Assembly: GCF_002284575.1 (NCBI RefSeq)
Contig: NZ_NPKJ01000076.1
Location: 137,432-201,431, forward strand
Direction of reading: 5' to 3'
DNA from: Mesorhizobium temperatum
GTDB taxonomy: Bacteria; Pseudomonadota; Alphaproteobacteria; Rhizobiales; Rhizobiaceae
DNA length: 64,000 bases
Shown here piece after piece: positions 1 through 64,000 of this stretch. Under the pieces are notes generated by a model. The model was not told where the DNA came from and ran no database searches. It saw only the letters and a list, made by a program, of their open reading frames with translations. The translations under genes and the position numbers were made by a program. Positions within the stretch are counted from its first letter, which is position 1. Every line of letters starts with the position of its first letter.

Positions 1-265
1 GGGCTCCCATCGCCAGCGGGACCGGGACAGGCAGCGGCAGCAGAGGCGCAAGCCTTGGCAGCCAGCGATGTTCCTTTTCCACTTGCAAGGCATAGGCCGC
101 CGCACTCGGCAGCCTCACCAGCATATGGTCTCCGAGATGAAAGGTCCTGTTGTCCCATCCGCCTGATGCAACCGGCCGGACAGCAAGATCCTTCCATCGG
201 GGAAATTGCGTGGCGACCAACCGGCTCACGAGGGCTGTGTCGATAGTAACTTCGTGTTTGAGCAT
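1..265 (-). CDS. aminoglycoside phosphotransferase-like protein, N-terminal part
   Basis: The reading frame is open on the minus strand from the ATG at 265 to the window edge (88 codons), so only the N-terminus is seen. It contains the string GGWDNRTFHLGDHMLVRLPS at about residues 36-55, followed by a KEHRWLPRLAPLLPLPVPVPL stretch. In family terms this is the nucleotide-binding beta-sheet start of the APH/choline-kinase fold seen in the 'phosphotransferase, APH family' proteins of rhizobia. The catalytic HxDxxxxN and DxD loops lie outside the window. The start codon sits inside a palindromic repeat (260-307), so the 5' end may have been remodelled by it. The substrate is unknown and antibiotic resistance should not be assumed. 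The family assignment is fairly sure; the start is less so. Confidence 0.72.
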   Translation of the reverse strand, partial: MLKHEVTIDTALVSRLVATQFPRWKDLAVRPVASGGWDNRTFHLGDHMLVRLPSAAAYALQVEKEHRWLPRLAPLLPLPVPVPLAMGA

Positions 266-307
266 GATCTTTTCCGAAACCGGCTCCCACTTTTCGGAAA
301 CATGCTC
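260..307. repeat. rhizobial palindromic intergenic repeat (GAGCATG family)
   Basis: The ends are inverted: GAGCATG at 260-266 pairs with CATGCTC at 301-307, and the inner TTTTCCGAAA and TTTTCGGAAA blocks are also complementary in arrangement. The element touches the era stop codon on one side and contains the ATG of the phosphotransferase gene on the other. A related but diverged copy lies at 30959-31006. It could act as a transcript-end hairpin for the era operon, but it has no clear T-run. Confidence 0.75.
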
Positions 308-1239
308 TAATGCGGAAACTCCAGCCCCATCTCGCGATAGCGCTCGGGGTCGTCGCCCCAGTTCTCGCGCACCTTGACGAACAGGAAAAGATGCACCTTC
401 TGTTCGAGGATACCTGATATCTCCATGCGTGCCGCCTGGCCGATGGCACGGATCGTCTCGCCCTTGTGGCCGAGCACGATCTTCTTCTGGCTGTCGCGCT
501 GGACATAGATGGTCTGGTCGATGCGCACCGAGCCGTCCTTCTTCTCTTCCCATTTCTCGGTCTCGATATGGGAGGAGTAAGGCAGTTCCTGATGCAGCCT
601 GAGATAGAGCTTTTCGCGAGTGATCTCGGCCGCCAGCTGACGCATCGGCAGGTCGGAGATCTGGTCCTCCGGGTAATACCAGGGGCCGGCAGGCAGGGTT
701 TCGGCCAGATAGTCGAGCAGGTCCTTGCAACCCGACCCGGTTAGCGCCGAGACCATGAAGGTGCGCTTGAAGGGCACCCTTTCATTCGCTGCCGCGGACA
801 GGGCCAGCAGCGCCTCGGGCCTGACCCGGTCGACCTTGTTGAGGATCAGCACCATCGGCTGGCGGACATCCTTCAGCCGTTCGAGGATCGCGTCAGCGTC
901 GCCCCTGATGCCGCGCTCGGCGTCGATCAGCAGCAGCACGATGTCGGCGTCCTTGGCGCCGCCCCAGGCGGTCGTCACCATCGCCGTGTCCAACCGCCGC
1001 TTCGGCTTGAAGATGCCCGGCGTGTCGACGAAGACGATCTGTGCGTTATTGTGGATGGCGATGCCGCGCACGATGGCGCGCGTCGTCTGCACCTTGTGGG
1101 TGACGATCGACACCTTGGCGCCGACCAGTTGGTTTACCAGCGTCGATTTCCCCGCATTGGGCGCGCCGATCAGCGCAACGAAGCCAGAATGCGTGGTGGC
1201 GGCTTCTGTTGCCGGCGGGACGTCTTCGGTGGCGGTCAT
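307..1239 (-). CDS. era: GTPase Era
   Basis: The 310-residue protein has the G1 loop GAPNAGKS at residues 25-32, the DTPG motif (G3), NKVD (G4), and a C-terminal KH domain with a GHKG loop near residue 257. Era is an essential small Ras-like GTPase that binds 16S rRNA and helps 30S ribosome assembly at the inner membrane. Its ATG overlaps the rnc stop in an ATGA arrangement, so the two are probably translationally coupled, as in many proteobacteria. In rhizobia recO commonly follows era; here a phosphotransferase-like gene follows instead. The length is normal for the family, and nothing in the sequence looks damaged. Confidence 0.97.
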   Translation of the reverse strand: MTATEDVPPATEAATTHSGFVALIGAPNAGKSTLVNQLVGAKVSIVTHKVQTTRAIVRGIAIHNNAQIVFVDTPGIFKPKRRLDTAMVTTAWGGAKDADIVLLLIDAERGIRGDADAILERLKDVRQPMVLILNKVDRVRPEALLALSAAANERVPFKRTFMVSALTGSGCKDLLDYLAETLPAGPWYYPEDQISDLPMRQLAAEITREKLYLRLHQELPYSSHIETEKWEEKKDGSVRIDQTIYVQRDSQKKIVLGHKGETIRAIGQAARMEISGILEQKVHLFLFVKVRENWGDDPERYREMGLEFPH

Positions 1240-1961
1240 GCCGCGCTCCCCTTATTTAGCCAGACGCCTTCGCGCAACAGCAGTGCAGTAGCGGCGGCTT
1301 GCTCGGCCTCGCGCTTGGAGCGCCCGCTGCCGGTCGCCGGCGGATAGGCGCCGACCTTGACGCTGACGGTGAATAGCGGATCGTGGTCCGGTCCCTCGCG
1401 GCTGTCAATTATGTAGACCGGCACGGCGCCTGCCGCCTGATGCGCCCATTCCTGCAGTTCGGTCTTGGCATCGCGGCGGGCGGCACCGATGGCCTGCGAG
1501 CGCGGCCGCCAGTATTTGTGGATGAAGGCGCGGGCCGCCTCCAGCCCGCCGTCGAGATAGAGCACGGCGATCAGCGATTCCAGCGCATCAGCCCGCAGAT
1601 TGACGCGTTTGCGCCCGTCCAGGCCGCGTACGTCCGAGCCGGCACGGATCAACTCCGGCAGGCCGATCTCCTCGGCGATGTCCGCCAGCACCTCGGCATT
1701 GACCAGCGCGTTGAGCCGGAGCGACAGCTCACCTTCGGCAGCGTCCGGATACGCCGCCAGCAGCATGTCGGCGACGACCAGGCCGAGGACGCGGTCGCCC
1801 AGGAATTCGAAACGCTCATAGTCGATGCCGGCATGGCTGCTGCGGGCGCTGGCATGGGTCAGCGCGCGCTGCAAGCGCTGGCGGTCGGCAAAGGCGTGGC
1901 CGGTGCGCTCCATGAGCGCTTCGGCGAGCGCGTCGACGGTCAGCCGTTTTGTCGCCGCCAT
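1236..1961 (-). CDS. rnc: ribonuclease III
   Basis: The 241-residue protein shows the RNase III signature ERFEFLGDRVLGL at residues 49-61, with the acidic residues that bind catalytic Mg2+. A second acidic cluster (DALESLIAVLYLDGG) lies near 125-140, and a double-stranded-RNA-binding domain runs from about 163 to the end. It processes rRNA precursors and other duplex RNA in the cytoplasm. It is separated from lepB by only 4 bases and overlaps era by 4. The order acpS-lepB-rnc-era is a well-known alphaproteobacterial cluster. The start at MAATKRL is the first ATG after the lepB stop and fits the family N-terminus. Confidence 0.97.
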   Translation of the reverse strand: MAATKRLTVDALAEALMERTGHAFADRQRLQRALTHASARSSHAGIDYERFEFLGDRVLGLVVADMLLAAYPDAAEGELSLRLNALVNAEVLADIAEEIGLPELIRAGSDVRGLDGRKRVNLRADALESLIAVLYLDGGLEAARAFIHKYWRPRSQAIGAARRDAKTELQEWAHQAAGAVPVYIIDSREGPDHDPLFTVSVKVGAYPPATGSGRSKREAEQAAATALLLREGVWLNKGSAA

Positions 1962-1965
1962 GATC

Positions 1966-2715
1966 CTAATTGACGAAATGGAGCAGGCGCGACGCGCGCA
2001 TCAGCGACGGCCATTTCCAGATTTCGAGCGGGCTGGCGCTGCCACCGATCGAGAAGAAGATGAGATTGGCGCGGCCAACCAGGTTGTCGTCGGGCACGAA
2101 ACCGACGGTGAAGCGGCTGTCCGAGGAATTGTCTCTGTTATCGCCCATCATGAAATAGTGCCCGGGCGGCACGTCGAATTCCTGGGTGTTGTCGCCGATC
2201 GAGTTGGGTATCAGGTCGAGCGTGTCATAGCTGACGCCATTCGGCAATGTCTCGCGATAGACGTCAACCGGCCCGCTCTCCTCGGTGATGTCGCGATTGT
2301 CGATCTGCCCGACCTTCTGGCGTGGCACGCCGACCCCGTTGATGAAGAGCTGACCGTCCTTGACCTGGATCTTGTCGCCCGGCAGGCCGACGACGCGCTT
2401 GATGTAGTCGACGGAGGGGTCCGGCGGGAACTTGAACACCGCCACGTCGCCGCGCTTCGGCTCGGCGCCCCAGATGCGGCCCGAAAAGAGGTCCGGCCCG
2501 AACGGCAGGGAATAGCGGGAGAAGCCATAGGACCATTTGGTGACGAAGAGATAGTCGCCTTCGAGCAATGTCGGCCGCATCGACCCCGACGGGATAGAGA
2601 ATGGCTGGAAAAGAAGCGTGCGGATGACCAGAGCGAGCAACAGCGCCTGGACGATGACGCTGACGGTTTCGCCAAGCCCGCCGGATTTCTTCTGGGATTT
2701 TTCAGCCACGCTCAT
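1966..2715 (-). CDS. lepB: signal peptidase I
   Basis: From the start at 2715 (MSVAEKS) the protein is 249 residues with one transmembrane helix at about 18-37. It carries the catalytic serine in PSGSM (Ser45) and the general-base lysine in DYIKRVVGLPGD (Lys106), followed by the conserved GDNRDNSSDSR box. It cleaves signal peptides of Sec and Tat exported proteins on the periplasmic face. The open frame extends 27 codons further upstream to an ATG at 2796, but that extension runs into the acpS coding end and lacks family similarity, so I chose the inner start. It sits 77 bases after acpS and 4 before rnc, within one operon. Confidence 0.96.
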   Translation of the reverse strand: MSVAEKSQKKSGGLGETVSVIVQALLLALVIRTLLFQPFSIPSGSMRPTLLEGDYLFVTKWSYGFSRYSLPFGPDLFSGRIWGAEPKRGDVAVFKFPPDPSVDYIKRVVGLPGDKIQVKDGQLFINGVGVPRQKVGQIDNRDITEESGPVDVYRETLPNGVSYDTLDLIPNSIGDNTQEFDVPPGHYFMMGDNRDNSSDSRFTVGFVPDDNLVGRANLIFFSIGGSASPLEIWKWPSLMRASRLLHFVN

Positions 2716-2792
2716 GTCGTCCTCGATTATGCGTTGGTTGGTATAGAGTCTCGGCGCGCGCTGGGCAACGTCATGCCGGTGGTCAGATGCAA

Positions 2793-3206
2793 TCAATACG
2801 GCGCTTCTTCGACGGGCAACGCCTCGATGATCACAAAGGCTTGAGCAAGCGGAAAGTCGTCGGTGATGGTGAGGTGGATCGCCGCCCTGTGCCCGTCAGG
2901 CAGGATTTTGTCCAGCTGCGCCGCCGCCCCGCCGGTCAACGCCATGGTCGGCTGGCCGCTGGCCAGGTTGACGACGCCCATGTCGCGCCAGAACACCCCT
3001 TGCGCCATACCTGTGCCCAGCGCCTTGGCGCAGGCCTCCTTGGCAGCGAAGCGCTTCGCATAGGAAGCGACGCGGGCGCCGCGGTTTTCGGAGCGGGCCT
3101 GTTCGACCTCGGTATAGATGCGCTGGATGAAGCGCTGGCCATGGCGCTCCAGCGATTTTTCGATGCGTCTGATATCGATCAGGTCGCTGCCGATACCAAT
3201 GATCAT
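2793..3206 (-). CDS. acpS: holo-[acyl-carrier-protein] synthase
   Basis: The 137-residue protein begins [19 protein letters not shown], with the metal-binding Asp at position 8, and has the second motif [13 protein letters not shown]. Both are diagnostic of AcpS. It transfers 4'-phosphopantetheine from CoA to a serine of acyl carrier protein, activating fatty acid synthesis. A longer frame opens at 3284, but the extra 26 residues come from the collapsed DUF2062 gene, whose stop (TGA at 3203-3205) overlaps the acpS ATG at 3204-3206. That overlap shows that acpS was translationally coupled to the DUF2062 gene, and formally still is. Confidence 0.95.
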
Positions 3207-3340
3207 TCGGCGGGAACTTCCCGTCCGGCGATTCCAGCTCTGTCCGCCAGGCGCAGCGAGCGCGAGAACGAGCGGCATCGCCACAGATAGGTACGCACCC
3301 GCTCGAGAAAACCATCAGGCTTGCGGCGTCGAAAAAGCAC
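3203..3340 (-). pseudogene. DUF2062 membrane protein, collapsed remnant
   Basis: On the minus strand a GTG at 3340, preceded by an AGGA-like ribosome binding site, opens a 45-codon frame. It starts [20 protein letters not shown], then RRSFSRS-like residues. This is, as I recall it, the typical N-terminus of DUF2062 family inner-membrane proteins, which in rhizobia sit directly upstream of acpS and are about 180-210 residues. After roughly 28 recognisable residues the frame continues as [17 protein letters not shown] and ends in a TGA overlapping the acpS ATG. The hydrophobic DUF2062 core is gone. An in-frame internal deletion joining head and tail explains this best. The adjacent 3341-3588 contains no gene I can support. 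Confidence 0.68.
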
Positions 3341-3588
3341 TCTGTTCCTGTCCTGATATCCAAAGCTGCCGCCCCGACCACCCCGGGCCGGGCGCGACAG
3401 CTTTGCGGCCGTCGAAAGGCAACAACGACCTTGATATAGCGATACGCCGGCCGCAGAACAACCGTAGCTGCATGCCGTCCGCTTGCAGTCGCCTGCGGGA
3501 CCGGCGTTTCGCCACTCCGGACACAGTATAATCGCGGCGGATTTGAGGAGGCGAGTTCGCCGCAGAAATCGACAGCAACTCCAGCTAT

Positions 3589-3969
3589 CTACGGCCCATA
3601 CTCGCTGACCTCGACGAGATTGCCGTCCGGATCGCGGAAATAGACCGACATCATCGGGCCACGGGCGCCGATCCGCTCGACCGGCCCGACTTCGACGGCA
3701 ACGCCGTTGGCCGCTAGGCTGGCGCATATCTCGGAGAGCGGGCGGCCGGCGACCAGGCAGAAATCCGCGGAGCCCGGAGTCGGCGCCTTGGCCTTGGGCT
3801 CGAAGGTGTGGCCTGCCTCATGCACATTGACCTTTTGCGTTCCAAACAGCAGCGCCGTCGGCCGGTTCGGCTCGTCGAGGCGCCTGAAGCCGAGCACGCG
3901 CTGATAGAAGGAGCAGGTGTCTTCGACGGAATGAACCGTCAGTACGAAATGATCGATGCCTGCAATCAC
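3589..3969 (-). CDS. VOC family (glyoxalase/bleomycin-resistance fold) protein
   Basis: The 126-residue protein starts MIAGIDHFVLTVHSVEDTCSFYQRVLGF and ends YFRDPDGNLVEVSEYGP, the classic paired beta-alpha-beta-beta-beta halves of a single VOC module. Likely metal ligands are His7 (GIDHFVL), His50 region (KVNVHEAG) and the Glu of LVEVSEY. Members include glyoxalases, fosfomycin enzymes and many unassigned lyases or dioxygenases. The substrate cannot be told from sequence. It lies between the DUF2062 remnant and pyrE on the same strand; the nearest neighbour, pyrE, is separated by a palindromic repeat, so cotranscription is uncertain. Confidence 0.85.
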   Translation of the reverse strand: MIAGIDHFVLTVHSVEDTCSFYQRVLGFRRLDEPNRPTALLFGTQKVNVHEAGHTFEPKAKAPTPGSADFCLVAGRPLSEICASLAANGVAVEVGPVERIGARGPMMSVYFRDPDGNLVEVSEYGP

Positions 3970-3995
3970 GGCAGCGCCTCAGTTAACGTTGTTTT

Positions 3996-4044
3996 ATGCA
4001 TGTCGTTGTCCCAAAATCGCTGCGCAGTTTTGGGCGACATGCAT
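3996..4044. repeat. palindromic repeat (ATGCATGTCG family)
   Basis: ATGCATGTCG at 3996-4005 is the exact reverse complement of CGACATGCAT at 4035-4044, and the inner CCCAAAA and TTTTGGG blocks also pair. The element abuts the pyrE stop codon. This is one of the short dispersed palindromes common between rhizobial genes. A partial relative (CTTTTGGGCGACATGC) occurs near 58721-58737. Confidence 0.8.
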
Positions 4045-4622
4045 CAGATATTGCGGCTGCCCGGCTTGATGGCCGGTATGGCGGCGAGCTCGGGCGGCAG
4101 CCTGTCGACCGGGTAGGCCGGAACCTCATATTCGGCGAGCGCGATCAGCGGCACACCGACATCCGTCTTGCCGGCCGAGCGGTCGATGATGCAGGCAGCT
4201 GCAACGACCTCGGCGCCAAGCGCGCGCAGGCAGTCGATGGTCTCGCGGATCGACAGGCCGGTGGTGACGATGTCCTCGACGATGACGACGCGCGAACCCT
4301 TGGCGATCTCGAAGCGGCGGAGCCTGAACTCGCCCCCTTCCCGCTCGACCCAGATCGCCGGTGCGCCAAGATGGCGCGAGGTCTCGTAGGCCGGGATCAG
4401 CCCGCCGATCGCCGGGCCGACGACGTAATCGATCCTGCCGGACACAGCAGCGCGGATCTTTTCGGCCAGCGCCTTGCACAGGCGCTCGGTCTTGTCGGCA
4501 TGCATGAAGACCCGCGCCTTCTGCAGGAAGACCGGACTTCGCAAGCCCGATGTCAGGATGAAATGCCCTTCGAGAACGGCACCGGCTTCACGAAAAATGC
4601 CCAGCACTTCGTCGGTGTTCAT
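4044..4622 (-). CDS. pyrE: orotate phosphoribosyltransferase
   Basis: The 192-residue protein has the PRPP-binding motif [13 protein letters not shown] around residues 114-126 and the orotate-site start of the family ([17 protein letters not shown]). It makes orotidine 5'-monophosphate from orotate and PRPP in de novo pyrimidine synthesis. The ATG at 4622 is 31 bases downstream of the rsh stop, so pyrE probably shares the rsh transcript. The stop overlaps a palindromic repeat that may mark the operon end. The length and motifs are normal. Confidence 0.96.
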
Positions 4623-4653
4623 CTTTGCCTCGTCTCCAGCGCGCTGGTGATTT

Positions 4654-6882
4654 CTAGCCGTTCACGCGCCGCGCATCGCTGACGCTCGAATTGTCCTTGA
4701 GCTGCGACAGCAGCCGGTTCAGGTGCTTCAGGTCCCAGACTTCGAGATCGATCAGCATTTCGGTGAAATCGGGCGCGGTGCGCACCATCGACAATGTATG
4801 GATGTTGGCGTCGTTGGATGCAACGACCTGCGCGATGTCGGCCAGCGAGCCCGGCGCGTTGATGGCGGTGACCGAGACTCGCGCCGGAAACCGCTCCTTG
4901 GTGCGCTCGTCTATGTCCCAGCGCACGTCGATCCAGCGTTCGGGCTGGTCGTCGAAGGCCTGCAACGCCGGTGACTGGATCGGATAGATGGTGATGCCGG
5001 TTCCCGGCTGCACGATGCCGACGATGCGGTCGCCGGGCACGGCACCTTCCGGCGCGAAGCGCACCGGCAGGTCGCCGCGGACGCCGCGGATCGGCACGGC
5101 GCCGTCCTTTGGCTGGTCCTTGTCCTTGCGCGCCGCCCGGCCCGGAATCTGGAACAGCATGCCGGCGGCGTTGCGGATCTTCGACCAGCCCTCTTCGCGC
5201 TGCTTGGGCGCAACCAGCGTGACGCGTTCATCCTTGTAGTCGGGAAACACCGCCTTCATCACGTCGGTGGAGGCAAGTTCGCCGCGTCCGACCGAAGCCA
5301 GCACATCCTCGATATCCTTGCGCGCCAGCCGGTGCAGTACCGACTTCAGGCTTTCCTTGGTGAAGGTCTTGCCGGACCGCTCGAACGCACGCTCCAGAAT
5401 ACGAACGCCGAGACCTGAATACTGCTTGCGGATGGCGGCCTTGGTGGCGCGACGGATTGCCGAACGCGCCTTGCCGGTGACGACGACCGATTCCCACGCC
5501 GCCGGCGGCACCTGCGCCTTGGAGCGGATGATCTCGACCTCGTCGCCATTCTTCAGCTCGGTCATCAGCGGCATGATGCGACCGTTGACTTTGGCGCCGA
5601 CGCAGGTGTCGCCGACATCGGTGTGCACGGCATAGGCGAAGTCGATCGGCGTGGCGCCGCGCGGCAGCGCGATCAGCATGCCCTTGGGCGTGAAGCAGAA
5701 TACCTGATCCTGGAACAGTTCCAGCTTGGTGTTTTCGAGGAAGTCCTCGGGATTGTCGCCTTCGGCAAGCTGCTCGATGGTGCGCCGCAGCCAGGCATAG
5801 GCGTTGGTCTCCTTCGAGATCGCGTGGGCAGTGCCGTTCACTTTGCCGCCGCTGTCCTTGTAGATCGAATGCGCGGCAACGCCATATTCGGCGATCTTGT
5901 TCATCTGATAGGTGCGGATTTGCAGCTCGACGCGCTGGCGCGACGGTCCGACGATGGTGGTGTGGATCGAACGGTAGTCGTTCTGCTTCGGCGTCGAGAT
6001 GTAGTCCTTGAAGCGGCCGGGCACCATCGACCATGTCGTATGGATGGCGCCGAGCGCCCGGTAGCAGTCCTCGACGGTATCGACCACGACGCGGAAGCCG
6101 AAAATGTCGGACAGCTGCTCGAAGGACAGTGCCTTGGCCTCCATCTTGCGGAACACCGACCATGGCTTCTTCTGGCGGCTCTTCACCTCGGCCTTGATCG
6201 CATATTTGTCGAACAGCGTGGACAGCGCCGTCTCGATCTCGGACAGCACGCCCTTGTTGCGCTCGAAGATTTCGGCGAGCCGCGCGGTGACGGCGCGGTA
6301 GGCTTCCGGATTGATGAAGCGGAAGGCGATCTCCTCAAGCTCCTCGCGCATCCCTTGCATGCCCATGCGCCCGGCCAGCGGTGCATAGATATCCATCGTT
6401 TCCTCGGCGATGCGCAGACGTTTGGCCTCGGGCACATGGTCGAGCGTACGCATGTTGTGCAAGCGGTCGGCGAGCTTGACCAGCAGCACGCGAACGTCTT
6501 CCGAGATCGCCAGCAAGAGCTTGCGCAGGTTTTCAGCCTGCTCGGCCTTTTTGGAGACGAGGTCGAGTTTCTTCAGCTTGGTCAGGCCTTCGACCAGCTT
6601 GCCCATTTCCGGACCGAACAGCTCGTCGATCTCGGCCCTGGTCGCCGTGGTGTCCTCGATCGTGTCGTGCAGCAGGGCAACCGCGATGGTCGCCTCGTCC
6701 ATGTGCATTTCGGTGAGGATGGCGGCGACTTCGAGCGGATGCGAGAAATAGGGATCACCGGAGGCGCGCTTCTGGTGACCATGCTTCTGCATGGCGTAGA
6801 CATAGGCCTTGTTGAGCAGCGCCTCGTTGACGTCAGGCTTGTAGCGCTGGACGCGCTCGACAAGCTCATACTGACGCATCAT
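4654..6882 (-). CDS. rsh: bifunctional (p)ppGpp synthetase/hydrolase (Rsh)
   Basis: The 742-residue protein has all four RelA/SpoT regions. These are the HD hydrolase domain ([16 protein letters not shown]), the synthetase domain ([22 protein letters not shown]), the TGS domain ([23 protein letters not shown]), and a C-terminal ACT domain. The loop before the synthetase core reads RFKD, the RxKD signature established for bifunctional enzymes, as opposed to the ExDD of synthetase-only RelA. Alphaproteobacteria usually have one such Rsh, which makes and degrades the stringent-response alarmone. It lies downstream of rpoZ and upstream of pyrE on the same strand. The first ATG follows a GAGA-type ribosome binding site. 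Confidence 0.96.
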
Positions 6883-6993
6883 GGGCGGGATCTCGCAAGG
6901 CTGAAATGAATCATGCGCCGCACTGGCGTACGGCGCATGTCATAGATAACCACGAAACCGCCGACGCGAAAGTGTCGGCAGCCGCGGCGAAGA

Positions 6994-7395
6994 TCAATAA
7001 TCGTCGCTTTTTTCCGGCGGCACCAGACCTTCGATGCCGGCCAGGAGATCTTCCTCGGTCATGCGGTCGAAGGTGATGTTGTCCTCGGTGTCGTCGGCAT
7101 CGGTTGCCGCAGCGGCGGTACCGGTCTGGTCGGCGATCGCCTCGCCATCGGCTTCCGGCTCGTCGACCTCGACATGCTTCTGCAGCGAGTGGATCAGGTC
7201 TTCCTTGAGGTCGTCGGGCGACAATGTCTCCTCGGCGATCTCGCGCAGCGCGATGACCGGATTCTTGTCGTTGTCACGAGGAACGGTGATCTGCGCGCCT
7301 TGGCTGATCTGACGGGCGCGGTGGCCGGCCAGAAGCACGAGCTCGAAGCGGTTGTCGACCTTGTCGATGCAATCTTCAACGGTTACGCGGGCCAT
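6994..7395 (-). CDS. rpoZ: DNA-directed RNA polymerase omega subunit
   Basis: The 133-residue protein begins [30 protein letters not shown], the conserved omega fold, with [16 protein letters not shown] after it. Omega helps assemble beta-prime into RNA polymerase and in proteobacteria forms part of a ppGpp binding site. Its pairing with rsh is common and functionally sensible. The C-terminal third is acidic and low-complexity ([15 protein letters not shown]), longer than in enterobacteria but usual in rhizobia. The ribosome binding site AAAGGGG lies just upstream. The 6883-6993 spacer before rsh holds no gene. Confidence 0.95.
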
Positions 7396-7705
7396 GAGCT
7401 GCCCCTTTCATGCCTGGATTTGATGGAAAACAGGCGCGGTCCATAACCCGAACGCCGCCAAAATACAAGCTTTTTGGCAATGCCAGCTCCGGGGCCAGGT
7501 CCGCGGTAGGGCCAAGGCAAGGCTGGGCGCGCGCCGCCTGCGACGAAACGGCACCGATCACAATTGCTTGCTATGCAGCACCATACCCTTGGATTACCGT
7601 AAAACCGGCGTTATCTCGAATGACGAAGGTCAGCCGGTTATTTTCAAGCCGACCGATAGTCACGCTCATTTAGACGACCGTTATTTTCGAAAAGGAATAT
7701 TTTCC
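7396..7705. other. divergent intergenic region, rpoZ / NYN gene
   Basis: This 310-base stretch separates rpoZ (leftward) from the NYN gene (rightward) and must hold both promoters. An AT-richer block at 7600-7700 precedes the NYN start, and AAAAGGAAT at 7690-7698 is its ribosome binding site. I see no convincing paired -35/-10, RNA gene or conserved repeat. The open frame that enters from 7568 on the plus strand is judged to be untranslated leader. Confidence 0.5.
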
Positions 7706-8287
7706 ATGTTCGACCCTCGGGAAAAAATCGCTCTTTTCATCGACGGTGCCAATCTTTACGCCACGTCGCGCGCGCTCGGCTTCGATATCGACTACCGCAG
7801 GCTTTTGTCGAGCTTCCAGAAGCGCGGCTACCTGCTGCGTGCATACTACTACACCGCGCTGGTCGAGGATCAGGAATACTCCTCGATCCGGCCGCTGATC
7901 GACTGGCTCGACTATAACGGCTTCAAGGTGGTGACAAAGCCGGCCAAGGAATTCACCGACTCGACCGGCCGCCGCAAGATCAAGGGCAATATGGACATCG
8001 AGCTGACGGTCGATGCGCTGGAACTCGCCGATGTCGTCGACCATTATGTAATCTTTTCCGGCGATGGCGATTTCCGCACGCTGGTCGAGGCGCTGCAGCG
8101 GCGCGGGCGCAAGGTCTCGATCGTCTCCACCATGGCATCGCAGCCGCCGATGATTTCCGACGATCTGCGCCGCCAGGCGGACCATTTCATCGACCTGATG
8201 ACGCTGAAGAGCGAGGTCGGCCGCGATCCATCCGAGCGGCCGGTGCGCCGGCCCGAGCCGGCCGAAGTCGACGAGGACGATTTTTGA
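7706..8287 (+). CDS. NYN domain (LabA/DUF88) family protein
   Basis: The 193-residue protein starts MFDPREKIALFIDGANLY, with the conserved Asp13, and carries KGNMDIELTVDAL and VIFSGDGDFRTLVEAL. These supply the conserved acidic residues of the NYN domain, a PIN-like fold of predicted ribonucleases. The start at 7706 is chosen because an AAGGAA site precedes it and homology begins there; an earlier ATG at 7568 adds 46 residues without NYN features. The C-terminus (SERPVRRPEPAEVDEDDF) is charged and disordered. Its TGA overlaps the TTG start of the following uracil-DNA glycosylase, so the two are cotranslated. RNA-target specificity is unknown. Confidence 0.9.
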   Translation: MFDPREKIALFIDGANLYATSRALGFDIDYRRLLSSFQKRGYLLRAYYYTALVEDQEYSSIRPLIDWLDYNGFKVVTKPAKEFTDSTGRRKIKGNMDIELTVDALELADVVDHYVIFSGDGDFRTLVEALQRRGRKVSIVSTMASQPPMISDDLRRQADHFIDLMTLKSEVGRDPSERPVRRPEPAEVDEDDF

Positions 8288-8961
8288 CGGCGGCGGTCTT
8301 GACCGCTCCCCTGGTCGCATCCCCCGAGCCGGATCGCGACTGCCCGCTCTGCCCGCGGCTGCATGATTTTAGAGCGCAATGGCGGCAGCGCGAGCCGTCC
8401 TGGTTCAATGCGCCGGTGCCGACCTTCCTGCCGCCGGAGGGCGAGGATGCAGTGCGGCTGCTGATCGTCGGGCTGGCGCCGGGCCTGCGCGGTGCAAACC
8501 GCACCGGACGTCCCTTCACCGGCGACTTTGCCGGCGACCTGCTCTACAACACGCTGATCGCGCACGGCTTTGCGCGCGGCCAATTCAAGGCGCGGCCCGA
8601 TGACGGGCTCGAGCTTGTCGGCACGGCGATCACCAATGCGGTGCGCTGCGCGCCACCGGACAACAAGCCGGTCGGCGCCGAGATTGCCACCTGCCGGAGG
8701 TTCCTGGTGCCGACAATCGCGCGGTTTAAAAACCTGCGCGCCGTGCTGGCGCTTGGCTCGATCGCGCACCAGTCGACGGTGCGGGCGCTCGGCCAGCGTG
8801 TTGCGGCTTATCCCTTCCGCCACGGCGGACAGCAGCAACCCAATGGCGTGACGCTGTTTTCGAGCTATCACTGCTCGCGCTACAACACCAACACCGGCGT
8901 GCTGACGGAAGCGATGTTCGTCAACGTGTTCAGCCAGATAGAAGAGTTTTTGCAGAAATAG
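8284..8961 (+). CDS. uracil-DNA glycosylase, family 5 (UDGb) type
   Basis: The 225-residue protein has CPLCPRLHDF near residue 20 and the family 5 motif GLAPGLRGANRTGRPFTGD around residues 65-83, then TNAVRCAPPDNKP and a late LFSSYHCSRYN. The four cysteines in these positions fit the iron-sulfur cluster of family 4/5 glycosylases. UDGb enzymes excise uracil and other deaminated bases, especially from double-stranded DNA. No ATG is available at the N-terminus; the TTG at 8284 gives a TTGA overlap with the NYN stop and a full-length product, so I accept it. It is convergent with the oxidoreductase gene at 8987. Confidence 0.9.
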   Translation: MTAAVLTAPLVASPEPDRDCPLCPRLHDFRAQWRQREPSWFNAPVPTFLPPEGEDAVRLLIVGLAPGLRGANRTGRPFTGDFAGDLLYNTLIAHGFARGQFKARPDDGLELVGTAITNAVRCAPPDNKPVGAEIATCRRFLVPTIARFKNLRAVLALGSIAHQSTVRALGQRVAAYPFRHGGQQQPNGVTLFSSYHCSRYNTNTGVLTEAMFVNVFSQIEEFLQK

Positions 8962-8986
8962 AATCGGGCGCGCCGCCGTCAGTTGG

Positions 8987-10012
8987 CTAAAAGCCCTCCA
9001 GGACGATCTTGCCCTTGGCCTTGCCGCTCTCGATCAATGCATGGGCGCGCTTCAAATTGGCGGCATTGATGAGGCCGCCTGTCTCGCCGAGCGTCGTGCG
9101 GATCGCACCAGTGTCGACGAGCCTAGCCAATTCGTTCAGATGTTCGCCCTGCGCCGCCATGTCCGCCGTCTCGAACATCGAGCGGGTGAACATGAATTCC
9201 CAATGCACCGAGACGCTCTTGCGCTTGAACGGATTGATGTCGAGCGATTTCGGATCGTCGATAACCGCGAAACGTCCTTGCGGCGCGATCGACTCGGCGA
9301 TCTCGGCCAGATGCTGGTCAGTGTTCGTCGTCGAAAACACGAAGCTAGGGGCACCGATACCCAGTGCTGCGACTTCGGCTGCCAGCGGCCTGGAATGATC
9401 GACGACATAATGGGCGCCGAGCCCGAGCGCCCAGTCCCGTGTTTCAGGCCTCGACGCGGTGGCAATCACCGTCAGGCCGGTCAACTGCCTCGCAAGCTGC
9501 ACTGCGATTGATCCGACGCCGCCGGCGCCGCCGATGATCAGGATGGCGGGTGCCGCACCCGCCACGGACTTCCTGACATCGAGACGATCAAACAGGGTCT
9601 CCCAGGCGGTGACCGCCGTCAGCGGAAGCGCTGCTGCTTCCGCATAGCCGAGTGAGGTCGGCTTGCGGCCGACGAGCCGCTCGTCGACAAGATGGAACTC
9701 GGCATTGGTGCCTTGCGGCGCCAAGGCGCCGGAATAGAAGACATCGTCGCCGGGCCTGAAGAGACTCGCATTCGCGCCGGTCGCGACAACCCGGCCAGCA
9801 GCATCCCAACCGAGTACCCGCCATTGACCGGCTTCGGGAGCAACGCTGCGCCGCACCTTGGTGTCGACCGGATTGACCGAGATCGCCTTCACCTCGACCA
9901 GCAGGTCGCGTCCCTTGGGCTCGGGCTTCGGCAGTTCGATATCGACGAGAGAGGCCTCGTCGGTGATGGGAGCTGGGATTTGATAACCGACGGCGCGCAT
10001 CTTCATCTCCAT
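8987..10012 (-). CDS. quinone-oxidoreductase-like (zinc-free MDR family) dehydrogenase
   Basis: The 341-residue medium-chain dehydrogenase/reductase has the N-terminal GroES-like domain and the NAD(P)H Rossmann motif IGGAGGVGS at about residue 160. It lacks the four-cysteine structural zinc loop of true alcohol dehydrogenases. Family members are NADPH-dependent reductases of quinones or enones. The HxlR regulator at 10104 is transcribed divergently, with a 15-base palindrome between them, the usual layout for a reductase induced by electrophiles or quinones. The start could be M1 or the MRAVGYQ four residues later. Confidence 0.87.
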   Translation of the reverse strand: MEMKMRAVGYQIPAPITDEASLVDIELPKPEPKGRDLLVEVKAISVNPVDTKVRRSVAPEAGQWRVLGWDAAGRVVATGANASLFRPGDDVFYSGALAPQGTNAEFHLVDERLVGRKPTSLGYAEAAALPLTAVTAWETLFDRLDVRKSVAGAAPAILIIGGAGGVGSIAVQLARQLTGLTVIATASRPETRDWALGLGAHYVVDHSRPLAAEVAALGIGAPSFVFSTTNTDQHLAEIAESIAPQGRFAVIDDPKSLDINPFKRKSVSVHWEFMFTRSMFETADMAAQGEHLNELARLVDTGAIRTTLGETGGLINAANLKRAHALIESGKAKGKIVLEGF

Positions 10013-10030
10013 GATCGCTGTAGTAAGCGA

Positions 10031-10045
10031 TAGACATGCTGTCTA
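10031..10045. promoter_or_regulatory. candidate HxlR operator
   Basis: TAGACA-TGC-TGTCTA is a perfect 6+3+6 inverted repeat lying 19 bases upstream of the oxidoreductase start and 59 upstream of the HxlR start. A symmetric site in a divergent regulator/enzyme spacer is the expected position for autoregulation and control of the enzyme. The assignment is by position only. Confidence 0.5.
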
Positions 10046-10103
10046 CGATCACCGTGCGCAACAATGCACATATAAAGCACATAGTGTCGAAAAGGATACC
10101 GTC

Positions 10104-10466
10104 ATGCCACGTATTCGCGACGACCGATTTGATTGCAGCCCCGGCTGCACCGTGGAGGGAACGCTCCGCTACATCGACGGAAAATGGAAAGGTGTCGTGC
10201 TCTACCATCTGTTCGAGGGCACATTGCGCTTCAACGAGATTCGCCGGCGGTTACCGAACTGCACGCAGCGCATGTTGACCAACCAGCTTCGCGAGTTGGA
10301 GGCGGATGGGCTGATTGCGCGCAAGATCTATCCGCAGGTGCCGCCGAAAGTGGAATACAGCCTGACGCCGCGTGGCAGGAGCCTAGAGCCGGTGATCACC
10401 GCCCTGAAGACCTGGGGCGATGCAAATGTGGCCCTTGGCCCTCAGACGTCGCAAGCCGCGGCGTAA
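10104..10466 (+). CDS. HxlR family winged-helix transcriptional regulator
   Basis: From the ATG at 10104 (ribosome binding site AAAGGA at 10091) the protein is 120 residues: MPRIRDDRFDCSPGCTVEGTL, then IDGKWKGVVLYHLFEGTLRFNEIRRRLPNCTQRMLTNQLRELEADGLI, the HxlR winged helix. Cys11 and Cys15 near the N-terminus are placed like the redox- or quinone-sensing cysteines of YodB/QorR-type members. The longer frame from 10011 adds 31 non-homologous residues and crosses the candidate operator, so it is not used. It probably represses itself and the divergent reductase until a thiol-reactive compound modifies it. Confidence 0.9.
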   Translation: MPRIRDDRFDCSPGCTVEGTLRYIDGKWKGVVLYHLFEGTLRFNEIRRRLPNCTQRMLTNQLRELEADGLIARKIYPQVPPKVEYSLTPRGRSLEPVITALKTWGDANVALGPQTSQAAA

Positions 10467-10480
10467 GGGCGGCCGAGAAG

Positions 10481-10518
10481 CGCCTCACCCGAGGCGTTAT
10501 CCCTGAATCCGTTCAGGG
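10481..10518. terminator. tandem hairpins between convergent genes
   Basis: Two perfect stems lie side by side. CGCCTC/GAGGCG at 10481-10496 has a 4-base loop, and CCCTGAA/TTCAGGG at 10501-10518 has a 4-base loop. The second overlaps the stop codon of the GH25 gene. With HxlR ending at 10466 on one strand and the muramidase ending at 10513 on the other, these may limit read-through in both directions. Neither has a strong T-run, so intrinsic termination is only possible. Confidence 0.4.
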
Positions 10519-11280
10519 TGTTCGCGGGGCTTCTGAAGGCATGGATCCAGGTGGCGCCGCGAACAGTGTCGTCAGCGTTTCCTGCCTGCCCTGAAGGACA
10601 TTCAGATCGACATCGCCGCTGATGCCGTCGACGCGACCCTTGTCGTGGTACTGCCAATAGATCCACTCGTCATGACCTGGCTGCAGCGCCAGCGAACGAA
10701 CCCAATGCGGGCGGCCGACGATCAGGGCGGCATAGACCCGTGCCGCCTCGTCGGTCACATAAAGGATCGCCGTTTTGCCGAAGGCTGCCTCGACAGGGCC
10801 AAGGAAAGCCGAGAGTTCGACATTCAATTCTTCGGGCGACGGCCGCCGCGGACAATTGCCGACGAATTCGATATCCACCACCGGCGGCAGCAGCGGTTGA
10901 TTGCGCGGCACGACGGAGATGAAATTCTTCGCCTGATCGGCGCCAGGCCTGCAGAAGGTGAAGAAATGATAGGCACCGACCGCCAGACCGGCTGCGCGCG
11001 CCTCGCGCAGATTGGCGTCGAACGCGTCATCGACATGATCGCCGCCTTCGGTTGCCTTGATGACGGCGAAGGCGACATCGTCGGCGGCAACACGCCGCCA
11101 GTCGATCTGCCGCTGATGATGGGAAACGTCGATGCCCCTGACTGGATATTTGCCGCGGTCCGGAGAAAACGGATGGAAATAGAAATAGCCGCCGACCGCG
11201 ACGAGGCACGCCAGGATCAGGCTAGCCGCACCCCAAAAGACGATCCGGTTCTTCAAAAGAGCGGCTCCCAGCCTACCCAC
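10513..11280 (-). CDS. GH25 family muramidase, membrane-anchored
   Basis: The 255-residue protein has an N-terminal transmembrane helix (about residues 13-36). A glycoside hydrolase family 25 domain follows: RGIDVSHHQ with Asp51, then VVDIEFVGN with Asp136 and Glu138, matching the catalytic acid cluster of Chalaropsis-type lysozymes. It should cleave the beta-1,4 bond of peptidoglycan from the periplasmic side. Its start overlaps the smpB stop by 8 bases, so it is translated from the smpB transcript. The catalytic acids are present, so it is probably active. Confidence 0.9.
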
Positions 11281-11752
11281 GCTCCTTCAGCAGCCGGCCC
11301 TTCTCGCGCGACCAGTCGCGCTGCTTTTCGGTTTCGCGCTTGTCGTGCAATTTCTTGCCTCGGCCGACGGCGAGTAAAAGCTTCGCCCGGCCCTGGTCGT
11401 TGAAATAGATCTTTAGCGGCACCAGCGTCATGCCTTCGCGATCGACGCTCTGCGCCAGCTTGGCCATCTCGCGCTTGTTGAGCAGGAGTTTGCGGCGCCG
11501 GCGCGGTTCATGGTTGAAGCGATTGGCTTGCAGATATTCCGGCAGATAGGAGTTGATCAGCCAGATTTCGCCGCCCTCGACCGAGGCGTAACTGTCCTGG
11601 ATGTTGGCCTGGCCCTGGCGCAGCGACTTCACCTCGGTGCCGGTCAGCACCAGGCCGGCCTCGATCGTGTCGAGCACCTCATAGGAAAACCGCGCCTTGC
11701 GGTTTTCCGCAACGGTCTTGTTGTTGGGATCGGCTTTTCTGACTTGATTCAT
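11273..11752 (-). CDS. smpB: SsrA-binding protein SmpB
   Basis: The 159-residue protein has the SmpB core: [31 protein letters not shown], then [23 protein letters not shown]. It ends in the basic tail [20 protein letters not shown] that enters the decoding centre. SmpB binds tmRNA and rescues stalled ribosomes. The gene lies 25 bases after dapA and overlaps the muramidase gene. The dapA-smpB neighbourhood is common in Rhizobiales. tmRNA itself is not in this window. Confidence 0.97.
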
Positions 11753-11777
11753 GATGCGGAGAGGTGGCGCCTCATCT

Positions 11778-12659
11778 CTAATTAATCAAGCCGGCGTGCT
11801 TCATCGCTGCATCGATCTTCTCGGCGGTCGACTGCTCGACGGTGACCAGCGGCGAACGCAGCACGTTCTCGACCTTGCCCAGCTTCGACAGCGCATATTT
11901 CGCGCCGGACACGCCGGGTTCCAGGAAAATCGCCTTGTGCAGCGGCAGCAGGCGGTCCTGCAAGTCCAGCGCCTTGGCGTTCTCGCCGGAAAGCGTCGCC
12001 TCCTGGAATTCGGCGCACAGCCGTGGCGCGACATTCGCCGTCACCGAGATGCAGCCGACGCCGCCATGGGCGTTGAAGCCGAGCGCCGACGCGTCCTCGC
12101 CGGAAAGCTGGATGAAATCCTTGCCGCAGGTGGCGCGCTGCTCGGAAACCCGCTCGACCTTGCCGGTGGCGTCCTTGACGCCGACGATGTTCTTGAAGTC
12201 GTGCACCAGCTGGCCCATCGTCTCGGGCATCATGTCGATCACCGAGCGCGGCGGAATATTGTAGATTATGATCGGTAGGCTGGTCGCCTTGGCGACCGCG
12301 GCGAAATGCGCATAGAGGCCGCGCTGCGTCGGCTTGTTGTAGTAAGGCGTGACGACGAGCGCCGCGTCGGCGCCTGCCTTCTCGGCATATTGCACTAGGC
12401 CGACCGCCTCTTCGGTGTTGTTGGAGCCGGCGCCGGCGACGACCGGAACCCGGCCCTTGGCTACCTCGATACAGACCTTGACGACTTGGCGGTGCTCGTC
12501 ATGCGACAGCGTCGGCGACTCGCCGGTGGTGCCGACCGGAACCACGCCCGTCGTGCCTTCAGCGATCTGCCAGGCGATGAAGGCGCGAAACGCTTTCTCG
12601 TCGAAACGGCCGCTCTTTTCGAACGGTGTCACGAGCGCGGTAAGCGAGCCTCTCAGCAT
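11778..12659 (-). CDS. dapA: 4-hydroxy-tetrahydrodipicolinate synthase
   Basis: The 293-residue protein starts [13 protein letters not shown], the usual DapA N-terminus, preceded by a CAGGAG ribosome binding site. An upstream ATG at 12719 would add 20 residues from a repeat region and is rejected. The Schiff-base lysine is in GVKDATG (about residue 161), and the catalytic tyrosine in VVTPYYNKP. The enzyme condenses pyruvate with aspartate semialdehyde, the first committed step to lysine and diaminopimelate. Its neighbours are peptidoglycan-related genes on both sides (GH25 muramidase, lytic transglycosylase). [11 protein letters not shown] loop near residue 46 is also as in the family. Confidence 0.97.
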
Positions 12660-12681
12660 GTCGTCCAACTCCTGGGGACTA

Positions 12682-12773
12682 GCGCATGACCCCGATTTTC
12701 GCTGGGGATCATGCGCCAAATTAAAAGTGCTACAGCGTCGTTTGCGCGTCCGAGAAGACGCGCGGCGCCGTAG
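12682..12773. repeat. two-part palindromic repeat between dapA and slt
   Basis: The first palindrome (12682-12716) pairs GCGCATGA with TCATGCGC around CCCC/GGGG. The second (about 12729-12773) pairs CTACAGCG with CGCCGTAG and encloses the hairpin GCGCGTC-CGAGAA-GACGCGC. The same two parts in the same relative order recur on the opposite strand at 22801-22888. The rest of 12774-12969 must hold the slt promoter, but I cannot place a convincing one. Confidence 0.75.
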
Positions 12774-12969
12774 GTGTTTTGTCGTGCGCGCCTTCTAGCC
12801 GAAAGCGAAGCGGCGCACCATAGTCTCGACACCGTTGCCCGGCAAGCATGGCAGTAGTGCCAGCAAGCGCAATTTGAAAGACCTTGATAGTCCTTTGTTT
12901 ACGGGCTCTTCATAGCAGCCAACTAGGATTCAGTCGCTCTGTGCCTGTTGGGAATGTGCAAGACAGGAT

Positions 12970-15006
12970 ATGATGAAGACCATGCCGGCGAGGCAGCCTC
13001 ATTTTTTTGCGCTGCTTGGCGCAATCCTCCTGCTGACGCCGAGCATTCCGGCCGCAGGCAAAATCGATGTGCAGGTCACTTCGGCCATTCCGATGCCAAA
13101 TCTGCAGGATACGAGCTCTCCATCCGCCAGCGTCGCCAGGCTGAAGAGTGGCCTCGATGCGCTGGCGGCAAACGACATTGCCGGCGCGCGTCGAGTGCGC
13201 GATGCCCTGCCGGTCAACTCGCTCGACCAGCATATCCTTGCCTGGTCGATCGCGCTCCATGGCGGCGACAAGGTGCCAAGCGGCGAGATCGCCGATGCTG
13301 CGAAAATGCTGCCGAACTGGCCGGGCATGATCGCCTTGCGCAAGAACAGCGAGCGCGCGCTGTACCGCGAAAACCCCGCGCCAGAGATCGTGGTGCAGGC
13401 ATTCGGCGGCAGCCAGCCACAAACAGTCGAGGGCGTGGTCATCCTCGCCCGCTCCTATGTGTCGCAGGGCAACGTCGAGGCGGCGCGCTCGGTGCTGTCG
13501 CCTTTCTGGCGCACCGAGAAACTGGAAGCCAGGGACGAAGCGGCGATCATCCAGGAATTCGGCAAGCTCATCGCCGCCGCCGACCACCGCTTTCGGATGG
13601 AGCGCATGTTCTATGCCGACCGGGTCAATTCCGCGCTGCGCATCGCCGGTCTTGCCGGCGCCCAGCAGCTGGCCGACGCCTGGGCGGCGGCGGACAGGGG
13701 CGACAAGAATGCGGCCAAACTGCTGAAGGCGGTGCCAGCCGCGCAGCGTTCGACCGGCTATCTCTTCGCGCAAGCCCAATATCTGCGCAAGCAGCAGAAG
13801 TTTTCCGACGCCGCCGCTATGGTGATGAAGGCGCCGAGCGATCGCACCGCGCTTGTCGACCCGGATGCCTGGTGGGCCGAGCGCCGGGTGCTGTCGCGCG
13901 AACTGGTCGATCAGGGCGATATGAAGACCGCCTACAGAATAGTCGCAGCACACGCCGCCGAAACTGCTGCCAATGCGGCCGATGCCGAGTTTCATGCCGG
14001 CTGGTACGCGCTGCGCGGCCTCAACGATCCCACCACCGCTGCCAGGCATTTTAAGCGGATCGCCGATCTCGCTCAGGGGCCGATATCGCTGTCGCGCGCC
14101 TACTATTGGCTCGGCCGTGCAGCCGAAGCCGGCGGCCCCGGCAGCGCCAAGGATTATTTTAGCCGTGCCGCCGGTTACGGCACGACGTTCTACGGCCAGC
14201 TCGCCGGCGAGCGCGTCGGCCGGCAGGTCCTCAACATCGCCCATCCGCAGCCGAGCGCCTCCGATCACCGGAATTTCGCCAACCGCGAGGCGGTCAGCGC
14301 CATCAGGCGGCTGCAGGAGGCGGGCTATGAGCGCTACGCCGACACGCTTTACCGCGACCTCGCTGGACAGTTGACCAGTCCCGGAGAGCTGGCGCTGCTG
14401 GCCGCGATGGCGGAAAAGCAGGGCAATCACTTCCTGGCGCTGAAAGTCGGCAAGATCGCCGGCGCGCGCGGCGTCGATGTCGGGGCGCTGTCGCATCCGC
14501 TGGGCGTCATTCCCGAAACCGCCAACATTTCCGGCTCGGGAAAGGCGCTGGCTTATGCGATCGCCCGTCAGGAAAGCGAGTTCAACATCGGCGCCGTCTC
14601 CAGCGCCGGCGCGCGCGGGCTGCTGCAGTTGATGCCGGAGACCGCCAGGCAATTGGCGAAGAAGGCCGGAATGACCTTCTCGCAGGTGCGGCTGACCACC
14701 GACGCCGGCTACAATGCGACGCTCGGCGCCGCCTTCCTCGGCGAGCAGCTCGGCCGCTTCGACGGCTCCTATGTGCTGACCTTCGCCGGCTACAATGCCG
14801 GCCCCAGCCGCGCCGCCCAGTGGGTGGCTAGATATGGCGACCCGCGCGGCAAGGACATCGACTCCGTCGTCGACTGGATCGAGCGGATTCCCTACACGGA
14901 AACAAGAAGTTACGTCCAGCGCGTGATGGAGAATTACGAAGTCTACAAGATGCGTATTTCCGGTAAGTACGACATAGTGGGGGATTTGGTGAACGGGCGG
15001 AGTTGA
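12970..15006 (+). CDS. slt: soluble lytic murein transglycosylase
   Basis: The 678-residue periplasmic protein has a signal peptide (MPARQPHFFALLGAILLLTP...) and a long alpha-helical superhelical domain rich in TPR-like repeats (about 50-500). The C-terminal SLT catalytic domain contains IARQESEFNIGAVSSAGARG with the catalytic Glu near residue 536 and LLQLMPETA, then FAGYNAGPSRA. It cleaves peptidoglycan strands to 1,6-anhydro products during wall growth and recycling. It is divergent from dapA, an arrangement I recall from other rhizobia. The stop is followed at once by a repeat element. Confidence 0.94.
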   Translation: MMKTMPARQPHFFALLGAILLLTPSIPAAGKIDVQVTSAIPMPNLQDTSSPSASVARLKSGLDALAANDIAGARRVRDALPVNSLDQHILAWSIALHGGDKVPSGEIADAAKMLPNWPGMIALRKNSERALYRENPAPEIVVQAFGGSQPQTVEGVVILARSYVSQGNVEAARSVLSPFWRTEKLEARDEAAIIQEFGKLIAAADHRFRMERMFYADRVNSALRIAGLAGAQQLADAWAAADRGDKNAAKLLKAVPAAQRSTGYLFAQAQYLRKQQKFSDAAAMVMKAPSDRTALVDPDAWWAERRVLSRELVDQGDMKTAYRIVAAHAAETAANAADAEFHAGWYALRGLNDPTTAARHFKRIADLAQGPISLSRAYYWLGRAAEAGGPGSAKDYFSRAAGYGTTFYGQLAGERVGRQVLNIAHPQPSASDHRNFANREAVSAIRRLQEAGYERYADTLYRDLAGQLTSPGELALLAAMAEKQGNHFLALKVGKIAGARGVDVGALSHPLGVIPETANISGSGKALAYAIARQESEFNIGAVSSAGARGLLQLMPETARQLAKKAGMTFSQVRLTTDAGYNATLGAAFLGEQLGRFDGSYVLTFAGYNAGPSRAAQWVARYGDPRGKDIDSVVDWIERIPYTETRSYVQRVMENYEVYKMRISGKYDIVGDLVNGRS

Positions 15007-15029
15007 TCCGTCCAGCGTTCGGCGAAGCA

Positions 15030-15195
15030 CCCCCCTCTGCCCTGCCGGGCATCTCCCCCTCAAGGGGGGAGATTAGCAGTTTCGTCGACGGCGCCTTTTC
15101 TTCAGCGTTGGAGATTGGCGAAAACCGAAGTGACATCCAATCTCCCCCCCTAGAGGGGGAGATGTCCGGCAGGACAGAGGGGGGCGCTGTCCCGC
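15030..15195. repeat. long palindromic intergenic repeat (CCCCCTCTG family)
   Basis: The ends CCCCCCTCTG (from 15030) and CAGAGGGGGG (ending about 15184) are inverted. Inner arms (ATCTCCCCCT... with AGGGGGAGAT) fold into two further hairpins around a central GTTGGAGATT segment. The same element with about the same length occurs at 18658-18845, and similarity continues outside the arms for some 30 bases. It fills most of the 341-base gap between slt and the hydrolase; no gene is seen there. Confidence 0.85.
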
Positions 15196-15347
15196 CGACG
15201 TCTCGAAAAATTCTCAGTACCGCAGCGCTTGGACCCAGTAATGCCCTTGCCCATTCCGTTGGACCGCTCTGCCTTCCGATTTGACCACCCCCGCCCTCGC
15301 CTGTAGCAGTCGGGACGATCCGGCAACGGCGAGGAATCGAGCCCGAA

Positions 15348-16241
15348 ATGTCGAGCGGTTTTTCCGATTTTTTCTACGCCTCGCAGGACGGGCTGCAACT
15401 TCACGCCCGCATCTACGGCGAAGCGAACTCCGGCCACTGGCCGGTCGTCTGCCTGCCCGGCCTGACCCGCAATTGCCGCGATTTTCATGAGCTGGCGCTG
15501 CACTTGTCGCGACTGGCAAAAACCCCGCGAAAAATCGTCGCCTTCGACTATCGCGGGCGCGGGCAATCCGCCTACGATCCCGATGTCGGCCACTACAATG
15601 TCGGCGTCGAAGCCGGTGATATCCTCGCCGGACTGGCGGGGCTTGATATCGAGGAGGCAGGTTTCATCGGCACGTCACGCGGCGGGCTGGTCATTCATGT
15701 GCTCGGCGCGATGCGCCCGGCCGTCCTGAGGGCTGTCGTGCTCAACGACATCGGCCCGGTGGTCGAGGCCGGCGGTCTTGCCCATATCCGCTCCTATCTC
15801 GAGCGCACGCCGAAGCCGAAAACCCATGCCGAGGCGGTCGGCGCCCAGCGCGGCGCGCATGGCAGCGACTTCCCTGCTCTGACCGAGGCGGATTGGGAGC
15901 GGATGGTATCGGCCCTCTACCGAGAGACGGATGAAGGATTATTGCCGGATTTCGACCCGAGGCTGGTCGAGACGCTGGCGGGTCTCGATCCGACCCGGCC
16001 AGTTCCAGACATGTGGCCGCAGTTCGAGGCACTGGCGGCAATACCCTTGCTCGCCATCCGCGGCGCCAATTCGAAGCTGCTGTCCGCCGAGACCTTCGAA
16101 CAGATGCGAAACCGTCATCCCTGTGTCGAGACGATCACGGTCGAAGGCCAGGGCCATGCGCCTTTCCTCGAGACCGGCAGCCTGCCCGGCGCCATCGCCG
16201 CTTTTCTGGACAGGGCCGAGCAACGCTTCGGCTCAAAGTGA
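15348..16241 (+). CDS. alpha/beta hydrolase
   Basis: The 297-residue alpha/beta-hydrolase fold protein has the nucleophile elbow GTSRGG (Ser around 108), an acid following strand 7 (IRGANSKLL region), and the catalytic histidine in GQGHAPFL near residue 270. There is no signal peptide, so it is cytoplasmic. The substrate is unknown; the family includes esterases, lactonases and C-C hydrolases. It stands alone between a repeat and the GIY-YIG gene. The start has a GAGGAA site 11 bases upstream. Confidence 0.88.
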   Translation: MSSGFSDFFYASQDGLQLHARIYGEANSGHWPVVCLPGLTRNCRDFHELALHLSRLAKTPRKIVAFDYRGRGQSAYDPDVGHYNVGVEAGDILAGLAGLDIEEAGFIGTSRGGLVIHVLGAMRPAVLRAVVLNDIGPVVEAGGLAHIRSYLERTPKPKTHAEAVGAQRGAHGSDFPALTEADWERMVSALYRETDEGLLPDFDPRLVETLAGLDPTRPVPDMWPQFEALAAIPLLAIRGANSKLLSAETFEQMRNRHPCVETITVEGQGHAPFLETGSLPGAIAAFLDRAEQRFGSK

Positions 16242-16264
16242 ATTTTTGCGAGGGATGCGGACAT

Positions 16265-16507
16265 TCACCACAGACGTTTGTTGGCGAAAGCGTGCCCGGA
16301 ACCGGATTTAAGATAACGCTCGAATGAAGTCGCGTTAGCCAGGTTCGAGAAGGCGACATAGGTCACGATCCGCCATGGCATGAATTTGGAAGTATGGCTG
16401 GATTTTCCGGCGTTGTGCTCGACAATCCGTCGTTTCAGGTCGGAAGTTACGCCGATATAGCGCTCACCTTCGGCAGCCTTGCTTTCTAGCAGATACACAT
16501 ACCACAC
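16265..16507 (-). CDS. GIY-YIG nuclease domain protein (single-domain)
   Basis: With a GTG start at 16507 the protein is 80 residues: VWYVYLLES, then GERYIGVTSDLKRRIVEHNAG. These hold the two tyrosines, the catalytic Arg and the region leading to the conserved Glu (SFERYLKSGSG). An ideal AAGGAGG ribosome binding site lies 8 bases upstream, which decides the start; the longer frame to 16735 is repeat sequence and tRNA. Stand-alone proteins of this type (UPF0213/YhbQ-like) are common in rhizobia and their in vivo role is unknown. It lies next to repeats and a tRNA gene. Confidence 0.85.
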   Translation of the reverse strand: MWYVYLLESKAAEGERYIGVTSDLKRRIVEHNAGKSSHTSKFMPWRIVTYVAFSNLANATSFERYLKSGSGHAFANKRLW

Positions 16508-16641
16508 GAATCGCCCCTCCTTCACTACTTCGCGCCTAGCAGGACGCGGAGGTATCCTGCTTCGCGAGAGGAAGACTGCCAACCCTGTTTTGCAGAGTTT
16601 CAAAGTACTTTGCAGCCCTCCTTCGCCAAGGCTTCGGAGGG

Positions 16642-16709
16642 CATCCTGCTTCGCGCAGAAAGGGATTTGCTGGACTTGTCCTGCGAAGCGCGCAGCGCGA
16701 AGCAGGATG
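16642..16709. repeat. 15-base inverted repeat ending at the tRNA-Ser 3' end
   Basis: CATCCTGCTTCGCGC at 16642-16656 is the exact reverse complement of GCGCGAAGCAGGATG at 16695-16709. The right arm overlaps the last bases of the tRNA gene, including part of its encoded CCA. A further TCCTGCTTCGCG copy lies at about 16555. The structure could be the tRNA transcript terminator or a mobile repeat targeted to the tRNA end. Confidence 0.6.
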
Positions 16710-16798
16710 GCGGAGAGGATGGGATTCGAACCCACGAGAAGCTTTTGACCTCTACTCCCTTAGCAGGGGAGCGCCTTCGACCACTCGGCCACCTCTCC
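16708..16798 (-). tRNA. tRNA-Ser (anticodon GCU)
   Basis: On the minus strand the sequence starts GGAGAGGTGGCCGAGTGG and ends GGTTCGAATCCC followed by the acceptor strand, discriminator G and an encoded CCA. The acceptor stem GGAGAGG/CCTCTCC pairs perfectly. The anticodon loop CTGCTAA gives GCU for serine AGC/AGU codons, and there is a long class II variable arm as expected for tRNA-Ser. The total is 91 bases including CCA. Confidence 0.97.
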
Positions 16799-17264
16799 GT
16801 TGCGCCGGTGGATAAAGAAAAGCGCCGGCACAATCAACAAGCCTGATCCATTATCGTTGAAAAAACCGGCTTCCGCCGAAACCGCGCTTTTGCCATGCGG
16901 CGATTCTGCGGCAATCCCTTGGCTGACGACTCACGACATCGTCGCAATTCCGGGAGGGGGCAATTGCCGGAATCGGCCGGATTGCAAGGGCTCGCCCAAG
17001 GGTTTCCGACAGCTCAATGGTTAACGGGAGCTTTCCGAGTGAGGCCAAATCGTGTCATTTGTGCAACAACGCAGGGGGATAGCACCCGCACAGACCTTTC
17101 GCCGATGCGATGGTGGTTGAACGCCGCCGCCTCATGGGTAATGTCGAATTTGAAGGAGCGGCGCGGTGCGCATCTTTTTCGGTAGTGGGGATGGGGCAGG
17201 GAACGCTGTCCTTCAGCAAAGAATACCCAGACCCGTTTTTTAACTTTTGACTGGAGGTCAGAAA
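16799..17264. other. 466-base region upstream of the porin
   Basis: No supported gene is present. The stretch should contain the porin promoter and a long leader, as often found for abundant outer-membrane proteins. An ATGGTTAA (reverse TTAACCAT) lies at 17017-17024 and resembles a CtrA half-site, but a single 8-mer is weak evidence. CTGGAGG at 17249-17255 is the porin ribosome binding site. Confidence 0.45.
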
Positions 17265-18464
17265 ATGAACATCAAGAGCCTTCTTCTTGGCTCCGCTGCG
17301 GCACTGGTCGCAGTTTCCGGTGCGCGCGCCGCCGACGCCGTCGTCGTCGCCGAGCCGGAACCCGCTGAATACGTCCGCATCTGCGACGTCTACGGCGCTG
17401 GCTACTTCTACATCCCCGGCACCGAGACCTGCCTGCGCATCGGCGGCTATGTCCGCTACGACATCGGCGTCGGCGACGTCGGCTCGTTCGATGGTGCTGA
17501 GAACTTCGACGCCGAAGACGGCGACATTCAGGACACGTACTACAAGCAGGCCCGCTTTAACCTGAAGACCTGGACCGGCCAGGAAACCGAGCTCGGCACC
17601 TTGAAGACCTACACCGAGACCCGCTTCAACTTCGGCAACCGGAACCGACACGTCAGCAGAACAGTCATTCCCGATCCGGACGGCGAGGGTCCGCTGGAAG
17701 AGACCATAGAATATGTCTTTAACCCTGCCGAAAACAAAGGCATTTCGCTGAACTTCGCCTGGATCCAGCTCGGTGGTCTGCGCGTCGGTAAAGACGAATC
17801 GGCCTTCGATACGTTCATCGGTTATGCCGGCAACGTCATCCAGGATACGCTGGTTCCCTACGGTGGTTTCGACACCAACGTCGTCCAGTACTATTTCGAC
17901 GCCGGCAACGGCTTCTCGGCAGTGGTCTCGCTCGAACAAGGTTATGGCGACTTCACGATCGACAGCTATGTTCCGCATGTCGTCGGCGGCCTGAAGTGGA
18001 CGCAGGGCTGGGGCGCCATCACCGGCGTCATTGCTTACGACGCCAACTACGAAGAAGTGGCCGGCAAGGTTCGCCTAGACGTCACCCCGATGGAGAACCT
18101 GTCACTGTTCATCATGGCCGGCTACGGCACCGACGATAACTACACGGACGACGGCTTTGCATTCCCCGCCGCCGGCGGTCGCGGCTTCTACAAGCTGTGG
18201 GCCGGCAACTGGGCGGTCTGGGGCGGTGGCACCTACACCATCAACGAGAAGACCTCGTTCAACACCCAGATCTCGTATGACGAAGGTGAAAACCTCGGCA
18301 TCGCCGCCAACATTGCCTATGACATCGTTCCCGGCCTGACGATCACGGCCGAAGTCGACTACCTGCACGCCGGCGAGTTCGGCGAGGACGACTTCTCCAA
18401 CTGGACCAATGCGGACGACGAAGACAGCCTCGGCGGCATGCTCCGCTTCCAGCGCTCGTTCTAA
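17265..18464 (+). CDS. porin of the Omp2/RopA family
   Basis: The 399-residue outer-membrane protein has a signal peptide ([22 protein letters not shown], cleavage before ADAV) and the family start [32 protein letters not shown] with two cysteines. Many alternating aromatic beta-strands follow, ending in a C-terminal Phe (RFQRSF) as required for Bam insertion. It forms trimeric diffusion pores. The start at 17265 is decided by the ribosome binding site and signal peptide. It is followed by a strong intrinsic terminator. Codon use is strongly biased to C-ending codons, consistent with high expression. Confidence 0.95.
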
Positions 18465-18487
18465 CAGACTTTGTCTGACTGAACTCC

Positions 18488-18516
18488 AACCCGGCGGGCA
18501 ACCGCCGGGTTTTTTC
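18488..18516 (+). terminator. rho-independent terminator of the porin gene
   Basis: A perfect 10-base stem AACCCGGCGG/CCGCCGGGTT closes on a GCAA tetraloop and runs into a T-tract, 24 bases after the porin stop. Confidence 0.92.
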
Positions 18517-18657
18517 GTATCGGCGTGGCTGTCGCGTTGCGTGATGCATGACGCCGCCAATGCCGGCCATGGTCGTTCTGTGCTGGATCTCGGTCTGTGA
18601 TTTCTGACAGGTTGGAAGCCGATCGGCTGCGCAGAATGAAAGCAGCAGCGATCCTTC

Positions 18658-18845
18658 GCGCCCCCCTCTGTCCTGCCCCTCTTTGCCAAAATGGTGGCAT
18701 CTCCCCCACAAGGAGGGAGATCGGCAGCTTCGCTGACAGCGCCTGTTCATCAACGTTGGAGATTAGCGAAAGCCGCAATCTCCCCCCTCGTGGGGGAGAT
18801 GCCAAGTTTTGGCAAAGAGGGCAGGACAGAGGGGGGCGCTGTCCC
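18658..18845. repeat. long palindromic intergenic repeat (CCCCCTCTG family), second copy
   Basis: CGCCCCCCTCTGTCCTGCC at the left matches GGCAGGACAGAGGGGGGCG at the right in reverse. Inner arms with CTCTTTGCCAAAA and TTTTGGCAAAGAG plus the CATCTCCCCC/GGGGGAGATG arms make a nested fold. It is the same family as 15030-15195. The remaining parts of 18517-19015 show no gene. Confidence 0.85.
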
Positions 18846-19015
18846 TCCAGCGTCTTGAAAGATTCTGCACCGCAGCAGCGCCTGGAAGGAACAGGATAGG
18901 GCGTTCGCTCCCGCCCTGCGAAGGCATGGTGGCCTGCGGCCAATCGCAGAAGATCAGCTAAGCCTATGCGTTTGAGACCCTCGAGGTCCGCGCAATGCGG
19001 ACCGCCGACCTCAAG

Positions 19016-20692
19016 TCAAATCTCTGCAAGATCGCCCAGCGACTGTATAAGCGGCTGAATTTCGTTTTCATAATTCTTCCAGCGCTTGACCGACGATTTA
19101 TAAATCGGTTGACGAACCTGCCAGCGACTGGGCGTGTTGACCGAACCATCCCTGTCAAAAAAGCGCAGGCAGGCGTCGTCCCAAGGCAGCCCGAGATAAT
19201 CTATCAGGCGGCGTGACTGCGCTTCCTGGTCCTCGACCAGCGTTTCGTAGCGATTTTCGAAGATAAGGCCCGGAAAAACCTCGTTCCAATGCTGCATCAG
19301 GCGGTCATACTCGCGATAGTACAGGCCTAGTGTCCGCAGATCGGTATTATAGCTGTGTGCCTCGCTGAAGTTGAGAACGAAGCAAGAGACGCAATTGTCG
19401 ATGGCGTCACGACGGCAATGAATGATGCGTGCGTTGGGGAAGAGAAGCCCGATAAGGCCGATCAGTTCGAAATTGTGCGGCGTCTTGTCGACGACGCGAA
19501 GTGCGGCAGGCGCCCGCTCCCGCAAGTAGGACAGATGCTCTTCGGCCAAGGTTCTGGACAGGTCTTCCGTGATCGACGTGATTGGCTGGTGCAAATCTCC
19601 AGCCGATGATGTCTTGAGACCGATCGCATTCGCGACCCGCCTTAGTTTGCTAAGCTCCCCTGCACCATGAACATCGGGATGGCTGGCGCAGATCTGCTCC
19701 GTGAGCGTCGTTCCCGAGCGGGGCATGCCAACCACGAACACAGGCATTTCGGAAGGATTTCCATAGCCGGCCCGGGCAGCCAAAAAGTCCGGCGTGAAGG
19801 TTTCAATCATCGAATCGATCCACCGACGATACAAGTCGATGTCGAACTTGTAGCCGGAGGCCTGTTTCGCCCTGTTGAAATGGTCGAATGCCTCATCGTA
19901 GCGCTTGAGGTCGTTCAGCACCTTGCCGGCGGCGTGATGGAGTTGCTGCGCGGCTTCCGAACCAAGTTTCGGATTGCCAAGTTCACCAAGGATGGATTGG
20001 AGCTCCTCGGGCTCCTCGGTGAACTTTCGCGTCTGTACAAGGTCGCTGTAGGCAGCCGGCACCCCAATACGGCGATCGATCGCTTCTTTCAGATAGACGG
20101 CGGCTTCATCCATACGCCCCAGGCCGCTGAGCGCGCCGGCCAGCCCGGCTCGCACCTTGGGATGATCGCGGTTGATTTTCAGCGCCTTCTCGTAAAGCGG
20201 TAGAGCCATGTCGGGCTTGTCAAACGCCGTGTAAGTGCGCCCCAATGCACAAAGTGCTTCGATAAGGCCGGGCTGCAGTTTCAGGGCATACTGCATATGC
20301 CTGATTGCTGGCGAATACTCGCTGACCTTCACATAGGCTTCGCCCAGGCTAAGGTGGTAATAGGGGTTTTTAGGTTCCTCGCCGACCGCCCGTGCGAAAC
20401 ATCGCAACGCCCTCTCATCATCGTAACCCAGGTATACGGTCCCCAGGATGTACAAGGCGAGCGGATGATTTGGCGTGCGCTCCAGAACCCGAAGGCATAG
20501 GTCCTGAGCCTCGTCGAGCCGCTTGGCCTGCTGAAAGGCATATGCCTGTTTCAGCAGTGCGTCGTCGGCCTGCGCACGCGAGGGCGAATTCGGCAGCCTC
20601 GCTTGCGGCACATTCGGTTGCGGCGATTTGGGTTTCGGCGCGGGGCCGGGCTTCAGGTGCTTGGACCAGGCAGGTGGGAGTCGATTGTTCAT
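19016..20692 (-). CDS. TPR-repeat sulfotransferase
   Basis: The 558-residue protein has a Pro/Lys-rich N-terminus, then about five tetratricopeptide repeats (residues 50-230, for example ALYILGTVYLGYDDERALRCF and ALCALGRTYTAFDKPDMALPLYEKAL). A C-terminal sulfotransferase domain follows, with the PAPS 5'-phosphosulfate loop VVGMPRSGTT near residue 322. It would transfer sulfate from PAPS to an unknown acceptor, possibly a glycan, lipid or protein. There is no signal peptide or membrane segment, so it is cytoplasmic. No PAPS synthesis genes are nearby. The C-terminal RWKNYENEIQPLIQSLG is typical of the family end, so the gene is intact. Confidence 0.9.
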   Translation of the reverse strand: MNNRLPPAWSKHLKPGPAPKPKSPQPNVPQARLPNSPSRAQADDALLKQAYAFQQAKRLDEAQDLCLRVLERTPNHPLALYILGTVYLGYDDERALRCFARAVGEEPKNPYYHLSLGEAYVKVSEYSPAIRHMQYALKLQPGLIEALCALGRTYTAFDKPDMALPLYEKALKINRDHPKVRAGLAGALSGLGRMDEAAVYLKEAIDRRIGVPAAYSDLVQTRKFTEEPEELQSILGELGNPKLGSEAAQQLHHAAGKVLNDLKRYDEAFDHFNRAKQASGYKFDIDLYRRWIDSMIETFTPDFLAARAGYGNPSEMPVFVVGMPRSGTTLTEQICASHPDVHGAGELSKLRRVANAIGLKTSSAGDLHQPITSITEDLSRTLAEEHLSYLRERAPAALRVVDKTPHNFELIGLIGLLFPNARIIHCRRDAIDNCVSCFVLNFSEAHSYNTDLRTLGLYYREYDRLMQHWNEVFPGLIFENRYETLVEDQEAQSRRLIDYLGLPWDDACLRFFDRDGSVNTPSRWQVRQPIYKSSVKRWKNYENEIQPLIQSLGDLAEI

Positions 20693-20811
20693 GATATCTC
20701 GCTAGCAAAAAGAGGCGAAGGAATCCAGCACGCTGGTTGCGGTCAAAGCGGGAGCTTGCGCGGCCAACTATGCCGCGCTAGCAAGAAGGCCCTTTTCGAC
20801 GAGCCTTTGCC

Positions 20812-21924
20812 ATGCGCCAGCGCCCTCCCCTCACGCCAATCATCAGCGCGCTCCCCTCGACGGTGCCGTTTGTCGGCCCGGAGGCGCAGGAACGTGACCG
20901 CGGTCGCGCGTTTCGCGCCCGCATCGGCGCCAATGAGAGCAGCTTCGGGCCCTCGCCGCGTGTCGTCGCCCGCATGGCCGGCATCACCGGCGACATGTGG
21001 ATGTATTGCGACCCCGACAATCACGATTTGAAGCTGGCTGTCGCTGCGCATCTTGGCGTTGGTGCCGAAAACGTGGTGATCGGCGAAGGCATAGACGGGT
21101 TGCTCAGCCTGGTGGCGCGCATGTATGTGGCGCCGGGCGACGCGGTGGTCACCTCGCTCGGCGCCTATCCGACCTTCAATTTCCATATTGCCGGCGTCGG
21201 CGGCCGGCTGGTCGCGGTTCCCTACGAGAACGACCGGGAAAGCCTGGACGGCCTGTTGGCCGCGGTCGCCAGGGAGACGGCGCCGCTGGTCTATCTGTCC
21301 AATCCGGACAATCCGATGGGCAGCTGGTGGGAGGCGGCCGAACTCATCCGCTTCATCGAAGCCCTGCCGGAGACCACCATGCTGGTGCTCGACGAGGCCT
21401 ATGGCGAATTGGGCCCCGCGTCGGCGCTGCCGCCGATCGACGTGTCACGGCCGAACGTCATCCGCATGCGCACCTTCTCAAAAGCCTACGGGCTGGCCGG
21501 CATCCGCTGCGGCTATGCGGTGGCCGACGCCCAGGTGATCCGCGATTTCGAGAAGATCCGCAACCATTACGGCGTCAGCCGCATGGCGCAGATCGCCGGC
21601 GTCGAGGCGCTGGCCGATCAGGACTATCTCAAAAGCGTGGTGGCGCGGGTCGCTTCCGGCCGCCGGCGCATCGCTGAAATAGCCGAGGCGAATGGGCTGA
21701 AGCCGCTGCCCTCGGCGACCAATTTCGTCACCCTGGACTGCGGCGGCGACGGCGTCTTCGCGCTGAAGGTGCTGCAGGCGCTTTTGTCGCGCGATGTGTT
21801 CATCCGCAAGCCGATGGTGCCGGTGCTCGACCGTTGCATCAGGGTCAGCGTCGGCCTCGACCACGAGCTCGACATTTTTGCCGAGGAATTGCCGGGCGCG
21901 CTGGCGGCGGCACGGGGGAGCTGA
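20812..21924 (+). CDS. class I/II PLP-dependent aminotransferase (HisC-like)
   Basis: The 370-residue fold type I aminotransferase has the PLP lysine in RTFSKAYGLAGIRCGYA (Lys near 224), the aspartate in LVLDEAYGELG, and YLSNPDNPMG. The overall pattern is that of histidinol-phosphate aminotransferase relatives, but no his genes are near, so the substrate is open. The start codon ATG at 20812 has no clear ribosome binding site. Divergent from the sulfotransferase gene with a 119-base spacer, and followed at once by a palindromic repeat. Confidence 0.87.
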   Translation: MRQRPPLTPIISALPSTVPFVGPEAQERDRGRAFRARIGANESSFGPSPRVVARMAGITGDMWMYCDPDNHDLKLAVAAHLGVGAENVVIGEGIDGLLSLVARMYVAPGDAVVTSLGAYPTFNFHIAGVGGRLVAVPYENDRESLDGLLAAVARETAPLVYLSNPDNPMGSWWEAAELIRFIEALPETTMLVLDEAYGELGPASALPPIDVSRPNVIRMRTFSKAYGLAGIRCGYAVADAQVIRDFEKIRNHYGVSRMAQIAGVEALADQDYLKSVVARVASGRRRIAEIAEANGLKPLPSATNFVTLDCGGDGVFALKVLQALLSRDVFIRKPMVPVLDRCIRVSVGLDHELDIFAEELPGALAAARGS

Positions 21925-21931
21925 ATAGCGC

Positions 21932-22085
21932 TCTTCCTTCTCCCCTTGTGGGAGAAGGTGGATCGGCGCGTAGCGCCGAGACGGTTGAGGGGTGTTGGAC
22001 GGAGTGCCGGCGGTGCCAAGCTGGAACACCCCTCATCCGACCTCGCTTCGCGAAGCCACCTTCTCCCACAAGGGGAGAAGGAAGA
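21932..22085. repeat. palindromic repeat, CCTTCTCCC family, copy 1
   Basis: Each end is a hairpin of CCTTCTCCC with GGGAGAAGG, and the two ends are inverted relative to each other. The middle carries GGCGCGTAGCGCC and the GGTGTTGGACGGAGTGCC stretch typical of this rhizobial element. Closely similar copies occur at 43531-43683 (complete, opposite orientation) and 50617-50856 (damaged). Confidence 0.88.
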
Positions 22086-22114
22086 GCCGCGCGCTTGCGC
22101 CGTCTCGCCTGCCG

Positions 22115-22153
22115 GAACGTTCGATCCACATCCCTTGAATTAATTGAACGTTC
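22115..22153. promoter_or_regulatory. candidate TetR operator, two GAACGTTC sites
   Basis: The 8-base palindrome GAACGTTC occurs at 22115-22122 and again at 22146-22153, exactly 31 bases apart (about three helical turns), directly upstream of the TetR start at 22189. Both are followed by CG or CGT. Paired sites on the same DNA face are typical for cooperative repressor binding. The assignment is by position and symmetry. Confidence 0.55.
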
Positions 22154-22188
22154 GTTTTATTATTGCGCCTCTCTCGAAGAGGTAAACA

Positions 22189-22839
22189 ATGGCGCGCACG
22201 ACCGGTTCCGACGGGGAAAAGACCGAAGCTGCGGTCCGCGAGGCGGCGGTCAGCCTGATCGCGCGTCTTGGCTACGAGGCAATGTCGATGCGCCAACTGG
22301 CCGCCGAGGTCGGCGTGCAGGCCGCGGCGCTCTATCGCTATTTTCCAACCAAAGAAGACCTCTTGTTCACGCTGATGCGCGAGCACATGGAAGGGCTGAT
22401 TGAGGCATGGAATGCGGCGCGCCCCGTCGTGGCCGATCCGGCGACGCGGCTCGCCGCCTATGTCGAAAACCACATCGCCTTCCACATCGAACGCCGCCAC
22501 TCCACTCATGTCTCGAACATGGAATTGCGCAGCCTGTCGCATGATCGCCTGACGCAGATCCTCAAGCTGCGCACGACCTATGAAAAGGAGCTGCGCGCCA
22601 TTCTGCGCGATGGCGCAGAAGCCGGCGTCTTCGACGTCGAAGACACGGGGCTGACTGCCATGGCGCTGATCCAGATGATGACCGGCGTCATCGTCTGGTT
22701 CCGGCCGGGCGAGCGGCTATCGATCTCGGAGGTAACCGCCACATATCTTTCAATGACGATGCGCCTGGTTGGAGCAAAGGCCCATGGCGCGACAACGTCC
22801 TACAGCGCCGGGCGAGCAAACGACGCTGTAGCACTTTGA
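22189..22839 (+). CDS. TetR/AcrR family regulator
   Basis: The 216-residue protein has an N-terminal helix-turn-helix: EAAVSLIARLGYEAMSMRQLAAEVGVQAAALYRYFPTKEDLLFTLM. A ligand-binding helical domain follows. It precedes ivd on the same strand with 63 bases between, so it likely controls the leucine/isovalerate genes and itself. TetR-type regulators (LiuQ) have been described for this pathway in other proteobacteria, but identity here is inference. The last dozen residues ([12 protein letters not shown]) and the stop codon are encoded by a palindromic repeat, so the original C-terminus has been replaced or extended. Confidence 0.88.
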   Translation: MARTTGSDGEKTEAAVREAAVSLIARLGYEAMSMRQLAAEVGVQAAALYRYFPTKEDLLFTLMREHMEGLIEAWNAARPVVADPATRLAAYVENHIAFHIERRHSTHVSNMELRSLSHDRLTQILKLRTTYEKELRAILRDGAEAGVFDVEDTGLTAMALIQMMTGVIVWFRPGERLSISEVTATYLSMTMRLVGAKAHGATTSYSAGRANDAVAL

Positions 22840-22888
22840 ATTTGCGCATGATCCTTCGCGAAAATCGAATTCGATTTCGGGGCATGCG
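22801..22888. repeat. two-part palindromic repeat overlapping the TetR 3' end
   Basis: CTACAGCG (from 22800) pairs with CGCTGTAG near 22823-22830. A second palindrome with GCGCATGATCC... and GGGGCATGCG follows. On the minus strand it matches the element at 12682-12773 in the same order. It provides the end of the TetR coding sequence and separates it from ivd. Confidence 0.75.
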
Positions 22889-22902
22889 GCGGGAGGAACG
22901 GC

Positions 22903-24066
22903 ATGTACACGCACACACTTAGCTTCGGGCTTGACGAAGACATCGAGGCGCTGCGCGACCTGGTGCGGCGCTTCGCCCAGGAAAAGATCGCGCCGATCGC
23001 CGCCGAGATCGACCGCTCAAATGAATTCCCGGCGCATCTGTGGGCCGAGCTCGGTGGGCTCGGCCTGCTCGGCATCACCGCCGATCCGGATTTCGGCGGC
23101 ACCGGCATGGGCTATCTCGCGCATGTCGTCGCGATGGAAGAAATTTCCCGCGCCTCGGCATCGGTCGGCCTCTCCTACGGCGCTCATTCCAACCTCTGTG
23201 TCAACCAGATCAATCGCTGGGCAACCCCGGCGCAGAAGGAGAAATATCTGCCTGCGCTGTGTGCCGGCGAAAAGGTCGGCGCGCTGGCAATGTCGGAATC
23301 CGGCGCCGGCTCCGACGTCGTGTCGTTGAAGCTGCGTGCCGAAAAGCGCAACGACCACTACGTGCTCAACGGCACCAAGATGTGGATCACCAACGGCCCG
23401 GACGCCGCGACGCTGGTCGTCTATGCCAAGACCGATCCGGCGTTCCATTCGCGCGGCATCACCGCCTTCATCGTCGAAAGGGATTTTGCCGGGTTTTCCG
23501 TCGAGCAAAAGCTCGACAAGCTCGGGATGCGCGGCTCCAACACCGGCGAACTTGTGTTCGAGAACGTCGAGGTGCCGTTCGACAATGTGCTGCATGAGGA
23601 AGGGCGCGGTGTCGAAGTGCTGATGTCGGGCCTCGACTACGAGCGCACCGTGCTCGCCGGCGGCCCGATCGGGCTGATGGCGGCGTGCCTCGATGTGGCG
23701 GTCCCCTATGTGCACGAACGCAAGCAGTTCGGCCAGCCGATCGGCGAGTTCCAGCTGGTGCAAGGCAAACTCGCCGACATGTATACGACGATGAATGCCG
23801 CGCGCGCCTACATCTATGCCGTAGCCGCCGCTTGCGACCGCGGCCAGACGAGCCGCAAGGACGCCGCCGCTTGCGTGCTGTTCGCTGCCGAGAAGGCGAC
23901 GCAGATGGCGCTCGACGCCATCCAACTGCTGGGCGGCAATGGCTACATCAACGACTATCCGACCGGCCGGCTTCTGCGCGACGCCAAGCTCTATGAGATC
24001 GGCGCCGGCACCAGCGAAATCCGCCGCTGGCTGATTGGGCGGGAAATCATGGCGGAGGCGATATAG
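22903..24066 (+). CDS. ivd: isovaleryl-CoA dehydrogenase
   Basis: The 387-residue acyl-CoA dehydrogenase has [21 protein letters not shown] and MWITNGPDA (FAD and substrate site) and the C-terminal [32 protein letters not shown]. Its catalytic Glu is in the helix position [14 protein letters not shown] (Glu247), the placement that separates isovaleryl-CoA dehydrogenase from most other acyl-CoA dehydrogenases. It oxidises isovaleryl-CoA to 3-methylcrotonyl-CoA and passes electrons to ETF; ETF:quinone oxidoreductase is encoded at 39754-41433. A GGGAGGAA site precedes the ATG. mccB follows, but only after a toxin-antitoxin insertion. Confidence 0.94.
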
Positions 24067-24087
24067 TGGCCCCCTTTTTTTGAATCT

Positions 24088-24134
24088 TTGCCATGAATAG
24101 CCGATTGTGCCATATTAACCAACATGTGCCACAT
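24088..24134 (+). promoter_or_regulatory. candidate promoter and operator of the toxin-antitoxin pair
   Basis: TTGCCA at 24088-24093 and CATATT at 24111-24116 are spaced by exactly 17 bases, a reasonable sigma-70 match. The predicted start falls on a perfect palindrome ATGTG-C-CACAT (24124-24134), and an imperfect relative TTGTG-C-CATAT overlaps the -10. This matches antitoxin autoregulation at the promoter. The upstream ATG inside the palindrome is in frame with the antitoxin but would destroy this logic. Confidence 0.5.
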
Positions 24135-24153
24135 TTCGGGAACGAGGCAGACT

Positions 24154-24546
24154 ATGGCGAACGGAACCGAAAAGGCTGGGTTTGACGAGAATTCGCAGGC
24201 GCAATTCGATGCCAGCGCTCGGAAAACACAGCTCCGGGCTCCAGCGAAACGCGAGCGCGTCCGACTTGGCGAGGGCGGGCGCTTCGTTATCCCGGCTGCG
24301 ATGCGCGAGGAGATGGGCGTGAAGCCTGGTGAAGACTTGATCCTTCATGTCGAAAACGGCGAGTTGCGGGTAAGGTCGTGGCTTCGGAATCTCAGGCGCG
24401 TCCAGGCCGAATTGTCAGCGTTGAAAAAGCCTGAGGAAAGTGTCGTCGACGAATTTCTGAAGGAGCGGCGGGAAGAACAGCGCCGAAGCGACAAGCGTTT
24501 CGACCGGCTGCATGCCGAAGGAACGGCGAGAAAGGGAGCGAAGTGA
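24154..24546 (+). CDS. AbrB/MazE-type antitoxin (VapB-like)
   Basis: The 130-residue protein starts MANGTEK (GAGGCAG ribosome binding site upstream). After a 33-residue disordered lead it has a SpoVT/AbrB swapped-hairpin DNA-binding domain: RERVRLGEGGRFVIPAAMREEMGVKPGEDLILHVENGELRV. The charged C-terminal helix KPEESVVDEFLKERREEQRRSDKR is the kind of segment that wraps and blocks a PIN toxin. It ends in a GTGA overlap with the toxin gene. The first in-frame ATG at 24124 lies in the candidate operator, so the inner start is preferred. The long N-terminal lead is unusual for VapB, which is normally 70-90 residues. Confidence 0.88.
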   Translation: MANGTEKAGFDENSQAQFDASARKTQLRAPAKRERVRLGEGGRFVIPAAMREEMGVKPGEDLILHVENGELRVRSWLRNLRRVQAELSALKKPEESVVDEFLKERREEQRRSDKRFDRLHAEGTARKGAK

Positions 24547-24926
24547 AACCCTACGTCATGGACAGCTCGGCGGCGCTTGCGATCCTGCTCAACGAGAAAG
24601 GCACCGACATTGCCTTGGGTTTCGCGCCGGACGCGCAATGCAGCTCCGTCAATGCGGCTGAAGTCATCGCTAAGCTGATCGACAGGGGACGCAGCATGGA
24701 GGAGGCCGCTGATGACCTCGCCAGCCTGGGCATGCCGGTCGCTGTTTTCGACGAAATGATGGGCATCGTCGCCGGTCAGATTCGCGAGCTGACGCGGCAT
24801 CGCGGCTTGTCGCTGGGCGTTCGCGCCTGCCTGGCGCTGGCAATTCGCGAGAACGCCATTGCCGTTACCGCCGACCGTGACTGGGGCGACCTGGATATCG
24901 GCTGCAAGATCGAACTGATCCGGTAG
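24543..24926 (+). CDS. PIN-domain toxin (VapC family), altered active site
   Basis: The 127-residue protein starts at a GTG overlapping the antitoxin stop. PIN motifs are MDSSA with Asp7, NAAEV with Glu40, and TADRDW with Asp111. At the fourth site the family normally reads LSLGDRACLALA, but here it is [12 protein letters not shown]: Val93 replaces the acidic residue, a GAT-to-GTT type change at codon 24819-24821. VapC toxins are Mg2+-dependent RNases, usually cutting initiator tRNA or rRNA, and loss of this residue should weaken or abolish cutting. Four bases separate it from mccB, whose translation may depend on it. Confidence 0.87.
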
Positions 24927-24930
24927 CGCC

Positions 24931-26538
24931 ATGCCCACCCTCACCTCGCAGATCTCGCCCGCCTCCGACACCTTCCGCGCCAATGCCGCGCGCATGCGGG
25001 CGCTGGTCGCCGACATTGCGGAAAAGGCGGCAACCGTCGAGCGCGGCGGCTCGGAGGAAGCGCGTGAACGGCACCAGAGCCGCGGCAAGCTCTTGCCGCG
25101 CGAGCGCCTCGCCCAGTTGCTCGACACCGGTTCGCCATTCCTCGAGATCGGCCAGTTCGCGGCGTGGTCAATGTATGGCGAAGACATCTCGTCGGCCGGC
25201 ATCATCGCCGGTATCGGCCGTGTCGAAGGCACCGAAGTCATGGTCGTCGTCAACGACGCCACGGTGAAGGGCGGCACCTATTATCCGCTGACAGTGAAGA
25301 AGCATCTGCGCGCCCAGGAAATCGCGCTGCAGAACAAACTGCCTTGCATCTATCTGGTCGACAGCGGCGGCGCCAATCTGCCCAACCAGGACGAGGTGTT
25401 TCCTGACCGCGACCATTTCGGCCGCATCTTCTACAACCAGGCCAACATGTCGGCCGCAGGCATACCGCAGGTCGCCTGCGTCATGGGCTCATGCACGGCA
25501 GGCGGCGCCTATGTGCCGGCGATGTCGGACGAGACGATCATGGTGCGCAACCAGGCGACCATCTTCCTTGGCGGCCCGCCGCTGGTGAAGGCCGCCACCG
25601 GCGAGGATGTCAGCGCGGAGGAACTGGGCGGCGCCGACGTCCACACGCGGCTTTCCGGGGTTGCCGACCATTTTGCGCTGGACGACGAGCATGCGCTGGC
25701 GATCGCCCGCCGCATCGTCAAGAACCTGAATCGAAAGAAGCAGATCGGGCTGGCACTTCAAGATCCGATTGCGCCGCTTCATGCAGCCGATGAGCTCTAC
25801 GGAATCGTGCCGACCGATCTGCGCCAGCCCTATGACGTCCGTGAAGTGATCGCCCGCATCGTCGACGGCTCCGACTTCGACGAGTTCAAGCAGAATTACG
25901 GCACCACGCTGGTCACCGGCTTTGCCCATCTCAACGGCATGCCGGTCGGCATCATCGCCAACAACGGCGTGCTGTTCTCCGAAAGCGCGCTCAAGGGCGC
26001 GCATTTCATCGAACTGTGCTGCCAGCGCAAGATCCCGCTGATCTTCCTGCAAAACATCACCGGCTTCATGGTGGGGCGAAAATACGAGGCCGGCGGCATC
26101 GCCAAGGATGGCGCCAAGCTGGTGATGGCCGTCGCCACGGCCCGGGTGCCAAAGGTAACCGTGATCATCGGCGGCTCGTTCGGCGCCGGCAATTACGGCA
26201 TGTGCGGACGCGCCTATTCGCCACGCTTCCTGTGGATGTGGCCGAATGCCCGCATTTCGGTGATGGGTGGCGAGCAGGCGGCCACCGTGCTGGCCGTCGT
26301 CAAGCGCGAGGGGATCGAGCGCAAGGGCGGGGAATGGAGCGCCGAGGAGGAGGCAAAATTCAAGAAGCCGATCCTGATGAAATACGAGCATGAAGGCCAC
26401 CCGCTCTATTCCTCCGCCCGGCTATGGGATGACGGCATCATTGACCCGGCCAAGACGCGCGAGGTGCTGGCGCTCAGCCTTTCAGCCGCGTTGAACGCCG
26501 AGATCGAGGAAACAAGGTTCGGCGTGTTCAGGATGTGA
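24931..26538 (+). CDS. mccB: 3-methylcrotonyl-CoA carboxylase, beta (carboxyltransferase) subunit
   Basis: The 535-residue protein has the biotin-dependent carboxyltransferase pattern: [78 protein letters not shown], and [25 protein letters not shown]. This is the methylcrotonyl rather than propionyl type. It moves CO2 from biotin on the alpha subunit to 3-methylcrotonyl-CoA in leucine breakdown. It begins 4 bases after the toxin gene without a strong ribosome binding site, which suggests coupling. The alpha subunit gene is displaced 1.1 kb downstream by two unrelated genes. Confidence 0.95.
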
Positions 26539-26539
26539 G

Positions 26540-27070
26540 ATGGGCGAAATCAATCAGAGGATTCGCGTTCATATCGGCGACATTACCAAGCTGGCGGTCG
26601 ATGCCATCGTCAACGCCGCCAACACGTCACTTCTGGGTGGCGGAGGCGTCGACGGCGCCATCCATCGTGCAGCCGGTCCCGAGCTTCTGGCCGAATGCCG
26701 AACACTCAATGGCTGCAAGGTCGGCGACGCAAAACTCACCAAAGGCTACAGGCTGCCGGCACGCTACGTCATCCACACGGTTGGTCCGGTCTGGCAGGGC
26801 GGCGGCAAGGGCGAAGCCGAGTTGTTGGGCTCCTGCTATCGCCGGTCGCTCGAACTCGCCGCCGCCAAGGATTGCCGGACCGTGGCATTCCCGGCGATCT
26901 CGACCGGTGTATACCGGTATCCAAAAGACCAGGCGACCCAGATCGCAGTTGGCACAGTGAGCGCCTTTATCAGCCACAACGCGGTTCCGGAAACCGTCAT
27001 CTTCTGCTGCTTCGACCAACAGACGGCGGAACTATACCAGCAGGCGTTGCTGCGCCTGGCGGGAGCGTGA
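26540..27070 (+). CDS. macro domain protein (O-acetyl-ADP-ribose deacetylase type)
   Basis: The 176-residue single macro domain has [27 protein letters not shown] at about residues 19-45, the ADP-ribose pocket with the catalytic Asn/Asp loop of the MacroD/YmdB class, plus [15 protein letters not shown] and [10 protein letters not shown]. Such enzymes remove acetyl from O-acetyl-ADP-ribose or ADP-ribose from proteins and nucleic acids. It starts one base after the mccB stop, so it is an operon member. A link to acyl metabolism through sirtuin-made O-acyl-ADP-ribose is attractive, but it is inference; no sirtuin gene is in the window. Confidence 0.93.
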
Positions 27071-27188
27071 CCTGTCCCGATGAGAAATCCCATCCACACC
27101 CTTCAGGCTCATTTTCAAACATCGAACTGGCCACACGGAAAAATTGCGGCTATTGCTGATTTGCAATTTCCATGGGGATGGGGCGAAG

Positions 27189-27566
27189 ATGAGACTGCGA
27201 CTTTCTCAGAAAACTACTGTATCGATACTTGCAGGGCTTCTTATATTAGCTGCTCCAGGCAGCAGCGCAGCGGAATCACTGGCGGGCAACAAAGGCGACA
27301 TCCGTTTCTACCCGACTTTGGCTGGAAACCCGAAGGATCCGTGTACCAAGTCGTACAACGCCTATGTGGCGGCCAGCGGCCATTCAGCCTATGCAACGAC
27401 CTTTTATTCGCGCGTCGTCGACATCTACATCATTTGCGGCGCGCGGCTGAACGCACCGTCGCAAAAGGCGGCGGAAGATTTGGCGCTGCGGAACTGTCAG
27501 TCAGGCTTGAAAAAGTGGAAAGTCAGGCTTGCGAGCGGCGGCTGTCAGATCGCGCTTTCCAAATAG
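27189..27566 (+). CDS. small exported protein of unknown function
   Basis: From the ATG at 27189 the protein is 125 residues with a signal peptide (MRLRLSQKTTVSILAGLLILAAPGSSA, cleavage before AES). The mature part of about 98 residues contains four cysteines (DPCTKS, IICGARL, LRNCQSG, GGCQIAL) that could form two disulfides in the periplasm. I do not recognise a family. It lies between the macro-domain gene and mccA, same strand, 49 bases before mccA. The longer frame from 27144 would bury the signal peptide and is not preferred. Confidence 0.72.
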   Translation: MRLRLSQKTTVSILAGLLILAAPGSSAAESLAGNKGDIRFYPTLAGNPKDPCTKSYNAYVAASGHSAYATTFYSRVVDIYIICGARLNAPSQKAAEDLALRNCQSGLKKWKVRLASGGCQIALSK

Positions 27567-27615
27567 TCAGTCGCCTGGCTGACTGGCACCGCCTGCGGAA
27601 AATCCGGGAGGTTCC

Positions 27616-29583
27616 ATGTTCGCCAAAATCCTGATCGCCAACCGCGGCGAGATCGCTTGCCGGGTGATCCGCACGGCGCGCAAGCTGGGCGTACATAGCG
27701 TTGCCGTCTATTCCGACGCCGACGCCGGGGCCCTGCATGTCGAGATGACCGACGAGGCGGTGCATATCGGCGCCTCGCCTGTTGGCGATAGCTATCTGCG
27801 CGGCGACAAGATTGTCGCGGCGGCTTTGGCCACCGGTGCGGAAGCCATCCATCCGGGCTATGGTTTTCTGTCGGAAAACCCTGATTTCGTTGACCAGGTG
27901 ACGGCGGCGGGGCTCGTCTTCATCGGCCCGTCGGCCGCCTCGATCCGCGCCATGGGGCTGAAGGACGCGGCCAAGCGGCTGATGGAGAAGGCCGGCGTGC
28001 CGGTTGTGCCGGGCTATCACGGCGAGGCGCAGGAGATCGTGCTGCTCGCCTCCAAGGCACGCGAGATCGGCTATCCCGTCCTGATCAAGGCGCGCGCCGG
28101 TGGGGGCGGCAAGGGCATGCGGCGCGTCGAACACCCCGACGACTTTTCCGAGGCGCTGTCGGGTGCGCGGCGCGAGGCCAAGGCCGCTTTCGGCGACGAC
28201 CGCGTGCTGGTCGAGAAATATATCGATAAGCCGCGCCACATCGAGGTTCAGGTATTCGGAGATATCTTCGGCAATGTCGTGCATCTCTACGAGCGCGACT
28301 GCTCGGCACAGCGCCGCCATCAGAAGGTGATCGAGGAAGCCCCCGCCCCCGGCATGACGCCGGCATTTCGCAAGGCGATGACGGAGGCGGCGGTGAAGGC
28401 CGCCAAGGCGATCAACTATTCCGGCGCCGGCACGATCGAGTTCATCGTCGATGCCTCGCAAGGGCTGAAGGCCGACCGCTTCTGGTTCATGGAAATGAAC
28501 ACCCGCCTGCAGGTCGAGCACCCGGTCACCGAAATGGTTACCGGTACCGATCTGGTCGAGTGGCAGTTGCGGGTGGCGTCCGGCGAAAAACTGCCGAAGA
28601 CGCAGAGCGAGATCACGCTTTCCGGCCATGCCTTCGAAGCGCGCATTTATGCCGAGGACGCGGCAAAGGGTTTTTTGCCGGCGACGGGCACGTTGCATCA
28701 CCTGAAATTTCCGGATACCGCGCCCGAGGGCGCCAGTATGCGGATCGAGACCGGCGTGCGGGCCGGTGATGCCATCTCGCCCTTCTACGATCCAATGATC
28801 GCCAAGCTGATCGTGCACGGCAAGGGCAGGCAGGCGGCGGTCGAAGCACTGGGCATAGCCCTTTCGCAGACCGAGATCGCCGGCTCGACCGTCAACACCG
28901 CCTTTCTCGCTGCTCTTGCCGCTGACGCGGATTTTTCGGCAGGCGATGTCGATACCGGCCTGATCGGCAGGCATCAGCAAGCGCTGACCGCGGTGCCGCC
29001 GCCGAGCAATGAGATCGTCGCCGCAGCCGCGCTTGCGGCATCCGGCGCCGGGGCTCAGGCGCCGACAGACGACCCGTGGTCGTCGCTTGCCGGTTATGCG
29101 CATTTCCACACTGTTCCGCGGCGCACGCGACTGCGCTACGGCGAGGACGAGATCGTCGCGCTAGTGTCGGTACTGCCGCCGGACGGGCGCTTCCAAGTGG
29201 CACTGGACGCACCTTATAACAGCGCCAATCCGCTTGATCTTCGCGCCGCCCCTCGACTCGCCCGCTGGCCAGGCCATGTCACGGTCTTCGAAGGCGCCGT
29301 CGGCTACAGTTTTGTCGTGCCGGACCCGTTGACAAGGGCCGACGAGATCGCCGCCGGTTCTGACAGCCTGCGGGCGCCGATGCCGGGCCTGGTCAAGCTG
29401 GTGCGTGCAGCCAAGGGCGACGCCGTCATCAAGGGCCAGCCGCTGTTGATCCTGGAAGCGATGAAGATGGAGCATACGATCTCCGCCACCCATGACGGGA
29501 CCATCGCCGAGATCGCCACAGAGGGGGCGCAGGTCACCGACGGGACCGTGCTGGTGCGTTTTGCCGAGGAAGCCCACGGCTGA
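27616..29583 (+). CDS. mccA: 3-methylcrotonyl-CoA carboxylase, alpha (biotin) subunit
   Basis: The 655-residue protein has a biotin carboxylase domain (ILIANRGEIACRVIRTARKLG; ATP loop KARAGGGGKGMRRV; EMNTRLQVEHPVTEMVTGTDLVEWQL). A linker follows, then a C-terminal biotinyl domain with EAMKMEHT, where Lys617 is the biotin attachment site. It carboxylates biotin with ATP and bicarbonate and delivers it to MccB. A GGGAGG site precedes the ATG. Later leucine-pathway genes (3-methylglutaconyl-CoA hydratase, HMG-CoA lyase) do not follow; the next gene is convergent. Confidence 0.95.
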   Translation: MFAKILIANRGEIACRVIRTARKLGVHSVAVYSDADAGALHVEMTDEAVHIGASPVGDSYLRGDKIVAAALATGAEAIHPGYGFLSENPDFVDQVTAAGLVFIGPSAASIRAMGLKDAAKRLMEKAGVPVVPGYHGEAQEIVLLASKAREIGYPVLIKARAGGGGKGMRRVEHPDDFSEALSGARREAKAAFGDDRVLVEKYIDKPRHIEVQVFGDIFGNVVHLYERDCSAQRRHQKVIEEAPAPGMTPAFRKAMTEAAVKAAKAINYSGAGTIEFIVDASQGLKADRFWFMEMNTRLQVEHPVTEMVTGTDLVEWQLRVASGEKLPKTQSEITLSGHAFEARIYAEDAAKGFLPATGTLHHLKFPDTAPEGASMRIETGVRAGDAISPFYDPMIAKLIVHGKGRQAAVEALGIALSQTEIAGSTVNTAFLAALAADADFSAGDVDTGLIGRHQQALTAVPPPSNEIVAAAALAASGAGAQAPTDDPWSSLAGYAHFHTVPRRTRLRYGEDEIVALVSVLPPDGRFQVALDAPYNSANPLDLRAAPRLARWPGHVTVFEGAVGYSFVVPDPLTRADEIAAGSDSLRAPMPGLVKLVRAAKGDAVIKGQPLLILEAMKMEHTISATHDGTIAEIATEGAQVTDGTVLVRFAEEAHG

Positions 29584-29640
29584 CGCTGCTCCTTAATCCA
29601 CGAGGCGATGTAGGGGCACGCGCCACAGACGCACCCCCAA

Positions 29641-29672
29641 AATGAAAATGGCCGAGTCTGCCCGGCCATCTC
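29641..29672 (-). terminator. terminator of the amino acid binding protein gene
   Basis: ATGGCCG/CGGCCAT form a 7-base stem at 29648-29669. Read on the minus strand it is followed by TTTTCATTTT. It lies 30 bases past the stop of the gene at 29699 and between convergent genes, so it may also stop mccA transcripts. Confidence 0.65.
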
Positions 29673-29698
29673 CGATAGTCGCTAGGCGACGCTAGCCA

Positions 29699-30820
29699 TC
29701 ACGGCTGGATCGGCGCGTATTTGCCGTCGTGCCACTGGTTGATGTCGTAGCTGACGTTCTTGAGGTCGCCCTTTTCATCGAAAGTGACAGGGCCGACGAC
29801 GGTGCTGATCGGCTCGCCGTTCTTCAACGCTTCGGCAACCTTGGCCGGGTCGTCGCTGCCGGCGCGCTTGATACCCTCGGCAAAGGCCTGGATCACGGCA
29901 TAGGAGAACAGCGTAAAGCCCTCGGGCACGAAGCCGCCCGCCTTGATCTTTTCGATGGCTTCCTTGGCTTCGGGCTTGGCCCGCGGATCCGACGGGAAGA
30001 CGAACATGGTGCCTTCGCCGGCCGGGCCGGCAACCTGCCAGAATTCCGGCGTGGCAATCGAGTCCGGCATGATCAGCTGGAACTTGAGGTTCTGTTCCGC
30101 CGACTGACGCAGGATGAGGCCGGCCTCGGGGTGGTAGCCGCCGAAATAGACCACATCAGCCTTCAGTTCCTTGAGCTTGGTGACAAGCGCCGAGTAGTCC
30201 TTTTCGCCGGCGTTGATGCCCTCGTAGAGTATCTCTTTGAGACCGTTCTGGTTCATCGTCGCCTTGACGGCGTCGGCCACGCCCTGCCCATAAGCGCTCT
30301 TGTCATGCATGATGACGACGTTCTTGCCGGCATATTTCTTGGCGATCCATGGACCGATGAAGGCGCCCTGCGCATCGTCGCGCGTATAAAGGCGCATGAT
30401 CGTCGGCCAGCCGGCTTTCGCCGCCGCGTCGGTCAGTTCTGGGTTCGACGAAGCCGGACTCATCATCAGCGCACCGGCTTCGGCATAGACGGCCGAGGCC
30501 GGGATGCTCGAGCCCGAGCAGGCATGGCCATCGATGAACTTGACCCCGTTGGCGACGATGCGGTTGGCGACCGAAACCGCCTGCTTCGGATCGCACTGGT
30601 CATCCTGGACGTCGAGCTTGATCTGGCGGCCTTCGACACCTCCAGCGGCGTTGATCGCGTCGGCGGCGGCTTGCGCGCCCTGCTTGAACTGGTCGCCGAT
30701 GGTGGCAAGCTGTCCGGTCATCGGTCCGACCACCGAAAAGGTGATGTCTTCGGCGAAGGCAACCGGCGCGCTCATCACCAGGCCCACTATGGCCGCGCTC
30801 AAAATACCCAACTTTTTCAT
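29699..30820 (-). CDS. branched-chain amino acid ABC transporter, substrate-binding protein
   Basis: The 373-residue LivJ/LivK-type periplasmic binding protein has a signal peptide (MKKLGILSAAIVGLVMSAPVAFA) and the family pattern ITFSVVGPMTGQLATIGDQFKQGAQAAADAINAAGGVEGRQIKLDVQDDQCDPKQAVSVANRIV, with SSNPELT and DKSAYGQGVADAVK further on. It would capture leucine, isoleucine or valine (or relatives) for a permease encoded elsewhere. Its position next to the leucine catabolic genes fits. A strong GGAGGAG ribosome binding site lies 10 bases before the ATG, itself just below a stable hairpin. Confidence 0.93.
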   Translation of the reverse strand: MKKLGILSAAIVGLVMSAPVAFAEDITFSVVGPMTGQLATIGDQFKQGAQAAADAINAAGGVEGRQIKLDVQDDQCDPKQAVSVANRIVANGVKFIDGHACSGSSIPASAVYAEAGALMMSPASSNPELTDAAAKAGWPTIMRLYTRDDAQGAFIGPWIAKKYAGKNVVIMHDKSAYGQGVADAVKATMNQNGLKEILYEGINAGEKDYSALVTKLKELKADVVYFGGYHPEAGLILRQSAEQNLKFQLIMPDSIATPEFWQVAGPAGEGTMFVFPSDPRAKPEAKEAIEKIKAGGFVPEGFTLFSYAVIQAFAEGIKRAGSDDPAKVAEALKNGEPISTVVGPVTFDEKGDLKNVSYDINQWHDGKYAPIQP

Positions 30821-30830
30821 GGTGATACAA

Positions 30831-30864
30831 CTCCTCCACTCTCGCGCGGCCGTCCCGGCCGCGC
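30831..30864 (-). promoter_or_regulatory. leader hairpin next to the ribosome binding site
   Basis: On the minus strand, GCGCGGCC and GGCCGCGC (30844-30864) form a perfect 8-base stem with a 5-base loop. It lies 6 bases upstream of the GGAGGAG ribosome binding site (30831-30837) of the binding-protein gene. It could stabilise the mRNA or affect access to the site. In rhizobia, leaders of such binding-protein mRNAs are known targets of AbcR small RNAs. Confidence 0.45.
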
Positions 30865-30958
30865 CTCTTCCAGAGTGGCTGGGAGAATCTCACCCTTCGC
30901 TAAGCCTGTCTAGGCGCATCGGCGGCACTCAATTGGGCCTGCAGCCTTTCTGTTTGAC

Positions 30959-31053
30959 GATGATCTTCTTCCAAAAACCGGTTTCCACTTTTTGGGATCA
31001 TGGTCCGAAAACGCAAAAGCCGCGCCGGCCTTGTTCCGGCCGGTCGCGGCTTT
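30959..31053. repeat. palindromic repeat and adjoining terminator-like hairpin
   Basis: GATGATC...GATCAT (30959-31001, with CCGGTTTCCACTTTTTGG inside) is a diverged relative of the 260-307 repeat. Directly next to it, AAAGCCGCGCCGGCC (31016-31030) pairs with GGCCGG-T-CGCGGCTTT (31038-31053), a 15-base stem with one bulge, followed on the minus strand by TTTTGCGTTTT. The hairpin could end the transcript of the Sel1 gene. The rest of 31054-31299 holds no gene; short near-repeats such as CAATGAACTC/GATGAACTC at 31250-31290 are present. Confidence 0.6.
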
Positions 31054-31299
31054 GTCGATCGAACAATCTCGAACGCTCCTGCGCCCGAAAACCGCTCGCC
31101 TTCCCTGTCCGTCGCGCAGCTTGGCTGTATCCGGCCTGCCGCGTTCCTGTCATTGTAGGTACGACCGTCTTGCGCGGCCTTGTTCTTGCCGGTCCGGCCG
31201 TCTTGAGCAGCCTTGACCTGAAGCGTCCCTGTCGGTGATCTCAGTGCCCGATGAACTCAAGACCCAATGAACTCCGGGCCTGATGAACTCAGGGCCAAC

Positions 31300-31566
31300 T
31301 TAGTGCATCGTCATCCATTCGCGGGCTTCGCGCAGCGCCCTGGCGATCTCGACCTTCGACATGGCGGCCGACAATTCCGAGCGCAGTTCCGCGGCGCGGA
31401 CCGAGCCCTTGATCGCAGCGATGTTGAACCATTTGTGGGCGGCGACGACATCGGTCTCGCAATCGCGGCCGGTCGCATACATCATGCCCAATTCGAAAAG
31501 AATATCGGCCTGGGCAGTTGCCCCCATGGCGCCGAAGCCGGCTTCAGGCATTTCAAAACGTGCCAT
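31300..31566 (-). CDS. Sel1-repeat protein, short
   Basis: The 88-residue protein has one clear Sel1-like helical repeat: ADILFELGMMYATGRDCETDVVAAHKWFNIAAIKGSVRAAELRSELSAAMS. It has no signal peptide or membrane segment. Sel1/TPR-like repeats mediate protein contacts. Short stand-alone versions are conserved in rhizobia with no assigned role. It stands alone between two long intergenic regions. The N-terminus MARFEMPEAGFGAMG lacks any motif. Confidence 0.82.
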   Translation of the reverse strand: MARFEMPEAGFGAMGATAQADILFELGMMYATGRDCETDVVAAHKWFNIAAIKGSVRAAELRSELSAAMSKVEIARALREAREWMTMH

Positions 31567-32037
31567 TTCAATCCCCTGTTCTAGCCCCTGTCAGGCTCCC
31601 GAGAGCTGCCTCGTTCTGTCCCTTGGTGTCTGTTGATAACCCTTGGGGCGGCCGCTCTTTCGATGCTTTCGAGAATGAACCGGAGGCTTGAATCCGCGGT
31701 TAAGTGGCGTGCTTAATTTGAGGAAAACAAAGCTAAAACAAGAGGTAAACGCGAGAATTCGTTAAGGATGCAAAGCCAGCAATTGCGCCGGTTTGCACCA
31801 AATTTGACGAAAATTTGCGAGGCGAAGATCAAGACTCCGCTAACCACGGGAGACAAAGACGGAGTTGCGAACGTTTCATTTCCCACCGATGAGACCGCTT
31901 CTAGCGGCCGGAAAATCCTGAAGTCTTCCGCAGCGGCACCGCTTTTGTTTTGTCGGGAGGTGAATTAGCTTACGTTTGCGTAAAAGGCAGACCGGCGGGG
32001 CGGAACACCCGGCCGGATGCCCACAGGGAGGAGAAAC
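31567..32037. other. 471-base intergenic region, no gene seen
   Basis: It separates the leftward Sel1 gene from the rightward DUF2147 gene and must hold both promoters. The part 31700-31870 is notably AT-rich for this genome. TTAAG-type motifs occur (TTAAGTGG, GCTTAATT, TTAAGGAT), but no complete regulatory site can be argued. A 66-codon frame at 31768 has no coding character. Confidence 0.45.
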
Positions 32038-32382
32038 ATGTTTCGCAAAATCAGCATGGCCCTTGCGGCCACCTTGATCATGGCCGGCGCGGCTTGCGCC
32101 GATCCGATCGAAGGCAACTGGAAAACGCAAGCCGGTTCGACTGCCGCCATTGCGGGCGGCGGCGGTGCATTTTCCATCACGCTCAAATCAGGCAAATTTG
32201 CCGGCAAGCGGATCGGTTCGTTCAAGGTGTCCGGCGCCAACAAATATTCGGGCACCATAACCGACCCGGAAACCGACAAGACCTATTCGGGCAAGGCCTC
32301 GGTCTCGGGCGCTTCGCTCAAGATGAGCGGCTGCGTGCTCGGCGGGCTGATCTGCAGGAGCCAGACCTGGCACAAACTCTGA
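32038..32382 (+). CDS. DUF2147 family exported protein
   Basis: The 114-residue protein has a signal peptide (MFRKISMALAATLIMAGAACA, cleavage before DPIEGNW). The DUF2147 pattern DPIEGNWKT, SGKFAGKRIGSFK, YSGTITDPETDKTYSGKA, LKMSGCVLGGLICRSQTW follows, a small periplasmic lipocalin-like beta-barrel. Function is unknown. The GGGAGGAG ribosome binding site selects the start. A terminator follows within 30 bases, so it is a single-gene unit. Two cysteines in the last motif may form a disulfide. Confidence 0.9.
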   Translation: MFRKISMALAATLIMAGAACADPIEGNWKTQAGSTAAIAGGGGAFSITLKSGKFAGKRIGSFKVSGANKYSGTITDPETDKTYSGKASVSGASLKMSGCVLGGLICRSQTWHKL

Positions 32383-32409
32383 TCGTTTCCGCTGCCACAA
32401 AATGAAAAC

Positions 32410-32431
32410 GGGGCCGCGAAGGCCCCTTTTT
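32410..32431 (+). terminator. rho-independent terminator after DUF2147
   Basis: GGGGCC-GCGAA-GGCCCC followed by TTTTT, starting 28 bases past the stop codon. Confidence 0.9.
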
Positions 32432-32692
32432 GTTTGCGCCGTCTGTTTGGGACAACGGATCAATCGTGCGGGCCGCGCGTTCAGCGCCCTAACAGCATTT
32501 TACCCGCCCTTGTCGGCAGCAAGATTGGGGGTCGGCAGCTAGACTGCGGCGACGCTCGTGGCCGGCGACGGCGCGGTGGCGGCGGGCACTCGACCCTCCG
32601 TCGATAAATTTGAACCGCAGATGAACGCCGGCATCAGAACCGGTTCAGTTGCATCAGGGCATTCTCATGCGTGTTGAAGGAGACACCACGCA
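32432..32692. other. region upstream of two small ORFs, no gene seen
   Basis: About 260 bases with no supported gene. GAAGGAG at 32676-32682 is the ribosome binding site of the small ORF at 32693. No clear promoter or repeat is recognised. Confidence 0.4.
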
Positions 32693-32845
32693 ATGTTCGC
32701 CCGCCGCTTCACCATCGTCTGCCTGCTGATGAGCCTGTTCGGCATGTCGTTCGCCATCCTCGTTGCCGAGGCCGGCCGCCCAGCCCGCTCCTGGGACCAG
32801 GCCAATTCCTGCCGGTTCGGTTGCCCGGGCCATCTTCGCCATTGA
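32693..32845 (+). CDS. small membrane or exported protein, 50 residues
   Basis: An ATG 10 bases after an AAGGAG site opens a 50-codon frame. It starts MFARRFTIVCLLMSLFGMSFAIL: a positively charged N-terminus, then a hydrophobic stretch, with a short tail containing SCRFGC and ending GHLRH. The layout is that of a single-pass membrane peptide or a cleaved leader. I do not recognise a family. The next small ORF starts 35 bases later with its own site. It is short enough that chance cannot be excluded, but the ribosome binding site and hydrophobic pattern support it. Confidence 0.5.
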   Translation: MFARRFTIVCLLMSLFGMSFAILVAEAGRPARSWDQANSCRFGCPGHLRH

Positions 32846-32880
32846 CGCCGACAAAAACCCTTAGAGAGAAGCAACACACC

Positions 32881-33075
32881 ATGAACCGCATCGTCGCCAA
32901 CGCCCTCAAGACCCTTCGGCTTGTGCCGCGGGCGACGCTCATCCTGATGGTTCTTGCAGCGCCGGTTCTGGCCGTGCCCTCGATGCGCGCCGATGCCGGC
33001 TCGACGATCGAGGCGCCGGCGTTGAAGAAGACCGGCGTCGGCTTTGTGCTGTTGATCAGCCTGCGGCGCGGCTAG
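32881..33075 (+). CDS. small exported or membrane protein, 64 residues
   Basis: The 64-codon frame starts MNRIVANALKTLRLVPRATLILMVLAAPVLAVPSMRADAG, with a basic N-terminus, a hydrophobic core and an APVLAVPS-like possible cleavage zone, then a second hydrophobic patch (GVGFVLLISL). AGAGAGAA-like purines precede the ATG. It follows the 50-residue ORF at 32693, and AMP nucleosidase comes next. I know no family. A longer frame from 32671 exists but overlaps the first small ORF out of frame and is not preferred. Confidence 0.5.
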   Translation: MNRIVANALKTLRLVPRATLILMVLAAPVLAVPSMRADAGSTIEAPALKKTGVGFVLLISLRRG

Positions 33076-33183
33076 GCCAATCGGCCTTCATCGAAACCAT
33101 TGAAAAAGAAAAAACGGCGCTTCGGTCGCGTTCAAACCGGCACACCCCCTCCCAACCGCATGACCAAGCCTCTATATTGGGTT

Positions 33184-34686
33184 ATGGAAAAGCGAATCTA
33201 TCCCCAAGCCATAGACTCAGTCGTGATGCCGGAGCCGTTTGGCCGGCAGAGCTTCAATGATGCAGGAAAGGCCGTCGCGGCCTTGCAGGTCCTCTACGAT
33301 CGCCACACCAAATTCCTGCGCGATTCATTTACGGCGCTCGCCGCAGGCGGCGACAATAACAAGCGCTACCGGGCCTTCTATCCCGAGGTCGGCGTCACCA
33401 CGACTTCGTTCACCCAGATCGACTCGCGGCAGGCTTACGGCCACATGCCGACACCTGGGCATTTCTCGACCACCATCACCCAGCCTGCCCTTTTCGAACG
33501 CTATCTTACCGAACAGCTTGGCCTGATCATGCGCAATCACGGCGTTCCGGTCACGGTTTCGGAATCGACGACGCCAATCCCGCTGCATTTCGCCTTCCTG
33601 GAAGGCTCCCATGTCGACGGCGCGGCAGCCGAGCGCATCAGGCGGCCGATCCGTGACCTGTTCGACGTGCCGGACCTCGACGGCACCGACGACCAGATCG
33701 CCAACGGCACGTTCGAAGTGGCGTTAGGCGAAGCCAGGCCGCTGGCGGCGTTCACAGCGCAACGTATCGACTACTCGCTGCACCGGATGTCGCACTACAC
33801 GGCTACCAGTCCGCAGCATTTCCAGAATTTCGTGCTGTTCACCAACTACCAGTTCTACATCGACGAATTCGTCGCCCGTGCGCACAAGCTGATGGCGAAT
33901 GGCGGCGGCGGATACGTCGAATTCGTCGAGCCGGGAAACGTCGTCACCAAGGCTGGACAAAGCGCGCCTAGCGATGGCGTGGCGCCGCCGCGCTTGCCGC
34001 AGATGCCGGCCTATCATCTGAAGAAGCCGAACCATGGCGGCATCACGATGGTCAATATCGGCGTCGGCCCCTCCAATGCCAAGACGATCACCGACCACAT
34101 CGCGGTGCTCAGGCCGCATGCCTGGGTGATGCTCGGCCATTGCGCCGGGCTGCGTAACACTCAGGCGCTGGGCGACTATGTGCTGGCGCATGCCTATGTG
34201 CGCGAGGATCATGTTCTGGACGACGATCTTCCGGTCTGGGTGCCGATTCCCCCGCTGGCCGAAATCCAGGTGGCGCTGCAAGAGGCGGTCGCCGAAGTCA
34301 CCGGCCTTTCCGGCTACGACCTCAAGCGCATCATGCGCACCGGCACCGTCGCCACCATCGACAACCGCAACTGGGAGTTGCGCGACCAGCGGGGGCCGGT
34401 GCAGCGGCTGTCGCAGTCACGGGCGATTGCGCTCGACATGGAATCGGCGACGATCGCGGCCAATGGCTTCCGTTTCCGCGTGCCCTACGGCACCCTGCTT
34501 TGCGTCTCGGACAAGCCCCTGCATGGCGAATTGAAGCTGCCCGGCATGGCGACCGAGTTCTACAAGCGGCAAGTGGCACAGCATTTGACCATCGGCATCA
34601 GGGCGATGGAAAAGCTGGCCGAGATGCCGATGGAACGGTTGCATTCGCGCAAGCTCAGAAGCTTTTCGGAGACGGCGTTCCAGTAG
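33184..34686 (+). CDS. amn: AMP nucleosidase
   Basis: The 500-residue protein has the family N-terminal domain (DAGKAVAALQVLYDRHTKFLRD, FYPEVGVTTTSFTQIDSRQAYGHMPTPGHFSTTITQP). Its C-terminal phosphorylase-like domain contains TMVNIGVGPSNAKTITDHIAVLRPHAWVMLGHCAGLR and IALDMESATIAANGFRFRVPYGTLLCVSDKP. It hydrolyses AMP to adenine and ribose 5-phosphate. The size is close to that of E. coli Amn. The start is uncertain: ATG 33184, ATG 33160 and a TTG at 33100 are in frame and none has a good ribosome binding site. Confidence 0.93.
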   Translation: MEKRIYPQAIDSVVMPEPFGRQSFNDAGKAVAALQVLYDRHTKFLRDSFTALAAGGDNNKRYRAFYPEVGVTTTSFTQIDSRQAYGHMPTPGHFSTTITQPALFERYLTEQLGLIMRNHGVPVTVSESTTPIPLHFAFLEGSHVDGAAAERIRRPIRDLFDVPDLDGTDDQIANGTFEVALGEARPLAAFTAQRIDYSLHRMSHYTATSPQHFQNFVLFTNYQFYIDEFVARAHKLMANGGGGYVEFVEPGNVVTKAGQSAPSDGVAPPRLPQMPAYHLKKPNHGGITMVNIGVGPSNAKTITDHIAVLRPHAWVMLGHCAGLRNTQALGDYVLAHAYVREDHVLDDDLPVWVPIPPLAEIQVALQEAVAEVTGLSGYDLKRIMRTGTVATIDNRNWELRDQRGPVQRLSQSRAIALDMESATIAANGFRFRVPYGTLLCVSDKPLHGELKLPGMATEFYKRQVAQHLTIGIRAMEKLAEMPMERLHSRKLRSFSETAFQ

Positions 34687-34782
34687 CAACGATCGGCTTG
34701 CATCGACCGGACCTTGGTAACCGCGCGGCAGGGCATTTCGTAATCTTGATTTGGGCTGCATTTCTGCCGATAAGCAAACGAG

Positions 34783-35859
34783 ATGGCACGCGTTCGAAAC
34801 ATGATGGCGTCGGTAGCATTCGTAGCAATGCTCGTCTTCTCGGTCGCGGTGGTGGCCGGGTTTTTCGGAACGCTGCATCCGGCCTTCGATTCCTTCGCTC
34901 ATTTCCGCGCTCATCTAGCCGTGCTGATGGGGCTTTGCGCGCTGCCGCTGCTCGCGACCTCGTTTCGCCTAGAGGCGGCCACAGCGCTGCTCTTTGCGGT
35001 GGCTGCCTTTGCCACCACCTCGAACGCCCTGTCGGTGCCCCGCCTGTGGCCGGTCCAGGCAGCCTACGAAGCAGAGGCCGGCGATCAGGCGGTCCCCGGT
35101 GACCAGGCGGTCTACCCCGGTGACCAGGCGGTCTACCGCCTGCTGCAGATGAATCTGCGGTTCAACAATCCAACGCCTGAAAAAGTCCTGTCGCTGATCG
35201 GCCGGACCCAGCCTGATGTGATCACACTCAACGAGGTGTCCGACATGTGGAAGGCGAAGCTTGCCCATCTCGCCAGCGCCTACCCCCACCGGATCCTCTG
35301 CCCCTACCCCAATGGCGTGTTCGGCGTTGCGCTGCTGTCCAGACGGCCGTTTGCCGCCGGCACGCAACCGCGCTGCGATGGCCGCGGTGCGATGGCCGTC
35401 GCGACGGTCGATTTCGGCGGAACCGACGTCGACGTCGCCGCCATGCACCTGACCTGGCCATGGCCGCGCAACCAGTCACGGCAGATCGGCGGATTGTCGG
35501 GGGAGTTCGCCTCGCTCGGCGAAACATCGATCATGGCATGCGACTGCAATGCAGTGCCGTGGAGTGCCGCCGTCCGGCGCGTCGCAGGTCTTGGCAAGCT
35601 GACCGTGGCGCCTTCGCCGGGACCGACCTGGCTCTATATCGAGCTGCCGGATTTCCTGCGCTTCGCCGGACTGCCGATCGACCAGGTTTTCAGCAAGGGC
35701 GCGGTTCTCATCCATTCGGTGTCGAGGCTGGAAGCCACCGGCTCCGACCATCTTCCGCTGATGGTGGAATTCTCGCTCAGGCCGGAACAGAAAAAGCCGG
35801 TCGACGAACATGAAACCGCAACCGCATCGGTGACACAGAACGGCAGGACGCGAAGCTGA
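34783..35859 (+). CDS. membrane-anchored endonuclease/exonuclease/phosphatase family protein
   Basis: The 358-residue protein has about three N-terminal transmembrane helices (residues 9-85). A catalytic EEP domain follows: LLQMNLRFNN, ITLNEVSD (metal Glu), AMHLTWP, CDCNAVPWS (Asp/Asn) and GSDHLPLMVEF (Asp/His). Members cut DNA, RNA, phospholipids or sugar phosphates; with this topology the domain probably faces the periplasm. Between the two parts lies a repeated GDQAV(Y)P segment (residues 100-118) from a DNA minisatellite. The DUF922 gene is convergent, 4 bases away. Confidence 0.87.
   Translation: MARVRNMMASVAFVAMLVFSVAVVAGFFGTLHPAFDSFAHFRAHLAVLMGLCALPLLATSFRLEAATALLFAVAAFATTSNALSVPRLWPVQAAYEAEAGDQAVPGDQAVYPGDQAVYRLLQMNLRFNNPTPEKVLSLIGRTQPDVITLNEVSDMWKAKLAHLASAYPHRILCPYPNGVFGVALLSRRPFAAGTQPRCDGRGAMAVATVDFGGTDVDVAAMHLTWPWPRNQSRQIGGLSGEFASLGETSIMACDCNAVPWSAAVRRVAGLGKLTVAPSPGPTWLYIELPDFLRFAGLPIDQVFSKGAVLIHSVSRLEATGSDHLPLMVEFSLRPEQKKPVDEHETATASVTQNGRTRS
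35080..35136 (+). repeat. in-frame minisatellite, GDQAV(Y)P units
   Basis: Three tandem units of 18-21 bases (35080-35097, 35098-35118, 35119-35136) encode GDQAVP, GDQAVYP and GDQAVY. The last two share the identical 18-mer GGTGACCAGGCGGTCTAC. Exact tandem copies that keep frame suggest recent slippage in the linker between the membrane part and the catalytic part of the EEP protein. Confidence 0.85.
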
Positions 35860-35863
35860 GCGC

Positions 35864-36469
35864 CTACTGCTTGCGCAACAGGGCACCGATGAGGCGTTCG
35901 ACATGGCCGCCGGCGCGATGCTCGCGCGCGTCGAAAGCGTTCTGTTTCGCCTCGTATTCGGCATAGACAGCCTTGATCCGGCGCCTCGCCTCGCGATGCG
36001 TCTTGCTGCAAACCCAGTTGTCGGCGAGTTCCAGTCCGGTGATCGATTTCTCGGTCGCCCGCATCATTGTCCTGGCGATGCGGCCGTGGTTATGCTCGTG
36101 GGCACGAACGCCCGCGAAAAACCGCTTCCAGCGCTTCTGAAGCGCCGGCGTCGCGGCTGAGACCATGCGCGGTAAGGTGTAGGTGAGATCGAGTGTCCCA
36201 TTGGCCTGCCGCAGCCGGCAGACACCACCCTCTCTGGTGACCTCAAGGTCCCAATTTACCGTATAGGCGGCCAGCGCGATGGCGTGCGTCATGAAGCCGT
36301 GCCGCTTCGGACCTTTCCGGTCCATGGCCTCGATCAGGGCGGCGCCCGTGGTTCCTGATATGTCGTAGGTTCGGGTCTTGACCAGCACCTTCGTGTCAGC
36401 CGATGCCGACGGTGCGAAGCCGCACAAGCCACCAATAGCCACAAGGCACGTCAGAACCGCCAGGCGCAT
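35864..36469 (-). CDS. DUF922 family putative Zn-dependent protease, exported
   Basis: The 201-residue protein (MRLAVLTCLVAIGGLCGFAPSASA signal peptide) has the DUF922 core: TYDISGTTGAALIEAMDRKGP, TVNWDLEV, and the zinc-binding HEHNH in VRAHEHNHGRIA near residue 124, an HExxH motif. Two later cysteines (VCRLRQ, WVCSKTH) may pair. It is predicted to be periplasmic. The GGAGAG site is 6 bases from the second ATG (36469) and directly abuts the first (36475), so I prefer the second. Function is unverified; the protease label rests on HExxH. Confidence 0.87.
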   Translation of the reverse strand: MRLAVLTCLVAIGGLCGFAPSASADTKVLVKTRTYDISGTTGAALIEAMDRKGPKRHGFMTHAIALAAYTVNWDLEVTREGGVCRLRQANGTLDLTYTLPRMVSAATPALQKRWKRFFAGVRAHEHNHGRIARTMMRATEKSITGLELADNWVCSKTHREARRRIKAVYAEYEAKQNAFDAREHRAGGHVERLIGALLRKQ

Positions 36470-36921
36470 GGTCATCTCTCCGGGTCAGGAGGGAAAGGAA
36501 CCACAAGCGCCGCGCCGCTTCAACTTCTTTTAGATGCCAGAAATATAACGGGCCTTCCCCTGCTTTCATTTTGGTCGACGGTTCCGGTGGACTTCACACG
36601 CTGACGTTGTGCTCCATTGATCTACGCATCACAGCGGCGCATTCCATCGCACATTGAACTGGCCGGAACGTCTCTCGACCCAGAAGCGGACTTCCTGCGC
36701 TTCCGGGGCTCTCGTACCCGAACATACGCTCCGTTCCGGTTCTCGGAAACCACCATGTCGGCGCGGCCTGGCTTGAATCTCAACACACCGAGTTCCCGAT
36801 GGTCCGCTGGCTGGCGCAAACGCGGCGTCTCTTAAGCGCCTGCGGCACGGAAAGGAGGCGACGCGTCATGCGTTCGGCAGGGCGGCGTGTTGCGCGCCAA
36901 TCGCGATCCTTGCGGATTTCC
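36470..36921. other. 452-base intergenic region, no gene seen
   Basis: It lies between the starts of DUF922 and the end of the LacI gene. I find no RNA gene, transposase remnant or repeat that I can name. A 72-codon frame at 36617 shows no domain. The base composition is slightly lower in GC than the neighbours, which may indicate decayed sequence next to the LacI locus. Confidence 0.4.
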
Positions 36922-37974
36922 TCAACGCGGCGGGCCCGTCGATCCGCGGACCACCAGTTCAACCGACATGATGATCTGCCTCGGCTGGCCGTTTTCATTC
37001 ACCATCTGGGCAGCAAGGCGACCCTTCCCGATGATGTCGTGCGCGACAGTGGTGAGTGGGGGCGTGGTGCGTGCCGATTCCGCGGTGCCATCGAAGCCCA
37101 CAACCGACACGTGCTCGGGTATGTTTATGCCGCGACGAACCGCTTCGTCGAGTACGGTGATTGCCTGCCAGTCCGACATGGTCAGGATGGCCGTTGCTTC
37201 TGGAAATCGATCGAACACGACAGCTCCGGCCGAAGGCTCCCCAGGAGTGGTTTCGATGATCGGGACATCATCGATTGACAGATTGACCTCCGCCAAGCCT
37301 TGGGCGAAGCCATCAAGCCTTTCATAGTCGAGCTGAAAGCCCGCGGTAATCGCACGCTTGCCCTTGCCCGGCATGTGGACAATCGGTGGTCCGGATGTGC
37401 GCCGGATGGAGAGGATCACAAAATGCCGGTGCCCGAGAGCAGCCAGGTGCCCGACAGCCATCAGCGCTCCGCTCCTGCCGTCGATCCGGATCGAATTGAT
37501 ATCCGGGCCGGCATCGCTTTCGAGGATGACAAATGGCAGGCGCCGGCGCTGCGCCGAGGTGATCAGGTCGATGTCTACGCTATGGCCCAAAATGAAGCCG
37601 TCAACCAACGCCTCCCGGATGGTAGAGGTGCGCGTTTCTTCCGTACCGTTGACTAGGCTCAGCGTCGCCCCGGCCTCGTCGCACGCAAGCGAAACGCCAA
37701 GCACCAGTTCTCGTCCATATGGGCTTCTGATCACGTCGGCAATGGCATAGGCGCCCGGCGGCATAAACCCGATGGCGTTGAATTTGCCATTACGCAGTAC
37801 CCGCCCCCTAGGGTCGGGACCATCATAACCAAGCTGGCGCGCCGCAGCTTCGACGCGCTCGCGCACGTCGGACCGCACCAGGTCCGGGTGATTGAAGACA
37901 TTGGAGACAGTGCCGCGGGAGACCCCGGCAACTCTCCCGACATCCGTGAGGGTCGGCGTTTTGGTATGATTCAT
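36922..37974 (-). CDS. LacI family transcriptional regulator
   Basis: The 350-residue protein has an N-terminal LacI helix-turn-helix: PTLTDVGRVAGVSRGTVSNVFNHPDLVRSDVRERVEAAARQLGYDGPDPRGRVLRNG, with hinge helix. A periplasmic-binding-protein-like effector domain follows. It is divergent from a MoaF-like gene and an extradiol dioxygenase, with two perfect GGAGCGCTCC operators between, so it very likely represses both directions. GAAGGA directly abuts the ATG, a poor spacing that suggests weak translation. The effector is unknown, perhaps an aromatic or sugar-derived substrate of the dioxygenase pathway. Confidence 0.93.
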   Translation of the reverse strand: MNHTKTPTLTDVGRVAGVSRGTVSNVFNHPDLVRSDVRERVEAAARQLGYDGPDPRGRVLRNGKFNAIGFMPPGAYAIADVIRSPYGRELVLGVSLACDEAGATLSLVNGTEETRTSTIREALVDGFILGHSVDIDLITSAQRRRLPFVILESDAGPDINSIRIDGRSGALMAVGHLAALGHRHFVILSIRRTSGPPIVHMPGKGKRAITAGFQLDYERLDGFAQGLAEVNLSIDDVPIIETTPGEPSAGAVVFDRFPEATAILTMSDWQAITVLDEAVRRGINIPEHVSVVGFDGTAESARTTPPLTTVAHDIIGKGRLAAQMVNENGQPRQIIMSVELVVRGSTGPPR

Positions 37975-37994
37975 TCCTTCAGTTAAACACTTTT

Positions 37995-38063
37995 TTGGAG
38001 CGCTCCAAGGTTATTCTTGACTCGTCATCATAAAAGGCAGATCTTGCATTGGAGCGCTCCAAT
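37995..38063. promoter_or_regulatory. paired LacI-type operators
   Basis: TTGGAGCGCTCCAA at 37995-38008 and ATTGGAGCGCTCCAAT at 38048-38063 are perfect palindromes with the central CG typical of LacI-family sites. Their centres are 54 bases apart (about five turns). TTGACT at 38017-38022 lies between them as a possible -35, which would put operator 2 near the transcription start of the rightward genes. Repression with looping is a reasonable reading. Confidence 0.8.
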
Positions 38064-38160
38064 TAGCATAAATAGCGGCTTTATAAGCATTCTGTGCCAA
38101 AGCGAAGGCTCGTGTGCCCAATCTGGGTGTGTGAGCGCTAAATCATCAAAGGAGAGTAGG

Positions 38161-38574
38161 ATGGCTGCGACCAGTGGTGGCCCGACATCGCTCGTGGGGA
38201 AGACTTTCGACTGTTCATTCGGCCCGTTCGTGCCGCGGCTCACGGTTCTGTCGCCGACAGAATTGCATGTACGGGCAACGATCGGCGCTACTCAGATCGA
38301 TGAGGTCGTGAAGAGCGATCTGACAGGCGTCCGCCCTGATCTGTTCATCATGAGCTGGACGGAGCAGAGCGGTAACTTCGTCGTGCAGGTTCAGGATCAC
38401 GAGAACAAAGTCGTTCATAATTATGCGCGGCTGGCCGACGGGCAACTGTTCTGTGCGCAGGGGTCATTCAGCCGGTACCGGCGGCCTGACAGGGTATCAC
38501 ACCGCGCCGCGCGAACTACGCGAACTGTTGTGCGGCCACTTGACGAATACAGGAGTACATTTCCCTCAAAATAG
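38161..38574 (+). CDS. MoaF-like small protein
   Basis: The 137-residue protein follows an AAAGGAGAG site. It has LVGKTFDCSFGPFVPRLTVLSPTELHVRA, then RPDLFIMSWTEQSGNFVVQVQDHENKVVHNYAR and LFCAQGSFSRY. This resembles the MoaF lipocalin-like barrel (a domain found with molybdenum cofactor genes and, as stand-alone copies, with aromatic catabolism). The fit is from memory and moderate. The last 35 residues are Arg-rich and unlike the family, so the 3' end may be altered by a frameshift. It is first in the LacI-controlled operon, 26 bases before the dioxygenase. Confidence 0.6.
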   Translation: MAATSGGPTSLVGKTFDCSFGPFVPRLTVLSPTELHVRATIGATQIDEVVKSDLTGVRPDLFIMSWTEQSGNFVVQVQDHENKVVHNYARLADGQLFCAQGSFSRYRRPDRVSHRAARTTRTVVRPLDEYRSTFPSK

Positions 38575-38600
38575 ACCCGTTCACCCTCAGGAGTGTCGTC

Positions 38601-39596
38601 ATGAACACCCTTTCCGAACCAATCTTCGATGTCGCCCAGCTCGCGCATGTCGAATTGCTGACGCCCGATCTCGATGGGACGTTACGCTTCTTCATGGATT
38701 TAATGGGCATGCAAGAGACCGAGCGGCGCGGCAAGTCGGTCTATCTGCGCGGCTATGAGGAGCAGTATCACCACTCGCTGAAGGTGACCGAGGCACAGCA
38801 CGCTGGACTGGGGCACGTTGCTTGGCGGACGCGCAGCCCGCAGGCGCTGGAGCGCCGAGTCGCAGCGGTAGAGGCGACCGGCCTCGGGCGAGGCTGGATC
38901 GACGGTGATGCCGGCCATGGCCGCGCCTTCAGATTCGAAACGCCCGGGGGGCACTCGATGGAGCTGCTGTGGGACGTCGACTATGTCAGCGTACCGCCGG
39001 GGCAGGCTACGAAATTGCTTAATCGCCCGCAGAGACGCCCGCTCAACGGCATTCCGGTTCGCCGCATCGACCACCTGAACCTGATGGCCGCCAACACCGG
39101 CGCCTGCCGCGATTTCATGGTTGACGTGCTAGGCTTTCGCGAGCGCGAGCGGGTCGTTGGTGACAACGGGTCGGCGATCGCGAGCTGGCTCAGCGTGACC
39201 AACCTTTCGCACGATATTGCAATCGTCCCGGAGCCGACGGAGATGCGTGGACGCTTCCACCACGTCTGTTTCCACTACATTTCGGTGCAGCATCTCTTCG
39301 ATCTGGCGGAGCTGGCAAGGGAAGCCGGCATTTCGATAGAGCACGGGCCGGGCCGGCACGGCATTGGCGGGGCAACGTTCCTGTACATGCTGGAACCAGG
39401 GGGCAATCGCATCGAGGTGATGGGCGATCCCGGCTACATGATCTTCGATCCGGCCTGGAAAACCGTGGTGTGGGAGGCGTCCAAGATCGCCGATGCCGTG
39501 GTCTGGAGCGGCTCTCCGGTTCCGGATTCCTTCTGGGTCTATGGAACGCCGGTGCCGCGGCCGGTGGAGGGTACGACCATCGCCGCCGTGGCGTAG
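38601..39596 (+). CDS. type I extradiol dioxygenase (catechol 2,3-dioxygenase family)
   Basis: The 331-residue protein is made of two VOC modules. The second carries the Fe(II) triad of type I extradiol enzymes: His158 in RRIDHLNLMA, His220/221 in RFHHVCFHY, and Glu272 in GGNRIEVMG. It should cleave a catecholic ring next to the hydroxyls using O2. AGGAG precedes the ATG. No ferredoxin, hydrolase or isomerase genes of a meta-cleavage pathway are adjacent, so the substrate must be supplied by enzymes elsewhere. It is cotranscribed with the MoaF-like gene under the LacI regulator. Confidence 0.9.
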   Translation: MNTLSEPIFDVAQLAHVELLTPDLDGTLRFFMDLMGMQETERRGKSVYLRGYEEQYHHSLKVTEAQHAGLGHVAWRTRSPQALERRVAAVEATGLGRGWIDGDAGHGRAFRFETPGGHSMELLWDVDYVSVPPGQATKLLNRPQRRPLNGIPVRRIDHLNLMAANTGACRDFMVDVLGFRERERVVGDNGSAIASWLSVTNLSHDIAIVPEPTEMRGRFHHVCFHYISVQHLFDLAELAREAGISIEHGPGRHGIGGATFLYMLEPGGNRIEVMGDPGYMIFDPAWKTVVWEASKIADAVVWSGSPVPDSFWVYGTPVPRPVEGTTIAAVA

Positions 39597-39753
39597 AGTC
39601 AGTATTAGCGCGAAGACAGAATGCCAATTTTCTAGCGTTCAATACGCTCGCCAGATCTGCTCGGCACGGCACCGCGCGATCCCACGTCGAGTGCAAGATG
39701 TGCCAGCAGTCTTGCCACTCGTTCTGTCAATTAGGAATAGCTAATATCTGACG

Positions 39754-41433
39754 CTACATGTTCTGGTAAACTGGGCCTTCGCCACCTTGTGGCGGCACCC
39801 AGGTTATGTTTCGGTTCGGGTCCTTGATGTCGCAGGTCTTGCAGTGGACGCAGTTCTGCGCGTTGATGACGAAGCGCACGTCCTTCGCCTCGGGATCGGC
39901 GGCGGCGTTGCCATCCTTGTCGACCCATTCGTAGACACTGGCCGGGCAGTAGCGTGTCGATGGCCCGGCATAGACATCGTGTTCGGAACGCTGCTGCAGA
40001 TCCATATCCGCGACCAGCAGGTGGACAGGCTCGTTTTCCTCGTGGTTGGTGTTGGAGAGAAACACCGAGGACAGGCGGTCGAAGGTGAGCACGCCGTCCG
40101 GCTTCGGATAGGCGATCTTCTTATGCTTGGCGGCCGGCTCCAGCGTCGCATAATCGGCCTTGCCGTGCTTCAGCGTGCCGAAAGGCGAGAAGCCGAACAG
40201 CGTGTTCAGCCACATGTCGAGGCCGCCAATGCCGACGCCGATGGCGGTGCCGAAGCGCGACCACAATGGCTTAACGTTGCGCACCTTCTTCAAATCCTTG
40301 CCGATGTCGGTTGCCCGCCATGCCGCCTCGTAAGAAGCCAGTTCGTCATTGGCGCGGCCGGCGCCGATCGCCTCGGCGACGTGCTCGGCCGCCAGCATTC
40401 CGGAGAGCACGGCATTGTGCGAGCCCTTGATGCGCGGCACGTTGACGAAGCCGGCGGCACACCCAATCAGCGCGCCCCCGGGGAAGGACAGTTTCGGCAC
40501 CGACTGCCAGCCGCCCTCGGTGATGGCACGGGCGCCATAACCCAGCCGCTTGCCGCCCTCGAATGTGCCCTTGATCGCCGGATGGGTCTTGAAGCGCTGG
40601 AACTCGTCGAAAGGTGACAGATAGGGATTCTTATAGTTGAGATGGATGACGAAGCCGACCGCCACCTGGTTGTCCTCCAGATGGTAGAGGAAGGAGCCGC
40701 CGCCGGTCTTCATGTCGAGCGGCCAGCCGAAGGAATGCTGGACCAGGCCTGGCCGGTGGTTCTCCGGCTTGACCTGCCAGAGCTCCTTGAGACCGATACC
40801 GTATTTGCCGGGCTCGCGGCCGTCGGAAAGATGGTATTTGGCGATCAGCTGCTTGGCCAGCGAGCCGCGCGCGCCCTCGCCGATCAGCACATATTTGCCC
40901 ATCAGCGCCATGCCCGGCGCGAAGCTCGGGCCATGCGTGCCGTCCTTCTCGACGCCCATATCGCCGGTGATAACGCCGGTGACCGCGCCCTCGTCACTGT
41001 AAATGAGGTCCACGGCGGCAAAGCCCGGATAGATCTCGACGCCCAGCGCCTCGGCCTTGGTCGCCAGCCAGCGGCAGACATTGCCGAGCGAAACGATGAA
41101 GTTGCCGTGGTTGTTCATCAGCGGCGGCATCAGGATGTTGGGCAGACGGAACGAACCGGCGGGGCCGAGGACCAGGAAATGGTCTGCCGTGACCGGCGTC
41201 TTGAACGGATGTCCCTCTTCGTCACGCCAGCCCGGCAGCAGCCGGTCGATGCCGATCGGATCGACGACGGCACCGGACAGGATATGGGCGCCGACTTCGC
41301 CGCCCTTTTCAAGGACGACGACGGAAAGCTCGGGATTGACCTGCTTGAGACGGATCGCGGCGGCGAGGCCAGCCGGACCGGCGCCGACGATGACCACGTC
41401 GAATTCCATGCTTTCGCGTTCGATCTCGCTCAT
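39754..41433 (-). CDS. electron transfer flavoprotein-ubiquinone oxidoreductase
   Basis: The 559-residue protein has an FAD motif VVIVGAGPAGLAAAIRLKQ at residues 13-31, a ubiquinone-binding region, and a C-terminal 4Fe-4S segment with CPASVYEW and NAQNCVHCKTCDIKDP. It takes electrons from reduced ETF, which collects them from acyl-CoA dehydrogenases such as Ivd at 22903, and gives them to ubiquinone at the inner membrane. The GAGAAG site favours the start at 41433 over the in-frame ATG at 41496. ETF subunit genes are not in this window. Confidence 0.95.
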   Translation of the reverse strand: MSEIERESMEFDVVIVGAGPAGLAAAIRLKQVNPELSVVVLEKGGEVGAHILSGAVVDPIGIDRLLPGWRDEEGHPFKTPVTADHFLVLGPAGSFRLPNILMPPLMNNHGNFIVSLGNVCRWLATKAEALGVEIYPGFAAVDLIYSDEGAVTGVITGDMGVEKDGTHGPSFAPGMALMGKYVLIGEGARGSLAKQLIAKYHLSDGREPGKYGIGLKELWQVKPENHRPGLVQHSFGWPLDMKTGGGSFLYHLEDNQVAVGFVIHLNYKNPYLSPFDEFQRFKTHPAIKGTFEGGKRLGYGARAITEGGWQSVPKLSFPGGALIGCAAGFVNVPRIKGSHNAVLSGMLAAEHVAEAIGAGRANDELASYEAAWRATDIGKDLKKVRNVKPLWSRFGTAIGVGIGGLDMWLNTLFGFSPFGTLKHGKADYATLEPAAKHKKIAYPKPDGVLTFDRLSSVFLSNTNHEENEPVHLLVADMDLQQRSEHDVYAGPSTRYCPASVYEWVDKDGNAAADPEAKDVRFVINAQNCVHCKTCDIKDPNRNITWVPPQGGEGPVYQNM

Positions 41434-41693
41434 CAACTTCTCACTGGCTGCCGCATTTGCGCATCTTGCTGGCTTATCAGCTGCATAGCGCATCAATTCG
41501 CGACGTGAAACCGGCGCTGACGTGACAATGCCGATTTCGTCAAAAAGTCGCGCATCATACTACAAAATCGCGGTTTGCGGTCCACCAGAACATCGATCCC
41601 GGCCAAGGCATTCCAAGACGCCACTCCAAGGAGAGCCGTCGCCCTGACGTTTTTAATTGTTCGACGGCTTGCTTATCGGCCATACTTCGCGCC

Positions 41694-42338
41694 ATGCGCA
41701 CTCCTGGGCCATCCGGCTTTTCATCGACGCGCTTTTTTTCGTCGCCCGGACGGATTTGCCGGGCGCTCGTTTTGGCCCTTTTGCCGCTGGCGTCCGTTGG
41801 CGCCCACGCCGAGCCGCAAAGGGTCTGGGCGGCCGGAGCCTACTCCTTTTCCGACGAGTTGGGCGGCTTCCGCATCACCAGCGCCTCGGGCATCGGGACA
41901 AAGGAGGACCCGCTTGTCATTACCGAAGAGCTGAACTCGGCGACACCGGTGACATTGACGATCCGCACGACTAAGCCGATCCAGCCCTTCGGCACTGCGG
42001 GCCAATTTGCCAATGGCCTCATGTATATGCGCGTCGACGTGCTCAACAACAGCGGCCAGGCCTGGGTCGAGTTCCAGTTCGAGCTCCAGGAGGTGCTCCA
42101 CAGGCCGAGCGTATTCGGCGACGGCCTGTCATTCGACCAGCGCAACAAGACGCCTGACAACATCTGGTCGAGCAGCTTTTCCGATTTCGATCGCGACTTC
42201 GAGCCCTATGACCGGCTGCTGTTCAAAAGCGGCAAGATCGACCCGCTGAAGACGGCAAAGTTCAATTACCTGATCACCGACTACACGCCTCGCTGGACGT
42301 TCTATCTGGTGCAGGATCCGCGTATACCGTCGAGCTGA
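41694..42338 (+). CDS. exported protein of unknown function
   Basis: The 214-residue protein has a long N-terminal signal (RICRALVLALLPLASVGAHA, cleavage before EPQR). A mature domain follows with strand-rich text: YSFSDELGGFRITSASGIGTKEDPLVITEELNSATPVTLTIR, then FFEL-like stretches and DYTPRWTFYLVQDPRIPSS at the end. No cysteines or catalytic motifs stand out; it looks like a beta-sandwich periplasmic protein. I recall similar unnamed proteins in other rhizobia but no function. A repeat follows within 5 bases of the stop. Confidence 0.8.
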   Translation: MRTPGPSGFSSTRFFSSPGRICRALVLALLPLASVGAHAEPQRVWAAGAYSFSDELGGFRITSASGIGTKEDPLVITEELNSATPVTLTIRTTKPIQPFGTAGQFANGLMYMRVDVLNNSGQAWVEFQFELQEVLHRPSVFGDGLSFDQRNKTPDNIWSSSFSDFDRDFEPYDRLLFKSGKIDPLKTAKFNYLITDYTPRWTFYLVQDPRIPSS

Positions 42339-42342
42339 ACTA

Positions 42343-42565
42343 CTTCGTCATTCCAGGGCGGAGCAGGAGCGAAGCGACGTCGCGGAGACCCTGGAATCCA
42401 TGCCGTGGCTGCCGCCGAAGAATGCGACGGCCCAGAATGAAGGCTGCTTTTTGGCGCCGCCTCCGCTCACAGGGATCTGCACCGCTGCAGCGCTCCGATG
42501 TTACGGCATGGACCCTGGGGTCTTCGCAACGTCGCTTCGCTCCTGCTCCGCCCCAGGATGACGAA
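42343..42565. repeat. palindromic repeat (CTTCGTCATTCC family)
   Basis: The left arm (42343-42379, CTTCGTCATTCCAGGGCGG then AGCAGGAGCGAAGCGACG) matches the right arm (42530-42565, CGTCGCTTCGCTCCTGCTCC then GCCCCAGGATGACGAA) in reverse with few changes. Inner ACCCTGGAATCCATGCCGT and ACGGCATGGACCCTGGGGT arms also pair. It is a 223-base nested palindrome between two genes. Its open frame runs into the glycosylase gene but should not be counted as coding. Confidence 0.85.
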
Positions 42566-42568
42566 ATC

Positions 42569-43516
42569 ATGAAGCATCGCGCCAATCACGATGTTGCAAA
42601 TTCCTGCCGCGCGGCCGAATGTGAAAGCATGACTGCCGTTTCCCGAGACGACCGACCAGATATCGCCGACCTGCTGGCCTTCTACGCCAGCGTTGGGGTC
42701 GATGAAGCGCTCGAAGACGAGCCGCTGAACAGGTTTGCCGAGGCTGCGTCAAAGCCGCCTGAGCGGGCGCCGGCGACAGTTACGCCGCCAACTGGTGAAA
42801 ACGCCGCACTGCCACGCCCGACAAGCCTGTCACGCGCCGGAATGGGCGAAAGGCAAGCTGCGGCACCGGCGGCGCGCGCGCCGTCCGGGACGGCGACGGT
42901 GCCCGACGAAGCGCAAGCGGCATTGGCGCGGCAATTGGCGACGAGGGCGGCGAGCCTGGACGAGCTTCGCCAGCACATGGCGGCATTCGACGGCTGCAAT
43001 CTCAAATTCACCGCCAAGAACCTGGTGTTCGCCGACGGCAATCCGAATGCCGCGGTGATGCTGGTCGGCGAGGCGCCCGAGCGCGACGAGGACATCGAGG
43101 GATTGCCGTTCGTCGGCCGCTCGGGCCGGCTGCTCGACCGGATGCTGGCCGCGATCGGCCTCGACCGGACCTCGGCCTACATCGCCAATGTCATCCCCTG
43201 GCGGCCGCCGGGCAACCGCACGCCGACACCGCACGAGACCGAGATTTGTCGGCCGTTCATCGAACGGCAGATCGAACTGGTCAATCCGAAGGTACTGGTC
43301 AATTTGGGCGGCCTCTCGGCAAACACCCTTCTCAACACCACAGAGGCCATCCTGCGGCTGCGCGGCAATTGGCGCGTCCACACGACCGCCGCCGGCATTG
43401 CCATTCCCGCCATGCCGACCCTTCACCCGGCCTATCTCTTGAGAACCCCCGCGCATAAGAAGCTGGCGTGGCGGGATTTTCTTGAGGTGAAAGCGAAGCT
43501 GCGGGCGCTGGGTTGA
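42569..43516 (+). CDS. uracil-DNA glycosylase, family 4-like
   Basis: The 315-residue protein (or 295 from ATG 42629) has a long low-complexity N-terminus. The glycosylase domain starts near residue 110: VMLVGEAPERDEDIEGLPFVGRSGRLLDRML, then NVIPWRPPGNRTPTPHETEICRPFIERQIELV, PKVLVNLGG, and MPTLHPAYLLR. It removes uracil from DNA. Of the four iron-sulfur cysteines of classical family 4 enzymes only two positions are Cys (GCNLK, EIC); Trp replaces the third (PWRPP). An ATG at 42422 in the repeat is in frame but rejected. Confidence 0.9.
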   Translation: MKHRANHDVANSCRAAECESMTAVSRDDRPDIADLLAFYASVGVDEALEDEPLNRFAEAASKPPERAPATVTPPTGENAALPRPTSLSRAGMGERQAAAPAARAPSGTATVPDEAQAALARQLATRAASLDELRQHMAAFDGCNLKFTAKNLVFADGNPNAAVMLVGEAPERDEDIEGLPFVGRSGRLLDRMLAAIGLDRTSAYIANVIPWRPPGNRTPTPHETEICRPFIERQIELVNPKVLVNLGGLSANTLLNTTEAILRLRGNWRVHTTAAGIAIPAMPTLHPAYLLRTPAHKKLAWRDFLEVKAKLRALG

Positions 43517-43530
43517 GTTGGGGCGCAGCT

Positions 43531-43683
43531 TCCCTTCTCCCCTTGTGGGAGAAGGTGGCCGAGCGAAACTCGGTCGGATGAGGGGTGTTCCAGCTTGGCA
43601 AGGATGGCACTCCGTCCAGCACCCCTCAACCGTCTCGGCGCTACGCGCCGATCCACCTTCTCCCACAGGGGGAGAAGGAAGAG
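43531..43683. repeat. palindromic repeat, CCTTCTCCC family, copy 2
   Basis: A complete copy of the element at 21932-22085 in the opposite orientation: CCTTCTCCCCTTGTGGGAGA at the left, the GGTGTTCCAGCTTGG and GGCGCTACGCGCC middle, and CACCTTCTCCCACAGGGGGA at the right. It fills the gap between the glycosylase and the XRE gene. Confidence 0.88.
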
Positions 43684-43742
43684 CCGCGCGATAACCTCCC
43701 CGGTAATTGAAATACATCTGCTACCGGCCTAGTCATGCGCTC

Positions 43743-44555
43743 ATGACAGCAACCCAGACTTCCGCCGGTAGCCTCATTCGCGAATGGCGCACGCGCCGGC
43801 GCATGAGCCAACTCGATCTCGCCATGGAAGCCGAAATCTCACAGCGGCATTTGAGCTTCGTGGAAAGCGGCCGTGCAGCACCCTCGCGCGATATGGTGCT
43901 GCATCTGGCCGAGCAGCTGTCGATCCCACTGAGGCAGCGCAACCAGCTCCTGCTGGCCGCAGGCTTTGCCCCTAGCTTCAGCGAGCGTTCGCTCACCGAT
44001 GCCTCACTGGCGCCGGCGATGGCGGCCGTCGAGATCGTGCTCAAGGGGCACGAACCCTTCCCAGCGCTCGCTGTCGACCGACACTGGAACCTGGTGTCGG
44101 CGAATGCTGCCATCGGCCCGTTCCTTGCCAATGTCGCCGAGCCCTCCCTGCTGAAGCCGCCGGTCAACGTGCTGCGGCTCAGCCTGCACCCCGGTGGCGT
44201 CGCGCCACGCATCGTCAACCTCGCCGAATGGCGCGCGCATCTTCTTGACCGGCTGAAACACCAGAACGACGCCACTGGCGACCCGGTTCTGGTCGGACTG
44301 GAGCGCGAGCTTCGGACCTATCCGTCCGGCCTGAACGGCGCACGGCCGGTGCCGGTCGAGCCGAACGCGATCGTGCACCCGCTGCGGCTTGCCCATGGCG
44401 ATGCCGTGCTGTCGTTCATCAGCACCATCACCGTGTTCGGCACGCCGCTCGACGTGACGCTGTCGGAACTGGCGATCGAATCCTTTTTCCCCGCCGACGA
44501 ACAAACGCGGACGGTGCTGGTCCGATTGGCGAAAGAGCGGGCCGAGCCGTCCTGA
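43743..44555 (+). CDS. XRE family regulator with MmyB-like ligand domain
   Basis: The 270-residue protein has an N-terminal Cro/C1 helix-turn-helix: LIREWRTRRRMSQLDLAMEAEISQRHLSFVESGRAAPSRDMVLHLAEQL. An MmyB-like PAS-type C-terminal domain follows (ALAVDRHWNLVSANAAIGPFL, NVLRLSLHPGGVAPRIVNLAEWRAHLLDRL, DVTLSELAIESFFPADEQTRTVL). Such regulators often control a neighbouring oxidoreductase. Here the adjacent gene is a convergent transporter 3 bases away, so the target is unclear. The ATG at 43743 is preferred to a TTG at 43707. No obvious ribosome binding site was seen. Confidence 0.9.
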   Translation: MTATQTSAGSLIREWRTRRRMSQLDLAMEAEISQRHLSFVESGRAAPSRDMVLHLAEQLSIPLRQRNQLLLAAGFAPSFSERSLTDASLAPAMAAVEIVLKGHEPFPALAVDRHWNLVSANAAIGPFLANVAEPSLLKPPVNVLRLSLHPGGVAPRIVNLAEWRAHLLDRLKHQNDATGDPVLVGLERELRTYPSGLNGARPVPVEPNAIVHPLRLAHGDAVLSFISTITVFGTPLDVTLSELAIESFFPADEQTRTVLVRLAKERAEPS

Positions 44556-44558
44556 TCA

Positions 44559-45506
44559 TCATTGCGGCGGGGTCGCCTGGCGGGTGCGGGCACGTTCGAG
44601 GCCAAGCTGGCGCTCGCGCCAGATGATGAAGATGCCGGCGGCAACGACGATCACGCCGCCGATGAGCATATGAACCGTCGGGACGTCGCCGAAGGCGAGA
44701 TAGCCGACGACGATGCCAAGCAGCATCGACGTGTATTCGAACGGCGCTACGACCGAGGCCTCGGCATGGCGATAGGCTGCCGTCATCAGAATCTGCGCGA
44801 CCCCGCCGCAAAAGCCTGCAGCAATGAGAAGACCCGCCTGCACCGGTGTCAGCGCCTGCCAGCCGAACGGCAGCGAAAGCAACGCCAGGACGCTCGCCGT
44901 TACCGAAAACCACAGCACGATGGTTGCCGTCGGCTCGCTCTGGACGAGGTTGCGCACCAGCAGCATGGCGACGGCCGAGATCGCTGCCGCGACCAGGGCG
45001 GCGACGACGCCGAGCACCTCCTGATCGCCGAGTGCAGCGCCCGAACCAAGCAGCGTCAGTTCCGGCCATGAGATGACCAGCACCCCGACCAGTCCGACCG
45101 CAACCGCGCTCCAGCGATAGACGCGGATTGCTTCGCCGAGGAAGATCGAACTGAACACCACCACCAGCAGCGGTTGTGCGTAGTTCAGCGTGATCGCCTC
45201 GGGAAGCGGCAGCCGTGTCAGCGCAAAGAAGCCGAGGCCCATGGCGCAGACGCCGACAACGCCGCGCGCAATGTGGTTGAGCGGACGTTTGGTCGAGAAC
45301 GCCGTGCCAAGCTTTCCCTGGAAGGCCAGTAAGACGATGATCGGAAAGATGGCGAAGAAGGAGCGGAAGAACACGATCTGGCCAGCCGGCACCGTGCCCG
45401 CCGCCTTGATGCAGGACGACATGCCGACAAAGACCGCCACCGACACGATCTTGAGCATGATCCCGGTCAGCGTGTTGTGCGCGCCGGGATGATCCGTCGG
45501 GTTCAC
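44559..45506 (-). CDS. EamA/DMT family transporter
   Basis: The 315-residue protein has ten predicted transmembrane helices in two EamA repeats (for example IARGVVGVCAMGLGFFALTRLPLPEAITLNYAQPLLVVVFSSIFLGE and AYRHAEASVVAPFEYTSMLLGIVVGYLAFGDVPT). DMT carriers export metabolites such as amino acids, nucleosides or S-adenosylmethionine. It starts at a GTG overlapping the CoxL-like stop (GTGA), so it is translated together with that gene. The last 20 residues are a basic cytoplasmic tail. Confidence 0.9.
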   Translation of the reverse strand: MNPTDHPGAHNTLTGIMLKIVSVAVFVGMSSCIKAAGTVPAGQIVFFRSFFAIFPIIVLLAFQGKLGTAFSTKRPLNHIARGVVGVCAMGLGFFALTRLPLPEAITLNYAQPLLVVVFSSIFLGEAIRVYRWSAVAVGLVGVLVISWPELTLLGSGAALGDQEVLGVVAALVAAAISAVAMLLVRNLVQSEPTATIVLWFSVTASVLALLSLPFGWQALTPVQAGLLIAAGFCGGVAQILMTAAYRHAEASVVAPFEYTSMLLGIVVGYLAFGDVPTVHMLIGGVIVVAAGIFIIWRERQLGLERARTRQATPPQ

Positions 45507-47809
45507 TTAGCAGCTGCTTCCTGGATCGCTGCCCAGATGCGCGCCGGCGTTGCCGGCATGTCGATATGCCTGATGCCGTAGGAGCGATAGAGCGCATCCG
45601 TCACCGCGTTGAGCGCGGCAGGCGTCGCTCCGATCGTGCCTGCCTCGCCGGCGCCCTTGATGCCGAGCGCATTGGTGGTCGAGGGCACGTTGCGGGTCTC
45701 GAAATGGAAGAACGGCAAATCGTCGGCGCGCGGCATAGCATAGTCCATGAAGCTCGCCGTCAACAGCTGCCCGTCCTCGTCATAGACCGTGTTCTCGGTC
45801 AGCGCCTGGCCGATGCCCTGGACGACGCCGCCATGCACCTGGCCGGCCAGCAGGATCGGGTTCACGGTGACGCCGAAATCGTCGACGATCGTATAGCGAA
45901 CAATCTCCGTCGTGCCGGTGTCGGGATCGATCTCGACCTCGCAGATGTGGGTGCCGTTCGGATAGGTGCATTCGTCCTGCACGAACTCGCCAAAGCCTTT
46001 GAGATCGTCCGGGTTCTTGGCGGCCTTGGCGATGCTCGAAAAATCGATGGTGCGGTCGGTGCCGACGATTCGGGCGACGCCGTTGGACAATTCGATGTCG
46101 CCGGCCGAGGCTTCCAGCTCATCCGCGGCGATACGCTTGATCTTGTTGGCCAGATCCTCGCCGGCGCGAGAAGCTGAGACACCGCCAAGCGGAATCGAGC
46201 GCGAGCCGCCGGTACCGCCGCCGGCCTTCAGCTCGTCGGTGTCGCCCTGGCGGACATGGATCTTGTCGATGTCTAGATGAAGTTTTTCCGAGAGGAACTG
46301 CGCATAGGCGGTCGCGTGTCCCTGCCCGTTGGTCTGGGTGCCGATCTTCAGCGTCACCGTGCCATCGCCGTTCAATTCGACAAAGGCCGGCTCAGAGCCC
46401 GGAAAGGCACAGGCCTCGATATAGGTGGCCATACCGATGCCGCGGATCTTTCCTTCAGCCTTCGACTGCGCCAGCCGCTCCGGGAACGCCTGCCATTCCG
46501 CCTCCTCGATGGCGCGGTTCATATGGCCTTCGAATTCGCCGGTGTCGTAGAGACGGCCGGTCTGCGTGCGGTAAGGGAACTGCTCAGGCTTGACGAAATT
46601 GCGCCGGCGGATCTCTTCGACGGGCAAGCCCAGATCGTGGGCGCAGGCGTCGACGAGCTTTTCCAGCAGGAATGCCGCTTCCGGACGGCCGGCGCCCCGA
46701 TAGGCGTCGACCGGGCAGGTATTGGTGTAGAGGCCGGTCACCGATACATCGAGCGCCTGGATGTCGTAGACGCCGGTCGACATGGTGACACCGACATAGG
46801 GGATGAACGGGCCGTATTGTGAGACATAGGCGCCGATATTGGCGAGAAGATCGACCTTCATGCCGAGGAAGCGGCCGTCCTTGTCCATGGCCATCTCGGC
46901 AGTCACGACATTGTCGCGGCCTTGCGCATCGGTGAGGAAATGCTCGGTGCGGTCGCCGGCCCATTTCACCGGGCGGCCAAGGCGCCTGGCGGCCTCGAGC
47001 ACCAGCGGATGCTCGCGATAGACGAAGGTTTTCGGTCCGAATCCGCCGCCGACATCCGGCGTGATGACGCGCAGCTGGTTCTTCTTGATCTTGAACACGT
47101 CGGCCAGGATGTACTGCATGGAATGCACGCCCTGCGAGCCCGTGGTCAGCACGAAGCGGTTCTCATCAGCCTTCCACTCGCCGATCGCCGAGCGCGGCTC
47201 CATGTAGTTGCAGACCAGCCGGTTGTTGATGAATTCGATGCGGGTGACATGCGCCGCCCCGGCGAATGCCGCCGCGGTCTTCGCCTTATCGCCGATGTGA
47301 TAGCTGAAGGCGCGGTTGGAGCCGAGTTCCGGCCAGACCAGCGGCGTGCCTTCGTCAAGCGCCGTGGCGGTGCCGGACGCGGCATCCTCGCCATCGTAAG
47401 CGACTTCGATCAATTCGGCCGCGTCCTGCGCCAGGGTGCGGCTGTCGGCGACGACGAAGGCAACAGCGTCGCCGACATAATTGACCCGGTCGCGGCAAAG
47501 GACCGGAATGTCGCGGGTCGGCGCCTTGGTGCCGTCCGGCTGCCTCTGCATGACGCCGGATTTCAGCTTGCCGAGATGAGCAATATCCGCCCCAGTCAGC
47601 ACCAGATGGACGCCAGGTGCTGCCTTCGCCGCCTCGGTCGATCCGACGGTGAAGCTTGCCTTGGCCACCGGCGAGCGCAGGACGTAGCCGTGCAGGAGGC
47701 CGGCCGGCTGGATGTCGTCCGTGTAGCGACCGAGACCCTTGATGAAGGCCTGATCCTCGCGACGCAGCACAGAGGCGCCCATGCCGAATTTCGGTGTGAC
47801 GACGGTCAT
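45503..47809 (-). CDS. CoxL-like molybdopterin-binding subunit (form II), xanthine dehydrogenase family
   Basis: The 768-residue large subunit of the xanthine dehydrogenase/CO dehydrogenase superfamily has DVGGGFGPK, TGSQGVHSMQ, GAGRPEAAF and the end motif IKGAGEAGTIGATPAALNAV with the catalytic Glu. The active-site loop is AYRGAGR (near residue 368), the form II signature, not the AYRCSFR of true CO dehydrogenase. It should oxidise a small carbonyl or N-heterocycle. The small 2Fe-2S subunit, the FAD subunit and maturation genes are not adjacent; the next gene upstream is pepN. GCGAGG precedes the ATG. Confidence 0.93.
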   Translation of the reverse strand: MTVVTPKFGMGASVLRREDQAFIKGLGRYTDDIQPAGLLHGYVLRSPVAKASFTVGSTEAAKAAPGVHLVLTGADIAHLGKLKSGVMQRQPDGTKAPTRDIPVLCRDRVNYVGDAVAFVVADSRTLAQDAAELIEVAYDGEDAASGTATALDEGTPLVWPELGSNRAFSYHIGDKAKTAAAFAGAAHVTRIEFINNRLVCNYMEPRSAIGEWKADENRFVLTTGSQGVHSMQYILADVFKIKKNQLRVITPDVGGGFGPKTFVYREHPLVLEAARRLGRPVKWAGDRTEHFLTDAQGRDNVVTAEMAMDKDGRFLGMKVDLLANIGAYVSQYGPFIPYVGVTMSTGVYDIQALDVSVTGLYTNTCPVDAYRGAGRPEAAFLLEKLVDACAHDLGLPVEEIRRRNFVKPEQFPYRTQTGRLYDTGEFEGHMNRAIEEAEWQAFPERLAQSKAEGKIRGIGMATYIEACAFPGSEPAFVELNGDGTVTLKIGTQTNGQGHATAYAQFLSEKLHLDIDKIHVRQGDTDELKAGGGTGGSRSIPLGGVSASRAGEDLANKIKRIAADELEASAGDIELSNGVARIVGTDRTIDFSSIAKAAKNPDDLKGFGEFVQDECTYPNGTHICEVEIDPDTGTTEIVRYTIVDDFGVTVNPILLAGQVHGGVVQGIGQALTENTVYDEDGQLLTASFMDYAMPRADDLPFFHFETRNVPSTTNALGIKGAGEAGTIGATPAALNAVTDALYRSYGIRHIDMPATPARIWAAIQEAAAK

Positions 47810-47964
47810 GGATACCTCGCGATGATGATTGGAAAACGAGTGCCTGAAATAGGCGCTGCGCCAGTTTTGTCGAGTGACGGTTTCGTGTAAAGAGCGCGGG
47901 CTTCAAATTTCTTGGACCAGCGGACTCACATGCCGCTGCGGGAATCGACAGGAAACCTCACGGA

Positions 47965-50610
47965 ATGCGCACGGACACCGGCCAGGTCTTCAAGCTCGAA
48001 GACTATCGCCCCACCGACTATCTCATTCCGGAAACCGGCCTGACTTTCCGCCTGTCACCAGCAGCCACGCGTGTCATCGCCGTACTGACGGTCGAACGCC
48101 GCGACGGCATAGCGGCGTCAGTGCCGCTGGTGCTGGACGGCGATGGGCTGACGCTCAGCCGCATCGCAATCGACGGCCAGACACTCGCGCCGGCCGATTT
48201 TTTTGCCACGCCCGATCAGCTGACGATCACCACGCCGCCCGCAGCACCCCGCTTCCAGCTCCTGATCGAAACCGAGTTGGCGCCGGCGCACAACGAAGCC
48301 CTGATGGGTCTCTATCGCTCCAGCAACGTCTATTGCACGCAATGCGAGGCCGAGGGCTTTCGGCGCATCACCTATTTTCTCGATCGCCCCGATATCCTGT
48401 CCGTCTATACGGTGCGCGTCGAGGCGCGGCACCACGAGGCGCCACTGCTTCTTTCCAACGGCAACCCGGCGGGCAGCGGCGAACTTGCCGACGGCTGGCA
48501 CTATGCGGTCTGGCACGACCCCTTCCCCAAGCCGTCCTATCTGTTCGCCCTGGTGGCGGGCGCTCTCGGCAAGGTCGCTGACAGCTTCGTCACATTGTCC
48601 GGCCGCAAGGTCGAACTCGGCATCTATGTCGAGCCGGGCAAGGAGCGGCTCGCCGGCTACGCCATGGACGCCCTGAAACGGTCGATGAAATGGGACGAGG
48701 AGGCGTTCGGCCGCGAATACGACCTCGACGTCTTCAACATCGTCGCCGTGTCCGACTTCAACATGGGCGCGATGGAGAACAAGGGCCTCAACATCTTCAA
48801 CGACAAATATGTGCTGGCCGATCAGGAGACCGCAACGGACGCCGATTTCGCCAATATCGAGGCGATCATCGCGCATGAGTATTTCCACAATTGGACTGGC
48901 AACAGAATCACTTGCCGCGACTGGTTCCAGCTTTGCCTGAAGGAAGGGCTGACGGTTTTCCGCGATCACGAATTCTCCGCCGACCAACGCTCGCGAGCGG
49001 TGAAACGCATTGCCGAAGTGCGCACGCTGCGGGCGCATCAGTTTCCCGAAGACCAGGGACCGCTGGCGCATCCGGTGCGGCCGCGCCGCTACCGCGAGAT
49101 CAACAATTTCTACACGGCGACAGTCTACGAAAAGGGCTCGGAAGTGGTGCGCATGATCCGCACCATTCTCGGCAGCGAGACGTTCCGGGCCGGCATGGAT
49201 CTCTATTTCGAGCGCCACGACGGCGAGGCTGCGACGATCGAGGACTTCATCAAGGTGTTCGAGGATGTGTCCGGCCGCGACCTCTCGCAATTTTCGCTCT
49301 GGTACCATCAGGCGGGCACGCCCAATCTGACGATCAGTTCGACGCACAATCCGGCAGCCCAGGAATTCACGCTCGAGATCGAGCAGTCGGTACCGCCAAC
49401 GCCGTCCGAAAGCCGCAAGCGGCTGATGCATATTCCGCTGGCCTTCAGCCTGGTCGGCACCGACGGCAAAGCGATAGCCTATAGCGGCGTCGAGGGCGCC
49501 AGCGTCGAGGACGGCGTCATCCATATCCGCAAGCGCCGGCACATGGTGCGCTTCACGGGCGTCGCCGAGCGCCCAGCGATGTCGCTCAATCGCGGCTTCT
49601 CGGCGCCGGTGACGCTTTCCGTCGAACAGAAGGCCGACGATCAGTTCTTCCTTGCCGGCCATGACAACGATACCTTCTCGCGCTGGCAGGCGTTCAACAC
49701 GCTTTTGACCGACGCGCTGATATCAGCCTTCCGCCAGGTCCTTGACGGCAGGCAGCCCGGTTTCGCATCACGGTTGACCGGGCTTGCCGGCAAAATAGCC
49801 GACGACGAGACACTCGAACCGGCCTATCGGGCGCTGGCTCTGGCGCTTCCGAGCGAAGCCGATATCGCCCGTGACATCGGCAAGAACATCGACCCCGATG
49901 CCATTTTCTCGGCCCGCGAGGCGCTGACGGCCGCGATCGCCGAGGCGAACCGCGAGATATTCTCCGACCTCTACGATCGACTGGCCAACAACGACGCTTT
50001 CAGTCCGGATGCGGCGAGCGCCGGGCGCCGGGCGCTGCGCAACACCTTGCTCGACTATCTCTCGCTGCTGCCGGGAGGTGCGGCGCTTGCGGCCCGGCAT
50101 TTCCAGTCCGCGACCAACATGACGGACCGTGCCGCCGCACTGACCGTGCTTGCGCTCCGCCACCGCGGTTCGCCCGAGACGGTCAAGGCACTGGCCGACT
50201 TCGAAGCGAAATATGCGACCGACCCGCTGGTGATGGACAAATGGTTCCAGATCCAGGCCAGCGTGCCGGGCCCGCAAACCATTTTTGCGGTGCGCGCCCT
50301 CACCGGCCACCCGGCCTTCTCGATGGCCAATCCGAACCGGGTGCGCTCGCTCGTCGGCACGTTTTCCAGCGCCAACCAGACCGGCTTCCATCGCGCCGAC
50401 GGCGAAGGCTACCGGTTTTTCGTCGAAACGGTCCTGCAGGTCGAAAAGCGCAACCCGCAGCTGGCCGCCAGACTGGCGACGGCACTCAGATCATGGCGCT
50501 CGCTCGAACCTGCCCGGCAGGCCAAGGCAAGGGAAGCGCTGCTTTCGATTGCCAAAACCGAGAACCTGTCGGCCGATTTGCGGGACATCGTCGAGCGGAC
50601 GCTGGCGTAG
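47965..50610 (+). CDS. pepN: aminopeptidase N (M1 family)
   Basis: The 881-residue protein has the M1 substrate motif GAMENKGLNIFN and the zinc motif HEYFHNWTGNRITCRDWFQLCLKEGLTVF (HExxH-x18-E) near residue 300. The C-terminal helical domain is DUF3458-type, as in gamma/alphaproteobacterial PepN. It removes N-terminal residues from peptides in the cytoplasm and completes protein turnover. An AGGAA site precedes the ATG. It is divergent from the CoxL-like gene. The stop is followed within 10 bases by a damaged palindromic repeat. Confidence 0.96.
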   Translation: MRTDTGQVFKLEDYRPTDYLIPETGLTFRLSPAATRVIAVLTVERRDGIAASVPLVLDGDGLTLSRIAIDGQTLAPADFFATPDQLTITTPPAAPRFQLLIETELAPAHNEALMGLYRSSNVYCTQCEAEGFRRITYFLDRPDILSVYTVRVEARHHEAPLLLSNGNPAGSGELADGWHYAVWHDPFPKPSYLFALVAGALGKVADSFVTLSGRKVELGIYVEPGKERLAGYAMDALKRSMKWDEEAFGREYDLDVFNIVAVSDFNMGAMENKGLNIFNDKYVLADQETATDADFANIEAIIAHEYFHNWTGNRITCRDWFQLCLKEGLTVFRDHEFSADQRSRAVKRIAEVRTLRAHQFPEDQGPLAHPVRPRRYREINNFYTATVYEKGSEVVRMIRTILGSETFRAGMDLYFERHDGEAATIEDFIKVFEDVSGRDLSQFSLWYHQAGTPNLTISSTHNPAAQEFTLEIEQSVPPTPSESRKRLMHIPLAFSLVGTDGKAIAYSGVEGASVEDGVIHIRKRRHMVRFTGVAERPAMSLNRGFSAPVTLSVEQKADDQFFLAGHDNDTFSRWQAFNTLLTDALISAFRQVLDGRQPGFASRLTGLAGKIADDETLEPAYRALALALPSEADIARDIGKNIDPDAIFSAREALTAAIAEANREIFSDLYDRLANNDAFSPDAASAGRRALRNTLLDYLSLLPGGAALAARHFQSATNMTDRAAALTVLALRHRGSPETVKALADFEAKYATDPLVMDKWFQIQASVPGPQTIFAVRALTGHPAFSMANPNRVRSLVGTFSSANQTGFHRADGEGYRFFVETVLQVEKRNPQLAARLATALRSWRSLEPARQAKAREALLSIAKTENLSADLRDIVERTLA

Positions 50611-50616
50611 GCGTCC

Positions 50617-50856
50617 CTTCCTTCTCCCCTTTGTTTGGACTGGGGACATCGCGCTTCTGTCCTTGAACGGCATCCCGAACCCCTCGCGCACAATGCGCAA
50701 AACTGTTCGCGATGTCCTCGCACACCTGTTCGCGATGTCCCCAGTCCAAAACACCCTTGTGGGAGAAGGTGGATTGGCGCGTAGCGCCAAGACGGTTGAG
50801 GGGTGTTGGACGGAGTGCCGTCGTTGCCAAGCTGGAACACCCTAATCCGGCCTAGC
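50617..50856. repeat. palindromic repeat, CCTTCTCCC family, copy 3, interrupted
   Basis: The left CCTTCTCCCCTT arm is split after CCCTT by a 122-base insert and resumes at 50754 with CCCTTGTGGGAGAAGGTGG. The middle GGTGTTGGACGGAGTGCC stretch is intact, but the right CACCTTCTCCC arm is missing, so the copy is both interrupted and truncated. The rest up to 51024 is AT-rich leader of the kinase gene with no other gene. Confidence 0.85.
50632..50753. mobile_element. MITE-like element inserted in a palindromic repeat
   Basis: The 122-base insert starts TGTTTGGACTGGGGACATCG and ends CGATGTCCCCAGTCCAAAAC plus A: terminal inverted repeats of about 22 bases with one indel and TG...CA ends. CCCTT is duplicated on both sides (50627-50631 and 50754-50758). 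The uninterrupted sequence is known from copies at 21932 and 43531. Near the right end CTGTTCGCGATGTCC occurs twice (50703-50717, 50726-50740). There is no coding capacity, so it would need a transposase in trans. Confidence 0.88.
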
Positions 50857-51024
50857 GCTGCCACGCGCCATTATCGGGCAGGAAAGCCATTATTTTAGTC
50901 GATTTTTAATCTTTTTTCGCTGCGCCTATGGACAAGCCGAATCACCTTTGATTCTTTAGCTTAAGATTCGGAAGTGCGGCGTCGCCGGATCGTCAAGCAG
51001 ATTTAAAATCGGGGAGAGCCATTT

Positions 51025-53352
51025 ATGGCGAAGGCGGACGCGTGGGGCGCGCCCGGAGGGACGGGTTTTGAGCAGCGTGAGGCGAGAAGCGACGGTCTCG
51101 CCGGCAACGCGCGGCTCATCGCCGAACCCGCCTACCGACGGCTTCTGGCAGCCGAGCCATTGTTGCGCCGATCGATACCGGCCCTCATCATCATTTTCCT
51201 GGTCGTCATCGCGGCGCTGCGGTTCCTGTCGCTGATGAACGAACGTGACGACGTGGAACGCGACGCCAAGGCGATCCTTTCGCTCGCGGCGGGCCAACTG
51301 GCCAGTTCGATTAGCGTCGATGCGAACTTGGCCTCAACGCCTGGCGCGACGCAGGACCTGTTGGAGGGCATCAGCCGTCAGGGCGCGATGGGCCGAAGCC
51401 ACGTGCTTGCGGTCACCGACAGCGCGTTCAAGATCGTTGCCGTGACACCGCAATCGACGGGCTGGGAAGGGCGGTCGCTCGACGCCATCGCCCAGGGCGG
51501 TCAGCCGCTGTTCATGTTCGGCGACCGCGCCGGGGTGATGGAGGTCAGAATCGGCGGCCAGGACTGGTATGCGGCGGTGAGCCTGACAAACGGCAGGAAC
51601 GGTGCTGCCGCAGCGCTCGTTCCGCAGGAAGCGGTCTTCGACACGTGGCGCAAGACCGTTTCGCTCAACGTCACGCTGTTCGTGCTGACAGCCGGCGTGC
51701 TGATCATCATCCTCTACGCCTATTTCGGCCAGGCGGCGCGCGCCCAGGCCGCCGACCGCATTTATCTCGAAGCGCACCAGCGCATCGACATGGCGCTGGT
51801 GCGCGGCCGCTGCGGCCTGTGGGACTGGGACATGGTGCGCGGCAAGATGTACTGGTCGCGCTCGATGTACGACATGCTGGGCTATGAGCCCTGCGACACA
51901 ATGCTGTCATTCGGCGAGGTCGACGAGATCATCCATCCCGAGGACGGCGACCTGTTCCAGCTCGCCAACAGGATCGTCGCACGCGAGATCGATCACATCG
52001 ACCAGGTGTTCCGGATGCGCCATGCCGACGGACAATGGGTGTGGATGCGCGCAAGGGCGCAGGTGATCGACCCGGAAGCGCCGGAGATCCAGCTGATCGG
52101 CATCGCCGTTGACGTCACCGAGCAGCGGCACCTGGCGCTGCGCTCCGAGGCCGCGGATCTTCGCCTGCGAACGGCCATCGAAAACATCAACGAATCCTTC
52201 GTGCTCTGGGATTCCGCCCAGCGCCTGATCATGTGCAATTCCAAATACCAGCAGGACAACGGCCTGTCGGACCGCGACGTGATGCCGGGCGCCTCGCGCG
52301 CCGTTCTGGAAGATCGCATGCTTGCCTTCGCCTCGGAGCGCCGGCTTGCCAACACCAACGGGCAGCAGGGCGGCGTGACTTTCGAGCGGCAGCTTGCCGA
52401 TGGCCGCTGGCTGCAGGTGAACGAATTGCGGACCAGGGACGGCGGCACCGTTTCGGTCGGCTCGGACATCACCCAGATCAAGCTGCACCAGGAGAAGCTG
52501 GTCGACAGCGAACGCCGGCTGATGGCGACGATCCACGATCTCAGCCTTGCCCGCCGGGCTGAGGAAGAGCGGTCGCGCGAACTGGTCGAGCTCAATCACA
52601 AATACATGAAGGAAACCGAGCGCGCCGAGGCCGCGAACCGGGCCAAATCCGAGTTCCTGGCCAACATGTCGCATGAATTGCGCACGCCGCTCAACGCGAT
52701 CATCGGCTTCTCGGAGCTGATGGAACAGGCGCTGTTCGGGCCCTTGGGTTCGCCGCGCTACGAGGAATACGCTACCGACATCAACGGCAGCGGCAAATAT
52801 CTTCTGGGCGTCATCAACGACATCCTCGACATGTCGAAGATCGAGGCCGGCCAGTTCTCGATGGATCAGGAGGAAATCGACCTCTGCCCGCTGATGCGGG
52901 AAACGGTGCGCGTCATCTCGCTGCAGGCAGCGGAAAAGTCGATCACCGTCGAAACACGCATCCCCGATTCGCTGACGCTGTTCGCCGACCGCCGGGCGAT
53001 CAAGCAGATCATCATCAACCTCCTGTCGAACGCGGTGAAATTCACCGGCCAGGGCGGCCGCATCGCGGTAAGGGCCCGCAACACATCCAGCGCTCTGGTC
53101 CTGACGATCGAAGACAATGGCTGCGGCATCCCGAAGGAGGCGCTGAGCAAGCTCGGACGGCCGTTCGAACAGGTGCAGAACCAGTTTTCCAAGAGCCATG
53201 CCGGTTCCGGCCTTGGCCTTGCCATCTCACGTTCGTTGGCCGAGCTTCAGGGCGGCGCTTTGAAAATCCGCTCAACCGAAGGCACCGGCACGATCGTGTC
53301 GGTGCGCATTCCGACCAGGAAGCCGACGCAGCCGGTCAGGGCCGCCGCCTGA
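51025..53352 (+). CDS. pleC: PAS-domain sensor histidine kinase, PleC/DivJ family
   Basis: The 775-residue kinase has two transmembrane helices (about 55-72 and 215-235) around a periplasmic sensor part and PAS segments (about 255-370 and 385-490). A coiled segment is followed by the HisKA box NMSHELRTPLNAIIGFSELMEQALFGPLGSPRYEEYATDI and the HATPase with NLLSNAVKF, DNGCGIP, GSGLGLAIS. The extended H-box with FGPLG-RYEEYA is the signature of PleC/DivJ/PdhS kinases that act on DivK in cell-cycle polarity. Its position next to glnE fits rhizobial pleC as I recall it. GGAGAG precedes the ATG. The pleC name is likely, not proven. Confidence 0.85.
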   Translation: MAKADAWGAPGGTGFEQREARSDGLAGNARLIAEPAYRRLLAAEPLLRRSIPALIIIFLVVIAALRFLSLMNERDDVERDAKAILSLAAGQLASSISVDANLASTPGATQDLLEGISRQGAMGRSHVLAVTDSAFKIVAVTPQSTGWEGRSLDAIAQGGQPLFMFGDRAGVMEVRIGGQDWYAAVSLTNGRNGAAAALVPQEAVFDTWRKTVSLNVTLFVLTAGVLIIILYAYFGQAARAQAADRIYLEAHQRIDMALVRGRCGLWDWDMVRGKMYWSRSMYDMLGYEPCDTMLSFGEVDEIIHPEDGDLFQLANRIVAREIDHIDQVFRMRHADGQWVWMRARAQVIDPEAPEIQLIGIAVDVTEQRHLALRSEAADLRLRTAIENINESFVLWDSAQRLIMCNSKYQQDNGLSDRDVMPGASRAVLEDRMLAFASERRLANTNGQQGGVTFERQLADGRWLQVNELRTRDGGTVSVGSDITQIKLHQEKLVDSERRLMATIHDLSLARRAEEERSRELVELNHKYMKETERAEAANRAKSEFLANMSHELRTPLNAIIGFSELMEQALFGPLGSPRYEEYATDINGSGKYLLGVINDILDMSKIEAGQFSMDQEEIDLCPLMRETVRVISLQAAEKSITVETRIPDSLTLFADRRAIKQIIINLLSNAVKFTGQGGRIAVRARNTSSALVLTIEDNGCGIPKEALSKLGRPFEQVQNQFSKSHAGSGLGLAISRSLAELQGGALKIRSTEGTGTIVSVRIPTRKPTQPVRAAA

Positions 53353-53447
53353 CCCTATGTTGTCGTGAAGCGGTTGGAACTTTCGGAAAACGCCGGAGGG
53401 ACAGCGCCCCCCGATGCTATTCGAAACAGCCGTTTGGCGTTGCGACG

Positions 53448-56408
53448 TCATGGTCGTTTCGCACGAAGCAAAAGGTCGAAATCCTTTCTAACCTTTTGCG
53501 ACGTCTCTTTGAGGTGCGCTTCCAGCACACCGAAATCCGGCAGGTCGGTGACCGCCAGAAGCAGATCCGAAAGCCCGGGCGGAACGTCGTCCCGTTCGAA
53601 TACGCCGGTGAGGCAGAGCCGCGTCATCTGGGTCAGCGCCAGATAAAGCGCATAAGCATCGCAAAGCTCCTGCCTGACCTGGGCCTCGGCGAAATCCGGC
53701 GCCAGCCTCGACAGGACTTCCGCTGTCCCGGTGACCCGGCGGCCGGCTTCGATCTTTCCCGTGATCACCGCCACCTGCGCGATGAATTCGAGATCGATGA
53801 GACCGCCCGGGATCAGCTTGATGTCCCAGAGATCGCGCGGCGGCTTCTCCTTCTCGATCATCGCGCGCATCTCGGCCGCCTCGGCCATCACCTTGGCGCT
53901 GTCGCGCGGCAGGGCGAGCACCGCCGCCACCTCGGCCTCGACCTCGGTGCATAGCGCTTGATCGCCACCGATCGCGCGGGCCCTGGACAGCGCCATATGC
54001 TCCCATGTCCAGGCGTCCTTGCGCTGGTACTTCTTAAAAGCATCGACATGGGTGGCAACCGGCCCCTTGTTGCCGGACGGCCGCAAGCGAAGGTCGAGCT
54101 CGTAGAGAACGCCCTCGGCGGTCGGCGCGGACACGGCTGATATCAGCCGCTGCGTCATCCTGGAGTAATAGTGGGATGGGGCGAGCGGCTTGTCGCCGTC
54201 GGATTCCTCGGCATCCGCATCGTGATCATAGAGGAGGATGAGGTCGACGTCGGAGCCGGCCGTCAGTTCGCGGCTGCCGAGCTTGCCCATGCCGAGCAGC
54301 GCAACGGTGCCGCCGGCGATGCGACCGTGACGCAGCGCGAACTCGGCGATGACCGCCCGCAGCGCCGCGTCGATGGTCAGATCGGCCAGATCGGAAAAGG
54401 CACGGCCGGCGCGGGCCGGATCAATCGAGCCGGCAAGCAGCCTGACACCGATCAGGAATTTTTGCTCGGACGCAAAGATACGCAAACGGTCGAGCACGTC
54501 CTCATAGGCCCTGTCGCCCTCGAGGAAGGCGGCGAGACGGCCGGACAGATAGGCGCGGTCCGGCAGCTCGGTCAAAAGGGCCGGATCCAACAAGCCATCG
54601 AACACGTGCGGCCGGCGCGTGATGATAGCGGCCAGCCGTGGGGCCGCGCCCATGATCGTCGCCAGCAGCTTCAGCAGAGCCGGATTGGACTGGAGCAGCG
54701 AGAAGAGCTGGATGCCGGCGGGCAGGCCGGCAAGGAATTCGTCGAAGCGTATCAACGCCTCGTCCGCCCGGCGCGTCTGACCGAAGGATTGCAGCAGCGC
54801 CGGCGTCAGTTCGGTCAACCGCTCGCGCGCCTCGGCCGACTGGGTGACGCGATAGCGGCCGAAATGCCAGCCGCGGATGACGCGGCAGATGTCGCTCGCC
54901 CGCTGGAACCCCAATCTCTGCAGGGTCTGCAACGTATCGGGGTCATCGACATCGCCGGTAAAGACCAGATTGCCGATGCCCGCCGAAAGCTCGGGCGCAG
55001 TTTCGAAGAGTGCTGCGTAGTGGCGTTCGACCTGGTGGAGTGCGGCGCGGAACGCCTCGGCAAAGGCCGCCGCATCGGCAAAGCCCAGAATGCGGGCAAT
55101 GCGTTCGAGCTCTTCGTCATCTTCCGGCAGTACATGGATCTGCTCGTCGGCGACCATCTGGACGGCATGCTCGACGCGGCGCAGGAACCAGTATTCCCGG
55201 GCGAGCGCGTCGCGCGCATCGGCTGTGATCCAGCCGCGTGCCGCAAGCTGGCCAAGCATCGGCACGGTCTCGCGGCCGCGCAGCTCGGGGAAGCGGCCGC
55301 CGGCGATGAGCTGCTGGGTCTGGACGAAAAATTCGATCTCGCGGATGCCGCCGCGGCCGAGCTTGACGTTGTGGCCCTTCACCGCGATCTCGCCAAGACC
55401 CTTGTGGGCGTGGATCTGGCGCTTGATCGAATGGACGTCGGCGATCGCCGCATAGTCCATGTATTTGCGCCAGATGTAGGGCTGGAGGTCCTTCAGGAAC
55501 GCAGCACCGGCATCAAGATCGCCGGCCACCGGACGCGCCTTGATCATGGCGGCGCGCTCCCAGTTCTGCCCGCGCGCCTCGTAGTAGCGCAGTGCCGCCT
55601 CGACCGGGATCGCCAGCGGCGTCGAACCGGGGTCGGGACGAAGCCGGAGATCGGTGCGGAAAACATAGCCGTGCTCGGTGCGATCCTGGAGAATGCGGAC
55701 CAGCCGGCGCGTCAGGCGCGACAACAGCTCCGTCGCATCGAGCGGGTCGACGACGGCAGGCGCCTGCGGGTCGAAGAAAACGACGAGGTCGATGTCGGAA
55801 GAGAAGTTCAGCTCATGCGCGCCAAGCTTGCCCATGCCGAGCAGGATCCAGCCCGACCGGCGCGCCGGATTCTCGAGGTCCGGCAGTTTGAGCTTGCCCT
55901 GTCCGTGCGCGTCGCGAAGCAGGAAGTCGACGGCAGCGCGGGTGCAGGCGTCGGCAAGATCGCTCAGCCGCCGTACTGTGATTGCAGTTTCAGCCTCGCC
56001 TGCAAGGTCGGCCAGCGCGATCAGAACATGCGCTTGCGCTTTCCATTGCCGCAGCGCCATCATCAGGCTGTTTTCAGAGATGGCTTCCGCCCGCGCGGCC
56101 TCGTCGATCGCGGCGCCGATCGACGCCAGCCGGGCCTCGACCGTCTCACCGAAAAGCGCGTCCAGGATCTGCGGGCGGCGGCGTACTGTGTCGCGGAGAA
56201 ACGGCGACAGGTCGAACACTGCGGCGAGGAAATCCTGGACGGCGCCCTTGCCGGTGAGAAATTTCGCGAGCCGGGGGAGCCCGTCTTCCTGCGCAGCGGA
56301 AGCGATTTCCGACAATTCCCGCCTGGCGCGGTTCCGATCCAGGGGGACGAGCTTTGCCGCCGGCTTCAGAAGCCAGTTGGTCTGTTCCGCAGCCGCCCTC
56401 ACCGCCAT
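53448..56408 (-). CDS. glnE: glutamine synthetase adenylyltransferase/deadenylase
   Basis: The 986-residue protein has two nucleotidyltransferase halves. The N-terminal deadenylylase half has GMGKLGAHELNFSSDIDLVVFFD near residue 200. The C-terminal adenylylase half has GMGKLGSRELTAGSDVDLILLYD near residue 716. It switches glutamine synthetase off and on in answer to PII and 2-oxoglutarate. Its start overlaps the stop of the upstream sensor kinase by one base (TGATG), so glnE lies at the end of the two-component operon. It is convergent with pleC. Both metal-binding DxD motifs are intact. Confidence 0.96.
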   Translation of the reverse strand: MAVRAAAEQTNWLLKPAAKLVPLDRNRARRELSEIASAAQEDGLPRLAKFLTGKGAVQDFLAAVFDLSPFLRDTVRRRPQILDALFGETVEARLASIGAAIDEAARAEAISENSLMMALRQWKAQAHVLIALADLAGEAETAITVRRLSDLADACTRAAVDFLLRDAHGQGKLKLPDLENPARRSGWILLGMGKLGAHELNFSSDIDLVVFFDPQAPAVVDPLDATELLSRLTRRLVRILQDRTEHGYVFRTDLRLRPDPGSTPLAIPVEAALRYYEARGQNWERAAMIKARPVAGDLDAGAAFLKDLQPYIWRKYMDYAAIADVHSIKRQIHAHKGLGEIAVKGHNVKLGRGGIREIEFFVQTQQLIAGGRFPELRGRETVPMLGQLAARGWITADARDALAREYWFLRRVEHAVQMVADEQIHVLPEDDEELERIARILGFADAAAFAEAFRAALHQVERHYAALFETAPELSAGIGNLVFTGDVDDPDTLQTLQRLGFQRASDICRVIRGWHFGRYRVTQSAEARERLTELTPALLQSFGQTRRADEALIRFDEFLAGLPAGIQLFSLLQSNPALLKLLATIMGAAPRLAAIITRRPHVFDGLLDPALLTELPDRAYLSGRLAAFLEGDRAYEDVLDRLRIFASEQKFLIGVRLLAGSIDPARAGRAFSDLADLTIDAALRAVIAEFALRHGRIAGGTVALLGMGKLGSRELTAGSDVDLILLYDHDADAEESDGDKPLAPSHYYSRMTQRLISAVSAPTAEGVLYELDLRLRPSGNKGPVATHVDAFKKYQRKDAWTWEHMALSRARAIGGDQALCTEVEAEVAAVLALPRDSAKVMAEAAEMRAMIEKEKPPRDLWDIKLIPGGLIDLEFIAQVAVITGKIEAGRRVTGTAEVLSRLAPDFAEAQVRQELCDAYALYLALTQMTRLCLTGVFERDDVPPGLSDLLLAVTDLPDFGVLEAHLKETSQKVRKDFDLLLRAKRP

Positions 56409-57877
56409 CAGCGATCCTCCCGTTCGGGAAAACTCATGACGACGGACAATCCGGGATCGGCGGGCAGAAGATCAAGCCGTCCGTTGTGGAATGTCATGAT
56501 TGCCTTGGCAAGGCTGAGGCCCAGACCGGAGCCCGGTTGCGAGCGGCTCTTCTCCAGGCGCACGAAACGCTCGGTCGCCCTGGCGCGATCGGCATCGTCG
56601 GGAATGCCCTGGCCGTTGTCTGTGACGGAAAGCCTGATTTCCCTGCCAACGCGATCGAGCGCCACGCGGACGGTCGGCTTGGTGGTCGAATCGGTCGAAT
56701 ATTTTATCGCGTTGTCGACGATGTTCGATAGCGCCTGGCCGATCAGCTCGCGATTGCCTTCGACGGCGAAGCCATCCTGCACCGAGGTCTCGAGTGTCAC
56801 TCCCGCCTCCTCCGCCACCGGCTCGTAGAGCTCGACGACATCGTGCACGGACGCAGCAAGATCGACCCGGCTGGTGCTTTCGGAGGAATAGCCCGCCTCC
56901 AGCCTGGAGATCATCAGGATGGCGTTGAAGGTCTTTATCAGCTGGTCAGACTCGGCGATCGTCCCTTCCAGCGCCTGGCGGTAGTCGGTAGCGCTGTGCT
57001 TGCCGGAAAGCGTCGCTTCGGCACGGTTGCGCAACCTGGTCAGCGGTGTCTTCAGATCGTGGGCGATGTTGTCGGAGACCTGCTTCAGCCCTTCATTCAG
57101 CGTGGCGATCCTGGCCAGCATGGAATTGAGATTTTCGGAGAGCCGATCGAACTCGTCGCCGGCGCCGGTGACCGGTAGCCGGCCGGAGAGGTCACCGCCC
57201 ATGATGCGGCGGCTGGCCTCCGACACCGAGTCGATGCGCTTCAGCGCCGCGCGGCCGACGAAGAACCAGATCAGGAGCCCGCCGAGCGCCATCATGCCGA
57301 GCGCCAGCATCAAAGCGCGGCGGATGATGGCGCGGAACCGCTCCGGCTCGCCAAGATCGCGGCCGACGAGCATGATCATCTGGTTCGGCAGGCGCAGCAC
57401 CAAGGCAATGGCGTTGTGGCCCTTCTCGCCTTCGACCTGGACTTCGCTCTGGCTGGATTCGTTCGGGTCGGCGACCGGGTTGCGTTGCCGCTCGAGCTCG
57501 CCCTCGCCGAAGCGCCGGTAGGAAAACGGCTCCGTCGTCCAGCCCTCGGCCTCGAGAACGCCAGGCTCCAGGCTCTGCACGTTTCCGGTTAGGATCTGGC
57601 CGTTGGTGTCGGCGATCAAATAGAGATTGGCGCCAGGCTGGCGGGAGCGCTGCTCGACCACGCGGACCAGCAGCGGCAAGCCGCCGCGCTGGTAGGCCCG
57701 GGCGAGGCCAAGCACCTCGTCGTTGATCGTGTCCTGGGTCTGACCGGTCAGCATGCGCGCCGACAGCGAGGTCATGTAGAAGACGAGCAGCACCGCGCAG
57801 ATGGCGAACAGCAGGAGATAGAGCGCCGAAAGCCGCGCTGCCGTCGTCTTCATGATGGCCGGCATGGAAAGAGCCAT
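56408..57877 (-). CDS. sensor histidine kinase, EnvZ/QseC type
   Basis: The 489-residue kinase has two transmembrane helices (about 17-38 and 190-215) flanking a periplasmic domain of about 150 residues. HAMP follows (VGRAALKRIDSVSEASRRIMGGDLSGRLPVTGAGDEFDRL), then the HisKA box SDNIAHDLKTPLTRLRNRAEA and HATPase (NIVDNAIKYS, DNGQGIP, GSGLGLSLAKAIM). It partners with the response regulator one base upstream. The open frame extends in the other frame of the regulator to 58021; I use the ATG at 57877 behind a GAGCGG site. Next genes: glnE downstream, degP beyond the regulator. Confidence 0.92.
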   Translation of the reverse strand: MALSMPAIMKTTAARLSALYLLLFAICAVLLVFYMTSLSARMLTGQTQDTINDEVLGLARAYQRGGLPLLVRVVEQRSRQPGANLYLIADTNGQILTGNVQSLEPGVLEAEGWTTEPFSYRRFGEGELERQRNPVADPNESSQSEVQVEGEKGHNAIALVLRLPNQMIMLVGRDLGEPERFRAIIRRALMLALGMMALGGLLIWFFVGRAALKRIDSVSEASRRIMGGDLSGRLPVTGAGDEFDRLSENLNSMLARIATLNEGLKQVSDNIAHDLKTPLTRLRNRAEATLSGKHSATDYRQALEGTIAESDQLIKTFNAILMISRLEAGYSSESTSRVDLAASVHDVVELYEPVAEEAGVTLETSVQDGFAVEGNRELIGQALSNIVDNAIKYSTDSTTKPTVRVALDRVGREIRLSVTDNGQGIPDDADRARATERFVRLEKSRSQPGSGLGLSLAKAIMTFHNGRLDLLPADPGLSVVMSFPEREDR

Positions 57878-57878
57878 G

Positions 57879-58553
57879 CTACCCGCTCTTGAGCATATAG
57901 CCGGCGCCACGAACGGTGTGCAGGATCGGCTTGTCGAAGCCCTTCTCGATCTTGCCGCGCAGCCGCGAGACGTGAACGTCGATGACGTTGGTCTGCGGAT
58001 CGAAATGATAGTCCCAGACATTTTCCAGCAGCATGGTGCGCGTCACCACCTGGCCGGCATGGCGCATCAGATATTCCAGCAGGCGGAACTCGCGCGGCTG
58101 CAGCGTGATCTCGCGTGCCGCGCGCCGCACCGAATGAGAGAGCCTGTCGAGTTCGAGATCGCCGACCCGGTAGACGGTTTCGGCTTCCCTGGCGCTGGCG
58201 CGGCGGTTCAGCACCTCGACCCGGGCCAGAAGCTCGGAAAAGGCATAGGGCTTGGTCAGATAGTCGTCGCCGCCGGCGCGCAAGCCAGTGACCCGGTCGT
58301 CGACTTCGCCGAGCGCCGACAGGATCAGCACCGGCGTTGTATTGCCTCTGGATCTCAGACCGGCGATGACCGACAGGCCGTCGCGGCGCGGCAACATGCG
58401 GTCGACCACCATCACGTCATAGTCGCCGGAGTCAGCGAGCGCGAAGCCGGTTTCGCCGTCGCCGGCGACATGGGCAGTGTGTCCGGCCTCGGTAAAGGCT
58501 TTCTGCAGGTAATCGGCCGCTTCGCGATCGTCTTCTATAACGAGAATCTTCAT
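57879..58553 (-). CDS. OmpR/PhoB-type response regulator
   Basis: The 224-residue protein starts MKILVIEDDREAADYLQKAF, has a receiver domain with the phospho-Asp in DVMVVDRMLPRRDG (near residue 51) and the Lys in YLTKPYAF. A winged-helix DNA-binding domain follows (ITLQPREFRLLEYLMRHAGQVVTRTMLLENVWDYHFDP...VIDVHVSRLRGKI). The inner ATG at 58553 is chosen because the receiver fold starts there; the frame extends 27 codons further. With the kinase and nearby degP it may sense envelope stress, which is inference from position. Confidence 0.94.
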   Translation of the reverse strand: MKILVIEDDREAADYLQKAFTEAGHTAHVAGDGETGFALADSGDYDVMVVDRMLPRRDGLSVIAGLRSRGNTTPVLILSALGEVDDRVTGLRAGGDDYLTKPYAFSELLARVEVLNRRASAREAETVYRVGDLELDRLSHSVRRAAREITLQPREFRLLEYLMRHAGQVVTRTMLLENVWDYHFDPQTNVIDVHVSRLRGKIEKGFDKPILHTVRGAGYMLKSG

Positions 58554-58659
58554 GGGACCGTTATACGCGATTTCGCTGGAAGATTGAGTGGCCGGCATAT
58601 GCATCGTGGCCTCACCAGGGCGTATCGCGAACAAAGTGATTCAAGAATACGCAGTAAGT

Positions 58660-58856
58660 CTTTGTTTTGGAATGTCGTTGCTTCGGAGCCGCCGGCACCC
58701 TCGGATCAAGCCCGAGGCAGGCTTTTGGGCGACATGCAGCGGCAGCGGGCGATGGGAGCCCGCTGCCGCTGGGGCGGAACACGATGACTGACTAACGTAT
58801 TCAAGCCCCGTACTTTCCCGTGCGGCGGCTCGGGGTGTTTGAAACCGCCGCACCGG
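58660..58856. repeat. intergenic hairpin cluster between degP and the response regulator
   Basis: A diverged ATGTCG...CGACAT palindrome (about 58672-58736) contains the small stem CCTCGG/CCGAGG at 58699-58717. Next to it AGCGGCAGCGGGC (58738-58750) pairs perfectly with GCCCGCTGCCGCT (58758-58770), a 13-base stem. GTGCGGCGG (58820-58828) pairs with CCGCCGCAC (58845-58853), 18 bases past the degP stop. The last could end the degP transcript. No gene was found in 58554-58870. Confidence 0.7.
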
Positions 58857-58870
58857 AAAAGTCTGGAATG

Positions 58871-60400
58871 TCAGCCCTTGGCGACAGGCAGCGCGACGAA
58901 GCGGTTGCTGTCGTCGCGGGTGATCTGCATCAGCACCGCCTTGCGGCCCGACTTCACCGCGTCGGCCATGGCCTTGGCAATATCGTCGGTGCCGTTGACC
59001 TCCGTCGAATTGACCGAGGTGATGACGTCGCCGGGCTGGATGCCGCGATCGGCGGCATCGCTGTCGGGATCGACATCGGTCACCACAAGCCCTTTGCCAT
59101 CGTCGGACCTGGTGACGGTGAGGCCGAGATCGGCCAGCGTATCGGCCTTTGGCGGAGCGGAAGGCTGCTGGTCGGCCGAAGCCTGCTTATCGCTCGAAGG
59201 CAGCGTGCCGAGATCGACCTTAACGGTCTCACTCTTGCCGTCACGCCACAGCGTGACGTCGACCGGCTTGCCGGGTTGGTAGGCGCCGATCAGACGGGCG
59301 AGTTCCTTCGGCGAAGTGACGTCCTTGCCGTCCACCTGAGTGATGACGTCACCGGCTGATATGCCGGCCTTCTTGCCGGGACCATCGTCCTGGGCGCTGG
59401 AAACGAGCGCACCCTTATCGGACTTCAGCCCGAGCGATTCGGCGATTTCGGAGGTGACCGGCTGGATCTCGACGCCAAGCCAGCCGCGCTGGACGGTGCC
59501 GTCCTTCATCAGATCCTGCACGACTGCCTTTGCCGTCGAGGCAGGAATGTCGAAGGCGATGCCGACGCTGCCGCCGGACGGCGAGAAGATCGCGGTGTTG
59601 ATGCCGACGACCTGGCCGTTGAGGTTGAAGGTCGGGCCGCCTGAATTGCCGCGGTTCACCGAGGCGTCGATCTGAATGAAGTCGTCATAAGGACCGGCGC
59701 CGATATCGCGGCCTCGGGCCGAGACGATGCCGGCGGTGACCGTGCCGCCGAGGCCGAACGGATTGCCGACGGCCACGACCCAGTCGCCGACGCGAACCTT
59801 GGAATCATCGGCGAAGTCGACATAGGTGAACTTGCCGTCGCCTTCGACCTTGAGCACTGCGAGATCGGTGCGCGGATCTGTGCCGACCAGCTTGGCGTCG
59901 AGTTCCTTGCCGTTATGCATCACCACCGTGAAGGACGAGCCGTCTCCGACGACATGGTTGTTGGTGACGAGGTAGCCATCCTCGGAGATGAAGAAACCGG
60001 ACCCCTGGGCGACCGGCCGCGGCTGGCGGTCACGGCGTTCGAAACGTCGCATTCCATCCCGGCCATCCTGATCGCCAAAGCCACGGAACTCCCTGAAGAA
60101 GCGGCGCAATTGCGGATCATCGGGAAGATTGCCGAAGGCGTCGGGCAGGTCGGAGCCGTCGTCGGCCGTCGATTCTATCTTGGCTTTGACGCGGACACTG
60201 ACAACCGCCGGCGAAACGCGCTCGACCACGTCGGCGAAGCTCGGGACCTGCGGTGCCTCGACACGCACGGCTTCGGCCAGGACCGGTACTGTCCCGGTGG
60301 CAACCGCGCCGAAGCCGATCGCGCCGGCAATGGCCACTGAAGCGGCGGCAGCCATCAGGCGTGTGCGGGTGCGGGGATATGAATTGGGGGCAATATTCAT
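58871..60400 (-). CDS. degP: Do-like periplasmic serine protease DegP/HtrA
   Basis: The 509-residue protein has an N-terminal signal anchor (LMAAAASVAIAGAIGFGAV). The trypsin-like domain has the catalytic triad His in VTNNHVVGDG, Asp in DPRTDLAVLKVEGD and Ser in SVNRGNSGGPTFNLNGQV. Two PDZ domains follow (WLGVEIQPVTSEIAESLGLK... and LGLTVTRSDDGKGLVVTDV...). It degrades or refolds damaged envelope proteins. GAGG precedes the ATG at 60400; the frame opens further to 60442. It lies between the cytochrome c maturation operon and an OmpR-type two-component pair on the same strand, as I recall from Sinorhizobium. Confidence 0.95.
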   Translation of the reverse strand: MNIAPNSYPRTRTRLMAAAASVAIAGAIGFGAVATGTVPVLAEAVRVEAPQVPSFADVVERVSPAVVSVRVKAKIESTADDGSDLPDAFGNLPDDPQLRRFFREFRGFGDQDGRDGMRRFERRDRQPRPVAQGSGFFISEDGYLVTNNHVVGDGSSFTVVMHNGKELDAKLVGTDPRTDLAVLKVEGDGKFTYVDFADDSKVRVGDWVVAVGNPFGLGGTVTAGIVSARGRDIGAGPYDDFIQIDASVNRGNSGGPTFNLNGQVVGINTAIFSPSGGSVGIAFDIPASTAKAVVQDLMKDGTVQRGWLGVEIQPVTSEIAESLGLKSDKGALVSSAQDDGPGKKAGISAGDVITQVDGKDVTSPKELARLIGAYQPGKPVDVTLWRDGKSETVKVDLGTLPSSDKQASADQQPSAPPKADTLADLGLTVTRSDDGKGLVVTDVDPDSDAADRGIQPGDVITSVNSTEVNGTDDIAKAMADAVKSGRKAVLMQITRDDSNRFVALPVAKG

Positions 60401-60530
60401 GGGTCTCGTATCCTCTTTCAAGGGATGCGCTTCGGTCGGCATCCTCGGGCAAGAGAAATAGGGGTGCGCACATTACGGCGCCATTTCCGGTGCATGAAAC
60501 TTTTGTAATGTTTGCGGGCGGTCGCCGCCT

Positions 60531-60998
60531 TCAGTCCCGGTGCAAAATAGTATCCAGCTCCGCCTGTTCCTCGGCGGTCAACGCATTGGTTGCCGTCGAA
60601 CGGCGCGACCGGGCGGTCAGCACGATGAAAATCCCGCCGGCAAGGAGCAGAAGGACCGGCGTGCCCCAGAGCAATGCATTGCGCAGGCTGAAGCGCGGCT
60701 TCAACAGCACGAACTCGCCGTAGCGGGAAACGATGTAGTCTATCACCTGCTGGTCGGTGTCGCCGGCGACCAGGCGCTGCCGCACCAGCACGCGCAGATC
60801 GCGGGCAAGATCGGCATCGGATTCGTCGATCGACTGGTTCTGACAAACCATGCAGCGCAGCTGCTCCGAAAGCGTCCGCGCCCGCGCCTCGAGCGCCGGG
60901 TCGGCCAGAACCTCGTCGGGCTTCACCGCAAGTGCGGCGCCGGCAAACAACAGCGTCAGCAGCAGGATCAGCGATGCCAGCGAAAATCTTGCGGTCAT
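60531..60998 (-). CDS. ccmH: cytochrome c maturation protein CcmH (CycL)
   Basis: The 155-residue protein has a signal peptide ([18 protein letters not shown]). The heme-ligation motif [11 protein letters not shown] with its two cysteines follows, then a C-terminal transmembrane helix ([19 protein letters not shown]). It reduces the apocytochrome CxxCH thiols with CcmF during heme attachment. Its ATG overlaps the ccmF stop by 4 bases. An open frame to 61148 is ccmF shadow. Rhizobia name this gene cycL. Confidence 0.95.
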
Positions 60999-62995
60999 GG
61001 CAGGCTCGCGGAGGGCACAGCGCCCGTCGACTTGCGGCGACGGGACGGTGCCCCGACGCGCAGGCGCCGGTCCATGAGCGACATCGCAGCACCTGCCATC
61101 ATGACAAGGCCGCCACCCCAGATCAGCGTCACCAGCGGCTTCCACCACAGCCGCACCACAACGGAGCCGTCGGTTCCCTCGTCGCCAAGCGAGAGGTAGA
61201 GCTGGCTGAACCCAATCGTCTTGATACCGGACTCGGTTGTCGTCATCTGTCGGATCGGATAGGAGCGCTTGGCCGAGGTGATTACGGCGGTAGTGCTTCC
61301 ATCAGCGCCGAGCAGGGCGAAGCGGCCGCGATCCTCGCTGTAATTAGGCCCCTGAGCCGGATAGAGCCCTTCGAAACGCAACGTGTGGCCGGACAGTTGC
61401 ACGGTCTCGCCAGCATGCATCGACAAGATCTTCTCGGTGCCGAAGCAAAGTGTGCCGACGATGCCCAGCGTCGTCAGCCCGAGGCCGAGATGGGCAAGCG
61501 CGGTGCCGAAGACCGAACGCGGCAAGCCGGCGAAGCGCCTGAGCATGACGCCGGGCGCGACAGTGCCAAAGCCGGATTTGACGGCAATATCGGTGAGCGC
61601 GCCGCAGATCAGCCAGAAGGCCAGGCCGACGCCAAGTGCTGCAAACACCGACGCGCCGTCGATGAACAAGGCCGTCACCAGCACGGCCAAAAGCGCTGCG
61701 GCGAAGGCCGCCATCAGCCGCTGGGCGACGGCGAAAATGTCGCCGCGCTTCCAGGCCAGCAGCGGTCCGAACGGGACCACGGCCAGAAGCGGCACCATCA
61801 GCGGGCCGAATGTCAGGTTGAAGAATGGCGCGCCGACCGAAATCTTGTCGGCAGAAACGGCCTCGACGGCCAGCGGATACAGCGTGCCGATCAGCACGGT
61901 GGCGGTGGCCGTGGTCAGGAACAGATTGTTGAGGACCAGCGCCCCCTCGCGCGAGATCGGATGAAACAGGCCGCCGGCCGTCAACCTGGAGGCGCGAAAG
62001 GCGAACAACGCCAGTGATCCGCCGATGAACAGTGTCAGGATACAGAGAATGAACACGCCGCGCGTCGGATCGGTGGCGAAGGCGTGGACGGAAGTGAGCA
62101 CGCCGGAGCGCACCAGGAAGGTGCCGAGCAGCGATAGCGAGAAGGTCAGGATCGCCAACAACAGCGTCCAGATCTTCAAGGCCGAGCGCTTTTCCATGAC
62201 GATCGCCGAATGGAGCAGCGCGGTGCCGGCCAGCCAAGGCATGAAGGAGGCGTTCTCGACCGGATCCCAGAACCAGAAACCGCCCCAGCCAAGTTCGTAA
62301 TAGGCCCAGTAGGAACCCATGGCGATGCCACCGGTCAGGAACATCCAGGCGACGAGCGTCCATGGCCGCACCCAGCGCGCCCAGGACGCGTCGATGCGGC
62401 CTTCGATGAGGGCGGCGACCGAGAAGGAAAAGCAGATCGAAAAGCCGACATAGCCGAGGTAGAGCAGCGGCGGATGGATGGCGAGGCCAAGATCCTGCAG
62501 GATCGGGTTGAGATCGCGGCCCTCGATCGGCGCCGGATTGAGCCTGGCGAACGGGTTGGACGTCGCCAGGATGAACAGGAAAAAGGTGGCGCCGATCGCG
62601 CCTTGCACGGCCAGCACATTGGCTCGAAGGGCCGCGGGAAGATTGCTGCCGAAAGCAGCGACGAGCGCGCCGAAAAAGGTCAGGATCAGCACCCAGAGCA
62701 GCATCGAGCCCTCGTGATTGCCCCAGGTGCCGGTGATCTTGTAGATCAGCGGCTGCAGCGAATGCGAGTTGTCCCAGACGTTAGCCACCGAAAAATCGGA
62801 CGTTGCATAGGCTATCGCCAGCGCCGCGAAGGACAGAGCGGTCAAGGCAAAGCCGGTCACCGCGACCGGACTGCCGACGGCCATCATCTTCTGGTTGTTC
62901 ATGCGCGCGCCGAACATCGGCACCAGCGTCTGCACCAAAGACAGCGCGAATGCCAGGACCAGCGCGAAATGTCCGGTTTCAACCATTGTGGCCAA
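60995..62995 (-). CDS. ccmF: cytochrome c heme lyase subunit CcmF (CycK)
   Basis: The 666-residue integral membrane protein has about 14-15 helices and the WWD heme-handling motif: [23 protein letters not shown] near residue 235. Conserved periplasmic histidines follow. It is the heme lyase core that joins heme from CcmE to apocytochrome c. The gene overlaps ccmH and lies 68 bases after ccmE, in the operon order ccmI-ccmE-ccmF-ccmH (cycHJKL). A weak GTTTTGC/GCAAAAC stem lies in the ccmE-ccmF spacer (63011-63038). Confidence 0.96.
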
Positions 62996-63063
62996 GCCCG
63001 CCAGGTTTTTGTTTTGCCGCAGGATCTTGCCGCAAAACCGAGGGACACTCTTGCGGAACCTGC

Positions 63064-63507
63064 TTAGTCACTCTTGCTCTCCTGCCACACGCCCTTGGAT
63101 TTGAGGCTCTCGGCCACCTCCTTGGGCATGTAGTTCTCGTCGTGTTTGGCCAGCACGCTGTCGGCGACGAAGACGCCGTCCGGGCGAAACGTGCCTTCAG
63201 TGATGACGCCCTGCTCCTCGCGGAAAAGGTCGGGAAGAATGCCGATGTAGGTGACCTTGACCTGCTTCTGGTTGTCGGTCACCGAAAAGGCGACGGTGGC
63301 CCCCTGACCGCGCTCGATCGTACCTTTTTCGACGAGGCCGCCGAGTCTGATACGCTGCCCGGGCTGCAGGCTGGCGTTGGTCAGATCGGCGGGCATGTAG
63401 AAGTAGGAGGCCTTCTGGCCGAGCGCGTAGAAGGTCAGACCGGTGGCTGCACCGAGAAAGGCCAACCCTCCGGCGATCACCGACAGTCTTTTCTGCTTGC
63501 GCGTCAT
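63064..63507 (-). CDS. ccmE: heme chaperone CcmE (CycJ)
   Basis: The 147-residue protein has a single N-terminal membrane anchor (RLSVIAGGLAFLGAATGLTFYAL) and a periplasmic OB-fold barrel. The heme-binding histidine is in VLAKHDENYMPKEV (His122-Tyr126 motif HxxxY). It carries heme covalently to CcmF. It starts 3 bases after the ccmI stop. The gene order and length are normal for Rhizobiales. Confidence 0.96.
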   Translation of the reverse strand: MTRKQKRLSVIAGGLAFLGAATGLTFYALGQKASYFYMPADLTNASLQPGQRIRLGGLVEKGTIERGQGATVAFSVTDNQKQVKVTYIGILPDLFREEQGVITEGTFRPDGVFVADSVLAKHDENYMPKEVAESLKSKGVWQESKSD

Positions 63508-63510
63508 GTT

Positions 63511-64000
63511 TTACTCCGTCGCCGTCAGGCCAAGCGAGACGGCAAAGGCGGTGAATTTCTTCGCTTCCTCACTATCGGAGCCAAAAACGGCGATACCGCG
63601 ATTGAGCGCGTCGCGGGCCTGATCGGCCTTGCCCAGCATGACATAGGAACGAATAAGCTGCATCCATCCTTCCGCATCGCGCGGGTTTTGCCGAAGTCTT
63701 TCATCAAGTCCCGCGACCATGGTGTTGATCATCGCTTCCCTGTCCTGCGGCGACATCGACGAGGCGGCATCGATATCCCCGCCGTCCGGGCCTTTTGCAG
63801 GCACTCCCGAAGCGACGCTCTGCCTGGCGGATTCGGCCAGTGCCTGCTCGACGGCGGCGCGCCAGGCTGAGTCCCGCGGCAAGGCCGCGAGCATTTTCTG
63901 CCAGCCAGCTGTGGCCTCCTCAATGCGGCCTTCCTGCGCCATGCCCATCGCCAGATAAAAGCTGGCCTTCGGATTTGCCGGATCGAGCTTCAGCGCCGCC
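63511..64000 (-). CDS. ccmI: cytochrome c biogenesis protein CcmI (CycH), C-terminal part
   Basis: The frame is open from the stop at 63511 to the window edge, so only about the C-terminal 163 residues are seen. These include TPR-like text: AALKLDPANPKASFYLAMGMAQEGRIEEATAGWQKMLAAL and WMQLIRSYVMLGKADQARDALNRGIAVFG. In CcmI a membrane N-terminus is followed by TPRs that hold apocytochrome c. It precedes ccmE by 3 bases. The N-terminal part lies outside the window. Confidence 0.9.
   Translation of the reverse strand, partial: AALKLDPANPKASFYLAMGMAQEGRIEEATAGWQKMLAALPRDSAWRAAVEQALAESARQSVASGVPAKGPDGGDIDAASSMSPQDREAMINTMVAGLDERLRQNPRDAEGWMQLIRSYVMLGKADQARDALNRGIAVFGSDSEEAKKFTAFAVSLGLTATE

Follow-up and report, generated by a model that had tools for sequence, protein, structure and literature searches.

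A 122-bp IS481-family derivative in a hairpin repeat of Mesorhizobium, and the question of whether it moved or shrank in place

How does a sequence of 122 bp come to lie within an intergenic palindromic repeat of Mesorhizobium temperatum, and did it arrive as a small mobile element or was it left behind by a larger one? The sequence occupies positions 50632-50753 of the window, by which is meant the whole stretch of 64,000 nucleotides that was analysed (C69:137432-201431 of a 7.17-Mb genome in 77 contigs). It has TG...CA ends and is bracketed by direct repeats of CCCTT (50627-50631 and 50754-50758), and the host hairpin lies on either side of it, with CCTTCTCCCCTTGTGGGAGAAGG (50620-50631) on the left and the remaining part (50759-50769) on the right. 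The left terminal repeat (50632-50653, plus strand) and the right terminal repeat (50732-50753, minus strand) are each of 22 bp and match over 22 bases save for one extra T in the right-hand copy. A search of the window with 20 bases of the terminal repeat produced matches confined to the two ends of the insert, with 0 and 2 mismatches, and none in 100 shuffles. An inner 15-bp repeat, CTGTTCGCGATGTCC, occurs twice (50703-50717 and 50726-50740, both on the minus strand). The insert begins 21 bp beyond the end of pepN, encoding aminopeptidase N (47965-50610, plus strand; TIGR02414, 1192.7 bits against a cut-off of 718.2), and is followed by a gene for a sensor histidine kinase (51025-53352, plus strand), which 47 models match, none of the best 25 of the 47 scoring above a curated cut-off. 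The first-pass annotation, made from the letters alone, had reported a 122-base insert in a palindrome with terminal inverted repeats of about 22 bases, TG/CA ends and a CCCTT duplication, all of which are present, and had called it MITE-like; a short sequence with terminal inverted repeats and a target duplication and without a transposase gene does have the structure of a MITE or non-autonomous IS derivative.

A search of 146 genomes of the genus with an 801-base region spanning the insert gave 29 loci outside the window's genome, and both strands of each were tried in the alignment. The close relative G037 (L111), which is 94.8% identical to the window over 50400-51000, has an exact empty site with a single CCCTT, the alignment gap of 127 being the sum of the 122 bases of insert and 5 of duplication. 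The insertion point, which the annotation had held to be certain from uninterrupted hairpins near 21932 and 43531 (these too are present as claimed), is thus confirmed by direct comparison, as are the two copies of CCCTT. The 122-mer was found in none of the 29 aligned loci, the alignments of L112, L117 and L126 ending short of the site. The uninterrupted hairpin is also visible in L130, L134 and L138, in a looser alignment, and several other loci diverge more deeply at this point. In genome G077, which is not represented among the 29 loci, this intergenic repeat is occupied by a complete IS of the family to which the insert belongs; the duplication there is a different one, AAGGT, so that two independent insertions seem to have taken place at the locus. 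This locus (L076 345-1614 in G077 and window 50632-50753) and that of L058 and L082 have each, it seems, received separate insertions, in two genomes, of different family members.

A full-length IS with the same ends, for which the annotation had recommended a search, is present in the window's own genome, so that the insert also shares its ends with an autonomous element of the same genome, as MITEs do. It is 1270 bp long (C44:292114-293383; L006:2115-3384), has the ends TGTTTGG...CCAAACA, its first 22 bases being identical to those of the insert, and is flanked on both sides by AAGGG. Its inverted repeats are perfect over 53 bp and each contains the 15-bp sequence GGACATCGCGAACAG twice, with a spacing of 23. 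It lies in the same kind of hairpin as the 122-mer and at the same place in it, in the opposite orientation. The annotation had expected a transposase of IS3 or IS481 type, and of these the second stood and the first did not: the protein P0001, a transposase of DDE type (375 aa as translated, with no stop in the frame), scored 256.1 bits against the NCBIfam IS481 model NF033577.2 (cut-off 224), and only 101 bits against an IS3 model, below the cut-off of 160. It also matches Pfam rve and HTH domains. Members of the IS481 family have 5'-TGT...ACA ends and a short target duplication; this IS has both, and 30 of the 31 duplications of at least 5 bp found in the family are of exactly 5 bp, with 13 of 44 copies having none that long. 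A DNA-level search with the full IS found matches at E<=1e-40 in four of 394 genomes of the bacterial family, all in the window's genus; two candidates were scored per genome and copy numbers are therefore lower bounds. Among plasmids, the full IS was found on one of Mesorhizobium and partial matches on two others, but the 122-mer on none. The window's genome also contains decayed remains of more distantly related IS copies, at G000:C15:7972-8281 and C15:11030-11134.

The relationship between the two sequences is a simple one. Bases 1-22 of the insert are bases 1-22 of the IS, and bases 16-122 (about 107 bases) align with the right end of the IS with identity at 105 of 108 aligned positions. 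The two segments overlap at the 7-bp sequence CATCGCG (50647-50653, plus strand), and 1148 bp of the IS are absent at this junction. CATCGCG occurs in the IS at bases 16, 39, 893 and 1164, the ends of the deletion being the copy at 16, inside the left inverted repeat, and that at 1164, which adjoins the start of the transposase. From this correspondence the insert is very probably a non-autonomous, internally deleted derivative of the resident IS481-family element, lying in the preferred hairpin target of that element. It is envisaged that the transposase would recognise a hairpin and cut it with a 5-bp stagger, and that the middle of an IS may be lost through slippage between the CATCGCG repeats with the aid of the long inverted repeats; the inner 15-bp repeat, which the full IS carries in two copies at either end, fits a putative transposase site. 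The proposed loss resembles the nearly precise excision of Tn10-type elements, in which deletion occurs between short direct repeats in the presence of long inverted repeats and leaves a short palindromic remnant. That process, mentioned in a passage of PMC12524634, is an experimental system of E. coli, whereas the one envisaged here is deduced from sequence comparison. The length of the repeat alone does not explain the junction, because the pair at 39 and 1164 is equally long and would yield a derivative of 145 bp, and no such derivative was seen among the short copies ("minis") examined, nor any that had used either of two 8-bp repeats that also lie more than 800 bp apart in the IS.

An important consideration is the kind of site into which these elements insert. 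Searches with the IS ends gave matches in 45 of the 146 genomes (at most six matches were scored per genome, so that copy numbers are lower bounds), and 60 stretches, then 20 more, were examined along with the stretches from the genome of the window. From the matches 44 two-ended copies were chosen by hand, those with a missing or degenerate end or flank being set aside. A duplication of at least 5 bp flanks 31 of the 44 (30 of 5 bp, one of 6 bp), from 14 genomes; the remaining 13 are without one and their targets are therefore less certain, and the statistics were restricted to the 31 because stems may be artefacts where a duplication is lacking. Among the 31 no pair represents one insertion in two genomes, as judged by comparison of flanks, two pairs that share flanks differing in their duplications. 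With a background drawn from one window and insertions from 14 genomes, a perfect stem of 8 bp or more is present in the reconstructed target of 24 of the 31 as against 0.77% of 12,776 window positions (binomial p 5e-45), and the motif CTCCC-N2..9-GGGAG is present in 26 of the 31 as against 0.29% of window positions (binomial p 2e-61). The motif accompanies 20 of 24 ISs and six of seven minis; the five insertions without it are L066 and L073, which have no half motif, and L086, L089 and L101, which have half. For copies with a single readable flank (excluding L019, L060, L062, L063, L068, L097, L260 and L278), CTCCC or GGGAG was found within 25 bp in 27 of 31, the background being 2.3%. Five genomes contain between 174 and 241 CTCCC...GGGAG hairpins each, compared to 19-31 for the reversed pattern, and one type of hairpin occurs at 101 sites (<=3 mismatches) in the window's genome. 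In the three commonest hairpin types the duplication falls at the boundary between arm and loop, and it is this boundary of CTCCC...GGGAG hairpins that the IS family strongly prefers.

The host hairpins themselves occur as inverted pairs 123 bp apart within composite mosaic repeats, as at 21940/22063 and 43537/43660 in the window. A number of the copies without a duplication (L050/L053, L055, L059, L061, L095 and L106) look as if they were flanked by the left portion of one hairpin on one side and by the right portion of the inverted partner hairpin on the other. Hybrid flanks of this kind would be produced by recombination between two insertions, or by an adjacent deletion extending into the partner hairpin.

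Minis are not confined to the window. A count of copies in relatives, as the annotation had advised, gave at least 15 with the standard junction in 11 of the 146 genomes, and as two pairs have common flanks these represent 13 distinct sites. A search of the 146 genomes with the junction (<=2 mismatches) gave a match in 76, and the ten exact matches were all known minis; by this search, most of the mismatched matches lying outside the count, no genome has more than two known standard minis. There are other junctions, a 98-bp form in G037 (L067) with a relic in G107 and a 75-bp form in G037 (L066), and L057 is a truncated mini. The 75-bp element (L066 984-1058) consists almost wholly of the two IS ends and has a CAGAT duplication outside any hairpin. 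A loose scan of a collection of species genomes with an 18-base junction pattern found at least 119 stretches, among which L179, L203 and L225 match most of the element, the rest of those listed giving short matches or none. The annotation had named beforehand two outcomes that would tell against it, namely an absence both of further copies and of an IS with matching ends, or the same sequence in all related strains with no empty site; neither occurred, since other copies, an IS with matching ends and an empty site all exist.

A tree was constructed from the common right end (98 columns and 55 rows, 15 minis against 40 others, with L060, L061, L067 and L068 included). The minis are spread over several IS groups, falling with L006 and L090, with the ISs of G136 and G108, with L092 and L093, and with L095, and forcing all 15 into one clade lowers the log-likelihood by 49.8 units (AU p 1.1e-10), although among inner branches only 1 of 31 is starred for support and the starred branches force only three label changes. 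Scattering of this kind could also have been produced if minis and ISs had undergone gene conversion with one another. In most minis the left and right ends covary in their outer bases. Just three minis group with an IS resident in the same genome, the window element with L006, L055 with four ISs of G136, to which it is identical over the compared right end, and L059 with L095. L020, the second mini of the window's genome, lies outside the IS group of that genome, and L259 (G135) is placed without support.

Was the middle of the IS lost before insertion, the mini being moved in trans, or after it, the full IS shrinking in place? The two possibilities are about even: low copy number per genome and the grouping with more than one IS lineage speak for shrinkage in place, and the one common junction for a mobile form. 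Shrinkage in place, by which each mini would be the scar of an inserted full IS that had lost its middle between the CATCGCG repeats, is given very nearly an even chance. It is consistent with the distribution of minis among IS lineages, with the three genomes in which a mini groups with the resident IS and with the low copy number, and the 98-bp (L067) and 75-bp (L066) forms demonstrate that other types of deletion are also found at duplication-flanked sites. However, no locus was found at which one strain had the complete IS and another a mini flanked by an identical duplication, the duplications differing both between the window and L076 and between L058 and L082. The use of one junction at all 13 sites when an equal repeat exists is also awkward for it, as are L020, which stands apart from its genome's IS, and L259, which groups firmly with nothing.

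The same uniformity speaks for a true mobile MITE family, in which IS481 transposases would have mobilised in trans one or a few ancestral 122-mers that spread through strains of Mesorhizobium, a history to which slightly under an even chance is assigned. One junction serves 15 minis at 13 sites in 11 genomes despite the equal repeat at IS base 39, several minis have perfect duplications, and G144 has a pair of similar minis, of which the second is truncated. In many genomes, moreover, the mini is without a close resident IS: no match to the transposase at E<=1e-60 was obtained in six of them (G037, G090, G124, G144, G048 and G013), all but G037 being many-contig drafts. Against such a family are the rejection of a single mini clade and the ceiling of two known standard copies in any of the 146 genomes, whereas full ISs form sets identical over the compared right end in G077, G135, G100 and G136.

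Since the 15 minis with one junction fall among different IS lineages and not in one clade, the same deletion has possibly recurred. It is tentatively suggested, at rather less than an even chance, that a 7-bp repeat built into the element, one copy in the terminal repeat and the other at the transposase start, has led it to collapse repeatedly and independently to the same form of about 122 bp in several Mesorhizobium lineages, the minis being recurrent by-products of each IS lineage and not an inherited MITE family. That the insert is no mobile derivative at all, and is instead an ordinary variant of the palindromic repeat or a terminator of intergenic origin, is extremely improbable, for although its strand folds strongly (-60.9 kcal/mol, z -9.2) this origin is refuted by the exact empty site with one CCCTT and by the parent IS, to both ends of which the insert is identical.

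Palindrome-seeking ISs, an IS481 element in REPs, the insertion of IS711 in the Bru-RS repeats of Brucella, a genus of the same bacterial order as Mesorhizobium, and MITEs derived from ISs are all already in print. The closest parallel is the IS481-family element of Pseudomonas fluorescens SBW25 that inserts in REP sequences and, like the present one, has copies at the same position of palindromic intergenic repeats; it differs in its putative 4-bp duplications and in the family of repeats, and the passages on it mention no short derivatives (PMC11708052). ISRm22 and ISRm19 of Sinorhizobium meliloti, ISPsy8 and IS1397 likewise land in extragenic palindromes, but the REP-targeting ISs there described belong to families IS3, IS110, IS4, IS256 and IS5, a term search of the article finding neither IS481 nor Mesorhizobium; imperfect direct repeats at some ISRm22 copies are attributed in the same article to recombination between copies (PMC1525189). 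A preference for the palindromic intergenic Bru-RS has been reported for IS711, which is a different IS and duplicates TA at YTAR (PMC2266754, PMC3163539). MITECca01 of Cardinium, described as derived from ISCca4, resembles the 122-mer in being short, in lacking a transposase and in sharing its inverted repeats with a resident IS, but its parent is of the IS982 family, it is about 240 bp long and it has many copies, whereas no genome here has more than two known standard ones (PMC9769881). Neither an IS481-derived MITE in rhizobia nor a recurrent collapse at one junction was found in the open-licence literature searched, and it is the possibly repeated collapse that is the part without a precedent found in print. 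The Mesorhizobium element joins those IS481 and other elements known to seek palindromic intergenic repeats, and it offers, within one genus, a natural series of parent ISs, empty sites and same-junction derivatives that are open to comparison, so that the origin of bacterial MITEs, and whether they move or merely persist, becomes testable. An Rfam search gave no match at the element; elsewhere in the window it identified MH_s10 (RF02879) at 41674-41813 on the minus strand, with 119.7 bits against a gathering score of 81.
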